From: Tetraselmis striata | Taxonomy: Eukaryota; Chlorophyta; Chlorodendrophyceae; Chlorodendrales; Chlorodendraceae | Assembly (NCBI GenBank): GCA_006384855.1 | Contig: VCJN01003119.1 | Coordinates: 1 to 64,000 of the forward strand | Length of the DNA: 64,000 nt | Direction: 5' to 3' | Part shown: positions 1 through 64,000 of the stretch, piece after piece | Layout: each line of letters starts with the position of its first letter | Numbering within the stretch: position 1 is the stretch's first letter | Translations under genes and position numbers: made by a program | The notes under the pieces: generated by a model | Told to the model about the DNA's origin: nothing | Database searches by the model: none | Seen by the model: the letters and a program-made list of their open reading frames with translations, nothing else

Positions 1-299
1 GCGCTCGTTTCGGTAGTTGCATCTCAGGATTGTGACCCCGCTATACACAGCTTAAACCCCGGGAGAATTCCATTTAGCGAGTACCCGGGGAACCGGTGTG
101 GTGGATTTGTTACTGCCCTTTTTCGTAATTCACACAAGTAATATACCTGTACCGATACGATATTAGGACTCTCTAGGGGTACAAGCAATAAATATATAAT
201 ACGTAATTGGAATATATATTTAATTCGATCCGAATTTTAAGATAGCTTATGCCATCACAATTGGATGTGTCGCTTGAGGTGCCTAACAAGTCCAGGAAA
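1..299. other. Intergenic, nothing recognised
   Basis: AT-leaning sequence with no credible exon, RNA gene or repeat that I can see. It ends at the G homopolymer at 300-332, which also marks the left border of the duplicated WD40 segment. Confidence 0.5.
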
Positions 300-332
300 G
301 GGGGGGCGGGGGGGGGGGGGGGGGGGGGGGGG
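300..332. repeat. G homopolymer at a duplication border
   Basis: Thirty-two G with one C at 307. It abuts the left end of the WD40-TRP duplicate directly. Similar tracts recur throughout the window. Confidence 0.9.
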
Positions 333-1528
333 CACCTTCTCCACCGCCGACTTGGACTTTCGGGCAAAGCTCTCCACCATCATGTGCAACTTGCTCCTCT
401 GGCCGAACCAGACAACGGCGCAGCGTAGTCAATAAGACTGGGAGTTTTTCTGTCAACCCCCTACATTCCCCCCAATAAAGAGTATATCCCGACACCTACA
501 ACAGGGAACCGCAGCTATGCGAGCACAACCATAAGCTGCAGTGGCATCGTCCGAGGTGAGAGGCACTCACCAAGCCATCGTCCTGGGAGGTCGGCGTGGC
601 GGCCTCCGACGGCGCGTGCTCGGCCATCATGTGCGAGTAGTCGCGGATGAAGGAGTGAATCGTGAGGCACGCACCGCCGCCTTCGTGCGCCTCCACCGCG
701 TTTATCAGGTCGCCGGTGTCCCAATTCCATAGCCGGATGGTGGAGCCCTTGCTGCCGGAGGCCACCCGGGCCGCGCCTCGTGGAACACCACCGACGTGAT
801 TTCTCCGGTGTGGCCATGGCGCACAATGGAACCGCATTCATCAGCAACCCCCATGCGTCTCCCAAGGGAAGGCAGGCACATCCAACATGCTCGGGGCAGG
901 CACGCAAGCTGGTTCTCACCCGCAGCAGCCGCTTCATGGCGTGGCTGGCCATGCACCAGATTATGACAAAACAGCCGCCGCCCTTGGCGGAGCCAGCATG
1001 GCTGCCGTGGCCGGTGGCCGCCGTTGCCATGTGTGGGTGAGTGGCGGCGGCCGTCACCGGCGGTAGGATATTGCCAAAGGTGTCCTCATTCTCAATGCCC
1101 GGCCCTTGCTCACAGTTGCTTTCCGTCATAATATGGTCTGCAAACATGTCGCCTGCGCGGAAAGGGTGAGCGCAACAGATGAGATTGGTGGTTGTGGTGC
1201 TCGCATTTGCTCACATTTGCTGATGTGTTTAGGATGAGGCTGACATAGCGGGGCTGGGCATGATGGGAGGAGGAAGTCGGGACGGCTCTACCCCGGAGGT
1301 CCCTTACCGGTCATGGTGTTTGCGAGCGACCAAATGAGGTTGTCCGCCGCGCGCTCCCACGTATTATATGCTGCCATCCACTCTCCGGGGCCATCATCCC
1401 TCGCGAAGCCTCCTCAGTGCCGCCGGTGATCACGATGCGGCCGCTGGGGTGCATCACGATCCAGTTGACGCCGTCCTTGCCGCTCAGCTCCCGCACGAAG
1501 CAGCCCCGTGCGGGGCCGCCTGAACGTA
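331..1528 (-). pseudogene. Broken partial duplicate of the WD40-TRP channel gene (parts of exons 1-4)
   Basis: This stretch aligns by eye almost base for base with about 17,066-18,229, which holds the end of exon 1 and exons 2, 3 and part of 4 of the WD40-TRP gene, introns included. It cannot make the same product. (a) The acceptor of the exon-3 equivalent reads GCGCCATGGCC where the intact gene has GCACCAGGGCC, so the AG is lost. (b) One base is missing near 767-785 (CACCCGGGCCGCG against CACCCAGGGCCGCG), a frameshift. (c) About five extra bases near 1360-1375 shift the frame at the end of the exon-1 equivalent. There is also an in-frame 3-base insertion in the exon-2 equivalent. The left end stops exactly at a G homopolymer. 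The right end stops inside exon 1, so the start codon and N terminus are absent. It is a segmental DNA copy, not a processed one, because introns are kept. Confidence 0.88.
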
Positions 1529-4457
1529 CAACACGGAACAACCGTTGTGGAGTCACTGTTGAAGCCTGCTTCCCCCGGTTGTCTAACTCTGCCGGAGTCT
1601 GCAAATGTGGAAATGCGCGTACCGAAGTAGGGCTCCATGACACAACGCTCCCGCACGACTTCGTAATTATATTTCAAAACCCGAGCATTCGCTGGGCTCG
1701 TTTTAACGCATGGCATAGAGGATCGCAATGCGTAGGCTAGCGAATGCTCGGGTTTTGACGGACGACAGAGAGGATTGCATGCAGACGTGGTCATAACCAA
1801 TGGCGCGTCGCAACCCACTTCATCGTTAGACGTCCTGCAGAGGCCCGCCCCGCCCCGGCTAACCCTTTCGTAGCTACGATAGTGATTGTTGCGAGTGGTG
1901 ACCTTCACCCACCTAACCGCCACGTACTGCGTATCGATGAAGAAGGGGAGCTGTCGAATAAGAAAAAAACACTACAACGCAATAATACACTGGTCGGTCA
2001 CACAACGGGTAGGGTGGACAGCCATCACAACGAACACCTCGGGCAAGAGCTTCTTGCAAGATCTGCACGTAGTAGTAGGGTTGTTTCCGAGTAGCGACTT
2101 TGGCCCGCCGTCGGTATGGGGGAGCTTCATAAGGCGCCTGATCCTCCAGACGAGTGCTCGAGGCAGTTTTTTGGGAAGGCAGTTTGCGGACATCTCGCGG
2201 ACGAACAAGGCGCCGCTGCAAACAGAGGACCGCATAAACTCTTTACCGCGCTCCGCGGCGTCGGCGATTGGTCCATGGAAGGGCGGTGGCTTGTTGTGTT
2301 TGCCTTGGTGTCCGCCTTCCAGACTGCGTTGTCGAAGGACGATTCGCGCTTGACGAGCTCTGCCGAGCGACACCGGCTGTTGAATATGCCGACAACCCCA
2401 GCTCGCACAGCCGCCAACGCGAATTATGTTGACGTAGTGTAGGTACTTCCGTATAACCGTAGGCTCCCGCAGTCCCGCAGCCCATGGCTGGCCTCAACCG
2501 CGCGTTATGCGATGCGGAGCACTACAACATCCTCGACGTGTCGCAATAATACACAGATCACATGACACGGTCCACCTGGTGCGTGCCCTCTGCCCTTGCA
2601 TGCATCCATGCGTGCGTGTTGGCTTCAGACTCGCGAATGACACGGTCAAATGTGGATTGCAACATTTCTGTTATGTTTGAATATCACACTCACCAGCACA
2701 AGGCGGGAGCAACGTGGTTTGACCCCACACAGTGTGTGTATTGTGTCGGCACTGAGGATGCCAATGGTGAGGATGACAATGGTGTTATTGATAAGACCTT
2801 GAAGCTGTCTTGAAAAATTGTGATGCCATTATGCTCTATTTGTACATCCAAGGGCGCTCAGCCTATCTACCGCGGCAAAAACAATATATTGGTGTTGCTA
2901 TTGCCGCCGCCGCCGCGGGCAGGCAAACAATGCGCAAACAGAGCGCACCGCTCAACAACATACACCAGTTGTCGATGTTGTTCAACAAGGATGCAACAAT
3001 CAGTGTAGAATTGCTACTACTACCATGGCGCCTACTCCGAGCAAGGCAGCGCGCCAACGCCACCAGGATGATTGTGAGGGACTATGTGAGGGGATTGATA
3101 GACAGTTTGAATCATAGAACTGCATGTTTCTACCACTATATACAATGCTAGCATGCATTAATGTCGCATTGCTCTGACATATGTATGCCGATGTTGCATA
3201 AAGGGGATGGGGTGCATGCTGGTTCTTTAAACACATTGCCAGCCCCTAACAGTACTTTAGACTATAATGTCGGCGCAGTCTTTTTAAAAAGGGGGGCCTC
3301 AGAAGAAGGGGGGGGGGGCGGGGGGGGGGGGGGGGGGGGGCACCTAAATCGACTAATTGTGATGGCCTTAGACGATTACTTAAATAAGTGTAGTTTTAGC
3401 ATTCATTGCTGACCCATCGTTTGCATTAATATATTCAATGCATGAAAATGTTAGTATTGATGGGGAGGCACGAATCGCGGCGGCGGCGCGGGCCGGCATA
3501 CATTAGTCGATACTTCTGAGATCGTTTAGTACCCGCACCTACTGTTTTTTGCGGTGGATTTGCGATTTCTGGCTTTTTTGTCACATCACCAGTACGTGGA
3601 ATACGCGAGTGTGGGGGGGTACCCTACGGTACCTGTACAGGTACCGACGCGCTGGTATTGGTACTGGTACCGCTGTTAATCGGCTTTCTCTGTTGATCGG
3701 TTAGTACTGGTAGCATGGTTTTAGGATTCATAACTCCCTGTAGTGACCCTTTTTCAATTCATACCGGTATGGTACCAGTATTGGAGTAGAAGGGTGAAAA
3801 AACCGTGGTGAAGAATATGTTGTCGCAAGATATAAATAATAAACGACGGCATAATCGATCCTTACGGGTAGTAAGGATTACGTAAATTAAAACGTTTTGC
3901 TTGCCGACGACGCCTTGTTGGTCTCCAGCGTTCCTGCTTTATTACTTATTTTTATTACATCATGGCTTTCACATCCCGCTTTATTACTATAGTCGCTATT
4001 TGAACTCATTGCTGCCACGTACCTGGTACCTGTATATACCGTACCGTACGTGTTTACTACTGTGCTGTGCTCGTATTCGCGTATCATAGTACTATATTCA
4101 TCCAGTCGCGCGCTGCGAATTCGTCAGATTAATATATTCGCGCCATGGTTATAATATTTTATGATAAAATATTATTATCATATTGCGAGCGACCCTTATT
4201 AAGTACTGGACCCAGACAACCCATGTCGTAGCCGTCACCGTCACTGTACCAGACAGCAGAATGCGACACCAGCCCCAAAGCAGCAGCCGCCACCGCAACA
4301 GAGCAGAGACAGGAGTACAAAATCGCCGACGGCACCAACTCGTCTCACACTTCGACAGCTACCTTTCCTGGTCCTGCTTCTGCATCTCTCCCCATCTGTG
4401 GTGTGCAGCTGCTGCACGTAGTAAGCCCAACCGGTCTTCCTCGTAGTCATACACATC
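1529..4457. other. Gene-free spacer with a hairpin and a G tract
   Basis: No exon recognised. It holds a perfect 20-bp inverted repeat (1674-1693 and 1739-1758) and a G tract at 3308-3340 with one C. The middle and right parts are AT-rich, with short palindromic runs near 4140-4180. Open frames at 1886-2442 on both strands gave no family I know and lack GC-rich third-position bias. The right end holds the promoter and 5' leader of the phosphate transporter; I could not pick out a TATA box or other motif with confidence. Confidence 0.45.
1674..1758. repeat. Perfect 20-bp inverted repeat with 45-base loop
   Basis: The left arm TCAAAACCCGAGCATTCGCT (1674-1693) is the exact reverse complement of the right arm at 1739-1758. 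It could be a small hairpin MITE or a relic of one. No target duplication is obvious at its edges. Confidence 0.75.
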
Positions 4458-4530
4458 ATGTGGACAGAATACGTCTGGATTGTCGTCTGCGGCGCTCTGT
4501 TAGCAGTCTTTGTGGCTTTCGGCATCGGTG

Positions 4531-4562
<32 letters not shown>

Positions 4563-6661
4563 ACCGCCCCGGCTTTCCACCCTTCTTCCACGCTCTTCTG
4601 ACTCAACACGTCTCATTGAAACTATGCGTAAAATTGCACGGAAAATTCAAAAGTGATATTATGATGAGTTATACATTGGGCGGGTTTGCAAGACTTCTGC
4701 AAGCTATGACATCTGTTATGTCCCTTTTTATTTACGATCAGTGGCAAGTCAGAGCTCGAGACCGCTCCGTGCAAGCATGCAGTCCAGGATTTTATCAATA
4801 TATGATTGTAAATATTATGCACCACCCACGTATTGAAAGTCGCTGACGGGTAGTTGTGCGGTTGGGTGTACTACCTGGCGACTTTGCAGGCGCAAATGAC
4901 GTCGCCAATGCCTTTGGCTCGTCCGTGGGTGCCAAGGCCATTACCATCAAGCAGGCCATCATCATTGCCGCAGTATTCGAGTTTGCCGGCGCCGTGCTGC
5001 TTGGAGCGAATGTCACCGACACCGTCCGCAGTGGCATCGCAGACTACACCGCCTTTCTCGATGCACCCGAGCTATACATGTACGGCATGCTCAGCGTTCT
5101 CGTCGCCACTGGCACCTGGCTGCTACTCGCCTCCTACTGGGAGCTACCTGTGTCGACCACCCACTCGACCGTCGGCGGTGTTATCGGCATGGCTATCTGC
5201 GCTCGCGGTCCGAGCGCAGTGGTGTGGTACACGCCGACAAGCTCGTTCCCATACATGAAGGGCGTCGCTGCCATCGTTCTTTCATGGGTGTTCTCCCCCG
5301 TATTGTCCGGCGTCTTCTCCGCGCTCCTGTTCGGTCTGGTCCGGGCGACGGTACTACGCAGTCAGAACAGCTACGCGCGCTCTTGGTGGGTGTTCCCTAT
5401 CCTGGTGTTTGTCACAGTCTACGTAAACGCCTACTTTGTCATCTACAAAGGCGCCGGCTCTAAGACAAAGAACCTGTCCATCGGCACCGCGCTGTGGATT
5501 TCTGCCATCGCCGCCGGCGTGTCCGCCGTGATCGTCGCCGTTGTCGTGATTCCTTTCCTGAGGAAGCGCATTGCAGCCGCCGAAGAGGCCGAGAAGAATG
5601 CTGACGCGGCAAAGACGGTGGAGCAGGATCCGGAGTCACTTTCAACGGACGCCGAAAAGCCTTCCGACGAGCCGGAGAAGGTGCTGCGCTCGCCTCTGCA
5701 CGCCAGGTGGGAGTCGATGAAGCAGATCGGCATGTCTGTTTCCAAGGGTATGAATCATGACGTGCATCAGGCAGTTGATGATGACGACGATGTGCACAAC
5801 ATCCACGAGTTCTCCGAGAAGTTCGATCCCAAGACCGAGGAGTCCTTCAAGTACCTGCAGGTTTTCACCGCCATCTGCGACTCCTTCTCGCATGGTGCCA
5901 ACGATGTCGCCAACTCCATCGGCCCCTTTGCCGCCATTTGGGCCATCTACACATCACATGGCATCTCCAAGAAGGCAGAGGTCCCTATCTGGATCCTGGT
6001 CCTCGGTGGCTTCGGCATCGTGCTTGGCCTGGCTACCTATGGCTACAAGATCATGTGCGCCATTGGTGTCAAGATGTGCCGCATCACTCCCTCTCGTGGT
6101 TTCGCCATCGAGCTTGGCGCCGCCATTGTGATCGTTGTCGGCTCCCAGCTGGGCATTCCCCTGTCCACTACGCACTGCCAGGTGGGCTCCACCATTGGCG
6201 TGGGCGTGCTGGAGAGCGTGAAGAAGGGCGTCAACTGGAAGCTTGTCGGCCGCGTTTTCATCGGGTGGATCATGACCCTGATTGTGGTCGGCCTCACCAC
6301 TGCCGCCCTATTTGCTCAGGGCGCCTACGCGCCCTCCATCATCAACGTCGATGAGCGCAACTACCTGCAGGCCGGCATCGAGTCCAATGTGGATGGAATG
6401 ATTGTCGCGCTCAACCAGTCGGTGTACACGGATGCAGACCCGACCCTGCTCCCCATCCTGACCTACAATGCGCTGTGGCTGGGCAACATGACAGCAGACC
6501 CGGCAAAGAACCTCTACTCGCAGGCAGTGCCGGTGGAGGACTCTATCAGTCTGATGACAAACCAGACCTTCACCACTCTGTCCACCCTGGTGCCTGCCTC
6601 TGGCGGCGACCTGGCTGTCATTACAAGCGACGACACCTCCGTCTTCTTTGAGATGTCTTAA
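4458..6661 (+). CDS. PiT/SLC20-family phosphate transporter (Pho-89-like), 2 exons
   Basis: Sodium- or proton-coupled inorganic phosphate symporter of a cellular membrane. Exon 1 is 4458-4527 (ATG 4458, donor G|GTGACC); exon 2 is 4890-6661 (acceptor TTTGCAG|GC, stop TAA 6659-6661). The join is phase-consistent and gives 613 residues, normal for eukaryotic PiT proteins. The splice rebuilds the family signature GANDVANAFG at about residue 24, straight after a first membrane helix (FVAFGIG). A second copy, GANDVANSIG, begins near residue 359. These paired inverted PHO4 motifs define the family. A long hydrophilic acidic loop at about residues 245-340 separates the two halves, also typical. Further STTH motifs (LPVSTTHSTVGG, LSTTHCQVGS) fit PiT. 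Without exon 1 the reading frame would have no ATG, which supports the intron. The intron carries a 31-base C run starting 4 bases after the donor. Whether it uses Na+ or H+, and which membrane it is in, cannot be read from sequence. Confidence 0.93.
4532..4562 (+). repeat. C homopolymer directly after splice donor (PiT intron)
   Basis: Thirty-one C beginning four bases after the intron start at 4528. The same arrangement occurs in other genes on the opposite strand. Confidence 0.95.
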
Positions 6662-7453
6662 GCGAGAAGTTAAATTATTACAGTAGTTAATGCGGTAGCC
6701 ACGCAGACGCCCGCCATGCGGCACTGCATCCTTTTTCCTAGCAAGCAATGCTGATAATGGGAGGGGTTTCTAATAAGTTGATGCACATGTAAGCTTTGCA
6801 GCTGATGAAAAATATGCATCCTGTGCGTGATGTCAGTCTACAACTGTGGCAAGGTGTATGCGATGCGTACCTACTACCCCGGGGTCACATGCTGTCAACG
6901 CCCACGCTCACTTGCGGCAAGGATGATGTCGTATAGGTCGTATGATGTCGTAAAACCGCCCAAGTAGAGCGGTAACATAAACACATAAGCACCTGCCCAA
7001 CCTGCCGCATGTTGAATGTGGATGACACTATCGTGAACACCTCTATAGAGGGAAGCACACAATGCCATTTAAGTACAACGCCATTTGGTATCTCGGTATG
7101 CCACCGAGAGTTGATATGGGCGTTACCACCCGTAGACAATGAAGGTGAAGGTCCATAGGGATATAGCCAAAAAGGCAGGGCCTCACGGCTTTCCATTCAG
7201 GTCACGTGCACCAAGGCACCGACTTCCCTCAGGTTGCGGTTCAGGCTGCGGGGGCTGCAAGTACTGGCCAGAAAGGCACGCATTCCTCTCCAGCACGTTG
7301 GTGTCAGAATCAATGCCCCAGGGGAGTGTGTGATCAACATAATTAAAGAAATCTACGCTCATTCTTATTCAGAATTGAATGCGAGTGGCAAGGGGGTGCA
7401 TGTGGCTAAGAGGCACCAGGGGAAAGAGGCCTCCGGGCGCGTCTGCCGCTTCA
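6662..7453. other. Spacer between two converging genes
   Basis: 3' ends of the + strand phosphate transporter and the - strand WD40-TRP gene. No further exon seen. It holds the TGTAA candidate at 6788. Confidence 0.5.
6788..6792 (+). terminator. Candidate TGTAA polyadenylation signal
   Basis: TGTAA lies 127 bases after the stop of the phosphate transporter. TGTAA is the usual poly(A) signal of chlorophyte algae. The motif is short, so chance occurrence is possible. Confidence 0.4.
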
Positions 7454-10400
7454 TTAGGAGGCCTGCGAGTCCCGCTCCTGCCGCAGCATCTGCGCCAGCT
7501 CCTCCCTGACAACCTGCCGCAGGATGACATCGCTGCCAGTGACGGCGGCGGCATTCCCGCCGGAGCCTATCAGGCGCTCCTCGAGACTGTTCATGTGGTC
7601 CTTCAGATCCTTCTTCATCGTCCTGCAAGCAAACCACACAAAAACCAGCGGCAGCGGGTGAACATCAAGCGCCCCCCGCTGGGGCTCTGTTGTATAATAT
7701 ATATATATATATATATTTAGGGTTATGATTGTATATATATACAATCATACTATACTATGCTGCTATGGTAGTATGCTATTATTACACTTTGCTAGGCAAT
7801 CATACTGTACTGTACCATAGTACTATATGGTATGTTTCGTTAAACGCGCCCAGTCCGGAGGCCTGGGGGTTACGACAAGGGCACCAACCGACCTCAATCG
7901 GTGTCTGACTGTAGTCCTAGTCCATACTATTGGACAATACTATTTTCTATACAATACCATACTAGACAATACAATACCATACCATGCCATGCCATACTAT
8001 TATACTATACTACACCATAGGGGGGAGGGGTCTGCGTTTCATTTGACGCTATACGTACCATCAACCGACGACTGCAATACAACCGGTACTGAGGTATACC
8101 TGTAGTTTGATCCTGTGCGTATCCAGGTTTCATCATGGCGATTCCGGCGGGGCCGGTATCACGCACGCCGCAGTCGCGGACAAAATGGTTTTAGAACAAG
8201 TAATCCCTAGGAAATGTCATAGAGAACAGTTTGATGCCAAAACGCAGAGCTCCGCGACACGATCTGTATACACCTCGTACTTACAGATTGTACACCGGTA
8301 CAACGCGGCATGCATACCTTTACTACTACATCGCGGTTGTTTTAGGGGCGGGGGAGGTAAGGGGAGGGGGGCGCACATGAGGTTGTGGGTCACGGAGTCG
8401 ATCTTCTTCCCCGACGACTCGTGCATGTGCTTCAGCAGCAAGTCGGACTGCTGTTTGAGCTTGCCCGCCAGGTTGTTCGTCACCGTGCCCGCCACGCCGG
8501 CCCACTCGGAGTCGCCGCCAGACACAGCTGCAGAAAGGCGGCACAGCGGTCCCCGCGCCGTCAGCCCCCTTGGCCCCCACCCTGGGTGCCAAGCCAGCAC
8601 CCTCGCGGCGTACGCCAAGTGGCCTCAGCAGCAGGGTGTGGGGGCGGTGCGGGCTGCACCTTCATTGTACGTGGACGTCAGCTCAGCCTTGGGGATCAGC
8701 ACCTGCCATCCAGGCGGACACCACCCCAGGGCAGAATCCTCAGGCAAGCGCGTGGTGCAGCTGATGGCGGCCGCTGAGTCGCGCGGCGGGTTTGGACCAG
8801 AAATTCCTAACTTTAATCCACGGCACTGTTTTATTTTAATCGGTTCTCATTACACGCTGGTACACAACGATGTATTTTATATGTCCGGTACCGCCGCGCG
8901 AGATCACGCGCCTGGCCTCGCAAAGAGCCCCATCGCGCCGACGATCGAACTATCAACCGCTTCTGAGGCCCGGGACTCAATTTAAGGTAATGCCGACTAC
9001 TACTAAAGTACTGAGTGCTGCAAAAGTGGCAAATACCGCTAGTCCCATCCTCGCGGTCGTTCGGAATCCGCTTGATATGAAACCCAGCTCTAGATTTTTA
9101 TGGGGGAATCATAACCTAGGGTATCAAAACCCAAGCGACAGGTTTCTGTTCAAATAGGTTCTGAAAGACCGCGAAAAAGTACGATGGGACTACATTTGCC
9201 GAATCTGCAGTACCAGTGGTTTAAACTGAGTGCCGGGCCCTTCAAACGTCTTGCACACTTCAATCCGACCCTCACCGTAGTGGCAATTGCATAGGGTATA
9301 CTGCTTGGGTGGTGTGCATAACACCCCGGCAACCACCGTTTGCTTGGTCCTTCGCGTTGCCATGTGTGGTATACAAAGGACAACACCACGCGCTCCCTCT
9401 CTCTCAGAGCTGTGAGCGCCTGGCATTGCACGCACCTGGAGGTACCGCGGCAGGTAGCCTCGGCTCCGCATGCGCTGCACCCCCAGGCTGAGCTCCACCC
9501 GGATGAGCAGCTCCGCGCGGTCCGCCGTCAGCTCCTTCTGCGCCGCCTGCAGCACCTTCTCAAAGCTCTCCCCCATCATCGCGATGACCAGGTTCAGCAG
9601 CAGGACGGTCTGCATGTACACAAAGGCCAGAAACATGATCTGGTAGAAGACGTCGTACTCCGCCGTCTCGAAAACCTCCAGGTCGATGTTGCCCAGCAGC
9701 ATGGCGTACACGCGCAGCATCGTGTTCCAGAGGTCTTGCCACAGCGTGGGGCGCGCAACTTGGGTCTCCATGCTGGGCCGCCACACACCTGCGGCCGGTC
9801 GGGGCTCAGTCGCCGTCACACCACCAAGCGGCGCCGTCCTGCACGCTGCGCTGCTGGAACGGCGGGGGACTTGGGGGGACTTGGGGGGCATGGGGCCGCA
9901 CCGAGGAAGCTGAAGGTGCTGCCCAGGCATAGGAAAGCCTGCAGGAAGATGAGGTACTTGATGTCGTTCGCGATGTTGATGATCATGCGCACGATGAGCC
10001 CGAACCGCGAGTCCGCTGCACGGGGTTTCCCAGAGTGGGGTTCATGGCGCAGCCGGCTCACCGATGGCACTCCCCTGGACCTCATGAACATCAGGGGGGT
10101 GCCCGCCCTGATCCGCACAGCCCCCCCCCCCCCCCCCTCCCCGCGGGTCGCTCACCTCTCAGAATGTTGAACACCTCCAACCAGCAGGTCATGCAAGCAA
10201 ACTGCGCCCAGGCCAGGCCCAAGTCCAGGTGGTACATGGACTCGGACTCGCCGGGCTCCATAGACACGCGTCCCAGGGCTGAGGCGCTCGAGGCCATGCA
10301 CATCGCAATCACCGCAACGTCCAGCAGGTTCCACCCGTTCCTGCACACCCGCAACCGTCGTCAGAGTCGACCTGGACGCCGCACTGTGTGAGCAGCAAGC

Positions 10401-13400
10401 CGCGCCCTGCCTTCCAGGCCCCCGGGAGCCGTCTCCACTGGGGTGGCATGTAAGGCGGAGAGGAAGGGGGGGGGGGGGGGGGGGGGGGGGCTACCCCAGG
10501 TACAGCGCCCAGCCTTCCTTGAAGAACTGTGATGGCCGGGCGGAGAATGGGAGAGGGAATGGGGGGGGGGGGGGGGGGGGGCGCGCTCTGAGTTGCCTGC
10601 GCCTCTAATGACGGCCATCGCACTGCTGCTCGGTTTCAATGTAAGTCACAAAGGGGGGGGGGGGGGGGGGGGAGTCACCTGCCCCAATTCCTGCAGCAGC
10701 ATCCAAATTGCGTTGGTCCCGCACAAGACGCTCGCAACCTGGCTGACGCGGGACCATGTGACGATGTCCCTCACAACGGATTCGTCGCCGCTCGCATCTG
10801 GGGGTGCGGCCCCACATGCGGTCAGAGCTGCGAGGCAACATGCACCCGTGCCGATGCAAGGACCGCGCCATCATCACGGGGGGGGGGGGGGGGGGGGGGG
10901 GGACTGCAGCGGCAATCACCGTGGAACCTCCCGAGCGTCTGCGTCATGTACAGGCTCACAGACATCAGCGTGGTGAAGACGATCAGCAGCATCGGCGTGA
11001 TCATGGACCGGTAGTACGCCTTACGGCCATACGTGACCCACTTGTAGTCCAGGATGGCGCGGCCGATGGGCGTGTCCAGGATCTCCATGGCGCCCTTGTT
11101 GAAGGCCAGGTGCAGCACGGAGCGCTCCAGCCCCGAGTTGCGCTCGTCTTCGCCCATGCTGAAGCCCTGGTCAAACTGGAACATGCCGGGAGGGATGCCG
11201 GCGGCGTACTGGAACGTCGGGACCGCGGCGACCACGTCGATTTCGCGCTCGGTGGGGTGCCTCTGCTCAAGGGGTGCCGCATACGGCAAGCAACGTCAGT
11301 GCCCCCTCCTCCCCCCCGCGGAAGTCGGACGTTTTTGTCCGTGCGTAACGTGGCCCTCCATACTCCACCCAGGTCCTCTTGTGAAACCCATGTGATTCTT
11401 AGGCTCCCCACACCCTACTACAAGCGTGTCCACGACCCCCCCCCCCCCCCCCCCCCCCAATTCACGGAAAGACAGCGCATGGCAGAAGGCAGCGGGGAGT
11501 AGAGCAGCGAGCACTGCAGCTGCATCATGGTGGAAAGCATGGCCCGTGAGTGAAGTGGGGGGGGGGGGGGGGGGGGGAGGTGGCGCACATGGACGGTGTG
11601 CGGCCCCCATATCTTCTCCGGGAACTGCGACGACGACCCCCTCGTGACGACGCTGCCGGGCTTCATCCTCAGCCGCGGGGTCTTGTTCCGCCATTTGCTG
11701 CGCCACAACAGGAGGGCCACCTCAGAGCGGTCCCTCTCCCATCGTGCGGCGTGCATGAGGTATCGGGGGGGGGGGGGGGGGGGGGGGATGGGCTAGGCTG
11801 GGTAGGGAAGGCTCGGCTCACTCGGCGTAGACAATGTCGTTGGCGAGGTGAAGACCCGTGGCCGCCAGTAGCCGCGCCGCCTGCTCCGAGTAGCCGGTGA
11901 TGAGCATGAGCAAGGTGGCAGTGCCGACGTCGTTGATGAAGGACACCGGCGCGCCGCCGTCCTCCGCCTGGACCACGTGCATCACGGAGTCCACGCAGGC
12001 CCCGACCGCCAGCTCCGAGGCGGCGTACGCCTCGGCCATCATCGGCTGCGGGGCGGGGGCAGACGCGGCAATCGTGTCAAGGTGGGGAGGTGCCGCAGCA
12101 CAGCGTCACACGGCGCCAGCCATGCCGGGCCAACAGCGGGAAAGCACTTGATACACGTATAGACATCGACTGCAGTGGCGACGTGATGTGTACTATGCAG
12201 CAGCGGGGATGGCTTTGTTAGCATATTGGTCAACACATACTGGAAAGCAGTTTGAGGGGGGCTCAATCAACGATTCTCAAATAACATCATTTACCAACCG
12301 GAACTTAGCTCAAACATTCGTTATAACTTCGGGAATAAATATGACAGCAACTTCGTAAAAAAGTCACAGCTTGAAAATGAGTGCTTATATGAGACCTGTA
12401 AACCCTAGCTTACTCTGGTCAGCAATCGCTATGACTGTAAAATTAGGGTTATAGGTTTTACATAAACCCTAAACTGAACCCTTTCCAGAATTTGACATGG
12501 AAGCTGATTTGGTCAAAGAGCAGATTCGAAGACAGTTCGAGTCAAGTTCCGCCGGGTGGCTGAAGATTACAATAGTTCGCGGCTGTAACAGTACCGTAAC
12601 AGACAATGGCATACGAGGTTACTCGCGTGATCACCCGGTATACCGACCAGTACCAGTACCATACAATGTGTAAGGAACAACATGTGCTGCAGGATATATC
12701 CGATGAACCACAAAAAAGATCCGAGGATTTAATGTTTGGAAGTTCTTAATCGAACTCTCCCCGTACACAAAACTGTGGCAGGCGGCCAGGGTCGATGTAC
12801 GCACCTGTGTGCCCAGGGATATGTTGGGCTTGATGCCGGCCTCGGAGGCCATCTTGAGGCAGTCTTGCAGCAGGGACACGTCGGTCACGATGTCGTGCAT
12901 GATTGTCTGCCCGCCCGGCCCCATGCTGCTGAGCGAGAGGGGCATCATGCGCGCCATCTCCCGAAGCGCGTCGGGCCCGCCCTGTCGGGGGAATGGGGCG
13001 GCATCAATACCCCTCGGGATCTTTTGCCAGACACCGTCCCGACCCGTCAAGCAGCGGTGGACGTTCATGTAGTCCGTGGCCCAACGGGAGGCGATCGAAA
13101 TTACGTATGGAAGAAAGGGCAAACGTAGGAGTGCACGAGCGCCGCTGTTTCCTCACATGATCATACAGGAACTTGGTCCGGAAGTACGGGGTCGCGGACT
13201 GCCCTGCCGCGGAGCCGTCCATGATGAACATCCCCGCGGTGGTGGTGCAAAGGCCCACCATCAGCCCAGCATCGCCCTGCCAGGCACCCAGCAGTCAGCG
13301 AGCCGGCTCTCGTGAGCGCATACTCCCCTGGGCCGCAGCCCGTCCACGCTCCGCCTCCCCCGCCAACGACCCGATCATCAGTGAGGATGCTGGCGCGCAG

Positions 13401-16400
13401 TCGGCATGGCCAGCGCCTGCTGCTGCATGCCCGGTCATGCACTGACTTCCTGACAGACAGCCCGCCGTTGCCAGGTGTGACAACATGAATTAACAGTTTC
13501 ATGAAGCAATGCCGTAGCAAGCACGACAACATAGCTGCTCTGTTCACTCCCGTCATTGATCCGAGGAGCATCCAGCCACATGGAGCACTTGGCCGTAGCA
13601 GCGGCAAGGAGGGAAATGGCTACGCCGCCATCACCTGGTGCAAGCGCGAAGGCGGCTGCGCCGTCCAGGTGACCGACATGACGGCGCATGGGAACTTGGC
13701 GAATAGCGCGTACTGCTCAATGGGAACCTGAACACGGCACACCAAGCCGCGCCCCGTCAGCCCAGCTGCCTAGCATGCGCGCGTGACTGTGGTCACAAGA
13801 GACAAGAAAGGTGGGAGCACTGCTGCTGCACGCTGGCATGGCGGCGGCAGGTGCTTGCGGAACCCGGTCGAGCGAAGGGGCGCTCACAATGACCCGTTTG
13901 GTGTTCTTCTTCCCGTCGTCCTTCCCATCCATGGCGGACTTGGGAGGCCCCCTGCAGCGACGGAGACGGAGGCACTGTCAGTCAGCAGCAGCGACGGGTG
14001 CGCCGGCCTACCTAAGGAGATACCGTGCGTGCATGCTCAAGCGGCAGAGGCAGACAAACGGCCGCCAATGCGCGGCCCACTCACCACAGCTTCACAGAGT
14101 TGTCCAGGCTGCTGGACAGCATGAAGTAGCCCTCCGCGTCCCACGCGATGCTGCTCACAATCTCCTCGTGCGCCAGCACGCTGCCGGTCTCCTTCCAGCT
14201 CAGCTGCGTCATCTCGTCCAGCTGAAAGTGGTGCAGCATGCCGGCCGCTGTGCCGACGGAGACCTGCGTGGATGGGTCGCCCGGCGAGCTGCGGGGCTGC
14301 CACGCAATGGTCCAGATGTTGGAGTAGCACTCCTTGATGGCAAACGTCTTCTTGCCCAGGTGGTACAGCAGCAGCCTGCGCGCACCGCCATGTCAGCCGG
14401 TGTGACCCCCACTCGCTTCCTCACAATCCATAACAGCACGACCGTCATCAGCAGCAGCAGTACGCGGCCCTCACCTGTCGTCCCAACCACCCGAGGCTAG
14501 CCAGGCGCCATCCGGGCTGAAAGCCACAGTGGTCACCCACTCCCGGTGGCAGTCCAGCGTTCTGAGGCAGTCCCACGACTGCGCGTCCCACAGGCGAACA
14601 GTCCTGCGGCACAGCATGGCCGGGCAGTACAGCTTGGTCGGTCAAGAGACAAACGGGCAACACCTACCACAATTCAGACCATTTGGGGACAGGGCGTGGA
14701 GGACACTGGGGAGAGGTCAATCAAGGCAGGGATTGCTGCTGGAGTGCGGTGTCGAGTGCGGCGTCAGGGTCGAAAAGCGGCACGCAGGTGCTTACGTGTC
14801 CACAGAAGAGGTGGCCAGCATGGCGCCGTCGGGGTGGAAGGCGGTGCTGCACACGCGCCCGGTGTGGCCGCACAGCTCCGCCAGGAGCCGGCCGCTGCAC
14901 ACATTGTACACACGGGCCACCTCGTCCGCCGCGCCCACGGCGAGTCTCCCTTTGCAGGGGCTGAAGGCCAGGCCGGTGGTGAAGTGGCGCAGCAGCTTGT
15001 TGCGGGAGGGCCGCTTGTCGCCCAGCGTGTGCAGCACGCGGCCGGTGGCGAGGTCCCACAGGGTGACAACGTACTCGTGGTCGCTGCTGGCGGCCAGCGT
15101 GCCGTCGGGCGTCACCGCCAGGTTGTGCTGCATCGAGCTGGGGCGCTCCCCCTCTGGCACCGGAGCCTCGAGGCGGTGCACGGAGCTGGGGCACGTCTTG
15201 TACTGCAGGCAGCACACAGATGGATGTGCATACAGGGTTTATTTGAATTATGAACTTATTTATTCCTTATTTGGCCGTGGTGTCTTGCGGATGGTGAGGT
15301 TGGAACCGGCGCGCCTCGCACGCGCGCAAGAAGCGACTTGTATTTAAGCCGCCCGACGTTTATAGTAGTATTTTTATAGCCACCCAGGGCGCGAGTTTTA
15401 TAGCCACCCGATGTTTATATAGTAGTGCTTTTACAGCTACCTGGAGCGGGTATGAGAGCCAATCGACTTTTATAGCACTTGGTAGCAACTCGTTTTTGAA
15501 TTCCCTGCATCTTACAGGTAATCATTAGTCGCTATTTGATATCACCAGCAGAAAGTTCTGGATTCGTCGACGGGGGGGGGGGGGGGGGGGGGGGGGTATA
15601 AGAGCCACTCTGTCACCGGCGTGACCAGCGCATCATCAGCAGGGCACGCTGCACGATGAAATGCGCCCATGCCGCACTCGCGCAGGGACACGGATCGGGC
15701 ATGATGGGTGGCGGGCACAGGCAGGGGAGCAGGGAGGCCAGTGTCCGCACCTCCCAGATGGACATTCTACCCTCGAGGCTGAGGGTGATGATGTGGTCTT
15801 GCCCGCACACAAAGTTGATGGACTTGAGCCAGGCGCGGCTGCCCGACTGCAACATTATGCGGGGTGGGGGCCAGGACGTCAGCGAGGACCTGTTGCATGC
15901 CAGCGCCCGCTCTATCCCGGAAGAGAGGGAGCGCGTCACTGGGCCAGGTGCAAGCTGCTCTGCGTGGGGGCAGCGCTAAGGGGTAAGAGCGCCACGGTGA
16001 GGGCGACATGGGAGGCAAGCCTCACCTGAAACGTGGAGATCATGCTGCCGCTGTCTGTGTCCCACAAGTTGACGACACCACCGGCGCATCCAGCCGCCAG
16101 CAGGCCGTCCTGTCGGCGTTAGAGCGGGTCAAGGCGTCAGCCGGCGCGGAGATGAGGCTCGGCGAGGTGGTGGCATTCGTCAATGAGCAGGGCGGCAATG
16201 CGTGGTGGCGTACGGCCCGGCAGGTGCACCTTTTGGAAGTCCACGCACAGCACCCAGAGTTTGTGCCTCAGCACCCGGGTGCAGGCGCCGCTAGTCAGGT
16301 GCCAGATGCGCACTGCGCACACACATACACCCAGGGGCTGATAAGCAGCCACAGGCACCATTCACAGGTGTGCACAGGTGCTGCGGGTGATGCCGGCAGG

Positions 16401-18846
16401 TGGGGGGGGGGGGGGGGGGGAGGGGCTTCCAGCAATGGCGGCTACCTGTTCTGTCAAAGGAGGAGCTGGCGAGCATATCTGGGCAGTCGAGGTACAATGG
16501 GGTGCGCCCCTCAGTTCAGTTGCCAATGCACAAAATGCAAGTCGGACGCGGGGATTCACCACGACATGCAAACATAAGCGGGCACGGCAGTAGTGACAAC
16601 GCCTTACGGAGCAAATGCACATGATGCCATATAGGCCAATGCTTGGGAACACACGTCATAGCGCCTCACGTTCTCACATGATGTCAAGGCCGCTACAGCA
16701 GCCATTCCCATGACAGACAACACTCACAGTCTGCATGTGCCCCTTCCTCTCAGCCCAGCTGCAAACTGCTGGGGAGCGCGGCGGCATCCGGGCCCACCTC
16801 CTTCGGGGCAGCTCCCCTTGAAGAGCGCGAGGTCTGTGATCTCGCGCTGGTGGCCGCACATGCGCCGCACCAGCTCCCCGGTGTCCATGCTCCACAGCGC
16901 CACGGTGCGGTCGTCCCCGCACGTGATGACGAGGTCCTCCGGCAGCTTCTGTTTGCCGTCCTCGCCCATCATCATTGTGCGGTGCACCTTCTGGTCAAAC
17001 GCGGAGTACGCGCCCGCGCTCCGCTTGTTGTCAAATGTCCAGTAGAGGCCATCCCACTCGGACACCTTCTCCACCGCCGATTTGGACTTTCGGACAAAGT
17101 TCTTCACCATCCTGTGCGACTTGCTCCTCTGGCCGAACCAGGCAGCGGTGTAGTCAGTAAGCAATCGGCTCGGAATTTTCCGGTCACCCCCCTTCATTCC
17201 CCCCAAGGGGCACCTATGACAGGGCACCATAGGCATGGCGAGCACAGCCATAAGCTGCAGTGGCATCGTCCCAGGTGGGAGGCGCTCACCAGGCCATCGT
17301 CCTGGGTGGTCGGCGTGGCGGCCTCCGACGGCGCCTGCTCGGCCATCATGCGCGAGTAGTCGCGGATGAAGGAGTGAATCATGAGGCACGCAACGCCGCC
17401 TTCGTGCGCCTCCACCGCGTACACCAGGTCGCCGGTGTCCCAGTTCCACAGCCGAATGGTGGAGCCCTTGCTGCCGGAGGCCACCCAGGGCCGCGTCTCG
17501 TGGAACACCACCGACGTGACCTCACCGGTGTGGCCCTGGTGCACAAGCCGCGTTCATCAGCAACCCCCTTGGGCCTCCCAGGGGAAGGCGGGCACATCCA
17601 ACCGGGTCGGCGCAGGCGCGCAAGCTGGTCCTCACCCGTAGCAGCCGCTTCATGGCGTGGCTGGCCATGCACCAGATTATGACAAAGCAGCCGCCGCCCT
17701 TGGCGGAGCCAGCAGGGCTGCCGTGGCCGGTGGCCGCCGTTGCCAGGTGTGGGTGAGTGGCGGCGGCCGTCACCGGCGGCAGGATGTTGCCAAAGGTGTC
17801 TTCCTCCTCGATGCCCGGCCCCTGCTCGCAGTTGCTTTCCGTCATATGGTCTGCGAACATGTCGCCTGCGCGGAAAGGGTGGGCGGCAGTGAGATCAGTG
17901 GTTGTGGTGCTCGCATTTGCTCACATTTGCTGATGTGTTTAGGTGGAGACTGATAGAGCGGGGCTGGGCATGATGGGAGGAGCGACTCGGGACGGCTCTA
18001 CCCCGGAGGTCCCGTACCGGTCATGGTGTTTGCGAGCGACCAAGTGAGGTTGTCCTCCGCGCGCTCCCACGTCTGCAGCCATCCGCTCTCTGGGGCCATC
18101 ATCCCTCGCGAAGCCTTCTCGCTGCCGCCGGTGATCACGACACGGCCGCTGGGGTGCATCACGGTACAGTTCACGCCGTCCTTGCCGCTCAGCTCCCGCA
18201 CGAAGCAACCCAGTGCGGGGCCGCCGGCAGCGGTGGCCTTGGGGGGCGTGGCGGGCTTACTGAGCACCACCATGCTGCCCACGTGCGTAACCTTGCGCCC
18301 ATCGCTGGTGAAGGCTCGCACGTTGCTCTCGCGGCGGCCGCCCTCCCGAAGGCTCCGAGGGCCACCAAGACCGAGCAGCCTCCTCTTCACCCGCTGCAGC
18401 GCGCTCTCTTTCTTCAGCGCATCCACCAGCGTGGTCCATCCGCTCGACGGAGGGGCAGGCTGAAATTCGGTCTGCTCCGAGGTGGGACCGCCTGGCGAGT
18501 TACTACTGGCCGCAGTGTGCAGCAGCAGCAGCCTTTCCAGGGGCTTGCCGGCCGAGGCGTGAGTCCCGGAGGAGGTGCTGCCGGTGTTAGAGCTCCGGGG
18601 GTTGTAGTACGGGCTGTTGGCGTCCCACTCCGGGACGGAGTGCTCAGCACTGCCGTCGGCGGTAGCCGGGGCGGTAGCAGCATGCCAGCGACCACTCCGA
18701 GCAGTAGTAGCAGCGCCTGTACCGGTGTTACCCATGGTACTGTCCGCCGTACTAAGACCGGCTATAAGGCCGCCGCCCTCAATAACCGGCTCGTCACTCG
18801 CCGGCGAGGTAGTCGGGCTGGCGCCCGGGAGCAGCGGCTCAGCCAT
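7454..18846 (-). CDS. WD40 beta-propeller / TRP-type cation channel fusion, 26 exons, 1,708 aa
   Basis: Predicted ion channel with a large N-terminal propeller region. Exons (plus-strand coordinates, 5' to 3'): 18018-18846, 17636-17865, 17290-17535, 16798-17128, 16446-16478, 16230-16312, 16026-16109, 15751-15846, 14796-15202, 14475-14603, 14085-14375, 13888-13951, 13635-13727, 13157-13276, 12805-12981, 11822-12045, 11589-11733, 10920-11262, 10679-10797, 10495-10526, 10156-10340, 9902-10015, 9436-9788, 8660-8738, 8377-8527, 7454-7622. Every junction is GT..AG and phase-matched; the sum, 5,127 bases, is divisible by three. Residues 1-about 210 are low complexity. About 13 WD40-like blades follow (for example SGSKGSTIRLWNWDTGDL, ASSSFDRTVRIWHLTSG, ATSSVDTTVRLWDAQSWD), enough for two propellers. 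From about residue 1195 comes a TRP-like module: EILDTPIGRAILDYKWVTYG before S1, S1-S4 through about 1420, S5 (KYLIFLQAFLCLGSTFSFL), pore loop AMLLGNIDLEVF near 1490 and S6 (LLLNLVIAMMGESFEKVL). The tail holds two heptad-like stretches. The pore resembles the G-x-G-D-L-E filter of TRPV-like channels. The least certain link is exon 13 to 14: reading through the donor would end the WD40 part alone at 13620. Confidence 0.82.
10121..11787. repeat. Cluster of eight G/C homopolymers in the channel introns
   Basis: Tracts at 10121-10137 (C), 10466-10490 (G), 10561-10581 (G), 10653-10672 (G), 10878-10902 (G), 11436-11458 (C), 11557-11577 (G) and 11765-11787 (G). All fall in introns of the - strand WD40-TRP gene between the exons for the pre-S1 region and S4. 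Four of them (10466, 10653, 10878, 11557) become C runs just after a splice donor in the transcript. Confidence 0.95.
12046..12804 (-). other. Long intron 15 of the WD40-TRP gene
   Basis: 759 bases, much more AT-rich than its flanks. The part 12405-12482 carries degenerate CCCTAAA/TTAGGGT words in both orientations. I cannot exclude a missed exon, but the flanking exons are phase-compatible without one. Confidence 0.6.
13620..13635 (-). other. Alternative end of the WD40 half: in-frame TAG just inside intron 13
   Basis: Exon 13 ends CACCAG|GTGATG. If the donor is not used, translation goes on four codons (V-M-A-A) to TAG at 13620-13622 and yields a WD40-only protein. Splicing to 13276 keeps phase 0 and completes what looks like another blade (VMSVTWTAQ joined to LMVGLCTTTAGMFIMDG). 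I prefer splicing. The arrangement would allow intron retention to switch between channel and non-channel forms; that is inference. Confidence 0.5.
15203..15750 (-). other. Intron 8 of the WD40-TRP gene
   Basis: AT-richer intron between exon 8 and exon 9 with short TATAGCCACCC-like repeats near 15370-15460 and a G tract at 15572-15596. No hidden exon recognised. Confidence 0.6.
16402..16420. repeat. G homopolymer in WD40-TRP intron 5
   Basis: In the transcript this is a C run starting 26 bases after the exon-5 donor (GTAGCC). Confidence 0.95.
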
Positions 18847-20463
18847 GGTATGGCAGCCGCCCGCTTCGTTGGCCTCAGAGGGGGTGCTCTCGGCTAGGCT
18901 GTGAGGTCGAACAGGGTAGCAGCGGTGCACTACGAGTGCTCCTGGCCAAGAGGCGCGCCGATGTGTGCAATAATATCCTCGCCAGTCGGTATGTATGGCG
19001 TTAATTGCGCTTTCTCGCAGCGCCGATGCGGGCATAATCCCAGCACGCAGCGACGGCATATATCCCTGGCGGCAGGATCACCCCACTCCATTATCATCAA
19101 TAATTCCTATGTTAGTCGCTAATATGAATACGAGAAATCCTTAGAGGGCGCGGGGGGGGGGGGGGGGGGGGGTGGGGGGGGGGGGGGGATCGTGACGTGT
19201 TACATAAATCGCACGTACGGTATCGGGGTCTACGAGCATTCACGTATTACAGCGCTTAAACCTCGTACATGAATGGGATGCGTTGTATCGGCGAGCGCGT
19301 ATGAGGACTATTACTCGATATACACGTACGGCATGGTGTACTACAGGTCACAGAATAACGGTAACCCTTTGTAACCTGGCAGGTGAGCAGTATATGGAAA
19401 AAGGCGCGAAAGCTACCGCAACAGGTAGTATATTGTATATTTGTGTGTGTGTGTCTGTCCCCGCACCAACTCCGCCCGCAACACGGCGGAATGTCGCAGC
19501 AACCGTGCGGAGGCGGACAGCAGCGGGAGGAGTATGACGGGCTTGTAACACCGCAGAGGCGCGATGCCGTCGCGAAAGCTCTCAAGCTCGCGCAAAGGCA
19601 GGAGGTGGACTCCCGTCGTTGCTACTCCGGATCATCATATAGCAACACCGGCCTGGGCTGGCGCGTGTGCCGCCGGTCATCATCGGCGTTGCCTAGACAT
19701 AGCGGCGTTGCTAGCGGTATATGACGCGGCCGTTTGCCCGTAGTAATTCAAACCTCTGTGTTGCAATGTGACAAAAAAGAAATCTATCTGCGCCACTTTC
19801 ACTACGGGCACACGGTGGCTAATAAGTTAATCCTCTCCTTGTCCGTGCGACGCGAGGCACGAAGGGTGCAATCCCGCCATATTCGCAAAACGCCACGGCC
19901 AACGGGCCAAGTGGCAAACATGCCAAATAACACACACGAGCACGCACACCACATGCACGACGTGCTTTGGGCATGGGCTTGGGCGCCGGGCGCGGGTGCG
20001 AGTATAGGTATGGGGGTAGAGATAGTAGCACCGGCTTGCATATTGCGCCCCGCCCGGCTATAGAATTTGCTACTTTTACTGCATACGGGCAATTGAACGC
20101 CCGTTTTCATCGCACCTATGGTTGAAATATTGAACCGGCAAAGACAAGCGTCAGCTTGCGCTGACCTCGTGACAGATGACGCGTGCCACATATAGATATA
20201 TGTATATCATGTGCAAGTAAGACGTAAAAATACCCTATTACCAGATAATATAGATGATTCTCCCGTCTTTCTTACGTTGTGCCAGCTATCACCCCAAAAA
20301 CCGACCGCGCTAAACTGGCGATGGTCGAGACACCCCTTTCGAGCAGGCAGCAGCACCATAGGCGCGTATTTCTACCTGAGGTGCCTTTATTTTGTGGCCT
20401 GTAGTAAAGCCCCACACGGGTACCCTACAGACGCGCCTGCTACCGGTACCCGTACTACCGGTA
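18847..20463. other. Upstream spacer of the WD40-TRP gene
   Basis: Probable promoter side of the WD40-TRP gene, then AT-richer DNA up to the mobile element. It contains a G tract at 19152-19188 with one T at 19173, and no exon or RNA gene that I recognise. Confidence 0.45.
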
Positions 20464-20633
20464 TGATCTAAACTAGTTTATGGGGTTTCCATCCTTGACC
20501 TAACCGCTTTTTAGCTACAAGTGCTGCTCAGTGGTACGGGAACTAGTAACTGTTGTTGCGCCCTTGTTGGGTGCAGCACGAGTAGACATAAAAGCAGCCA
20601 AAACAGCTGAGCCTGCCATCTTCCAGTTTTCGC
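20464..20633 (+). repeat. Direct repeat A1 of the recombinase element
   Basis: Starts TGATCTAAACTAG and ends CAGTTTTCGC. 170 bases, matched by A2 at 23341-23510. Confidence 0.92.
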
Positions 20634-20740
20634 AAACTGTCTCGTAACCAGTTGCGAGCAAGGTCACCCCAGGTTGTTCAAGACCACACCCGGCTCGCCA
20701 TCCGAGTGTGATATTCTCGTCCGTGCGTCCGCGCGTCACT

Positions 20741-21598
20741 ATGTCAGATGGAGAAGAACCCGTCGTTGAGCCGACGCTCAAGTCGTTGCAAGCAGATGTG
20801 CGTGCATTGGCTACAGCTGTGGCACAATTGACGGCTCGTGATCGCGTTGTTGATGGAGAAGGGGCACATGGCTCCGGCTCAGGGCAGCGCATCGCGGGAC
20901 AGCCGACAGGCAGCGGGGGAGCCGCAGAGCGCCCCGCCGACTTGCTAGAGCTAGCCCAGAGCGGCCGTGTCGGAGCAAAATCCGTGAGTGCCGAGGATGA
21001 TTACCTCGCGGTGCCAGAGCTACTGCAGAGAGCAGAGTCTGGTTACGAGGCCGTTCGACCGGTCAGCCGAGTGCCTGGACTTTTCCCTTTGAGCACCGAC
21101 CTAACGAACGAGTACCTCAAGCAGGATGACGGGCGTCTGCCGGCCCAGGAGGAGTACTTGTGGATGTCGTGTTTCGGGGCCCACATGGCCGCCCTTTTCG
21201 TGGCGCTCGACGAGCTGCTACCTTACGTCCCCACCACTAACCAGGACTTCACCCCCTACCTCGCGAGAGCTCGGAATCACGCCGAGGCCATCGACAAGGC
21301 GTTTCGTTTTCGTCTAGCCTTCCTGCGGAGGCTGAATGAGATCAAGCGTGTGCACGGTGACCAAGGTGTTCTGGACGTGCTGCGAGCTCAGCATTTTCAG
21401 CCTGCTTCGGAGCATCTGGGTTCTGCGATTTTGGGGGACCTCATGAGGGACTACGAGCGTCGTGTCTTCGAGGCGACCGTTGCCAGCAGCGCCAAGGCGA
21501 CCGCTACTTCTCGAGTAGCGGCTGCAGCTGCAGGTCGCGGGCGTGGGCGAGGACGTGGCGGCGGACGTGGACGTGGCCGCGAAGGTGAGCACGAGTGA
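20741..21598 (+). CDS. Gag-like protein with RG-rich tail
   Basis: 285 residues from ATG 20741 (the frame opens at 20708 but only on GTG) to TGA at 21596-21598. First ORF of the recombinase element. The N terminus has a short heptad-like helix (SLQADVRALATAVAQL), the middle is a helical globular region (about 95-235) without a motif I know, and the C terminus is an RG repeat (about 262-280; GRGRGRGRGGGRGRGRE). Arg-Gly tails bind nucleic acid, as expected for a structural/Gag-type protein of a DIRS-order element that lacks a CCHC knuckle. Position upstream of the recombinase and length fit that role. Homology is not shown by sequence alone, so the Gag assignment is by position and composition. 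Confidence 0.65.
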   Translation: MSDGEEPVVEPTLKSLQADVRALATAVAQLTARDRVVDGEGAHGSGSGQRIAGQPTGSGGAAERPADLLELAQSGRVGAKSVSAEDDYLAVPELLQRAESGYEAVRPVSRVPGLFPLSTDLTNEYLKQDDGRLPAQEEYLWMSCFGAHMAALFVALDELLPYVPTTNQDFTPYLARARNHAEAIDKAFRFRLAFLRRLNEIKRVHGDQGVLDVLRAQHFQPASEHLGSAILGDLMRDYERRVFEATVASSAKATATSRVAAAAAGRGRGRGRGGGRGRGREGEHE

Positions 21599-21812
21599 CG
21601 GTGTGGGGCGCCGCTCGTCGGAGCTGCAGGAGCCTTGCGAGGCCACCTTTCGGTGACCGCCGCAAGACGCACCCTTGCAGCTCAACGGCGGGATGAGCGC
21701 CCTGTGTTAGGACCTGACCCCCCCCACCTTACAGACTTCATTTAGTCCTTCCTCGGTGCGGCGCTTCTTACAGCTACAGCCGAGTGCGGCTCAACCATCC
21801 GCACGCCTGCAC

Positions 21813-23261
21813 ATGGCGGCTCAACCATCCGCCTTTCTTACAACCCCATCTCTGCGTTCGTCGGTTGTTACACTACGTGTTACAACCGGTTCGCAACGAC
21901 CAAGTTTCGCGCGTGTACGTTACGCACGTGACAGGCGCTACGAGCGCGAAGGGCGCGCGGGGCGGCCCTCTTACCTGAACCTAGCCCCGCAAACCCGTAC
22001 TGGAGCTACTGCAAACCCGTCCAGCAACTACCGGCCAACCGCCGGGAACCTAACCGTTGCTGCCGAGTACTTTGCGAACAGTAGCCGTGCCGGTGGAACT
22101 CTGTCAGTAAAACGACGCACTTACGTAATTGACGAGCCCGCAGCTATCGCTCCATGGGCTGCGTCACTGCGATCTCGACTGCAGGACGCGTTCGGCTCTG
22201 ACGAGCTAGGCCAGCGGACGCTCGACCTGCTCTCCAGCTCCCTCAGCGCTCAGACCCTCAAGAGCTACGCCGGCAGGTTGTCTCAGTTCGCTGAGTTCTG
22301 CCACGACTCCGAGAACATCAGCCCGCTGGAAGCGACTACTGCTACTGTTGTTCGGTACGTTGCCTGGATCGGGGAGCGAGGGCACATCGCAGCTAAATCG
22401 CTGCAGCCCTACCTGTCTGCCATCAACACCTTCTTCGAGCTGCACAACCTCGTCCCGATCGCCAAGGACAGCCTACACCTCACTTCAGCAAGACGTGGGT
22501 TAATGTTGCGTCAGCGCCGACTGGACGCTGCCCCTTTGCGTGTCCCTCTGCCTGCGGATGTAGCTTACCGCTTCGTCTCAAAGGCCGAGCTAATTGTGTC
22601 TGCTCCTTACCCAGAGTCCCACCTCGACTACCGAGCCCTCTTGGCCTCGGTTATCAACTTCATGTTCTTTGCCAGGGGCCTTACTGGCGTCTCTTGTCGA
22701 GTGCAAGATGTGCATGTCGACACCTACAACATCACCTTGCAGATCTACCGCGAAAAGGGTCGCGCTGGCCGACGGGGACCCGACGACCTGCGCGTACTTC
22801 TCCTTCCAGTGTCCGAGCACCCTCGAGTGGCACGTCTCTTGCAGCACTTCATCGACAACGTCCAGTCTGTCCCCCTATTTACTGTTGGCTTGGTTGCCTC
22901 CAACTTCTGGGCTGTCAACGTGGCTGAGCAGTCAAAACCTTGGACTGCGGCTACGATGTCAGACTGGTTGTCTACAGCAGTCCACCTAGTCAACGCTGCC
23001 CCTCCTGCTGGCACTTCCTTGACTTCACACAGTCTACGCAAGGGCGCAGCCTCTGCAGCAAACGCCATCGGAGCGCCACTGTCCCACATCCGCTACCAAG
23101 GCGGTTGGGCCACTAACTCTGATGTCGTTCTGGACTACATCGACCCCAACGTTCTTCCTTCTCCTGGCGCGTGGTTCTTCTTTGGACACATCGCCCCCCT
23201 CCGCCACTTCCAAGTCCAACAGGACTCCGCAGCGGTGGCCTTCCCAGTGCCTCCTTCATGA
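21813..23261 (+). CDS. Tyrosine recombinase (DIRS/PAT-type integrase)
   Basis: 482 residues counted from ATG 21813; the open frame extends upstream to 21756 without ATG. It should cut and rejoin DNA through a 3'-phosphotyrosine link to integrate a circular intermediate. An N-terminal SAM-like core-binding region lies at about 125-240 (SAQTLKSYAGRLSQFAEFC). The catalytic region has Arg at about 288 (FFARGLTG), the H-x-x-R box at 406-409 (SHSLRKGAA), Trp at 432 in the place of the second His (QGGW) and the nucleophile Tyr at about 442 (LDYIDP). The catalytic set looks intact. Directly upstream is the Gag-like ORF. The frame is open and GC-rich, so the protein may be functional. Crypton recombinases are an alternative, but Cryptons do not have the split direct repeats seen here. 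Confidence 0.9.
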   Translation: MAAQPSAFLTTPSLRSSVVTLRVTTGSQRPSFARVRYARDRRYEREGRAGRPSYLNLAPQTRTGATANPSSNYRPTAGNLTVAAEYFANSSRAGGTLSVKRRTYVIDEPAAIAPWAASLRSRLQDAFGSDELGQRTLDLLSSSLSAQTLKSYAGRLSQFAEFCHDSENISPLEATTATVVRYVAWIGERGHIAAKSLQPYLSAINTFFELHNLVPIAKDSLHLTSARRGLMLRQRRLDAAPLRVPLPADVAYRFVSKAELIVSAPYPESHLDYRALLASVINFMFFARGLTGVSCRVQDVHVDTYNITLQIYREKGRAGRRGPDDLRVLLLPVSEHPRVARLLQHFIDNVQSVPLFTVGLVASNFWAVNVAEQSKPWTAATMSDWLSTAVHLVNAAPPAGTSLTSHSLRKGAASAANAIGAPLSHIRYQGGWATNSDVVLDYIDPNVLPSPGAWFFFGHIAPLRHFQVQQDSAAVAFPVPPS

Positions 23262-23314
23262 CTTGGCGCTACCCCTTCTCCGTCAATCCACCGCTCTCTA
23301 CGTTCGCTCAAGAC

Positions 23315-23340
23315 TGGCAAAACCAGACTCAACTTTGAAA
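23315..23340 (+). repeat. Repeat B1 of the recombinase element
   Basis: 26 bases starting TGGCAAAACCAGACTC, identical to B2 at 23619-23644. Confidence 0.9.
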
Positions 23341-23510
23341 TGATCTAAACTAGTTTATGGGGTTTCCATCCTTGACCTAACCGCTTTTTAGCTACAAGTG
23401 CTGCTCAGTGGCACGGGAACTAGTAACTGTTGTTGCGCCCTTGTTGGGTGCAGCACGAGTAGACATAAAAGCAGCCAAAACAGCTGAGCCTGCCATCCTC
23501 CAGTTTTCGC
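23341..23510 (+). repeat. Direct repeat A2 of the recombinase element
   Basis: Copy of A1 immediately after B1; two substitutions were noticed against A1. Confidence 0.92.
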
Positions 23511-23618
23511 TGCGTTCCACGCAGCGCCCCCCCTGACTCCGTTTTCCCTCCACGCTTTCGCTAAACCATCCTGCCAATTTCGGCTCTTGACCGTGTAAAA
23601 CAGCCTGCGCGACCTTTT

Positions 23619-23644
23619 TGGCAAAACCAGACTCAACTTTGAAA
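23619..23644 (+). repeat. Repeat B2, right end of the recombinase element
   Basis: Identical to B1. The right flank starts CATGCGG. Confidence 0.9.
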
Positions 23645-23677
23645 CATGCGGTATCCGTATACCTGGCTGGTATCTAC

Positions 23678-24907
23678 CAGGGTTGGGCATAAGGCATAAG
23701 TTATTCCGGGAAACGTATGTTGTGACATAACATAACTGGTTGTGCTTATGAGGAAGTCCCATCGAAAATCTGCAAAAGTCCCATAAGTCTGCATAAGTCT
23801 GCATAAAATCTGCATAAGTCTGCATAAGTGCCCGGCATAAGTGCCGATAAAACCCGCAGTTGGCTCCCCCGCAGACCGCGCACTGCTCATAGATACAATA
23901 CCTTTGTACGAGGTGTTACTGTTCGAGGCGATAGTGGTACGAAATTATAAGCAATTTACTCGTTATGCCGGCACACAGACGACCGTCGGAGAGGCAATCT
24001 TCCCGCCGGATCGCTATCCAGCACCTTGCCAGCAGGCGCACAGGCGCCCGCCATGACTACACCAACACCCCCAACGGACAAGGACGAGGCAACGTTGACG
24101 GGCTCCGCCATGTCTACATGCGCTGGAAGCTCCGTACTGTCGCGCCATACTGCGGTTCGCAGCGAAATTTGCTCTGGTACGGGCGATGGCGGCTCCTCAC
24201 CCGCCGCTAGTGAGCACACCCGCCGCCGCACCACCCGTTGCGGCTGCTGCCACCACCACCGCCCCAACACCCGACGATTATTCGAACTTCCCGGCTTCCG
24301 ATAAGGCTGAACGCGGCGCTTCGGACACACGAACTGTTGAGGGCATTCGCCGCTCGCGTGCACGGATTGAGCTGGCGAAGAAGAATCTTAAGGCGTCCTG
24401 GGGATCGCACGCGACCCGCAGGAAGTCGCCTTACTGGGGCTTATTCGTCGACAACTCTTCCCGGGAGGCTAACGACTGCGAGATTGTGGATGGCTCGTCC
24501 ACTGGAGAGGCAATATGCTGTATTTTGTGTTTCGGCTCGAAAACCAACCAGCTGCACCCGAAGTTTCCGAGAGAGGGGCCCTTCTGTGCGACTGTGGAGG
24601 AGCTGAACGCCAAGACGTGGGCTGAGCCGATGCATGGCTGAGCTGGCCCTATAGTAACGGTTCCAAGCTGTTCCCCAAGTACGAGCTGACATACAAAGGT
24701 CGCGGTGGCGGAGTATTTCGACCACTTCCTCACTTCTTATGCCATAAATTATGGCATAATTATGTTATGAGCATAATTATTCAAAAATTATGTCATAACA
24801 TAAGGCATAATTCCGCTTATGCCGGATCATAACATAATTATGTACTTATGTCATAAGTACTTATGTTATGACATAAGCGACCTGGGGGTCACTTATGCCC
24901 AACCCTG
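23678..24907 (+). mobile_element. hAT-type DNA transposon with 8-bp target duplication
   Basis: The left end CAGGGTTGGGCATAAG (23678-23693) is the exact reverse complement of the right end (24892-24907). Both sides are flanked by GTATCTAC (23670-23677 and 24908-24915), an 8-bp target site duplication. CAGGG ends plus an 8-bp duplication are diagnostic of the hAT superfamily. At 1,230 bp it is far too short for a full transposase and so is non-autonomous. Subterminal regions hold many CATAAGTCTG and palindromic CATAATTATG-like words, typical binding-site arrays of hAT ends. It lies 33 bases right of the recombinase element. Confidence 0.93.
24186..24641 (+). CDS. hAT N-terminal fragment with BED-like zinc finger
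   Basis: 151 residues, inside the hAT element. An Ala/Pro-rich start leads into a basic helix (RRSRARIELAKKNLKASWG). A cysteine/histidine-containing block follows (PYWGLFVDNS, then ICCILCFGSKTNQLHPKF) that resembles the BED zinc-finger region with which many hAT transposases begin: aromatic WGLF followed by C-x2-C and a downstream His. The catalytic RNase H-like domain and the C-terminal dimerisation domain are absent. It may be a truncated transposase kept by chance, or a DNA-binding protein that competes for transposon ends. BED assignment is by pattern, not by search. Confidence 0.55.
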   Translation: MAAPHPPLVSTPAAAPPVAAAATTTAPTPDDYSNFPASDKAERGASDTRTVEGIRRSRARIELAKKNLKASWGSHATRRKSPYWGLFVDNSSREANDCEIVDGSSTGEAICCILCFGSKTNQLHPKFPREGPFCATVEELNAKTWAEPMHG

Positions 24908-24915
24908 GTATCTAC

Positions 24916-26171
24916 CTATCCCACGAGCCACGAATAGCAGATGCGCCAGGGTCCGCCAGTGCTATCCTGTCCTATATCCGGTCCTGTCCGGTAGTACAGA
25001 TGCTGGTTAAATTACAAAACGGAAAGTAACAAAGTACTACTAAAAGTAGCACTACAGGTACCGGTGCCGGTACCGGTGCGACTGTAAAGATAATAAAAAA
25101 ATGGTACCCGGGTAGCGCGGTAATACCGGTACGCGACGGGCAGATGGGGTATGTACGGGTATTGTACCAGCAGCAATCCTGTACCCTGTACCCGTTAATA
25201 TCTTGTGCAGGCACCTGCGCTGCCGCACCCCAAGCCTAGTTGCACTGCCCTGACCTTGACAGCACCCGAAGGGCTTGAAGCTAGTGCCCATCTGGAACCA
25301 TGTGAGGGTGTCGACATGGCGAACGTGGCCCTATGCATGCAGTGTCGGTCATATCATGGGCCCGAAGTCGGGTCGGTCCGCCCATGATATGGTATTAAAC
25401 ACTTATGTCGCACCCCGCTGTTGCGGCGCGACATGCATGCCGGCGACACGGCGATCACGGCCCACCTGGAGCCCCCAAAGCAAGACCTCCGAACAGCCGT
25501 TTGGATACACACAATAGGCCTTCGAGACGATAGCAACTGCAGCCACGTCGTAGCCACGGCGAGCGTTGCTTGGGCATCATTTGGGAAAGGGTAACGAGCC
25601 CTCTCAAAACGACGCCATCCCCATGACGGATCGATGGCGCGGATAGTCCCCAAAAAACGACCACACAACGACCGTAAGCTGATGTCGAGGTGCCTTGCTG
25701 CAACAAGAACCCGCAAGCCGAGTTGGCGTACCTTTGCATGACGGCAAACTGCCGTTTTGACGAGGCATACGTCCTCCTTGGCCGATTAATGTTGTTGCGG
25801 TAGGCGTAGTTGTCATTGACAGTCGCGACGCGCAGCGGCCATGGTACCGAGCGCGTTAGCCACACCTTACCGGAAGAGCCGAAATTTGAAATTGAATTAC
25901 AACATGCTGAGTTGTTGCTCTGTACTTCCCAAGCCGAGTTGTTGTAAAGACTTGCCTTATCCAACCGTTGTGGGAACCCTGTGGATTACGGATGCTGGTC
26001 CCGGCCTTCCTCATGTTCGCCCGCGCCCCTCCGCCTCCTTGCCGCAGCTTGGTATTGCCCCCCCCCTACCGCAGCGGGGGTGTGGTGTACGGTGTTGTCT
26101 TACCGCGGAAGCGTGGCTGTTAATGATGGGTGTGTGAGGTAGGTTTGAGGTACAACATTGTTAATGGTGTG
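24916..26171. other. Spacer with retroelement-border sequence
   Basis: No convincing gene. There is a small hairpin at about 25352-25391 (ATATCATGGG / CCCATGATAT). The segment about 25884-25950 is related, in opposite orientation, to about 29290-29370. Confidence 0.45.
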
Positions 26172-26632
26172 TCATGGTGGGTTTGAGGGACTGTCGGGAT
26201 ATGTGGAAGAGTGTATGTAGCCATCCGATGGAGTGTCTTTGGAGTTTTCTGCGGAGGCGGGTCGCAGCGGCGCTGGGGGTGGAGGGGTTTGCTTGGGGGT
26301 AAGTTGTGTTATGGGGCGGAGGACCGTGAGGCGCGGGACAACTTCCATTGTGAGTTTGTGCATGGTGCCGCTGCGGCTAAGTGTGACGAGGATGATTTCA
26401 ATCGGACACGTCCAGCCTTGTTTACGAAGGGCGTCCACCAAGGGTTGGTATTGTGTGTCGATGAGAGCGTGTATGGTGGCATGATTGAGATCAATGCAGT
26501 ATTTCAATTCGATTATCTATAGTTTTTGGACTGCTCTAGGATCGCTGCATGGAATTATGGTTTTGGTGGCCGGCTCCCAATCAAATCCGATGATGCGCAC
26601 TGCGTCCGGCTTGGAATCTTTTGGGCGGAAGT

Positions 26633-26663
<31 letters not shown>

Positions 26664-28376
26664 GGGGGAGCATGGTCGTGGTGAGCATGATGAGTGCTTG
26701 GGTGGCGTTAGGACCTTCGGTTTCCCCTTCGTGGGCGTCCACCATTGCATATATGCGGTTGGTTTTGTCGACGAGCATGACAATGTGTTGGACTCTGTAT
26801 GTTCGGTCGATGAGGGTGCCTCGGTCCGCGGGGGAGGATAATTTGGCCACATGTTTGTTGCCCGCCACGTCCGTCGATAGTACGTCCCAGCGTCCGCCGT
26901 TCACGACTTCCATTTCTATGGTGAGAGGTAGTTTAAGCGCGAGAGGTTGTGTCTATCTGTCCTACAGCCGGCCATTGAGGGGCAGTTGCCTGCCATGTGG
27001 CCGTTGCTAAGATGTTCTCCGCATTTCCCGCACGCGATGGGCGGCTGGCCTTTGCGTCTCATTCGGCTTGAGTGTGTTCTCCACATGAATTCAAGCATGC
27101 GGATTCTTTCCGAGGTGGTCATATCCGAGGGGGCGACGAGGTCCGGCATTTTTGCGCCCGTGGCCGACGCCTGGTCTATGGGGTGGGAGTGCATGGTCTC
27201 GTCGGTGGTGTCGCAGCCCACACTGGCACTAGCGTGTTTCCGGACGGCGTTTTCAGGTTGTGGGGGGTGAGGGTGGTGGTCGGCGACCCCCGGCATGGGA
27301 TCAGCCACACGTCATCGGCCGCCTCTGGAGCTGCGCCGACGGTGACGGTGATGTCTAGCGGGGCCGTGCCGTTGGCTACGTCGCCGGCAGTGGCGTCGGC
27401 TTGCTCATTGCCTTCGACCCCATTGTGGTCTTGGAGTTTCTGGATATGATGGTTCGATTCCAACAACTGCTTATCTAAGTTGATGCACGATGTGTTCGAG
27501 TAATATTTTGTGTAGTGCGTGGCGTCGTAAGGCTATTGCGCGGTACAACATGCGTTCTATTCGGTGAAGGGAGACATCGCTGTCTGAGAGGATGTGTTCC
27601 GGAAGCTCGGATCCAAGCGCCAATGAGATGGCGACCAATTCAACTCTGGTGATGGTGCGGCGGATTTCGTCTGCGTCTAGTGGGTGGGTATATTGCCCGG
27701 CGTGAAAACTCCGGCGCCGATTCCCACCACCCCGCCGCGGTGGATACGGGAGCCGTCGGTGTACGTGACGCGTGTCGCGTCGTGTCGTGTCGTCGTTCCA
27801 AAGGTTGTATGGACGGGATTGGTGTAGTCAGCGGAATGAGCTCCGGCGTGGCGGGTGGTAGTTGCTGATCGCGGGGCGGTCTGGGAAGGCGGGGGCCCGT
27901 TGTTGCGGCTATAGTTGCTTCCGAGCCTACCGGCCTTTGGATGGTGTCGAGATGGAAGTGTAGGGTGCGGTACAGGGCCGCCGTCATCGTGGCTTTGGCA
28001 TCTACGGCGTTGATGTTCTGAAGTTGGGGGCGGAGGGCACCAAGTACACTCCCACCGGTCACTTGGTGCCGAGGTTTGCGTCCGGAGCGAGCTCGGTGTG
28101 TCGGTTTGGGGACCGAAATTTGGTTAGATCCGCGAGGAGCTCGCACAGTTTTTGTATGTACGGGTGGTTGAGGCGATGGGCTTTCTTGTAAGACGCATCT
28201 GTCCACTCGGGGAGGATGAGGACGGTGGCAGTAGATTCGTGTCGTCTGACGTGCACAATGCGTAGAGCGTGTTGCACCGCTTTTGCACATGCATTTGTCA
28301 TCGTACTCGGGGTTGGCAAGGCACGGTTCAGCCCACATGTACATGTCGTTAGAGGGCCTCGCGCCAAAAACTGCAT
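26172..28376 (-). pseudogene. Decayed LINE-type retroelement, RNase H and C-terminal part
   Basis: Read on the minus strand, fragments come in a LINE order but in different frames. About 28,200 holds VLILPEWTDASYKKAH, of the kind found between reverse transcriptase and RNase H. About 27,760 holds an RNase H start, YTDGSRIHRGGVVGIG, that runs into TAG, with the frame continuing at +1. Then come TRVELVAISLALG (catalytic Glu region), ILSDSDVSL (Asp), and, after another stop, DHNGVEGNEQADATAGD near 27,400, which is the RNase H C-terminal motif. Next is a knuckle-like CGKCGEHLSNGHMAGNC near 27,040 and a C-terminal block near 26,400 (YQPLVDALRKQGW). Stops and frameshifts between blocks show it is dead. 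A G tract (26647-26668) after a TG repeat interrupts it. The reverse transcriptase itself was not found upstream. Confidence 0.72.
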
Positions 28377-30324
28377 CCTAAGGGTATGTACTGTAGTACG
28401 AGGAGGTGTAGATAGATTTGTTGAGATGGTCGCTGGAAAGTTCCGCGCGGGCGTGGAGGGCGGTCATGATTGCCGGTGCCGTCGTCCATGGCCCATCGTT
28501 TGTTCTTTCGGATTTGGCGTCGGGACTACTGATCGTCGGCACTCGTAAGGGTGCCCACCCTGCCCAGAAGCAGCGCGTAGACCTCCAATGTAAACGTCTT
28601 GTCTGTTCGGGAGAGAAAGCTCAAGAGCCGACCATCGCGAGAGTGGACTTCGAGAGGGTACTCCAATGCGGGAGGCAGCCCACGATGGCCCGTACTACTG
28701 CGACTCGGGGTCGGGTGTTGAGTGGTTTACCCCCCCCCCCCCCCCTCCCCAGCCCCCCCACCGGCAGCTCGAAATCCTTACCATGCGCACAACCACACAC
28801 CCAAAATGTCTAAATTGCAAAGCCATGGTAAGAACGGGAAGCCACTTCGGACGCATGAATCAAGAAAACCACTACACCAGCGAAGGGTGTCTATCGCTGC
28901 CGGTTATGTTAATAACACATGTGTGTGTCACGACCACTCGCAATGCGAAAATTAGGCCCTTGGTGCCGACTTGATCGTCCTCCGCTGCCCTCGCTTGCAC
29001 AAGTACGCGAAATTCGCTGCCGTAAGCCGAGAGATGGAAGATGGCATGCGAGCTGATGGGGGCTGTTTTACGTAGCTCCCCGGCCGGGAAAGCGCATGGC
29101 TCACGTGCGATGGGGCAGCCCGCGTACCGAATCTAATGATGATATGTTGGTAACTAAACCGATTGATACCGCCAGTTGACATGCGCGGGGCAGCCGACGG
29201 CTGCAGCGGAAGGAGGCGGGGACGAAAACTGAAGAATAAGGCCGGTAGCCGGAGCTATAATACACATATGTGTTCTTACTATGGTTAGAGATGGCAGGCC
29301 CAAAGAACAACTCGGTTCGGGCGGCGGAGAGCAGCGGATTAGCATGTTGTAACTCAATTTCAATTTCTACTAGTTGACCGTACGCATTTTACTTACTACC
29401 GACGACACTTAACATTCGTATGTGGGAAACCCATAAATAAACATGTTTAGAACAAAATATAAAAGACGGGTAAACACGGCAAGCAGGCGGCACCGCCGTG
29501 CATTTTTTTGCAACCTGGTTACGGGTATGGGCACGCGCTATCCGGGTAGCATTGTCATTAATTATTTAACGATGACCACACGGTACCAATACCAAGACCA
29601 GCTCGAATCCCTGATGGAGTTGTTTTTCCAAGGCCAGGCTTTCAAATTGCGAGGAAACCCCCGCTCTTACCCTCCAGCACGACACTTGAGGTTCCGAGAG
29701 GTTGAGCAACTCGGGTATGGGCACAACGCGGGAGATAGAGGGGCACGGAGATACACTTCCATGGAGCGCCTCGTTCCAAAATACCTGCGCCATCCCAGAA
29801 TCAGGCCACCCCAGCCAAGCCCCGCCACCTACGTCCGAATGTAGATCCTTGCCTGGGTATGACACGCAATATGTTCGGAGGGGAAGATTAGAAGACTAGC
29901 TAGACGGGAGCCGGGGGGGGGGGGGGGGGGCACCGCTGTGCTCAATAAGATATAGTCCCTCACCACCTGAGAGGGTGCATATAGTGGCCTCCCCAGTGCA
30001 GGGTGAGCTACAAGGACTTGCCCGTTCCTAGCTATGTGAGATCGTATGATATGAAGCTACTATGGGAGTGAGCTCAGCGGCTCGGGGGTTGATGGAACGG
30101 CATACCGCCCTCGTGACTGCCCATGTTTGTAACTATGCGACCTCGAGGCCCTCTCCACGGATGCTTTTCTGCTTGTAGACGATCGGTCCGCACCTCTGCG
30201 GTCAAAGGATGGCGTGCAACATGGCGCACCATTGACCACGACGTCCTTTTACGTCGGGATTCACGCGAGGTAGAGGAGTGCAACAACACGCGGGAGGCGG
30301 AGGCGGCGCGCTTCAATCCCGACG
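28377..30324. other. Gene-free, probably retroelement-derived
   Basis: It holds C tract 28730-28745 and G tract 29913-29930. Short + frames (for example 29443-29844) match nothing I know. The segment 29290-29370 is an inverted relative of 25884-25950, so both may be ends of one larger, decayed insertion. Confidence 0.4.
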
Positions 30325-31564
30325 ATGCTTGGACATTTGGTAGGCATTCCGGAGCACGTCTTGCCGGCACTTCATGCCGCCTTCCGGACGTCCATCAAGG
30401 CGTTCGTGGGGCTTGAGGTGCGCTTCGACAAGACGCACGCGTACATCGCGGATATGGAGGCCCCGTGGCGCGAAGCTCCGGCCGACATCGAGTTGTCCGA
30501 GTTGGACGGCCACCACGGCATCCCGGTCCTCAACATGCCGCTCGGATCGCCAGGGAATGTGCATGCCTACATGCGTGGCAAGCCGGAGGAGCTACACGAG
30601 GAGGTGGACGCCAGCTTGAGTACACTGTTGTAAACCAAGGCTAGCCGTCGGCGGTACACCCATGGCCCGCATCACCATGCATGGGCCTTGCTCAAGCATT
30701 GCATGCAACACATGGCGGGATATTGGCTCCGCAATTGCCCCCCGTCCAAGGTAGAGGCCTTCGCGGGCGCGGTGGATGCCACCGTTCTTGCAGTGGTCGA
30801 GCGGTTGCTAGGGGTCTCTAGCTTCTGATCCCTCCACGTACGGCCCTGACACCAACCCGGTGGATACTGACATCTTGGTGGAGCTCTTGCACAGCCCGGA
30901 CGATCCTGACCCCACGGGAGCGGAGGCGGCTACTTTGAGCGAGGATGTAGTGGCCAGGGCGCGCAGCATGCTTGCTTGACCTCCCCATTAGGTTGAAGGG
31001 CGCTGGCATCCTCCGCATGGCTATCGTGCGTGATGCTACCTTCATCGGTTGCATGAACGACATCCTCCCCATGTTCCTCACTAGGAGGTCCGACACCAAC
31101 ACCCCCATCTCTAGCTAGTTTCTTTGACGCCCAGCTTGAGTCCGTGCTTGACCGAGGCAGCTTCAACGCAACTTCTTCCGCCCGCCTATTTATAGTGCGA
31201 TCACTTCCTCAACGATCCTCGTGGGTCGGCCAGCTACGCCGCGGCGATGCGCGAGGCGTGGGTGGGGGGGGGGGGGGGGGGCTTCATGCGGCTACTAGCT
31301 ACTTGCCCCCTCAGCGATGCGGACGGCCGCGTAATGGAGCGGGACGCGGAGGCTGCGTCGGGATCGCAGAAGGAGCTCACGGCATTCTTTGATCATGCCA
31401 ACAACTCTCGGCTTCAAAGTGAGGTGTGCACTCTCCCTGTCACATGCAAGGAACGAATCTTGTGCGACCAGCTCGACGTGATGAGGGCCTCGCTCGTCCG
31501 CAACCACGGTAGAGCAGGCATAGAGCGGTACCGAAGTGGAAACCTTGTCAACCCACGGTGGTGA
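30325..31564 (+). pseudogene. Reverse-transcriptase remnant, palm/thumb and C-terminal region
   Basis: Successive + strand blocks have the pattern of LINE reverse transcriptases after the catalytic YxDD: GLEVRFDKTHAYIADM and IPVLNMPLGSPGNVHAYMRG in 30325-30633, then HAWALLKHCMQHMAGYWLRN near 30,690, then PIRLKGAGILRMAIVRDATF near 30,990-31,050. A further block at 31247-31564 follows a G tract at 31264-31281. Stops and frame changes separate the blocks. The YxDD motif itself was not found. Assignment rests on remembered family patterns. Confidence 0.55.
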
Positions 31565-31899
31565 TCAGCTACGTGCCGCGCAGGGGTGTTGATGTATCGC
31601 CTCCGGGGCGGCGGCGGTGGCGGCGGGGCTGGCGGGCAGGCACTCGGGGAATCCTCAAGCCGTCCGATCAGCAGCGTCACCCGTCAATAAACCAAATTCT
31701 CCCCCAAAAGAGTATCCGTTACGTTTTGTGACGTGTAGCCGTCATTCGGGGAAGTGACGATGCGGCTGGCCGATGATAATCGACGCGTGGCACTCTCCGA
31801 AACGAGTATTGAGCGCCACGTGTCGTCACCCTTACGGGTACGTCTTCTATGATTCTATCATGAGGCTCGATGGTGATCATACTGGTTTTTTCGCCCCCG

Positions 31900-32078
31900 G
31901 GACAGGACTGGCACCAGCGAAACCCTTGTAGCGTCTCTACGACGGCCGTTTAGGCAGCGATCCAGTTACGGAAAGCCCTAGGTAGGCGACACTCCGTTAT
32001 AGTCAACAAGCAAATTGCCGAAGCATTCTGCAAGACTAATTGAAGGCCACTGACGGAATTTCCAACACTGTTGGATCA
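31900..32078 (+). repeat. Dispersed ~180-bp repeat, copy 1
   Basis: About 85% identical by eye to the reverse complement of 42837-43013, and related to 62255-62395. Shared words include GACTGGCACCAG, GACGGCCGTTTAGGCAGC and CTAATTGAAGGCCA. Confidence 0.75.
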
Positions 32079-32375
32079 CCGTCGAAAACACTGCCATGAA
32101 AATACCCGGCATTGACCACGAGAGGTCCGCCCTACCCGTTTGGGCGTCGGCCCATTCGAGTGATGTGAGTTGGGGCAAGCCTCAGCCCGCGGAGCAACGC
32201 ATTTCGGGAGTGCGATACATGTGTAACAAAGAAGGCAATGTGAGGGAGGGGCCGACGCCATAGCTGGAAAAATTTCCCATTCCCAGTAAAATCAAAGGCG
32301 CCGTGAAGAGAGGGGGGGACCCCGCCCAAAATAAAGGCAGTTAAGTCCTCAGGTGTTGACGCGATAACCTGACTG

Positions 32376-33480
32376 CTAATAATAAAATCCCTGAACTCCG
32401 GAACTAACTATTCCAAAATTATGACGGTGATACCCCCACCGCGGGCACTCCACCAACATATGTTCGATAGTCTCAGATTCACCTCCGCCACATGCAAGGC
32501 AGTGTTCCAGGAACCGCTCAGGCATGGCATGGATCCGGGCCAATCGGCGGGCAGTTGGAAATACTCGGGTGCGTAATTGTATCATAATGTGCAGCCCGGC
32601 CACAACCCCCGCGGGGACACCCACACCATACCGTGGTAACGAGTTTGACGCATAAGACGCCTGGACATATATACCTCATGTTTTATTGCGTGCTAACGAT
32701 ACCGACGATTAGTAACGCGCCCACTCCGATGCCTTCACTAGTTTAGCGGCATTGCGCGCGGCTAGTGACCTCCACTCAAGTGGAAGGTGCGCCCCCTCAG
32801 CTAGCCCTACGTTCGTCCTAGCTAGTCGATCTAACCACCGCACAGTCCCCGACGTCCACATGTTAGGGCGCGCCCGGCGTGGCTGATCTACTAAATGGGT
32901 TATACATGTATTCAAGTCGGGTGCTTTAAGGAACGCCCGAGCCCGTGCCGCAATGGCCGTAGCCTCTACGGGCGCAATATCCAATTCCCGCATCATCGGT
33001 GCAGTGGCCACCCAGGCTAGTTTTTACGCACCCCAATTAGGCACCGCAAGCACCGATTGAGTACGGTTTGTAATTTATTTGCGCCGCTAGTTCTATCCAT
33101 ACCCCATACTTCACACCCGTAAGTTAGAACCGGCAGTACATCGGTTTTAAAGACAGACACACGCACATTAATAGGAATTCTGTCCCGTCCACCGACTAAT
33201 ACCGAGTCGAGCGCCTCGATGGCGCGTTTACCTTTATTCTTAACCCGGTCGTCTACTATGTGCCGCATACTACCTAGATCCGAGTTAATGACCGTAGCCA
33301 AATACCTTTATTCATTCACAACCGGTACCCGTTCCCCCCCAAGCTGCCATCGGGCGGCTTGTTCGCTTAACACGGTCTCGTCGGAATGTTGGCCTAATGC
33401 CATCACCCCACACTTAAGTACCCCAAACCCCATACATCCACCAGTGGTCCTCCGCTCATTGCGAGAAGTGGGCAAACATG
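32376..33480 (-). pseudogene. LINE remnant: reverse-transcriptase C-terminal half with zinc motif
   Basis: From high to low coordinates: FGVLKCGVMALG near 33,420 (post-catalytic Lys-Cys strand), VNEYRYLATVIN near 33,310, FKTDVLPVLTYGCEVWGMD near 33,150, LQTVLNRCLRCLIG near 33,050, then a helical block (32709-33011) and a C-terminal zinc motif HCLACGGGESETIEHMLVEC near 32,500 (C-x2-C..H..C). This is the standard end of RTE/L1-like LINE proteins. At least two frame breaks and stops (for example at 33017) make it non-coding. The reverse-transcriptase 5' part of probably the same copy lies at 35130-35522. Confidence 0.75.
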
Positions 33481-35129
33481 GCATGCATGTTCGTGAACGA
33501 GCCTCTCATACCAACAGCGGCGACCGCGTATAACTGACCTGGCACCCGTAGTGGTTGCCTTGCCGCTAATGTGTCGGTGCACCCCGGTACATTACACCCT
33601 AGATGTTCTACCCCATCAAATTTATCATTACTAAATACAGCAGCCCACAAAAGGCTTTGCATGTTTTTATGGGTATGATTTGGGTTTGGTCGCCTCTAGT
33701 CGGTATGTAAACCCACGCATAGTCTACGCCGTTGCAGCCATTGCGAGGATAACCATGAAAGAGCGTGCACATGGTGTGCTAGGGCCAATGCGACGTTGCG
33801 CGTGGCGCGCGCGTCGCATGTTATGCGGCACTACTAGTGTAACAAGTGCCGCACGGCCGGGCTGAGAACGGTTTGAGTGCACGGCACGCCAATTGGACAT
33901 AAAGAACCGTGATTTTCTCCCATGGTCGCCGAGATACATGTCTTGGCCACCTACCCCATGCCGCGCGGCGCATATGGTTTGGAGTCTATGGTTTGGAGCT
34001 AGCGGTCTGCATGTGACATTCGTAAACTGGCCGTTCGCTCTGCAAGAAGAAGTAATATTGCAATCACGTTTTAATTCACAGCATTTCGGCGGTGTATCAG
34101 ATTGGGCTGCAAATTAGTGCGATGGAAAGCCCGTGACCTGCGCTTTCCAACGCAATAATTTTCAGCCCAATATCATACGCCGAAATGTTATGGCATGTCA
34201 AAGTGACCCCCCTGTTCTGGTATCCCAGCCAGCCCACTCACTGTGGATGGGGGCGCATGATGGGGGCATGTAATGTGCCCTTCCACGCAAGCTCCCAGGC
34301 GCGAGGACCCCTTTGATAGGTCTCCACGTCGCGCGGACCCCGTCATCATTTTGGCTTTTCCCTTTGGATGATGGGTGACATGTGTGACAACATGCGCGCA
34401 TACCTGTGCAGCAGTGGCGACATTGCTGCCGAGGGGGCCAGCCCGCGCTTAGCCTACGGTGCGGGCGGTATAAGCATGCCCGTATGGAATCGAAGGCACT
34501 TCATGTGTGCTACTTTCACCCAGGGAGGCGCGGCCAACGGAGCTTATCTTGCAGCTTGGACAATTGTGGGATGATTGGCCCCATCACGACGACGGAATTA
34601 CTGGCACACTCTCATGGAAATACCATGCATTGCACCGGTAGCGTGCATGGATTGGGCTCAATCTCGGTGGTCTTACAGCGCATGCATACGTCCACCCACC
34701 ACCGGGAGCGCGCGGGCATATGCGAAGGATGGTACCTACGCCGCCAACAAGTTGCCCCCTGTTCATCGCCCGTTTTTTTGTGTAAAAGAACAATTCTAAA
34801 AGAACAATTCTAAAAGTGCGATAACCGGGAGAAACGGCTGCCTCTTTGGCGTAGGAGGCTTGCATACACTGGATTACAAGGCTCCATGGCCCCGTGGCCC
34901 CATGGCTTGGGCACCGAGGCGAGGATACGCGCGGATTTCTATGTGCAAAGACTTATGTGGACTGGTGTATGTTTTATAGGATGGGGAACGCGGGGCACCC
35001 TTGTCGGAGGCCACGCTCTATGGGTATGGGGTCTGATAATGTTCCCGGGGCCACCCCTGTTTATTTAACCCTTACCATAGTATCCCTGTATATTAAGTTT
35101 TAATGAAGATAAGCATATGACCCGTGACT
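33481..35129. other. Interval between the two LINE halves
   Basis: No readable reverse-transcriptase core, so either it was replaced or it has decayed beyond recognition. It contains a large imperfect hairpin at 34082-34187. Confidence 0.45.
34082..34187. repeat. Hairpin repeat, ~48-base arms and 11-base loop (MITE-like)
   Basis: The left arm 34082-34130 (CATTTCGGCGGTGTATCAG...) pairs with the right arm 34142-34187 with a handful of mismatches. The size and short loop resemble a foldback MITE. Confidence 0.75.
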
Positions 35130-35522
35130 CCTATGGGGTGTGTAGGAACAGAAGCTCATGAGGCACGGTGTCACATACCTTCCTAAATTCAAAAAATCCC
35201 GCGTACGTGGGTAGACCTAACGCGTGGCGACGGGCCGCGATATCGAACAGCTGGCGATTTGCATGAGGCCCTCCTCATTCCGCATAAAACCCGCTTGCCA
35301 ACGGCGGATTCTCCCTTTAGCTTGGCATACGTCTTGCAAGAGTTGGGGAATTACGGTCATATGGAGTTTCAAAGCGGCACCTATAATCGATGAAATACCC
35401 CTACAGTAGTTGTCCATAGCGGTTGAGTCGCCTTTTTTGGGCACCGATACTATGGCCGAGGTACGCCGTTTATTTACATGTTTAGGGTTACGCCGAGGTA
35501 GGCCGTTGCTTGGGGACGACAT
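35130..35522 (-). pseudogene. LINE remnant: reverse-transcriptase 5' half
   Basis: Minus-strand frame with IVSVPKKGDSTAMDNY (consensus K-G-D..N-Y-R-G-I-S), QAGFMRNEEG (QxGFR region) and then TYAGFFEFRKVCDTVPHELL (the F/D..K-A-F-D-x-V-P-H motif; the Asp of the first catalytic site reads E/F here). A stop lies within the block, so it is dead. It is on the same strand as, and upstream of, 32376-33480. The Helitron-like array begins 88 bases to its right. Confidence 0.75.
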
Positions 35523-35609
35523 GGTTCTTAGTTCTTAGTCCATATCCCGTTCATCAAGGCCAACCGTGCCTTGCCAAAATGGCCATTCGGGGCGTGTATA
35601 TCGCTAATT

Positions 35610-36770
35610 CCCCTACCTCTTGGGTTGAGCGGAGGAAAAGGAGAGCCGCGTCCGAAATCGCCTGGAATATGCGAGAATTGATACCGGTTGAAATACGGTT
35701 TTATCACGGATTTTTAGGCGTCCGTCCTCCGTCCGTCCTCCGCCCTCGTGTGCTGCGTCTTCGTGAATGAACCGTCATGCGTTCGATCTGTGCTCGTTTG
35801 ATTTCTAGGCACTCCTACCACAGTCCGTAAAAATCCTGCGACTAGGACGGATCTATCGTGAATTATACCGGAAACATACTGCAAAAATCACGAATGTCCG
35901 TCCTTCGTCCTCCTGTGCTGCGTCTTCGCGTATGAACCGTCATACGTTCGATCTGTGCTCGTTTGATTTCTAGGCACACCTCCGACGACGGCGAGATTCT
36001 GAATGGATGCGCGTGTATTCTAGCCCAGGCACGTCATGTATTCGTCTGAAACGCCAAAATAACGCGGTACCGCAGCGCGTTTTTACTGCTGAATCGGCAA
36101 CCGAGACTCGCCCTCTATATTTATACAGCGACTATATACACGGTGATCCGAGGATATGTGCTGTATTAACATGATGGTGTAAAAAGGGGTCGCCGCGGTG
36201 CGGGGGCAGTCCGCCGACCCGGGGCCCGGCGTCCGTCGACGGACGGGCGACGGTCGAGCGGCGGCGTCCGGCGTCCGGTGCCGGTACAGGCGGCGGGCGT
36301 GGCGATTCGCGCCGTGCCCGCCCCGTAGACCTGACGACCGGCCCGACCTGCGCGGCCTCGTGCGGGATGCGGGCCGCCCGTGGGCGGCTTGTACTGTGCT
36401 GCTGATCTTGCAGTGCTGCCTTTTTTTTTTTTTTGGGTAATACCACTTTTAGCGGTGGGTTGTGTACCGGCCTTTTTGTAATGCACACCAGTGGTCGGCG
36501 GCCCGCTTTTACGCGGCTTGCAGATTTAATCTGTTTTACAAAATAATACGTCTCTTTTGAAAAAACAATAAATTACTGACGAAAAAAAATAAATTACTGG
36601 CGAAAAAAAAATACTGACAAATCTAACGCTAATAAAAGCATTATTACCCGGAAACAACAGTAGTACAAGATCAACAGTCCAAGCCGGCTAAAAGCGGCCC
36701 GCATCCCGCACCACGCTCAACCCAAGAGGTAGGGGCACCTCCACAAATCCCCGGCGCGAAGCGCCGCTTA
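35610..36770 (+). mobile_element. Helitron2-like non-autonomous element, unit 1 of 3
   Basis: The left end CCCCTACCTCTTGGG... (21 bases, 35610-35630), preceded by TT, is the exact reverse complement of 36715-36735. That inner 3' copy is followed by CACCTCCACAAAT and a terminal hairpin CGGCGC-GAA-GCGCCG (36752-36766), then CTTA. Asymmetric terminal inverted repeats with the 3' copy placed inside a terminal hairpin are the signature of Helitron2/Helentron rolling-circle elements. The unit contains an internal duplication of about 165-base period (words at about 35773-35812 and 35937-35977) and a very GC-rich block with a perfect palindrome (CCGTCGACGG). No Rep/helicase is present. Confidence 0.72.
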
Positions 36771-36772
36771 TT

Positions 36773-37899
36773 CCCCTACCTCTTGGGTTGAGCGGAGGAA
36801 AAGGAGAGCCGCGTCCGAAATCGCCTGGAATACGCGAGAATTGATACCGGTTGTAATACGGTTTTATCACGGATGTTTAGGCGTCCGTCCTCCGTCCGTC
36901 CTCCGTCCTCGTGTGTTGCGTCTTCGTGAATGAACCGTCATACGTTCGATCTGTGCTCGTTTGATTTCTAGGCACTCCTACCACAGTCCGTAAAAATCCT
37001 GCGACTAGGACGGATCTATCGTGAATTATACCGAAAACATACTGCAAAAATCACGAATGTTCGTCCTCCGTCCTCCTGTGCTGCGTCTTCGCGTATGAAC
37101 CGTCATACGTTCGATCTGTGCTCGTTTGATTTCTAGGCACACCTCCGAAGACGGCAAGATTCTGAATGGATGCGCGTGTATTCTAGCCCAGGCACGTCAT
37201 GTATTCGTCTGAAACGCCAAAATAACGCGGTACCGCAGCGCGTTTTTACTGCTGAATCGGCAAGCGAGACTCGCCCTCTATATTTATACAGCGACTATAT
37301 ACACGGTGGTCCGAGGATATGCTGCAACATGATGGTGTAAAAAGGGATCGCCGCGGTGCGGGGGCAGTCCGCCGACCCGGGGCCCGGCGTCCGTCGACGG
37401 ACGGGCGACGGTCGAACGACGGCGTCCGGCGTCCGGTGCCGGTACAGGCGGCGGGCGTGGCGATTCGCGCCGTGCCCGCCCCGTAGACCTGACGACCGGC
37501 CCGACCTGCGCGGCCTCGTGCGGGATGCGGGCCGCCTGTAGGCGGCTTGTACTGTGCTGCTGATCTTGCAGTGCTGCTTTTTTTTTGGGGGGGGGGGTAG
37601 TACAACTTTTAGCGGTGGGTTGGGTACCGGCATTTTTGTAATGCACACCAGTAGTCAGCGGCCCGCTTTTACGCGGCTTGCAGATTTAATCTGTGTTACA
37701 AAATAATACGTCTCTTTTGAAAAACAATAAATTACTGACAAATCTAACGCTAAAAGCATTATTACCCGGAAACAACAGTATTATTACAAGATCCACACTG
37801 CAAGCCGGCTAAAAGCGGCCCGCATCCCGCACGGCCGCACCACGCTCAACCCAAGAGGTAGGGGCACCTCCACAAATCCCCGGCGCGAAGCGCCGCTTA
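36773..37899 (+). mobile_element. Helitron2-like element, unit 2 of 3
   Basis: Follows unit 1 with only TT between them. Ends as in unit 1: 36773-36793 and 37844-37864, hairpin 37881-37895, CTTA. Nearly identical to units 1 and 3 apart from the homopolymer T/G stretch near 37579-37600 and a shorter A-rich segment. Confidence 0.72.
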
Positions 37900-37914
37900 G
37901 TATATTAAGTAGTT

Positions 37915-39080
37915 CCCCTACCTCTTGGGTTGAGCGGAGGAAAAGGAGAGCCGCGTCCGAAATCGCCTGGAATACGCGAGAATTGATACCGGTTGTAATA
38001 CGGTTTTATCACGGATTTTTAGGCGTCCGTCCTCCGTCCGTCCTCCGTCCTCGTGTGCTGCGTCTTCGTGAATGAACCGTCATACGTTCGATCTGTGCTC
38101 GTTTGATTTCTAGGCACTCCTACCACAGTCCGTAAAAATCCTGCGACTAGGACGGATCTATCGTGAATTATACCGGAAACATACTGCAAAAATCACGAAT
38201 GTCCGTCCTCCGTCCTCCTGTGCTGCGTCTTCGCGTATGAACCGTCATACGTTCGATCTGTGCTCGTTTGATTTCTAGGCACACCTCCGAAGACGGCAAG
38301 ATTCTGAATGGATGCGCGTGTATTCTAGCCCAGGCACGTCATGTATTCGTCTGAAACGCCAAAATAACGCGGTACCGCAGCGCGTTTTTACTGCTGAATC
38401 GGCAAGCGAGACTCGCCCTCTATATTTATACAGCGACTATATACACGGTGGTCCGAGGATATGCTGCAACATGATGGTGTAAAAAGGGATCGCCGCGGTG
38501 CGGGGGCAGTCCGCCGACCCGGGGCCCGGCGTCCGTCGACGGACGGGCGACGGTCGAGCGGCGGCGTCCGGCGTCCGGTGCCGGTACAGGCGGCGGGCGT
38601 GGCGATTCGCGCCGTGCCCGCCCCGTAGACCTGACGACCGGCCCGACCTGCGCGGCCTCGTGCGGGATGCGGGCCGCCCGTGGGCGGCTTGTACTGTGCT
38701 GCTGATCTTGCAGTGCTGCCTTTTTTTTTTTTTTTTGGGTAATACCACTTTCAGCGGTGGGTTGTGTACCGGCCTTTTTGTAATGCACACCAGTGGTCGG
38801 CGGCCCGCTTTTACGCGGCTTGCAGATTTAATCTGTGTTACAAAATAATACGTCTCTGTTGAAAAACAATAATAAATTACTGACGAAAAAATATAAATTA
38901 CTGGCGAAAAAAAAATACTGACAAATCTAACTCTAACGCTAATAAAAGCATTATTACCCGGAAACAACAGTAGTACAAGATCAACAGTCCAAGCCGGCTA
39001 AAAGCGGCCCGCATCCCGCACCACGCTCAACCCAAGAGGTAGGGGCACCTCCACAAATCCCCGGCGCGAAGCGCCGCTTA
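37915..39080 (+). mobile_element. Helitron2-like element, unit 3 of 3
   Basis: Separated from unit 2 by 15 bases (37900-37914). Ends at 37915-37935 and 39025-39045, hairpin 39062-39076, CTTA. The three units run head to tail in the same orientation, which rolling-circle transposition can produce. Confidence 0.72.
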
Positions 39081-39397
39081 GTGATATAATATTGATAATT
39101 AATTAAGTGATGATTATATGAAGTCGTGCAGGGAGGCGCTCGTCGTCAGCCGTCAGCGCAGGCGGGGCGGGAGGGGCGCCGCGCCAGATGACCGTTATTC
39201 GGACGACGTCACCTCGGACACCAGCACGACGGAACCTGCAGATTGCAGAGCAGGAGGCGGCACCTCCAGCATCGGCCACGTGACGGCACGCGTTAGTCCA
39301 GTCAGTTGCCAAGTCGACGCAGGCCCGGCGGCGGTCAGCGTGGCCCAGGGCGTCGCGGCGCAGCGCATCCCCACGCACCGCCTCCCCGATTCACCCG
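39081..39397. other. Spacer, possible 5' side of the acyltransferase gene
   Basis: GC-rich from about 39120. Open frames exist but no protein motif is seen. Confidence 0.4.
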
Positions 39398-39610
39398 ATG
39401 GGGCTGCGGTGTGGCCGCAGCGCGGCAGCAGCGGGGGGCGCGCTGGCAGCCAGCGCCCCGCTGGTCACCTTTCTCCTCACCTGGGTGCTCTCGGCCTTCG
39501 CTGTCCCCGCGGCTGTGGTGCTCAGCCTGGCGGTGGGGAGGCACGCTGTCAGCACCGCGCTGGCGGTCTACTACGCCTACCGCCTCCTCTTCAAGCTGCG
39601 CGAGTGGGAG
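39398..39610 (+). CDS. Possible 5' exon of the DGAT2-like gene (membrane segment)
   Basis: The frame from ATG 39398 encodes a hydrophobic stretch (PLVTFLLTWVLSAFAVPA, then VSTALAVYYAYRLLFKL) that would suit the N-terminal membrane anchor of a DGAT2-family enzyme. A donor CTG|GTGCGG at about 39618 is in phase 0, whereas the next firm exon (40242) needs phase 1. A small exon must therefore be missing between them, or this is not the true 5' exon. Confidence 0.35.
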
Positions 39611-40208
39611 TGGCTGGTGCGGAGCACGCATGCCAAGCCGCACACACGCACACACCCATGGAGACTACATGCATAACCACACGCACGCACGCACGCACGC
39701 ACGTTTTGGGCTCGCTAGTCGTTATATGTTACTGTATTTTACATGCTACTGCTGCCGACGCGCCAAGAAGAGCCCTTGTTACGAGGCGAAGCTTGGGCAC
39801 GACTGCAATCCAAAACAACATTCGCTATAGTTCCGCTACAGGTTCGTCTACATTTGACCTCTGACAGGCATGACTGCGATTCTTATTATAACCGAGTCGG
39901 CATCCGCGTAGCGAAGAAGGGCAAACTAGTTTTTCTCTAAATCACTCAGATGTAACGAGTAAGAACAACAAACATGTAACGGAATGTCCGCCTCCATGCT
40001 GCGAAACAATCCAGTATTTTTGCTGCCAGCGATCCCATTCACATGGGCGCTGAGCACACACATGCCGGCGCAGAAACACACCAACATAGTTGGATGAATG
40101 GACAGCGAGACAGATCATCGCATCGGTCAGTATTGCGCTGGATGTGCATGGCACAGGTTTGCGCGCCGGTTCCGGGGGTACTCACTGCTACGGTGGCTCT
40201 CCTGCCTG

Positions 40209-40228
40209 CCCCCCCCCCCCCCCCCCCC
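40209..40228 (+). repeat. C homopolymer in the polypyrimidine tract of a splice acceptor
   Basis: Twenty C, 12-13 bases before the acceptor AG at 40240-40241. Confidence 0.95.
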
Positions 40229-40241
40229 AACTTCCCCTCAG

Positions 40242-41495
40242 CCTTCCAGATGCGCCTGTGCGCGAGGTACCCCTACTTCCGGACGCAGGAGGCCGTCCTG
40301 GAGTGCCCGCCCATCGCGCCCGCCTCCAAGGCCCTGCTGGGGTGGCATCCCCACGGCATCACCTGCGTCGGCTGGATCCTCAACGGCAACGTCGGGCCGC
40401 AGCTCTTTGACAGCAAGATCTGCTGGCTCACCGCGCCCATCTTGTTCAAGCTCCCGCTGCTGGCCGAGATGCTCACCTGGTAGGGGAGGGGAGGGGCAGG
40501 GGCGGGGTGTGTGGGGGGCCGGGGGGGGGGGGGGGGGGGGGGGCATTCCCCAACCTTGGCCCTTATCTCCCCTCCCCGCGGACATGCCAAGTGCCGTAAG
40601 GCATGCGCTGCCGCCGCAGGTACAACTGCGCGCCCGCGTCTGCGCGCTCCATGAAGAGCCGCATGCGCCGGGGGGAGAACATCGCGCTCATCCCGGGCGG
40701 CTTCCAGGAGGCCACCATGTTCGAGTACAACCGGCACACAGTCTACATCAAGCGACGAAAGGTGCGAGCGCTCGCCTTCGCTTCTACCCCCCAACCGGCC
40801 GGGCGCATGCGGGTGCCGCTCTGCGCTGACCCTGCCCCACTCGCCCAGGGCTTCATCAAGTACGCCCTGCAGCACGGTTACAGGGTCTACCCCTGCTACA
40901 CCTTCGGCGAGGAGCGCACCTACTACAGCATCTCGGTACTTGACTGCGCCTGCGGGCGGGGCGGCCCGGGCATGCGGGGAGGGGGCGGAGGGTAGGGAGG
41001 GGGGTAAGAAGGGCTGGGGGGGTGGGGGGGCAACGCCGCGATAAAGCAACCAACTGGTGAGCGCAATCGGAGGTCTGTCAGGGCCGCCTGCTTGCCACCT
41101 ACTGTCGGAGCGGTTGATGACCTGGTCCGCCTGCCGCTCTGCTTGCCTGCAGGGGCTGAACCGCCTGCGGCTGTGGCTCAATAAGTACCAGATCCCCACG
41201 GTGCTGTTCGTCGGGCAGTGCCTCATGCTGCCCTTCCGGAATGTGAGCGCGCCTTGCCTCTCCTTAGCGCGGCATGTCCGTGGCGATCAACTCACCACGC
41301 GCCGCTGCCTGCGCACCGCAGCTGGACCTCATCAGCGTGATCGGGAAGCCGCTGGAGCTGCCGGCGATCGACAGCCCGACCCCGGAGCAGATCAACCATT
41401 GGCACGGCAAATACGCGCAGGCCCTGCACGACCTGTTCGAGCGCCACAAGGGGAAGTACGCGCACGACCCCAAGGCGCAGCTGCGCATCAAGTAG
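40242..41495 (+). CDS. DGAT2-family acyltransferase (5' end unresolved)
   Basis: Probable acyl-CoA:diacylglycerol (or monoacylglycerol) O-acyltransferase, the last step of triacylglycerol synthesis at the ER or lipid droplet. Firm exons: 40242-40479, 40620-40761, 40849-40935, 41153-41242, 41322-41495 (stop TAG). All joins are GT..AG and phase-consistent. Signature motifs: H-P-H-G in GWHPHGITCVGW, the active-site motif of DGAT2 proteins; PGGFQEATMFEY (P-G-G-x-Q-E); and KRRKGFIKYALQHGYRVYP (R-x-G-F..A). The C terminus follows the family pattern VIGKPLELP...INHWHGKYAQALHDLFERHK. The exons listed give about 243 residues against about 310-390 for full DGAT2 enzymes, so an N-terminal part with a membrane anchor is missing from this model; the segment at 39398-39610 is a candidate. 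The first intron carries a 23-base G run. Confidence 0.85.
40521..40543 (+). repeat. G homopolymer in a DGAT2-like gene intron
   Basis: Twenty-three G about 40 bases after the donor at 40480. Confidence 0.95.
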
Positions 41496-42062
41496 CCGCC
41501 CGCCCCCCTCCCCCCCCCCGCGGCCCCCTGGGAGCTCGCAGCTCGGACACGTCCGCAACTACGTCGGCGGCACTCGGACGGCGCATGCGGAGGCGGATGA
41601 AGGGGATCCCTCCGAACCCCAGCAACAGAGGGGGATAACGAGGGAGGCGTGCTCCTGGGAAGGGGGTGGGGGGTTGGAGCCAATACGGCAGAGGGGTACC
41701 CTTGCTTGCCCGGTCGCCCTTGAGGGGGGTCTCTCTGCCGCCAGAGGAGGGCCATGAACGGCCGGGCGCCTCTCGTTGTGACCGCGACTCGGTCGATGTG
41801 AGCAGTACTTAAAAGCTGGCTCGATTACGGCGTACCCGGCGTCATGAGAGTCCTGCACCGGAGCTAGTATTTATCCGCAGGGGGAGTTGTAAGTACAGCA
41901 CCGCACGGCACGTACTGGTGAGGCAGGCAGTGCGCTCAATCGCGCTCATGTTGCCATCGTCGACGCTGCGGCGTGCCCCTGTTTTATTTCGTTGGGCTAG
42001 CATGCGGCTGTGGGCTGCTCCGCGCATGCCTGGCGCGCCATCGCGTGTGGCCCGTGATCCCC
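41496..42062. other. Spacer between converging genes
   Basis: 3' side of the acyltransferase (+) and of the TPR gene (-). Nothing else recognised. Confidence 0.5.
41888..41892 (+). terminator. Weak candidate TGTAA poly(A) signal
   Basis: TGTAA 393 bases past the stop of the acyltransferase. The distance is long, so this may be chance. Confidence 0.25.
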
Positions 42063-44122
42063 TCACGGCTGCGCGCACAGCTCGTCGCGCCCCTCGTCGT
42101 CGTAGATGGAGGAGATGAGCTCGTCCACGTTGAGGCTGTGCTGCCGGCCGTCCCGCTTGAGCGGCACCAGGTCCGCCGCCTCCGCCGCGAGCGAGCGCTT
42201 GGACCGCGCGGATGGGTTGTCCCGCACTGCGCAAACATGGGCGGAGCGGTGCGCGGTGAGCCCGTGCCCCTCTGGGCAGGCAGGGGCAGGTGGCCAAGGC
42301 AGCCCCCGCACGAGGCCACCCGCCCATCGCCCAACAGCCAGGAGCGCAGCAGTGCGGGCGCACGCGTGCCCTCATCCTTAGTGTGTCAGGTCGGTAGCAC
42401 ACACGACACACTGCCGTGGCGCGACTCTACGGCAGCCGGCTTGAAACCGCCACACAGTAGCGCGGCGCTTCTATTTCAGCGGACATAGTGATGGCGCTAT
42501 TACCGTGGACGACACACCCCATGCGGCATGCCGCCACCTCGGAGGGCATCGCATCGCATCGCGTCAGTGGACGCGGCACGGCGAGCACATGTCACTAACT
42601 GGGTGGCCGCGACACGACTGGGGGGGGAGGGGGGGGGGGCATTGACACTACAATGCGATGGCACCATTCCAGCGGGGATGGTGACGCTACTTCAGGGGGG
42701 GAGGGGGGGGAGTTGAGGCGTGACACTGCTCCAATGAACGCGACACCGCTGGGACATCCAATGACACTGCTACTTCAGTGGACGCGGAACCACCGAGATA
42801 TGGCGCACTTTAGTGCTCACGACAGTGCAGACCCGTGTTGGCAATTTCGTCACTGGCCTTCAATTAGCCTTGCGGAATGTTTCCGCAACTTGCTTGATGA
42901 CTAGAACGGAGCGTCGCCTACCCAGGCGGGCTTTCCGCAACTACTTGACCGCTGCCTAAACGGCCGTCGCAGAGACGCTGCAAGGGTTTCACTGGTGCCA
43001 GTCCCGTCCCAGGGGCCGGGAAAACCCCATGTAGACCCGCCAGCACTATGTCAGCAGGCATGGCACTATGCTAGCGGGCATGACACGGCGGGTGTCGCTG
43101 CTCTAAGAGAATCCATCCATCAGGGTGAAGCATGGGTTACCTTGCTTGAGGAAGCTGTCCAGCCCGTCCATGCTGTCGCCGAGGTTCTGCTCACTAAAGC
43201 GCGAGCCGCCAATGAAGGACTGCAGCAATTCATCCACGGCGATAGAGCCCTCCTCGGAGGGCCTCCGCCGGGCGCCGCCCCCCGCCACATGGCGCCGCGG
43301 CGGGGTGGCGCCATCCGCCACGTTTGCGGCTGCCCGGTGGCGGAGGCCGCCGGCCTGCGCGCCCGCGCCGGGGCCGAGCAGCATGCGCGCGGGGATCCGC
43401 CCGCTGTTGGCCCAGGACGAGTCCCAGCCCTCGTCCTCGGCGCCCATGGTGAGCCCCAGGATGCTGCCCATCAGCACGTCGTCGTCGGTGTCCTCCACGC
43501 TGAAGCCGTTGCCGTGTGAGCGGCCGGCGAGGGAGGTCAAGGTGCTTCTGGTCAGGGGCTCCTCCTGGCGGCGATGCGAGGAAGGGGGGAAGCATGCATG
43601 GGCAGGGCCGGAAGGAACACGCAGCAGTGAGGCTCTGCTAGGGGCGCAGAGCTACGGGTGGGGTGGCGGGCTAGCGCATTCACTTTAGATCGTTCCAATT
43701 TGCACTGCGCGCACCTCGAGGTCCAGAACCATGCTGTCCTCCAGGTCGAAGGATGGATACCTGCGGGGGCACAAGGGGCACGGCCGGTCAGCTGCGGGGG
43801 AGGTCAGGTAGAGCAAGAGGGAGAGAGGCAGGGAGAGAGAGCAGGCATTAAACAAGAGTGCCGACATGGGAATCCCGGTGGCTGCACAATGCGGCTCAAG
43901 GGTATAGTCCATCTCAGTGTGTGCACAAAATATATAACTCCCGGGCTAGCCTCATGATGTGAATAAGATAGTAGTGGGGATCCGGATGGAGGGGGGGGGG
44001 GGAGCACTGCCATGGCAGCACACATCCTCTCCAAGCAGAGCATTCATCCACACACACATAAGGGGCTTAGCTGCTTACCCAACTGGAATGCTGTGATGAC
44101 CTTAAAGCGCCTACAGCTCCAT

Positions 44123-44184
<62 letters not shown>

Positions 44185-44205
44185 CATATATTTATATATA
44201 TATAC

Positions 44206-44239
<34 letters not shown>

Positions 44240-47200
44240 GTATACATATATTTATATATATGTATATGTATACAAATATGAATATACACGTATAAGTATA
44301 CAAATATATATACAAATATACATATATGTATACATGTGTATATGTACGTGTGTATATATATACATAGCAATATATAATTTAAAAAGATATGCAGGTTCGG
44401 TGCAATCGGTCTCACTTGTGGATTTGAGTGAAAGGGCTACCGGCAATGGCTTCATCGTAGGGATGCAGCAGGGGTGGGGTGTGTGTGTGGGGGTTTTTTT
44501 TTGGGGGGGGGGGGGGGGGGGGGGGTTGTCAAGGCTTGCCTGCATAAGTTGGCCCCCTCCTCGGCAACAGCAGCAGGGCGGATTGGGGCCTCTGGCGCGT
44601 GCTGCGCCTTGGCCGCCTCGCGCAGCATGTGGATGGGGTGAGGCACAGGCGGCCGCCGGTGGTGGGGCGCCCCCTCTGGCGCAGCCGGCGCCCCATTGAC
44701 GCTCCGTCGAGTGGAGGCGGAGCTCCTCTTGGCGAGCGAGTGGTCGCCGGGGGACTCTTTCTGATGGCTCGGCTGGCCGTTGCTGCCGTCGCCGGTCAAA
44801 GAGCCCCGCACCTGCGACAGCGCCTCCTCCTGGGCGCAACGGCAGCGGGGCGGGCGTACAGCTGGGTGAGTCGCGCATTCTCGCAAGCCGCCATCAGCTT
44901 ATTCTGTGAGAGTCCCACGAACTCTTTGCCCCTGAAGCCGATTGCCTTCAGCTAACCAAGCAACGCACGCCGTGACCCTCCCCCCCCCCTCCCTTGGCAT
45001 ACTGGACAACGAGAGGGGGCCCCGCCTGCCCTGGTATGGCACGGAGCACATGTGGCATCAGGGAAGGGCGGGTCAATGGAGGACACACGGAGGCGCACCA
45101 GGTGGCAGCTGGTCGCCGCCCACTCCCGAAACTCGAGGCTCTTCTGCACGAGGTCGCCCCTGTCGCGCGCCTGTGGGCCCAGAGCAAACCTCGTCAGAGC
45201 AAACCTTGGCGCGCACGTCCATGGCACGCGCGTCCCTGTTTTCATGCCGTGTGACCGCTGGCTGTGGGCAATCTCACACGGGGGGAAACTGGTTAGCATA
45301 CAAGAGCGCCTGAAGCATCATGGCCTGGGCTGGCCTGCTTGGGGTGGGACGGGGTATGGCCTGCCTGGAAATCTGGACGCTGGTTGCGATCCCCTGCGTG
45401 CATCGCCCCCTGGATGGCCTCCACCCGCGGCGAGGGCAGCGAGTCGGTGCTGCCGGCCAAGGCATCGCGAGCGCCTGTGTCCGCAGCGCTCGGCGGCGTC
45501 CCCACTGCGCCGCTGGGCGCGATGTCCCCGCTGCGCAGGAAGTCCTCCAGCTCCAGCTGGTCGGGGTCGAGCTGCTGCCGCCGCACCTCGCTCGCCCGCG
45601 TGCAGTAGCGCTCCCCCTCCGCGTACCTGCCGCCCCAGCAGCGCATCCAGGACGGCCGCAGGCCGGCGTGAGCGCCGATCACCGGCATCGTAGGTCCCTA
45701 CCCACCCATGCAGGTAGTGATGATGGGTGTGGTTTCTCACCCATGATGGTAGTGAGAGACTGCTGGCTGCAGGCCACGCGAGCATGTGGATCGGCATCAA
45801 TAAAAATCGATCTCACTAACCAGTCTGCCAGCCTATCAGGATGGAAGTTCGGCAATTGAGAATAGAATACAATAGAACCATGTGTTGATAATTTGGATTG
45901 CTATGAAAGATACTGACAGATACGTCTCAGTCTTTGTGCAAATCGATATCGGAAAGCACTTATAAGTGCGTTATTTGAGTTTGTATTGGAATAGCGGAAT
46001 AGAATTGAAGTGGAAACGCTAGAAGGGTGGCAAATAAAAGACGGCCGGCCCCACCGCTTAAAATATTTGCCACCTACACGCTGGATATCTATGACGGCGA
46101 CTATTTTGTGTATGTCATCGCTGCGACTGCCGAGAGCAGATATGCTTCACATGGATAACTGGGAATCAATGCTATCGTAAATTGGACCTTGAACATGATC
46201 AAACAATATCGAATCAACCGGAATCGAATCAGAATGTTTTACCCCGCCTCGATAACTGATCACGACTACGATTCTCCTTACTGCTGACCGCCCCCCTCCC
46301 TTAATGCGGATGTTCCCTGTGCCCCTGCAAAACGCATGGACACCGGCGCCTTGATCGAAGCGGCACTTGCTACGCCCAGGATGCGCTCTGCCAGACAGCT
46401 CAGCGCTGCGCAGCTCACCTAGGCAGGGCGGCTGAGACTGAACACTCGAGAGCCAGAGGGTGGCGTATGCGGTAGCAGAAAGAAAGCCTCCGCGCGCCAG
46501 CGCTACCCTCTCGCACTTCAGGAAAGCGGGGGAAGGGGGGAGGGGGGGGCAAGGTCCCACCTGTCGCACTGCTTGAGGAGTATGCCCAGCAAGCTGAGCG
46601 CCTCTGCGAGCTGCTCGTGCGGGAGCGCCCGGGCCTGCACCAGCGCCTCCTTGATGGCGACGCTCTTCTGGTACAGCTTGATCGCGTCCGGCTCCCGCTT
46701 TGGCAGCTGCACGATCGCGTTGGCCAGGTTTTCGTAGGCCACTGCCGTCTGTGTTGACAGCCGCCGTTGGGGCGTGGTCAGTCGCTGGCGGGGAAGAGGG
46801 TGCGTGGGGGGGCACGGACTGACTAGCCGGCTGCCCCGTCCTTCCTTATCACCAGCATTTATCCTCCTGCAGTCCGTGCCCTGCCGCCCCGGGTCGCTGC
46901 CAGCCGATTCGGCTATCATAAGAAGGCTCGCTGTCAGGATGCGTACAGCTAACCGGTTTGCATCCGGTCCCAGCTACCCCTCTCAGCCCCCCTCTCGCCG
47001 CATGCGACGAGCTGGGTGGCACTGCCCCCTGGAGGGGGTCATGGTGGAAGGCAGGACAGGTGGGCAAGCCAGGCAGGGCGCTGGCTACACTGGGCGCTGA
47101 GTTATCCGGCTCAAGGTTGGAGCACACAGGGAAGGTTGACACCCCGCGCATCATGCTGTGCTCTGCAGCTAGCTGCAGCAGGGAATGGGCCACTAATGCT

Positions 47201-47405
47201 GGATGATGGGGGGGTACCTTGTGGTGGCGCGCCCCGTGCGTCGCCTCGCTCAAGCGCATCGCCTCCTCCAGCTGTGCCTCCGCCTCCGGCAGCCGGTGTA
47301 GCTTAACCTATAAGCAGATAGGCAAACGGCCTCAGGTGAATGCCTCTGCGGGACTGTTCGCCCTTGGGCTGCCCTCCCTCCTTCCCCTTGCCCTATACAC
47401 ACAAA

Positions 47406-47457
<52 letters not shown>

Positions 47458-50248
47458 GCCACAGCCGCAGCGCAATGCCTCACTATGCTGCAACAATCCG
47501 CAGGAGGCGCAACATCGGGCAAAATTTGAACGGCGGTGCCCAGCCGTGGTCGGTCCTGTTCTGGCGTTTTTTTCAAATTTCTATTCCATTCTAGTAAATA
47601 TTATTCTATTCTCATCTTCCATTCATTGCTGAAGTTACACCGTTCTAGACTGTTATGACGCGATAGAAAAGCCCGATTATATAATCCTTCAGCATGTCTG
47701 CAGTATTGGGGCAGAGGTGTATTGGGGCAGGAGGGAGGGATCGGCCCGGGGGGGGGGGGGGGGGGGGGGCTCCCGTACCAGCAGAGCGCCTAGCCGGTTG
47801 ACTACGCTACCCAGGTGGGGCGATGCTGCCTCCCCAGGTGAGCGGCGCAGCAGGTTCACGCAGTGCCGGTAGAGCAACTCCGCGTCCTCATCCCGGCCAG
47901 TTTGCGCCAGCAGGTCCGCGTAGCCCTGCAGCGGGTCAGCAGCGCGTCCATCATGCCCCCCCCCCCCCCCCCCTCCCCCCCCAGCCTTGCTCGTTGCTGA
48001 CCAGCGGCCGGGCCGACGGGCCTCCTCACCTTGAAGACATGCGCCAACCTGGACGGCAGCACCCCCGCGTGCCCTTCCAGCACATCGATCGCCTGCTGAA
48101 AGCGCGCCTCAGCCTCGTCTGCTTTGCCACCCTGAGTAGCCAGCGCCAGCGCCAGCCGCCCCGCCGCCTCTGCGGTCTCCACATGCTGCGGCCCATGCAG
48201 CTCCTAGCCGCCCCAAAGGGAGGAAAGGGGGGAGCGAGGACCGCGCAATGAGTCACCCAGGGCCGGGTCAAGCAGGGAGGGGAGGGAAGAGGGGGGGGAG
48301 GGGGGTCAAGCAGGTGGGTGGGCGGGGGCGGGGAGGGGGGGCAAGCAGCGCCTGTGTTACCGTGGTGAGTCGCAGCACCTCCCGCAGCGCGCGCTCCGCC
48401 TCCTCAGACTGTGACAGAGATGTAAAAAGTAGAGCTGCGCGCAGGGAGACACACGGTCGAGGTTCAGCCCACTACCGAGCAGGGCAAGACAGCCGATGAG
48501 AGCACTGTTATGATATGCGGAATGGCTACATATCATGGCTTTGACCCCCCCTCCCCCCCCCCCCCCCCCCCCAAACAGAAAGAGAGAAAACGACATTTAC
48601 CTGGAGACACATCAGCGTACACCACGAATACACCCCAAAGCCTCCAAAAACAAATGTGAATAGAGTGTTGCTTTTGTGGACCCAAGAATCCGATTACATG
48701 TTTGTATTGGCACCCAGTAGCTGCACGAGTGCTTGCTTATGCTGCTGTGCTCAGCGGGTAAGGGGTAAGGGGGGGGGGGGGGGGGGGACACGCACCTTGC
48801 AGGGATAGCGCCGCGGCTAGCTGGGCGCTCGGCAGGGGATGGCACCCGCGCAGGGCGGCCACAGCGCGCGCCGCGGCGTCAAGCGCCTGCCGTGTCCTGC
48901 CGTCCTTGCGCAGCCCCTCGGCCAGCCGGAGCAGGAGCCCGGGCACCTGCGGCAGCCCAGCAACCCCGTCAATGCGCTGCATAGCGGGCGACCGTGGAGA
49001 ATCCGTGGAGAGCCGTGCTGAGCGACGGGGCTGCAGGGCGGCGACGCCGCTATCCTTCCAGAGCTGGGAGAGCATCAGCGCCCCCATCCCCCAACATACA
49101 GATGCACTATTCCCTTCCCCACGGCGCACCTCAAGGCCCACGCCTCCCTTGTGCTGCGACTGCGGCTGCGCGGGCTGCATGTCCAGAGCCGCCTGCATAT
49201 GCGCCACCGCTGCTGCATGCTCCCCCTGCGCGGACTTGACGCGCGCGAAAAGCTCCAGGCACTGCGCCGTCTTGCGCTCGCTGGCGCCTGCTTTGCGGAT
49301 CTATGTGTGGCGCAAACGAACCACCACGCCAAAGGTGCTCAGTTGCTGCCAGGCGGGCGGGCGGGTGGGGGCGGCAGGCAGAGGATGAAGGCCGTGCTGC
49401 CGTTGTTAGGGAGACTGGCGCTGGGGCCAGCAGCAGATAGTGTGCATCCAGGTGGTTCCAGGTGCGGATGGCTGATGGCGATGGCATTTGGTATGTAATT
49501 GCTGGGGGAGCGCATCAAGTCGGAATGAGTAGCAGCCCACTGTTCCTGCCCTGCTATTATTGGCGTGCTGCAGTTTTTGGGTCACATATATTAGCGACAA
49601 TCACACATATTACTACATACATGTGTATTAATTTCGGTATATGCTACTGGTATCCCAGTTCCATATCGGACACCCCCCCCCCCCCCCCCCCTCCCCCCCT
49701 CGCCCCCACCGTCCTCTCTCCCGGCCCCGCCTTCACTTCGGAGGCAGAGCCTATTCAGCGCGCCTATATGGTTCATAGTGGCCGGGGCATAGGTGGCGCA
49801 CCTGGATTGCGCGTCGCATGAGCGCATCTGCATCGCCAAGCGCATCGGAGTGGCATAGACAGGCCACGACCCTCTCCAGCGCGGCGGCCACGTTGGCGTG
49901 CTCCGGCCCGCAGGCCGACTCCTGCAGCGCCAGCGTGCGGCGGTGCAGCGCCTCGGCCTCGCGCCAGCGGCCCTCCCCCTCCAGGAGAGCTGCCAGCGAG
50001 TCGGTCACGCCCGCGAGGGAGGGGTGCTCCGGACCAAGTCGAGCCTCCCACTCTACCAGCTTGTTCCGGATGTCTACCTCGCCCATCCCCGCGAAGCCCA
50101 CGGCACCGGTGGCGCCCGCCGAATGGGCCCCTTCGTCCGCCGCGCCGAATGCCTGCCGCCCCGCCTGCCCGGGACGATGCCGCACCGGCCGCGCCGGCCG
50201 GGCCGTACCCCGCCCGTCGCCCGCCCCCTCTGACACCGTCCACGGCAT
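42063..50248 (-). CDS. Kinesin-light-chain-like TPR protein, about 15 exons
   Basis: Tetratricopeptide-repeat scaffold resembling kinesin light chain/TPR_12 proteins, which bind cargo or partner proteins. Exons (5' to 3'): 49802-50248 (ATG 50248), 49130-49300, 48796-49063, 48361-48408, 48030-48200, 47779-47925, 47218-47301, 46561-46748, 45365-45626, 45099-45170, a block starting at 44945, 44540-44829, 43715-43760, 43141-43564, 42063-42226 (stop TGA). TPR-type stretches include [53 protein letters not shown] and [17 protein letters not shown]. The C-terminal third is low complexity and acidic. Two junctions stay unresolved: 48796 to 48408 (phase 1 to phase 0, perhaps a missed small exon) and the exon at 44945 to 44829. 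Two introns seem to use GC donors, at 44540 (CAG|GCAAGC) and, less surely, at 45365 (CAG|GCAGGC). Partial splitting into two genes cannot be excluded. Confidence 0.72.
42837..43013 (-). repeat. Dispersed ~180-bp repeat, copy 2 (inside a TPR-gene intron)
   Basis: Reverse-complement relative of 31900-32078, about 85% by eye. It sits in the last intron of the TPR gene, where degenerate GTGACGCTACTTCAG-like tandem words (42490-42790) are also found. Confidence 0.75.
44128..44340. repeat. Compound microsatellite (CT)n-(TA)n-(GTAT)n
   Basis: About 21 CT units (44128-44169), then TA, TATACA and GTAT runs. It lies in an intron of the TPR gene. Confidence 0.95.
44503..44525. repeat. G homopolymer after the GC donor of a TPR-gene intron
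   Basis: Twenty-three G, preceded by nine T. In the transcript it is a C run starting 14 bases after the exon ending at 44540. Confidence 0.95.
47407..47455. repeat. (CA)n microsatellite
   Basis: About 24 CA units in an intron of the TPR gene. Confidence 0.95.
47748..47769. repeat. G homopolymer after a TPR-gene donor
   Basis: C run in the transcript beginning about nine bases after the exon ending at 47779 (donor GTACGG). Confidence 0.95.
48769..48787. repeat. G homopolymer after a TPR-gene donor
   Basis: C run in the transcript beginning about eight bases after the exon ending at 48796 (donor GTGCGTGTCC). Confidence 0.95.
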
Positions 50249-52213
50249 GGCTGTTTCTTCTCGCGTGCTTCGACGCTGTGGAGTCGCCCGGCAGAGAGTG
50301 CGCTGTCGATGCAACGAGCAGTGACGCGCGTCCATTAAAAAAACGACTGCTCTCACTGGTGCCCGGTACGCTACTTATCAGCGGGCGGACGACGAATATA
50401 AATATGTAGGCGGGACGACGCTTAAATGTCCTGTTATGAAGGGAAGAAAATCCTTATATTTACTAATTAATACGTAGTTCTCGTGAGCAGTAGCTGGTAG
50501 GTTCTCCCTATATCTGGAGTTGCTATATTTATTCATTGAAATAAGATGATATTTATTATGGGTCGTCTTTTTATAATCAGTAATCATTAATCATTAATCA
50601 GCAACTATTCGTCATTTGCGCGTACCTGTAGCCCTGCCGAGTCGTACGCGTATCGTGTATGCTCCTCGTACTATGTACTATACTACAGGTGTCGAACTTT
50701 ACAAACGAGTAGGTCTTAATCCGTCCGCAAGCGCTGCACGCCACAGCATGTCGCCAAGCCGATTGCTGCCCTGTGGGCATATACCCTCATCTTCCCTCGA
50801 GCTACCCGGCCCTAATACTCGCACAATGAATGCGATGGCGTATAGTGGACATATTCGCATTTACATCTAGCATTGGTGTAATGTTGAATCTTGCCAGATG
50901 TAATAAACGCGTTACATCGCATGTACGGAGTGTACATCTAGGGTTATCTAGGGCATTTCTACCTATGCCCTACTCTGAGAACATGCGAGGTGGTGTTACG
51001 GCTATCTTGAGTCGCGAGCCCGTGGCCGCGCTTGGCGTATGCGCTTGAAAACTCAGCGATACCCGCCCGCTAGCGGTGCGAGCCGGAAAGCGGAAACTGC
51101 CAGTCAGCAATACAATGCGCAAAAATCACAATATAAGCGCGCAGTGCATTAGGTCACTGTGCGTCTGAAAGCTGTGTGCGGCGCTTAATCGCACCCGCAC
51201 CCGCGCCCGCTAGGTCCACACTAAGTCCGCGAACGGCCGTGGTTCGCACGCGGCAGGCCCGCCTCACTAGGAGGAAATATGGCCATTGCGATAATCGAAC
51301 CTTCGCACATGCGTGCGCGCGTACTGAAAGCGCCGCTTATTAGCTCAGGCCGCAGAATGAAAGTAACAACGGCGCTCTGTTTTGTTGTATAAACTCGGTA
51401 CCGAACAGCTCGTTGTACCGCGTGGGGCCCCGATTTGAAGTTGAGTTGTAAAAAACCTGTTCATTACTTTTGACGCATGTAGTAATGTCAAGAAACAACA
51501 GCACCGTTCGCCAGAGAAGCGAGCGCTAGGCAGAAGCACCTATTGTAGGTGACAAGAGGGTTAGCAGGATGCAAGGGGTTGAGGCAAAAGTGAATAGGGT
51601 TTCCGACTTCCAGAGGTGGAACGTTGTGGAAAGATGAAGTAGAGTGATTACAATTTGTGTTGCGAAGGAGACATATATGTGAGCTGGGCATGGATTCGAG
51701 GTTTTGGCAATTCCCTTACAAGTAGTATCGTAGGTGTTAGAGTACTATATCGTATCTATTGGGGTGTACGAGTACGCGTACTCATCGTCGTATGTAGCGA
51801 GATGATTGTCGGCTCCATGGTTGCTTGTTGGCGGTCGTGAAAAGTGAGAACTACTTAATCCTTACAAGGCGGCCTCGTTACTACATAAGGATTAAACCCA
51901 ACACTCGGCGGGAGCCACGCCGGCGCTATCGAGCATGTATAGTCCCCCCCCCCCCCCCCCCCCCCCCCCCGCCTCCCCATATTTACTCTAAAGTGACACG
52001 TCAAGAAACCTATCGTCACGTTTCATAACGTACGGTCACGTACCATAACGTATCTTCATGTACCGTACGTTTACAACGTACAAATCCCCCATTTGAAGAT
52101 TCCGGACATGCTTCGACACCTACTCGTAGCTTGTCCTGGCGAATCCACAATACTGGTTAGCAGTCGTTGTCACGTGCCGACGAAGTCAATATCTAATATA
52201 TTAGTAACTGCTT
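50249..52213. other. Gene-free spacer upstream of the TPR gene
   Basis: AT-richer DNA with short open frames that match nothing known. C tract at 51944-51970. Confidence 0.45.
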
Positions 52214-52610
52214 CCAGCATGAGCAGGCAGCAGGTAGGCATTAGGAAGCGGGAGGCATGGCAAGTCTTGCCAAAATACCATGGTCGGTGAATTACAACAT
52301 CGCCGAGGCATGGCAAGACAACCATGATGGGAGTGGAGGCTGAGTGTTGTGCAAGCGACATCAAAAGGGATGAACTGCGCCGAATCCGTGCCCCCCCTTA
52401 AATGTGCTGTCGAAGGGTCTAGGGTTGCTGCATGCAACCCTGTGGTGCTGGGGGTTACAGTGACCGTTGTACGGATCGGCGCACGACATGATTCCGAAGA
52501 TTTCCGTGGCATCGTAGCACCGATTGCACAAGGCCTACTAGTAGGGCTAGCATTGCTATAGGATTGGAGCACATCTCGGTTCTTGTTTTCTAACCTCGGT
52601 TGATCCAGCG
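52214..52610. repeat. Diverged dispersed repeat, copy 1
   Basis: The segment 52345-52610 resembles 54500-54770 (shared words GCAAGCGACA, TCGAAGGGTCTAG, TTGCACAAGGCC). Its left part, 52214-52270, resembles 53225-53280. Copy 2 may therefore be interrupted by about 1.2 kb. Confidence 0.55.
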
Positions 52611-52809
52611 AAGCGTCGATTTTTCGGCGGTAAGCGTTATTGCCGTACATGTACCCGTATAGTGCAGCGGATCGGGCCTATAGGTGCATGACTAAAGCGC
52701 CTATCTACTGGCATGTACTGCTACGTACTATAATCCACCCACCCACCCGCCCGCCCACCCACGGTCCTTAATTACACAGCCGTCCGATTACGATCTCACG
52801 GTTGGCAGG

Positions 52810-53110
52810 TACTGGTACTAGTACTCGCTACTCGCTGCTGGTAATGGAAAAAAAACTGATGGTAGCGACTACTTCAAAGCGCTGGCAATGCGAACGCTCG
52901 CTACTGGTACTGGTACTCGCTACTCGCTGCTGGTGCTGCTGGTACTGGATGGTGTGAATTACAAAAGGGCAATTCCCCATAACTGCTAGTACTGGTATTG
53001 GTACTCGCTACTCGTTGCTGGTAATGGAAAAAAAACTGGTACTTCAAAGCGCTGGCAATGCAAACGCTCGCTAATGGTAATTCAAAGCGCTAGCAATGCA
53101 ATTCATGGAA
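52810..53110. repeat. Degenerate tandem repeat
   Basis: Words such as GGTACTCGCTACTCG, GGTAATGGAAAAAAAACTG and TTCAAAGCGCTGGCAATGC recur two or three times in this stretch. Confidence 0.7.
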
Positions 53111-53224
53111 CTGTAGGCCAGTGATATAGAACCCGTTCTTTTAATTTTGTTCTGAAAAATCGACGCATCGCTGATTCAACTGTCAATTTACTTCATAGTT
53201 GACAACGATTATACTACCTCCAAC

Positions 53225-54770
53225 ATGAGCAAGCAGGTACGCACTAGGCAGAGGGAAGCACAGTCAGTTTTGCCATGGAAACTGCAGGGCCACATTGGCC
53301 TGGCAGTGCGCGCCTATTCCCGCGGGGCCGCTAAGCCGGTGTGCGAAAAAAGTAACAAACCGGCAGTCTCCACGCTCCCCGTCCGTTGCGTGTGTGCAAG
53401 TTGTGAACCCTCCACCTGCCTAACAATGAGCCGCCTCGTGCGACCCCCCGGAAGCGCCGCGGAGCCAATCGTGCATGCGATCGCGGGGCGCCAAGCTGGC
53501 ACAGGGGCATTAGTGTCGCGACGACTCGCGTGAGGACATGCGATTCGGCCCTCTGTCCAACGTCTCCTCCACGAGGCATTCGAGTAGCGCTCCAATGCCA
53601 CGTCGCGCGCGATAAGGTGGCCAATAATCTCAGAAAGAAGGCTCCGGCGCCGCCACGACACGTCAAAAGCATTAGAAAACCGGGCGATTAGCGCACGCGC
53701 CGGAATGTCAACAATAGGATGTCAACGTCTCCTGCAACCAGGGTGACTGACTCCCGCCACGCCGAAGGCAAGCAAAGATCGGAGGGATCATGGCTGCGCA
53801 AGCACCCACGGCGTTCTTGAAACGCCGATATCAAGCTTTCCTCGTACTCGTTTGCCACGAAGCTCTTCTAGTACGCGGTGCATTACACCACTGATTTCAC
53901 CACCGATTATCGATTTTGAGAAAGAAAAAATCCGCCACTGTAGACCTCTTCAACATCGTCGAGTTAATGGGGAGCACAGTTGTGTCGGGTAAGTAACATC
54001 GGTCTGGGAACCCCCTCCCATTTTGCTTTAAGTACTAACATCTCACAAATAGTACGTCATGCGGTATATCTGGGGATCAAAACGGGAGGACCGTCGAATA
54101 CCGGACGACAGATCTAAAAACGGCATTCTAGAAGATTTTACCGGCTTTGAAGTCTACCGTGCCGCTTTTTTTTCCGATGTATTTCGTTGTGTTGTAGTAC
54201 TTACGGCGGTTTATCGGGTACTAACTTGTATACATACACGCACGACACGCGCGGTATCGGCCAGTCGGGGACGCCGTGCCAAGGACGGCCGATGCCACAG
54301 GGGTTCCGGACGTCACGCTGGCGGGCGAGCAACGCGGACGAGCCAGCGCATGATGGGAAGAGCGCCGGCATACGGGCCGGCGCGGCTGGCACGCCCACTG
54401 TGGCATACAACCTAGCAGCGGAACGACATCGTTGCATACGTTGTACGTTCACCAATGATGCCGAGCACACGGCCCCTCACGGTGCAGTAGTGCACCGTGC
54501 GATTGTATGTTGCGCAAGCGACAGCAAAAGGGATGGAATGTGCCGAGTCCGTGTCCCGCCTAAATCGCCGATGCTCTCGAAGGGTCTAGAGCTGCTGCTA
54601 CCAACCCTCCGGTGCCGGGGATGCCAATGACCGTTGCAATACGGAACGGCGCACGGTGATTCCGGAAATTTCCGGAGCATTGCAGCGCCGTTTGCACAAG
54701 GCCGACTCGGATTGGCGCCACTATAGGATTGGGGCATCACTCGGTTGTCGCTTTATAACTTCAGTTGATA
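53225..54770. repeat. Diverged dispersed repeat, copy 2, apparently interrupted
   Basis: Both ends (53225-53280 and 54500-54770) match parts of 52214-52610; about 1.2 kb in between has no counterpart there. No coding content recognised in the insert. Confidence 0.45.
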
Positions 54771-57700
54771 CTTTACAACGAATAAATATTATGTTATTCG
54801 AAATTAATATGCTGTCCGGCTTGTGATGTCGTCCGACATAGGAGTACTTATTATATGATTATATAGTACAAGTAGCGCAAATATGCCATTTACATGCTAG
54901 CATACAATCCCTTTAGCGACTAGCAAGTAGAGTAGCGACTATGAGTAGCGACTCCAGCGCTACTGCTAAGATACACCGGTACTACCACCGGTGCCATCTG
55001 ACTACCGGTACTACCGCCGTACATGAATGGCAATTTGTCCCCGCCCGCTCTTGGACGACCTGTATAACCCTGAATGCTTGGTCCCTAATATATGTAGTAG
55101 CGACCAATCCTCATCATTCTGCTATTAATAGAATTACACAGGTGCGATTCTTATTACTTCATGGGACGGTGTGTGTGTGTGGGGGGGGGGGGGGGGGGGG
55201 GGGGGGGGCTCTGCGCGCCGCGCCCTGCGCGCCACTCAGTCAGCAGTGCTGATTAGAGTACGTAGTAGGGTATTTAGCTAGCTCGATATCTAGGGTAGAG
55301 ACCTTAACATGATCTCGTCACGTTCATCCCCGCCGTAAACGTGTCAATTGGCGAGGCGATATAAGGGGAAAACTGTATAGCAGCGCAGTGTATTGTCGTC
55401 AACAATAATGCGCTACGATAACATATATCATTGTCATGTGACTGCAGTCACTCGCTGAAGAATCAGCATGGCAGATTTTCGGAGTTGAAACTCCGAGGTG
55501 AGTGCTGTTTGACAGGAATAGTTTTTGGTTTGTCATGGCTACAATGACACATATAAGCGGTTTATTGAGGTTTGTGTAAGTATATGGAGGCAAAGGTTTG
55601 TGTGGATGGCAGTGTATGTTACGCCGTTGAGGCGCGCCCATGAGAGACCCAAACACCACAGCATGTTGCCGGTCCGATGCAAATCAGAGCGCCGGACATA
55701 GTAGGTAAAGGGCTATGGTCATTCTGCGTTGTTTAGAGCCGTACACCATGTGTGAATCAGTACCCCTCCGAAGACGGGGGGGGGGGGGCACACGGCGGGT
55801 GTCTTGTTGTCATATGATTCGGCATGACGGGTGCTTGTCAGAATCAAATGGATGTTGCCTCAAGATTGGAACACGCCGATTATTGTATTGCTGCGACAAG
55901 TTATGGCAGTCAGCACCAGGACCCGCCCCAAGGCGCCCCCTCGGGAATCAATTGGCGGATGAGCACAATCTACACCATTGATTCTTGAGGCTTCCACCAC
56001 ATCAGAAACCATGAGGCAACATAGTATACTAAAAAGGAATTCATATGGTGACACATCGCAAGACAGCATATGTTGTTCGATTGCGGCATGCAATAGCACA
56101 CAAAGTACACTGCGCGAAGGTGGCTGGTTTGCTTAGGGCTCAATCTCAACCGGAAATCATGAATCGAAAATCTCTTATTGCTTTTCATTATACATGTTTT
56201 GTCTCATTTATTTGGCTCTCTTTTTGGTGCAGGATATGTGTGTGTTTTGTTTGTTTGTCATTGCCTTGGTTATGATGGGCTGCAGGTGTTGTGATGGGTG
56301 TAAGAGGGGTAGCATGAAGTGATGAGAGTAAGGGGGGGTCTCGCTTAACTTCAGAATGCACCTGGGCAACATGAGTGATTGTATTTTCAAACAGTGGTGA
56401 ATATTTTCTTGATGTTGTTCTATGGGTAGGTGTAATTGTTCTGAAATTGTTGGGTGGCTACTTGTTACTGTTTTGTTATTGATCTCTGCGGTTGATTGGG
56501 AACCGTTTTGTGCCATGTGTTTGCGCATCAGTCAGCTTTTCTTACGCATTGCACAACCAGAAATGAGGTTGGTTGAGCAGCCACTTGAGCAGCGGCCCTA
56601 AGATTGGCTGTTTTACTGTCATCATTGAACATATCACCGCCCGTTCGAGCAGTTGTAATTGTTTTGTTGTGTTGGGTCTTTTGGTCGGTGTTGTGTTTCG
56701 TTGTATTTGTTACCTGGCCAGTAGGCCGGGCAGGTCTGTGTATGTTTCTGTGGTCCTCTGTGTCATCTGCAGTTTTGGCCGCCAGATCATGTGATATCTG
56801 TGGCCTAAATAAAGCCCTTGCAGTAAAAATAGACTGCATCAGGAGACACCCAATCTGGTCGATTTTTGGGCTTAGTGATATAATTGTCCTCATCTGCCAC
56901 TCGTGACAGTCTTGTCAAACTTGGGATTAAACCGTCCCCTTATACTGGTTTTGGGCCTATTGGTATTTGCAGCATATGGCGTAGGTGTGAGAGCCTCAGC
57001 ATCTGTCTCTTGCTGCATACGATTTTGCAGCAAGATGTTGCCTAGGAACTAGCAACATCTGCAATGTTTGTTTGTGCTGCATTGCATTATTTCGAAAGGG
57101 TAAAGTAATGATGCCAAAGTCATCATCGGTTTATTTGACATGTGTGTAGATACATGTCTCAAATTATACTCAAGATCCAGGCAGTTAGTTCAAAGTATAA
57201 GAGTGCAAGGCAATGGACTCAGGGGTGATACCCTTCCGTTGGTGGAGCACGAACACCCATATCAAGAAAGTCGGGTATGTGCTGCTCTGTGTGGGCTTCA
57301 GAAAATGCATTGTCCAGTCCACAGTAAAAGTGACATTATTGTTGCCCGGCAACTTGCTGGCCTCTTTCATCAAGGGAGGAAAAGTCACAGCTGGCACTTG
57401 CTCAAATCAGTAAAATCGGGATGTTGAGTGTTGGGAGTGCATATCGCTCTCTCACTCATGGGGTCGACAAAAGTTTTGCGACAGGTATATAGAAGATTCA
57501 TTGATGCGGCGCGCGTACGCGGTAGTTTCGCAGTGTACGACTACGAGTACTCGCGTACGGGGTGTACGTGTCGTACTAGTACGGGGTACCGGTAGTGTAT
57601 ACGTGCGTTGTGCAGTTGTGCCGTTCTCAACATGACGCGCCACCTGGGCCATACTACTACACAACTGCTGACCCGTACTTGATCTCCCGCCAGCGGAGCG

Positions 57701-58528
57701 TGTACACCAGCGTGACCCAGTTGACGCTCTACCATACCTAACTGCTAGGGCCCACTGGCGCCGTCCGTTTCACATTGTGAGTATCTTTCTGCGGGCTGGG
57801 CGGTTGACACTACCTCAAGAATGTCTGGACCCCCCCCCCCCCCCCTTCCATTTCCGACTGCTGATCTGTGGCAGCTATGGCAGACCATCTCGCAAATACT
57901 GCCGTTACACAGGGGGGTGCAACAGAAACAAGAGCTTCGTGCACATGCGGCATACTGATGCGAATTGCGTGTTAAGCATCGGTAGAGTGCACAGGCTAGA
58001 AAATGATCTTTATGGCCAATGACGTTTGTGCTGTGCCGTCAAAATGATGGTGTGATATGTTCTGGATGAGTAAGTTTTAAACCAAATATGGAATACCACC
58101 CTTTTCATAGGACTTTCCCTTTGTTGGTGTTTCTCATTTAATGAATCGTGCAAAGCTCTACGTTGTTCCCGCATTATCGGACGAACAAGATGTGCGAAAA
58201 ATGGAAGGTATGGCTCAAATGTCGCATTTGACCTGTGATAGCTGTGGTGGGGGCTGTAGTCTACTGATAGGCGCACAGGCACACGCACGGTCTGCTGCGG
58301 CACATGAAAGTGCAGGGAGCTGGCCGCCAAACCTATACAACTGCTGCATTAAAATAAATTCCAATCAACAGCACTAGATCACCGCTAGCCCGGTGACAAT
58401 CCAAAACCTGCCCGTGGGGTTTGTCGAAACCATAAAATGCCCCCTTTTTCCCTGCGCCGCGGACACGGGTGGGAACAAAAACCGCTGCCTGGTTGACTGG
58501 CGGCAGCATGAGGACAGTGAGCAGCCAG
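54771..58528. other. Long AT-richer region without a recognisable gene
   Basis: It contains a TG repeat running into a G tract (55168-55208), a shorter G tract (55776-55788) and a C tract (57831-57845). Open frames of up to about 120 codons on both strands lack motifs and GC-rich third positions. It may be old mobile-element DNA. I see no tRNA or rRNA. Confidence 0.4.
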
Positions 58529-61003
58529 CTACCATTCGGCGCTGCCGTTGGCGGGGAAAAGCATCAGCGTCTCCGCGCCATCGGACGACAGCATGTTCAT
58601 GAACTGCGGCAGACTGATGCGGCCATTCTTGGCGCCCTCCACCTCGTTCAGCACCTCCCTCAGCTCCGCCACAGACTCCTCCGGCAGCAGCGCATGCAGC
58701 TCGTCCAGGTCGAGCTCGCCGCTGCTGTCGGTGTCCACCGCGGAGAAGAGGTCCTCCACCATTTCGCGCCAATCGTCCCGCTTCTGGACAGTCTCCCAGT
58801 TGAGCAGGGAGGCCAGCAGGTCCTCAAACTTTATGTCGGGGCAGGTCAAGCTCGTGGGGCCGTCTCCGTCCAGGAAGAGCGCGGCGCACTCGTCGGGGTC
58901 CGTCTCCAGCTGGCTCGCCATCTCCCATACCTCCGCGTCCGTGAGGTGGTTACCGCCCTGCTGCACCAGCTCGCTCAGCCCCTGTCGAAACTGTGTGAAG
59001 GTGACCGAGTCCTGGGTGCCGCCCAGCTCGGTGAACAACTCCCGCAGGTGCATGACCTGTGCCGCAGAAGCGCAGGTCAGGAAAAAAGCCCCCGCAAACC
59101 AAGGCGGCAAGCACAAGGGGTTAACGGTGCTGGACTGCAGCTAGCCTATGATTTGTGAGACGGCCAACTAAAACTTTATGGACGGGATGCAGAGAGGCAG
59201 AAGATATCCTCCAGAAAGCGGGGAGAGAGCGGGGGGGAGGGAAGGGGGGGACACCTGCGGGTCCCTCGAGTTGGAGATGCGGCCGGCAAGCTTCCGGAGC
59301 AGGGTCTTCTTGAGCACGTTGAAGGTGCCAAACATCTGCAGGCGACGGACGACGTCCGAGCTGAGCGTGTCCTCCTGCTTGGCACTTGCCTCGCCGCCCT
59401 CGCGCACCCACGGATTCTGCAGAGCCTGCACAGCCGTGGGGCGCTTCCGCGGGTCCTTTGCACGCCACCCATCGCATGTCAGCCCGCCACGAGGAGGCTC
59501 ACTGGGCCAGATTCACAAAGTGCCGCACACAGTGCCTCATGGCTACTCCGCAAGCAGCAAAGGCAGCGGCTGGAGGAGCCCGGGGGCACACCTTCTGGAG
59601 CAGGCTGGCCACAAAGTCCTTGGCGCCCTGGCTAACAAACTTCCAGTCCCCACTCTCCAGGTCCAGCGCGTCTCCCTTGACCTTGGCAAACACCTCCTCG
59701 ATGTCGTGATCGCTCATGTTGTCCGCCTTGAACGGCAGCTGCCCGCTCAGCAACAGGTAACACGACACGCCAGCCGCCCAGACATCGGCCTACCACCACC
59801 CCGGCAGCAACCACGTATCAGTGCAGGGCAGGCTGCAGATGCCAAAACACCCAGCCAGGCTTGTCCTAGCCGCGCAGCTGGTCCTGTGCCCCCCCCCCCC
59901 CCCCCCCCCCCTGGGCAGCAGCTGGGGCCTGCCGGACATCACCTCCGGGCCATATTCGCGATCGATGACCTCAGGCGCCATGAAGAAGGAGGTCCCGCAG
60001 CGCTCCGTTAGCACCTGCCACCACAAAGGCGGGAGCGAAGAGGTATTTGCCGCTTGTCAGGCACACCGTCGTGGGATGTGCAGGCCCAGCAGTACACGGG
60101 GCATCCAGGCGCCCCACCGTGCCGCGGGGCGCATAGACGGCGAGGCCGAAGTCGATCGCTTTCAGAGGCGCGTCCTCGCCCTCGTGGTGGAACAAAAAGT
60201 TCTCCGGTTTGATGTCGCGATGCACAACGCTGCACTTGTGGCACTGCGCCACTGTGCGCAGGATGTCGCGCATCAGCTCCGCCACGCGCGCCTGCGAAAT
60301 GCCACTCACCGGTGAGCTGAGGTCGCGGCGGTTGGCCCTCAGCCCATCGCACCCATCGCCAGCCACTGGCAGCCAGATGCGCAGGGCGTCGTCTCACCTC
60401 GGAGTAGTGGCCGTCACTCTCGTCAGCGAGGCGGCTGGCTAGCGTGCCGCCCGTGCAGGCCTCCATGACCATGTGCAGGTGACCCGGCGTCTTGAACACC
60501 TCGTACAGCGTGCAGATGTTGAGGCAGCGCCCCACGCGTGTCAGGACGTCGATCTCCGCCTGCTGCTTCTCCTGTGCGCTCAAGTTGCGCGGCAGCCGCA
60601 TCGTCTTGATCGCATAGGTGTTGTTATTGTTCCGGCTGACCACCTCGTGCACAATGCCAAAGCCCCCCTGCCCCAGCACCCGCTTGATCTCAAAGCGCTG
60701 CTCCAGTCCGTCCCCCATGATAACCTTGGCGGACCTGCGCATACCACCAGGCGGGTGCGGGTGAGATCCAAGTGCGGGCAGGTCCCAACTGGCAGTCACA
60801 TCCCTCCCCAAGTCGGGAGGCGCATGCCTGTGGACCGAGCATGTGGCAGCCTTGCGAGTGTGGCGCGGGACTGCTCCTCTCTTCGCCGGAACCCTGAAAG
60901 GCTTGGCGCCCCGGAGCACCGTAGACGAACCAGGCAGCTGGATGCTGGGGTTGGCGCGCACTCTGCGGCTGGTGAGGCCGGCGCTGGTTGTCCATAGCGA
61001 CAT
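58529..61003 (-). CDS. Calcium-dependent protein kinase (CDPK), 6 exons, 592 aa
   Basis: Ser/Thr kinase regulated by Ca2+ through fused EF-hands. Exons: 60398-61003, 60118-60291, 59943-60014, 59592-59789, 59255-59455, 58529-59056; all joins GT..AG, all phase 0. Kinase motifs: glycine loop GQGGFG (111-116), YAIK (Lys 133), HRDIKPEN (226-233), IDFGLA (Asp 249), FMAPEV (Ala-Pro-Glu 273-275), SGQLPF, and a DPRKRPTAVQALQNPW end. A junction helix follows (VLKKTLLRKLAGRI), then the EF-hand lobe. Only the third EF-hand loop (DTDSSGELDLDE, 525-536) has a full set of Ca2+ ligands; the others (near GGTQDSVTFTQF, LDGDGPTSL and EGAKNGRISLPQ) have lost key acidic positions. The start is uncertain: ATG 61003 is the longest frame, but ATG 60742 and ATG 60718 (M-G-D-G) are closer to the kinase. 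With the last, a Gly-2 would be present for possible N-myristoylation. Confidence 0.92.
59889..59911. repeat. C homopolymer in a CDPK intron
   Basis: G run in the transcript, about 30 bases after the donor at 59942. Confidence 0.95.
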
Positions 61004-61530
61004 GGTTGGCCTATTTGATCTTGCTGCAAACGGAAGGTGGAGAGGATGGGGGCGGGGGGGAGCTTGTGAGATGCGGGCAGAGGATCATCAGTATCATGGA
61101 AGAGTGGCATGCTGTGACAAGATGCAGCGAGGTGTTGGAGCAAGATGCGCACTATGGCTGCCAGGAGACATCGTTCTTTGCACCTTCCCCCCCCTTCCAC
61201 CCTCGCTCAGCCTCCACTCCACAGCGGTTTCGACCTCTGCCGATCCCCCCTCCCCAGTGTCGTATCACGCGCGCAGTCACGAGATATCCACTGCGCCGAA
61301 TGTATCTCGCGTCCCGTGGAGAAGGCTGAGGGGCTTTTCGGCGCGAGTAATGCCGAGGCTACTGGAGGGGGCGGTGCTGGGCCACTTGTGCGCGCACAGT
61401 CCAACCAGCGTCGCAAGTACCGATATACCTCGCCAGGCACGCGCCTCTTCGTGACCGCAGCAAAGGCGGCCTCGGCAAGTCGTTACTTGAGGGATGGAAG
61501 GGCACGGTGGTGTCAGGCCCGGAGGATGGT

Positions 61531-61563
<33 letters not shown>

Positions 61564-62254
61564 AGTTCAGTGCAAGTTTCTTACGCCGAAGCCCTCTCCC
61601 GCTCTGCGTCCACCGCAGCTGCGCCAAGCAACAGAGCGCCGCTTCAGGTGTACTTTCACGTACCCGGGTACCAAATTTGCATGGTTGCTCGGCACGGGCG
61701 GCCGCCAGCCACGCATGCCAGCGCAGCGCCCATCCAGCAGCGCAGCATTCGATCTTATGCGCGCGTTTGCGCGCGTCAGTGACAGAAGTAGTACACACGC
61801 CTGCATAAACAAACCTTTCCGTATATAACCGCGTTTACGTACATAGCGACCAACAATTGATAATTAAAGCACTGACGTAAAAATAAACCAATAATTATTT
61901 TCTTATGTCCTTCAGCCGGAATACAGCAATACATACAGCAATACATATCTTGGGTATGTATCAGGCTTATGTCTCTCTTTCGCTGGCAACCTTTCACAGT
62001 TGCTTGTTGCTTTTAGTTCTGTTTGTAGTGCGCACATGTTAAAGCACTGATGTAAGCAATAAAATCATCTACTATGTTTGTTACTATTTATGATGTATAG
62101 CGCATTACATGCAATGGCATGTAGTCGTTATAGAGCAACTTACCCATGATGAATACAGCATGTAATGCTTCGGCGATTCGCTCGATGCCTAGCACAAAAT
62201 TACATATTTACATATGCGCGTCGTGGTCAATTCTGCTGTCCCATGGGCGAACAG
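61004..62254. other. Upstream region of the CDPK gene
   Basis: A possible acceptor (CGTTTGCAG) at about 61023 suggests a 5'-UTR intron. G tract 61531-61560 (30 G). The AT-rich right half shows nothing else. Confidence 0.4.
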
Positions 62255-62395
62255 AAAATCATAGCGTCGCCTACGAGGCGGGCCTTCCATAACTTGATGG
62301 ATCGTTGATGACAAAATAGCCGCCGTCATAGAGACGGGGTCACAGAGGCGGCCGTCATAAAGAAGCTTTTCATTGTTGCCAGTCATGTGCCGGGG
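62255..62395 (+). repeat. Dispersed ~180-bp repeat, copy 3 (more diverged)
   Basis: Shares CGTCGCCTAC, AGGCGGGC.TTCC, GCCGTC..AGAGAC and the GTGCCGGGGGCGAA end with copies at 31900 and 42837. Confidence 0.6.
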
Positions 62396-62417
62396 GCGAA
62401 TAATAGGGCGCGCTATA

Positions 62418-62699
62418 GCGGACAAGGTACATCCCTTGTCCGCTCGGTTTAGCGGTCTTCTCGTATACGAGAGGTCCCGGTATCGATTCTTGGCCGATGC
62501 ATTTTCGGCAATATCGTCCCGGCGTGTTCTGGGTTTACGCATTTGATGCATTAGCCCTTCGGGGTTCGAATGATGCAATGGTCTACGGGCTATGCCAGAC
62601 CCATCACTGCTGTTAGTTGGAGCAAGAGGTCAAGTGTTGGGGCAGCTTCGGCCGCTGAGTGTCCAGGGGCGAACTTTACTTTTACTTTTACTTTTACTT
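62418..62699 (+). repeat. SINE-like segment: tRNA-like boxes and (TTTTAC)n tail
   Basis: CTCGGTTTAGCGGTC (about 62441-62455) resembles a Pol III A box. GGTATCGATTC (about 62480) and GGGTTCGAATG (about 62564) resemble B boxes. The segment ends in TTTAC(TTTTAC)n at 62674-62699, the kind of simple-repeat tail many SINEs have. No full tRNA cloverleaf could be folded, so I do not call a tRNA gene. Confidence 0.35.
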
Positions 62700-63709
62700 G
62701 ATAGGGCTACAGCGAATACGGATTAGGGATTATACCTTCCTTCCGCGCGCATATGATAACGCGCAATATACGAAGACAACATGAGAACGCGCAACTACAA
62801 AAACACGCATCACAGCGACCAGCACCATTAGCGCTATTTCAAATTCAAATTGCTGAATGCAGAGAAATAGTCACTAGCTGTACCAGTACTGTACTATCTC
62901 CGTTCGTCTGCAATCAGTAAATAATGGCGAAATAATAGCGTTGTCTGGGATCAATGCATAGCGACGATTACTAGTTACGAAGTGCAATCGGTGACAAAGG
63001 ATTGTGAACGTCCTGTATCCGCTACCGGAAGCAGAAAGGATTAATCACTAATGCTTTATATTCGTACAGATACGGAGTATTAATATTAACTTAATATATG
63101 TATAAACTTAGTCGCTGCATGACCCACCCGTAGCGATATAAATAAATGCGACGGATACCTGACGAGTGGGCAGGAGCACTGAACGAAAGCTGTGTTGCGC
63201 TGCCCTGCGGAGTAGCAGTAAGTAAACACGCACGAGCAAGGCGGAAACCATAAGCCCCCTGCGGTTGTCCCCTGCGGCAGTTCCTGTCGGCCGTCCTGTT
63301 GCGAGCTGCTGGCCGTTGACTATTTTTCTGAGAACGACATCAGCCAACAACGAATCCGTTTCAGCAGCAGATCGAACTTCCGCGAAGCGCAGGAGGCGTG
63401 TAGCCGGAGCTTATTTGCGTGGTTGCAGCCGAGGCACCCCCTGCCGTACACTTCGAACGCTGGGACTGTGACACCCCGAGAGAGCTGCCTCTTTGGCCGC
63501 TCCGCCGCACGACGCCGTGTACTTGACCCGCACGGACAAACACACCTACCCTTACAGCTACGCGGCCCGATCGGCCGCCGTCCAGCATGGCGGTGATGCG
63601 TTCCCGTATGGTACGCCGAACTAGTGCCGCTTCGGTAAAGCGCCTCGCTTTCTTACGAGTGCCAGCGTTGGACGGTGTGGCTGACGGGTGCTGGCAGTGG
63701 GTTGACAAC
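62700..63709. other. Spacer before the UBE2T-like gene
   Basis: AT-rich to about 63100, then GC-richer, presumably 5' flank and leader of the next gene. No feature supported. Confidence 0.4.
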
Positions 63710-64000
63710 ATGTCGCCTCGGGGTTGGGCGTCCCTGCAGGCGCAGGAGCTGAAGCAGTTGCAGGCGAGCCCACCGCCAGGGGTGTGCGCTTGGCCGGTGG
63801 AGGACAAGTTGAATGAGCTTGAGGCACAGGTACTGTTTGTTTTTTGTTGTCGCCGACCCTGCATGACGAAAACGGGGAGCCGTGCGAGCGCTGATTGTCG
63901 TCAACATTCAGGGGCTAGCAGTGGCAGGGCCCAGTGGTGGAGGGGTCCCGCAGCTGCTACTGCCAGGGCATTTTAGTGATATCTTTGCCTGCTGTGGCTG
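63710..64000 (+). CDS. UBE2T-like ubiquitin-conjugating enzyme E2, first exon, cut by window edge
   Basis: Exon 1 is 63710-63829 (40 codons, donor CAG|GTACTG); the rest runs off the window. Residues 9-40 show the E2 N-terminal helix and first strand: LQAQELKQL, then PPPGVCAW, then LNELEAQ. The PPPG-x-x-x-W pattern with a helix before it and L-x-A-Q after it is closest to UBE2T, the E2 of the Fanconi-anaemia DNA-crosslink repair pathway; other E2s usually lack the PPPG..W combination. The open frame continues upstream to ATG 63587, but 63710 gives the normal E2 N terminus. The UBC fold and catalytic Cys lie outside the window, so the E2 class is certain only for the family, not the member. Confidence 0.7.

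Follow-up and report, generated by a model that had tools for sequence, protein, structure and literature searches.

The question raised by this locus is whether a single algal gene can place two WD40 propellers in front of a TRP-type cation channel, a class of channel that is usually discussed as ankyrin- or melastatin-headed. The first-pass annotation of the window (bases 1-64000 of a contig of 221 kb, in an assembly of 224 Mb) had proposed that a TRP-type channel is fused to a double propeller of WD40 repeats, and this proposal is upheld here by the gene model, by the profile scores and by six paralogous loci that carry the two parts in the same order. Judged from these sequence comparisons, it is nearly certain that propellers and channel are fused in one gene.

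The gene model and its coding support

The minus-strand model was rebuilt from 18846 to 7454 out of pieces in three frames with GT-AG joins, and the 26 exons said to join in phase did so consistently at every join, giving a coding length of 5058 nt that corresponds to 1685 residues and a single terminal stop. In this exon model of our own 25 of 25 introns are GT-AG, a count that is partly circular because the exon ends were picked at GT/AG. Support that is independent of the choice of splice sites is provided by codon position 3, which is the GC-richest in each of the 26 exons. The effect of joining exons on the Ion_trans score gives further independent support for the model, since the open frame that holds E23 reaches 23.4 bits, below the cut-off of 25, and the joined channel part reaches 46.0 bits (E 5e-12). 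Profile search of the conceptual protein thus recovers Ion_trans on the joined channel and, on the full gene model, WD40 in Pfam at 188.4 bits (E 4.9e-57, cut-off 27); Ion_trans is absent among the 25 of 46 Pfam families listed for the full model. The features are as follows (A1, the E15-to-pre-S1 alignment, and A2, the channel profile, are described below).

7454..18846, minus strand: whole gene, 26 exons, conceptual protein of 1685 aa (exon model with phases)
18235..18846, minus strand: low-complexity N terminus, residues about 1-204, with a predicted start codon (model; start as chosen in the first-pass annotation)
15157..18234, minus strand: first propeller, counted by eye as seven blades of which blade 4 carries a long insert (WD40 in Pfam, both on the open frames and on the model; borders by eye)
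13157..15157, minus strand: second propeller, likewise counted by eye as seven blades, with E13-E14 as the last blade and exit (Pfam; E13-E14 kept in four paralogs)
13157..13727, minus strand: E13 and E14, the doubted junction (one open frame with WD40 in paralogs C1158 and C1905)
11589..12981, minus strand: linker, E15-E17, kept in paralogs, helical by eye (alignment A1; no Pfam match in the window gene)
10920..11265, minus strand: E18, pre-S1 region with KWVTYG, plus S1 (profile A1 match to TRPA1 pre-S1, E 6e-4; S1 hydropathy 1.84)
9902..10797, minus strand: E19-E22, S2 to S5 (Ion_trans alignment; hydropathy for S3, S4 and S5, not S2)
9436..9788, minus strand: E23, pore loop (GNIDLE, 9676-9693), S6 and its following helix (alignment to TRPV-type structures; A2 conservation)
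7454..8702, minus strand: E24-E26, C-terminal tail, probable coiled coil (partial alignment with paralog C1158; coiled coil by eye)

The low-complexity N terminus described earlier is present in the rebuilt model, and the tail that had been called a coiled coil aligns in part with that of C1158, the coiled coil itself being a judgment by eye. TGTAA, the green-algal poly(A) signal, is absent both from the 700 nt past the real stop and from 13620-13277, so that this motif is of no use as a test of gene boundaries. Homopolymer runs of G or C, 12-31 nt long, number 34 in the window; ten of them sit in 8 of the 25 introns of the WD40-channel gene, where 8 of the 10 are runs of C when read along the coding strand, and 7 of the 10 begin within 40 nt of the donor. 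Elsewhere in the window, a phosphate transporter (PHO4, 394 bits) occupies a single unbroken open frame at 4847-6661 on the plus strand. At 20648-23261 on the plus strand a long frame precedes one that resembles a tyrosine recombinase (Phage_int_SAM_1, E 6.6e-8), and the two together look like a DIRS-type element; an open frame at 60008-61084 on the minus strand matches part of a protein kinase (Pkinase, 62 bits). Scans of the window for tRNA and Rfam families returned none.

Propellers, linker and channel core

The WD40 blades of the first-pass annotation are present, and its number of about 13 becomes 14 when counted by eye, as two sets of seven in which E13-E14 supply the last blade; six individual WD40 stretches pass Pfam on the full model. 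Among solved structures the WD40 half is matched best by PDB 2ymu (E 3.3e-127, 10 stretches), which we take to be a tandem double propeller. The likeness is confined to the WD40 half and may reflect merely regular repeats, and the 2ymu protein, unlike the gene described here, has no channel.

About 170 residues, for which Pfam gave no match, separate the propellers from the membrane, at the position where TRPV and TRPA channels carry their ankyrins. Alignment A1, from E15 to the pre-S1 region, covers five genes and has 22 invariant columns, with only two of the five rows covering its first hundred or so columns. Linkers of three genes (window gene, C1158 and C2450) were scanned with Pfam: no family scored over its cut-off, and even with E allowed up to 10 there was no ankyrin match in the window gene, in C1158 or in two C2450 frames. 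The sole match in the linker scan, BILBO1_N (E 0.015, 16.1 bits), lies under its cut-off of 28.3 and was rejected. When the A1 profile was searched against solved structures, its pre-S1 part matched TRPA1 at the value listed above and TRPV5/6 at E 0.39 or worse, and no ankyrin match was found beyond the pre-S1 end.

In the channel itself the Ion_trans alignment spans profile positions 7-238 of 241, and the hydropathy threshold is reached by S1, S3, S4, S5 and S6. S2 falls below it, so that the count of six membrane segments given earlier is carried by the Ion_trans alignment. Hydropathy also slightly exceeds the threshold at residues 940-995 and 1078-1120, rises that we read as buried strands and helices. 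The GNIDLE pore motif is found, as had been reported, at residues 1480-1485; in the A2 alignment the same filter region reads GDFK, GAFD, NAYE and AAYE in the paralogs.

Comparisons with known channels place this core near the TRPV type. The NCBIfam model TIGR00870 ("trp") matches over the channel part at E 4.6e-18, with 64.7 bits against a full-length cut-off of 498.75. The E23 segment alone matches 57 solved sequences at E ≤0.001 (best 2.8e-9), each of them TRPV-type, OSM-9-like or Inactive, and the TRP-type helix after S6 is aligned through in OSM-9-like and TRPV1 and is kept in the paralogs. With A2, a channel profile made from five paralog sequences, the top matches among the best 60 of 190 are Inactive, OSM-9-like and TRPV1/4/5/6/3 at E 2.8e-18 to about 1e-12, with TRPA1 at E 2.6e-13 in the same 60. 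The PKD_channel profile stayed below its cut-off on the joined channel (15.3 versus 22.4 bits). These matches support TRPV-type channels and TRPA1 as the closest solved structures, and by homology the gene product is very probably a cation channel.

Paralogous loci and the integrity of the gene

A query with the channel matched twelve other contigs, and the best six (C1158, C1905, C133, C1043, C2450 and C2740) were read, the remaining matches being on C2273, C1536, C2764, C119, C2054 and C1111. At all six paralogous loci read, WD40 and Ion_trans share a strand and WD40 comes first, with Pfam WD40 scores that pass the cut-off in every case: 100.5 bits in C1158, 44.4 in C1905, 76 in C1043, 60 in C133, 42.2 and 47 in C2450, and 45.4 and 51.7 in C2740. 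The homologue with both domains that had been sought is thus found six times over inside the same genome. As controls we took six loci with other Ion_trans channels (C1185, C932, C2615, C326, C1913 and C2348), in which tblastn with the WD40 part gave no match at E<1e-3 within 6 kb upstream (0 of 6, best 1.4). Under the identical test three of the six paralogs pass; C133 misses because its WD40 sits beyond 6 kb (E 1e-6 in a wider search), and C2450 (E 0.11) and C2740 (0.027) fail, their WD40 being detected by Pfam only. Pfam, run on 10 of the 75 same-strand control ORFs of at least 100 aa, found no WD40. Three controls (C932, C2615 and C326) carry PKD_channel matches, and channels of that type in this genome therefore do not carry WD40 as a rule. 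A whole-genome search with PF00400 gave 4016 loose candidates, of which 150 were scored with none at the strict threshold, and indicates a rough density only; WD40-like matches crowd long open frames and clusters on C2379, C2605, C200 and other contigs.

The doubted step is the junction at E13-E14. A single open frame covers the final blades together with the E13-E14 sequence at C1158 116378-116836 and again at C1905 12954-11977. E13-E14 alone matches all four paralog segments tested (C1158, C1905, C1043 and C133) at 31.6 to 34.7 bits, and in each of the four none of 100 shuffled sequences reached the real score. In C1158 the open frames for residues 883-1030, 1016-1070 and 1064-1264 are directly consecutive, and with a C1158-derived query the gaps between matched pieces are 98 and 97 nt, the ends being approximate. 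In the window the connection of E14 to E15 depends on one inferred 175-nt intron. By these comparisons with the paralogs, the E13-E14 junction is real.

Two other accounts of the locus bear on whether it is one intact gene. A WD40 protein might have its end near 13157 or at the TAG of 13622-13620, with a separate channel gene downstream of it; retention of the intron after E13 does lead to a stop following VMAA, and the genome has many WD40 genes as well as many channel genes. Against a pair of neighbors stand the constant WD40-then-channel order in the six paralogs read, the open frame shared by WD40 and E13-E14 in C1158 and C1905, and the spacing in C1158, where successive matching frames are no more than about 100 nt apart, a distance of intron size that is too short for a terminator and a promoter, so that two separate genes are very unlikely. 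The same order at six loci, together with the shared open frame, identifies a paralogous family rather than neighboring genes, and by sequence the WD40-channel loci are such a family, with at least seven loci in the genome. Still less credible is the idea that the gene is a decaying pseudogene, which is prompted by a damaged relative nearby:

330..1520, minus strand: decayed partial copy of the end of E1 through E4, 88.1% identical, with insertions of 5 and 3 nt and a deletion of 1 nt in its exons, and AT at one of three acceptors

Gene and copy differ at 12/250, 14/251 and 26/251 sites of codon positions 1, 2 and 3 (4.8, 5.6 and 10.4%) and at 60/410 intron sites (14.6%), with 28 nonsynonymous and 21 synonymous differences among 251 codons. 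This pattern of exon and intron divergence, in raw counts rather than as a formal dN/dS, is consistent with constraint on the exons, and the lower divergence of positions 1 and 2 than of position 3 and introns argues against decay of the gene itself, as do its 1685 codons without a stop and the coding bias in all of its exons. The copy ends next to a 25-nt poly-G run.

Relation to known channels and proposed function

The gene resembles TRPV-type channels (TRPV1-6, OSM-9-like and Inactive) in pore loop, S6 and following helix, and from S3 to S6 by the paralog profile, but differs from them in its N terminus of WD40 propellers and an unassigned linker, in having no detectable ankyrins and in its length of 1685 aa. 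It resembles TRPA1 in the pre-S1 KW..YG region and in the channel profile, whereas the ankyrin stack of TRPA1 was not found. Because no N-terminal ankyrins were detected, we do not file the gene as a TRPV member. Our search of one open library, by titles and the starts of abstracts, found no WD40-TRP channel, and papers elsewhere or automatic annotation may hold one; as far as searched, a WD40-headed TRP-type channel is new. Chlamydomonas TRP1 (crTRP1), another TRP channel of an alga, likewise has cytosolic domains at its N terminus and a linker that is helical, but those domains include four ankyrin repeats where the gene here has WD40 propellers, and the term "WD40" does not occur in the main text of the crTRP1 paper (PMC6744473).

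Two further readings concern the ancestry of the protein. It could be a TRPV/TRPA-type channel whose ankyrins have diverged past recognition and in front of which WD40 was added, making the linker the true gating part and the propellers accessory. The conserved linker does occupy the ankyrin position, its pre-S1 end matches TRPA1 better than TRPV5/6, and by eye it has helix-turn-helix-like repeats; yet neither the Pfam scans of three linkers nor the profile search recovered an ankyrin, and we hold this origin to be unlikely but not negligible. More doubtful is the identification of the gene as the counterpart of Chlamydomonas TRP15/ADF1, a long TRP channel required for acid-induced deflagellation (PMC5068960, PMC8318260, PMC5701020) and proposed as its acid-activated Ca2+ route. 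Compared by description, both are very long algal TRP channels outside the metazoan clades, TRP15 having mutations up to residue 1724 and falling in no metazoan TRP clade (PMC5068960). One proposed causative mutation of TRP15 is W560L (PMC5068960), and W560 of the present protein is a WD40 blade tryptophan, a coincidence that we treat as a lead only. On the other side, where TRP15 has P1133 and P1155 the present protein has A and L, in a comparison where residue numbers need not correspond, and the available text of that paper uses WD40 for FAP16 and in one reference only, not for TRP15, and does not say which N-terminal domains TRP15 has (PMC5068960).

Taking the evidence as a whole, we have good confidence in a TRPV/TRPA-like channel subunit that is headed by a pair of WD40 propellers and a linker. 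One gene would give a six-segment TRP-type subunit whose cation pore is assigned by homology; the two propellers and the linker would form its N-terminal part in the cytosol, and its C-terminal tail is probably a coiled coil. The assembled channel would most likely be tetrameric and Ca2+-permeable. The propellers may hold the channel to, or take signals from, a partner that is plausibly ciliary or cytoskeletal, and signals would pass from them through the linker and pre-S1 region to a gate that, as envisaged in the first-pass annotation, would sit beneath the propeller scaffold. That the propellers act as a tether or sensor has about even chances. The genome holds 33 matches to light-harvesting proteins at E 1e-20 or better and two to radial-spoke proteins, as befits a photosynthetic organism with cilia, and the radial-spoke proteins make cilia available as a site for a putatively ciliary channel. 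Many light-harvesting copies score equally, some of them neighboring on one contig (C1767, C1647 and others).

The WD40-headed architecture suggests channels tied to internal cell machinery. We tentatively propose, at somewhat less than even probability, a distinct algal TRP subfamily that uses twin WD40 propellers, not ankyrins, as its cytosolic input module, in which ciliary or cytoskeletal partners bound to the propellers would operate a TRPV-like gate and which may include TRP15/ADF1. If true, a multi-gene WD40-propeller family would represent a different input module on the same TRP gate, and would open to testing both the role of the N-terminal module in TRP gating and the means by which channels in algae are kept in place at cilia or elsewhere.
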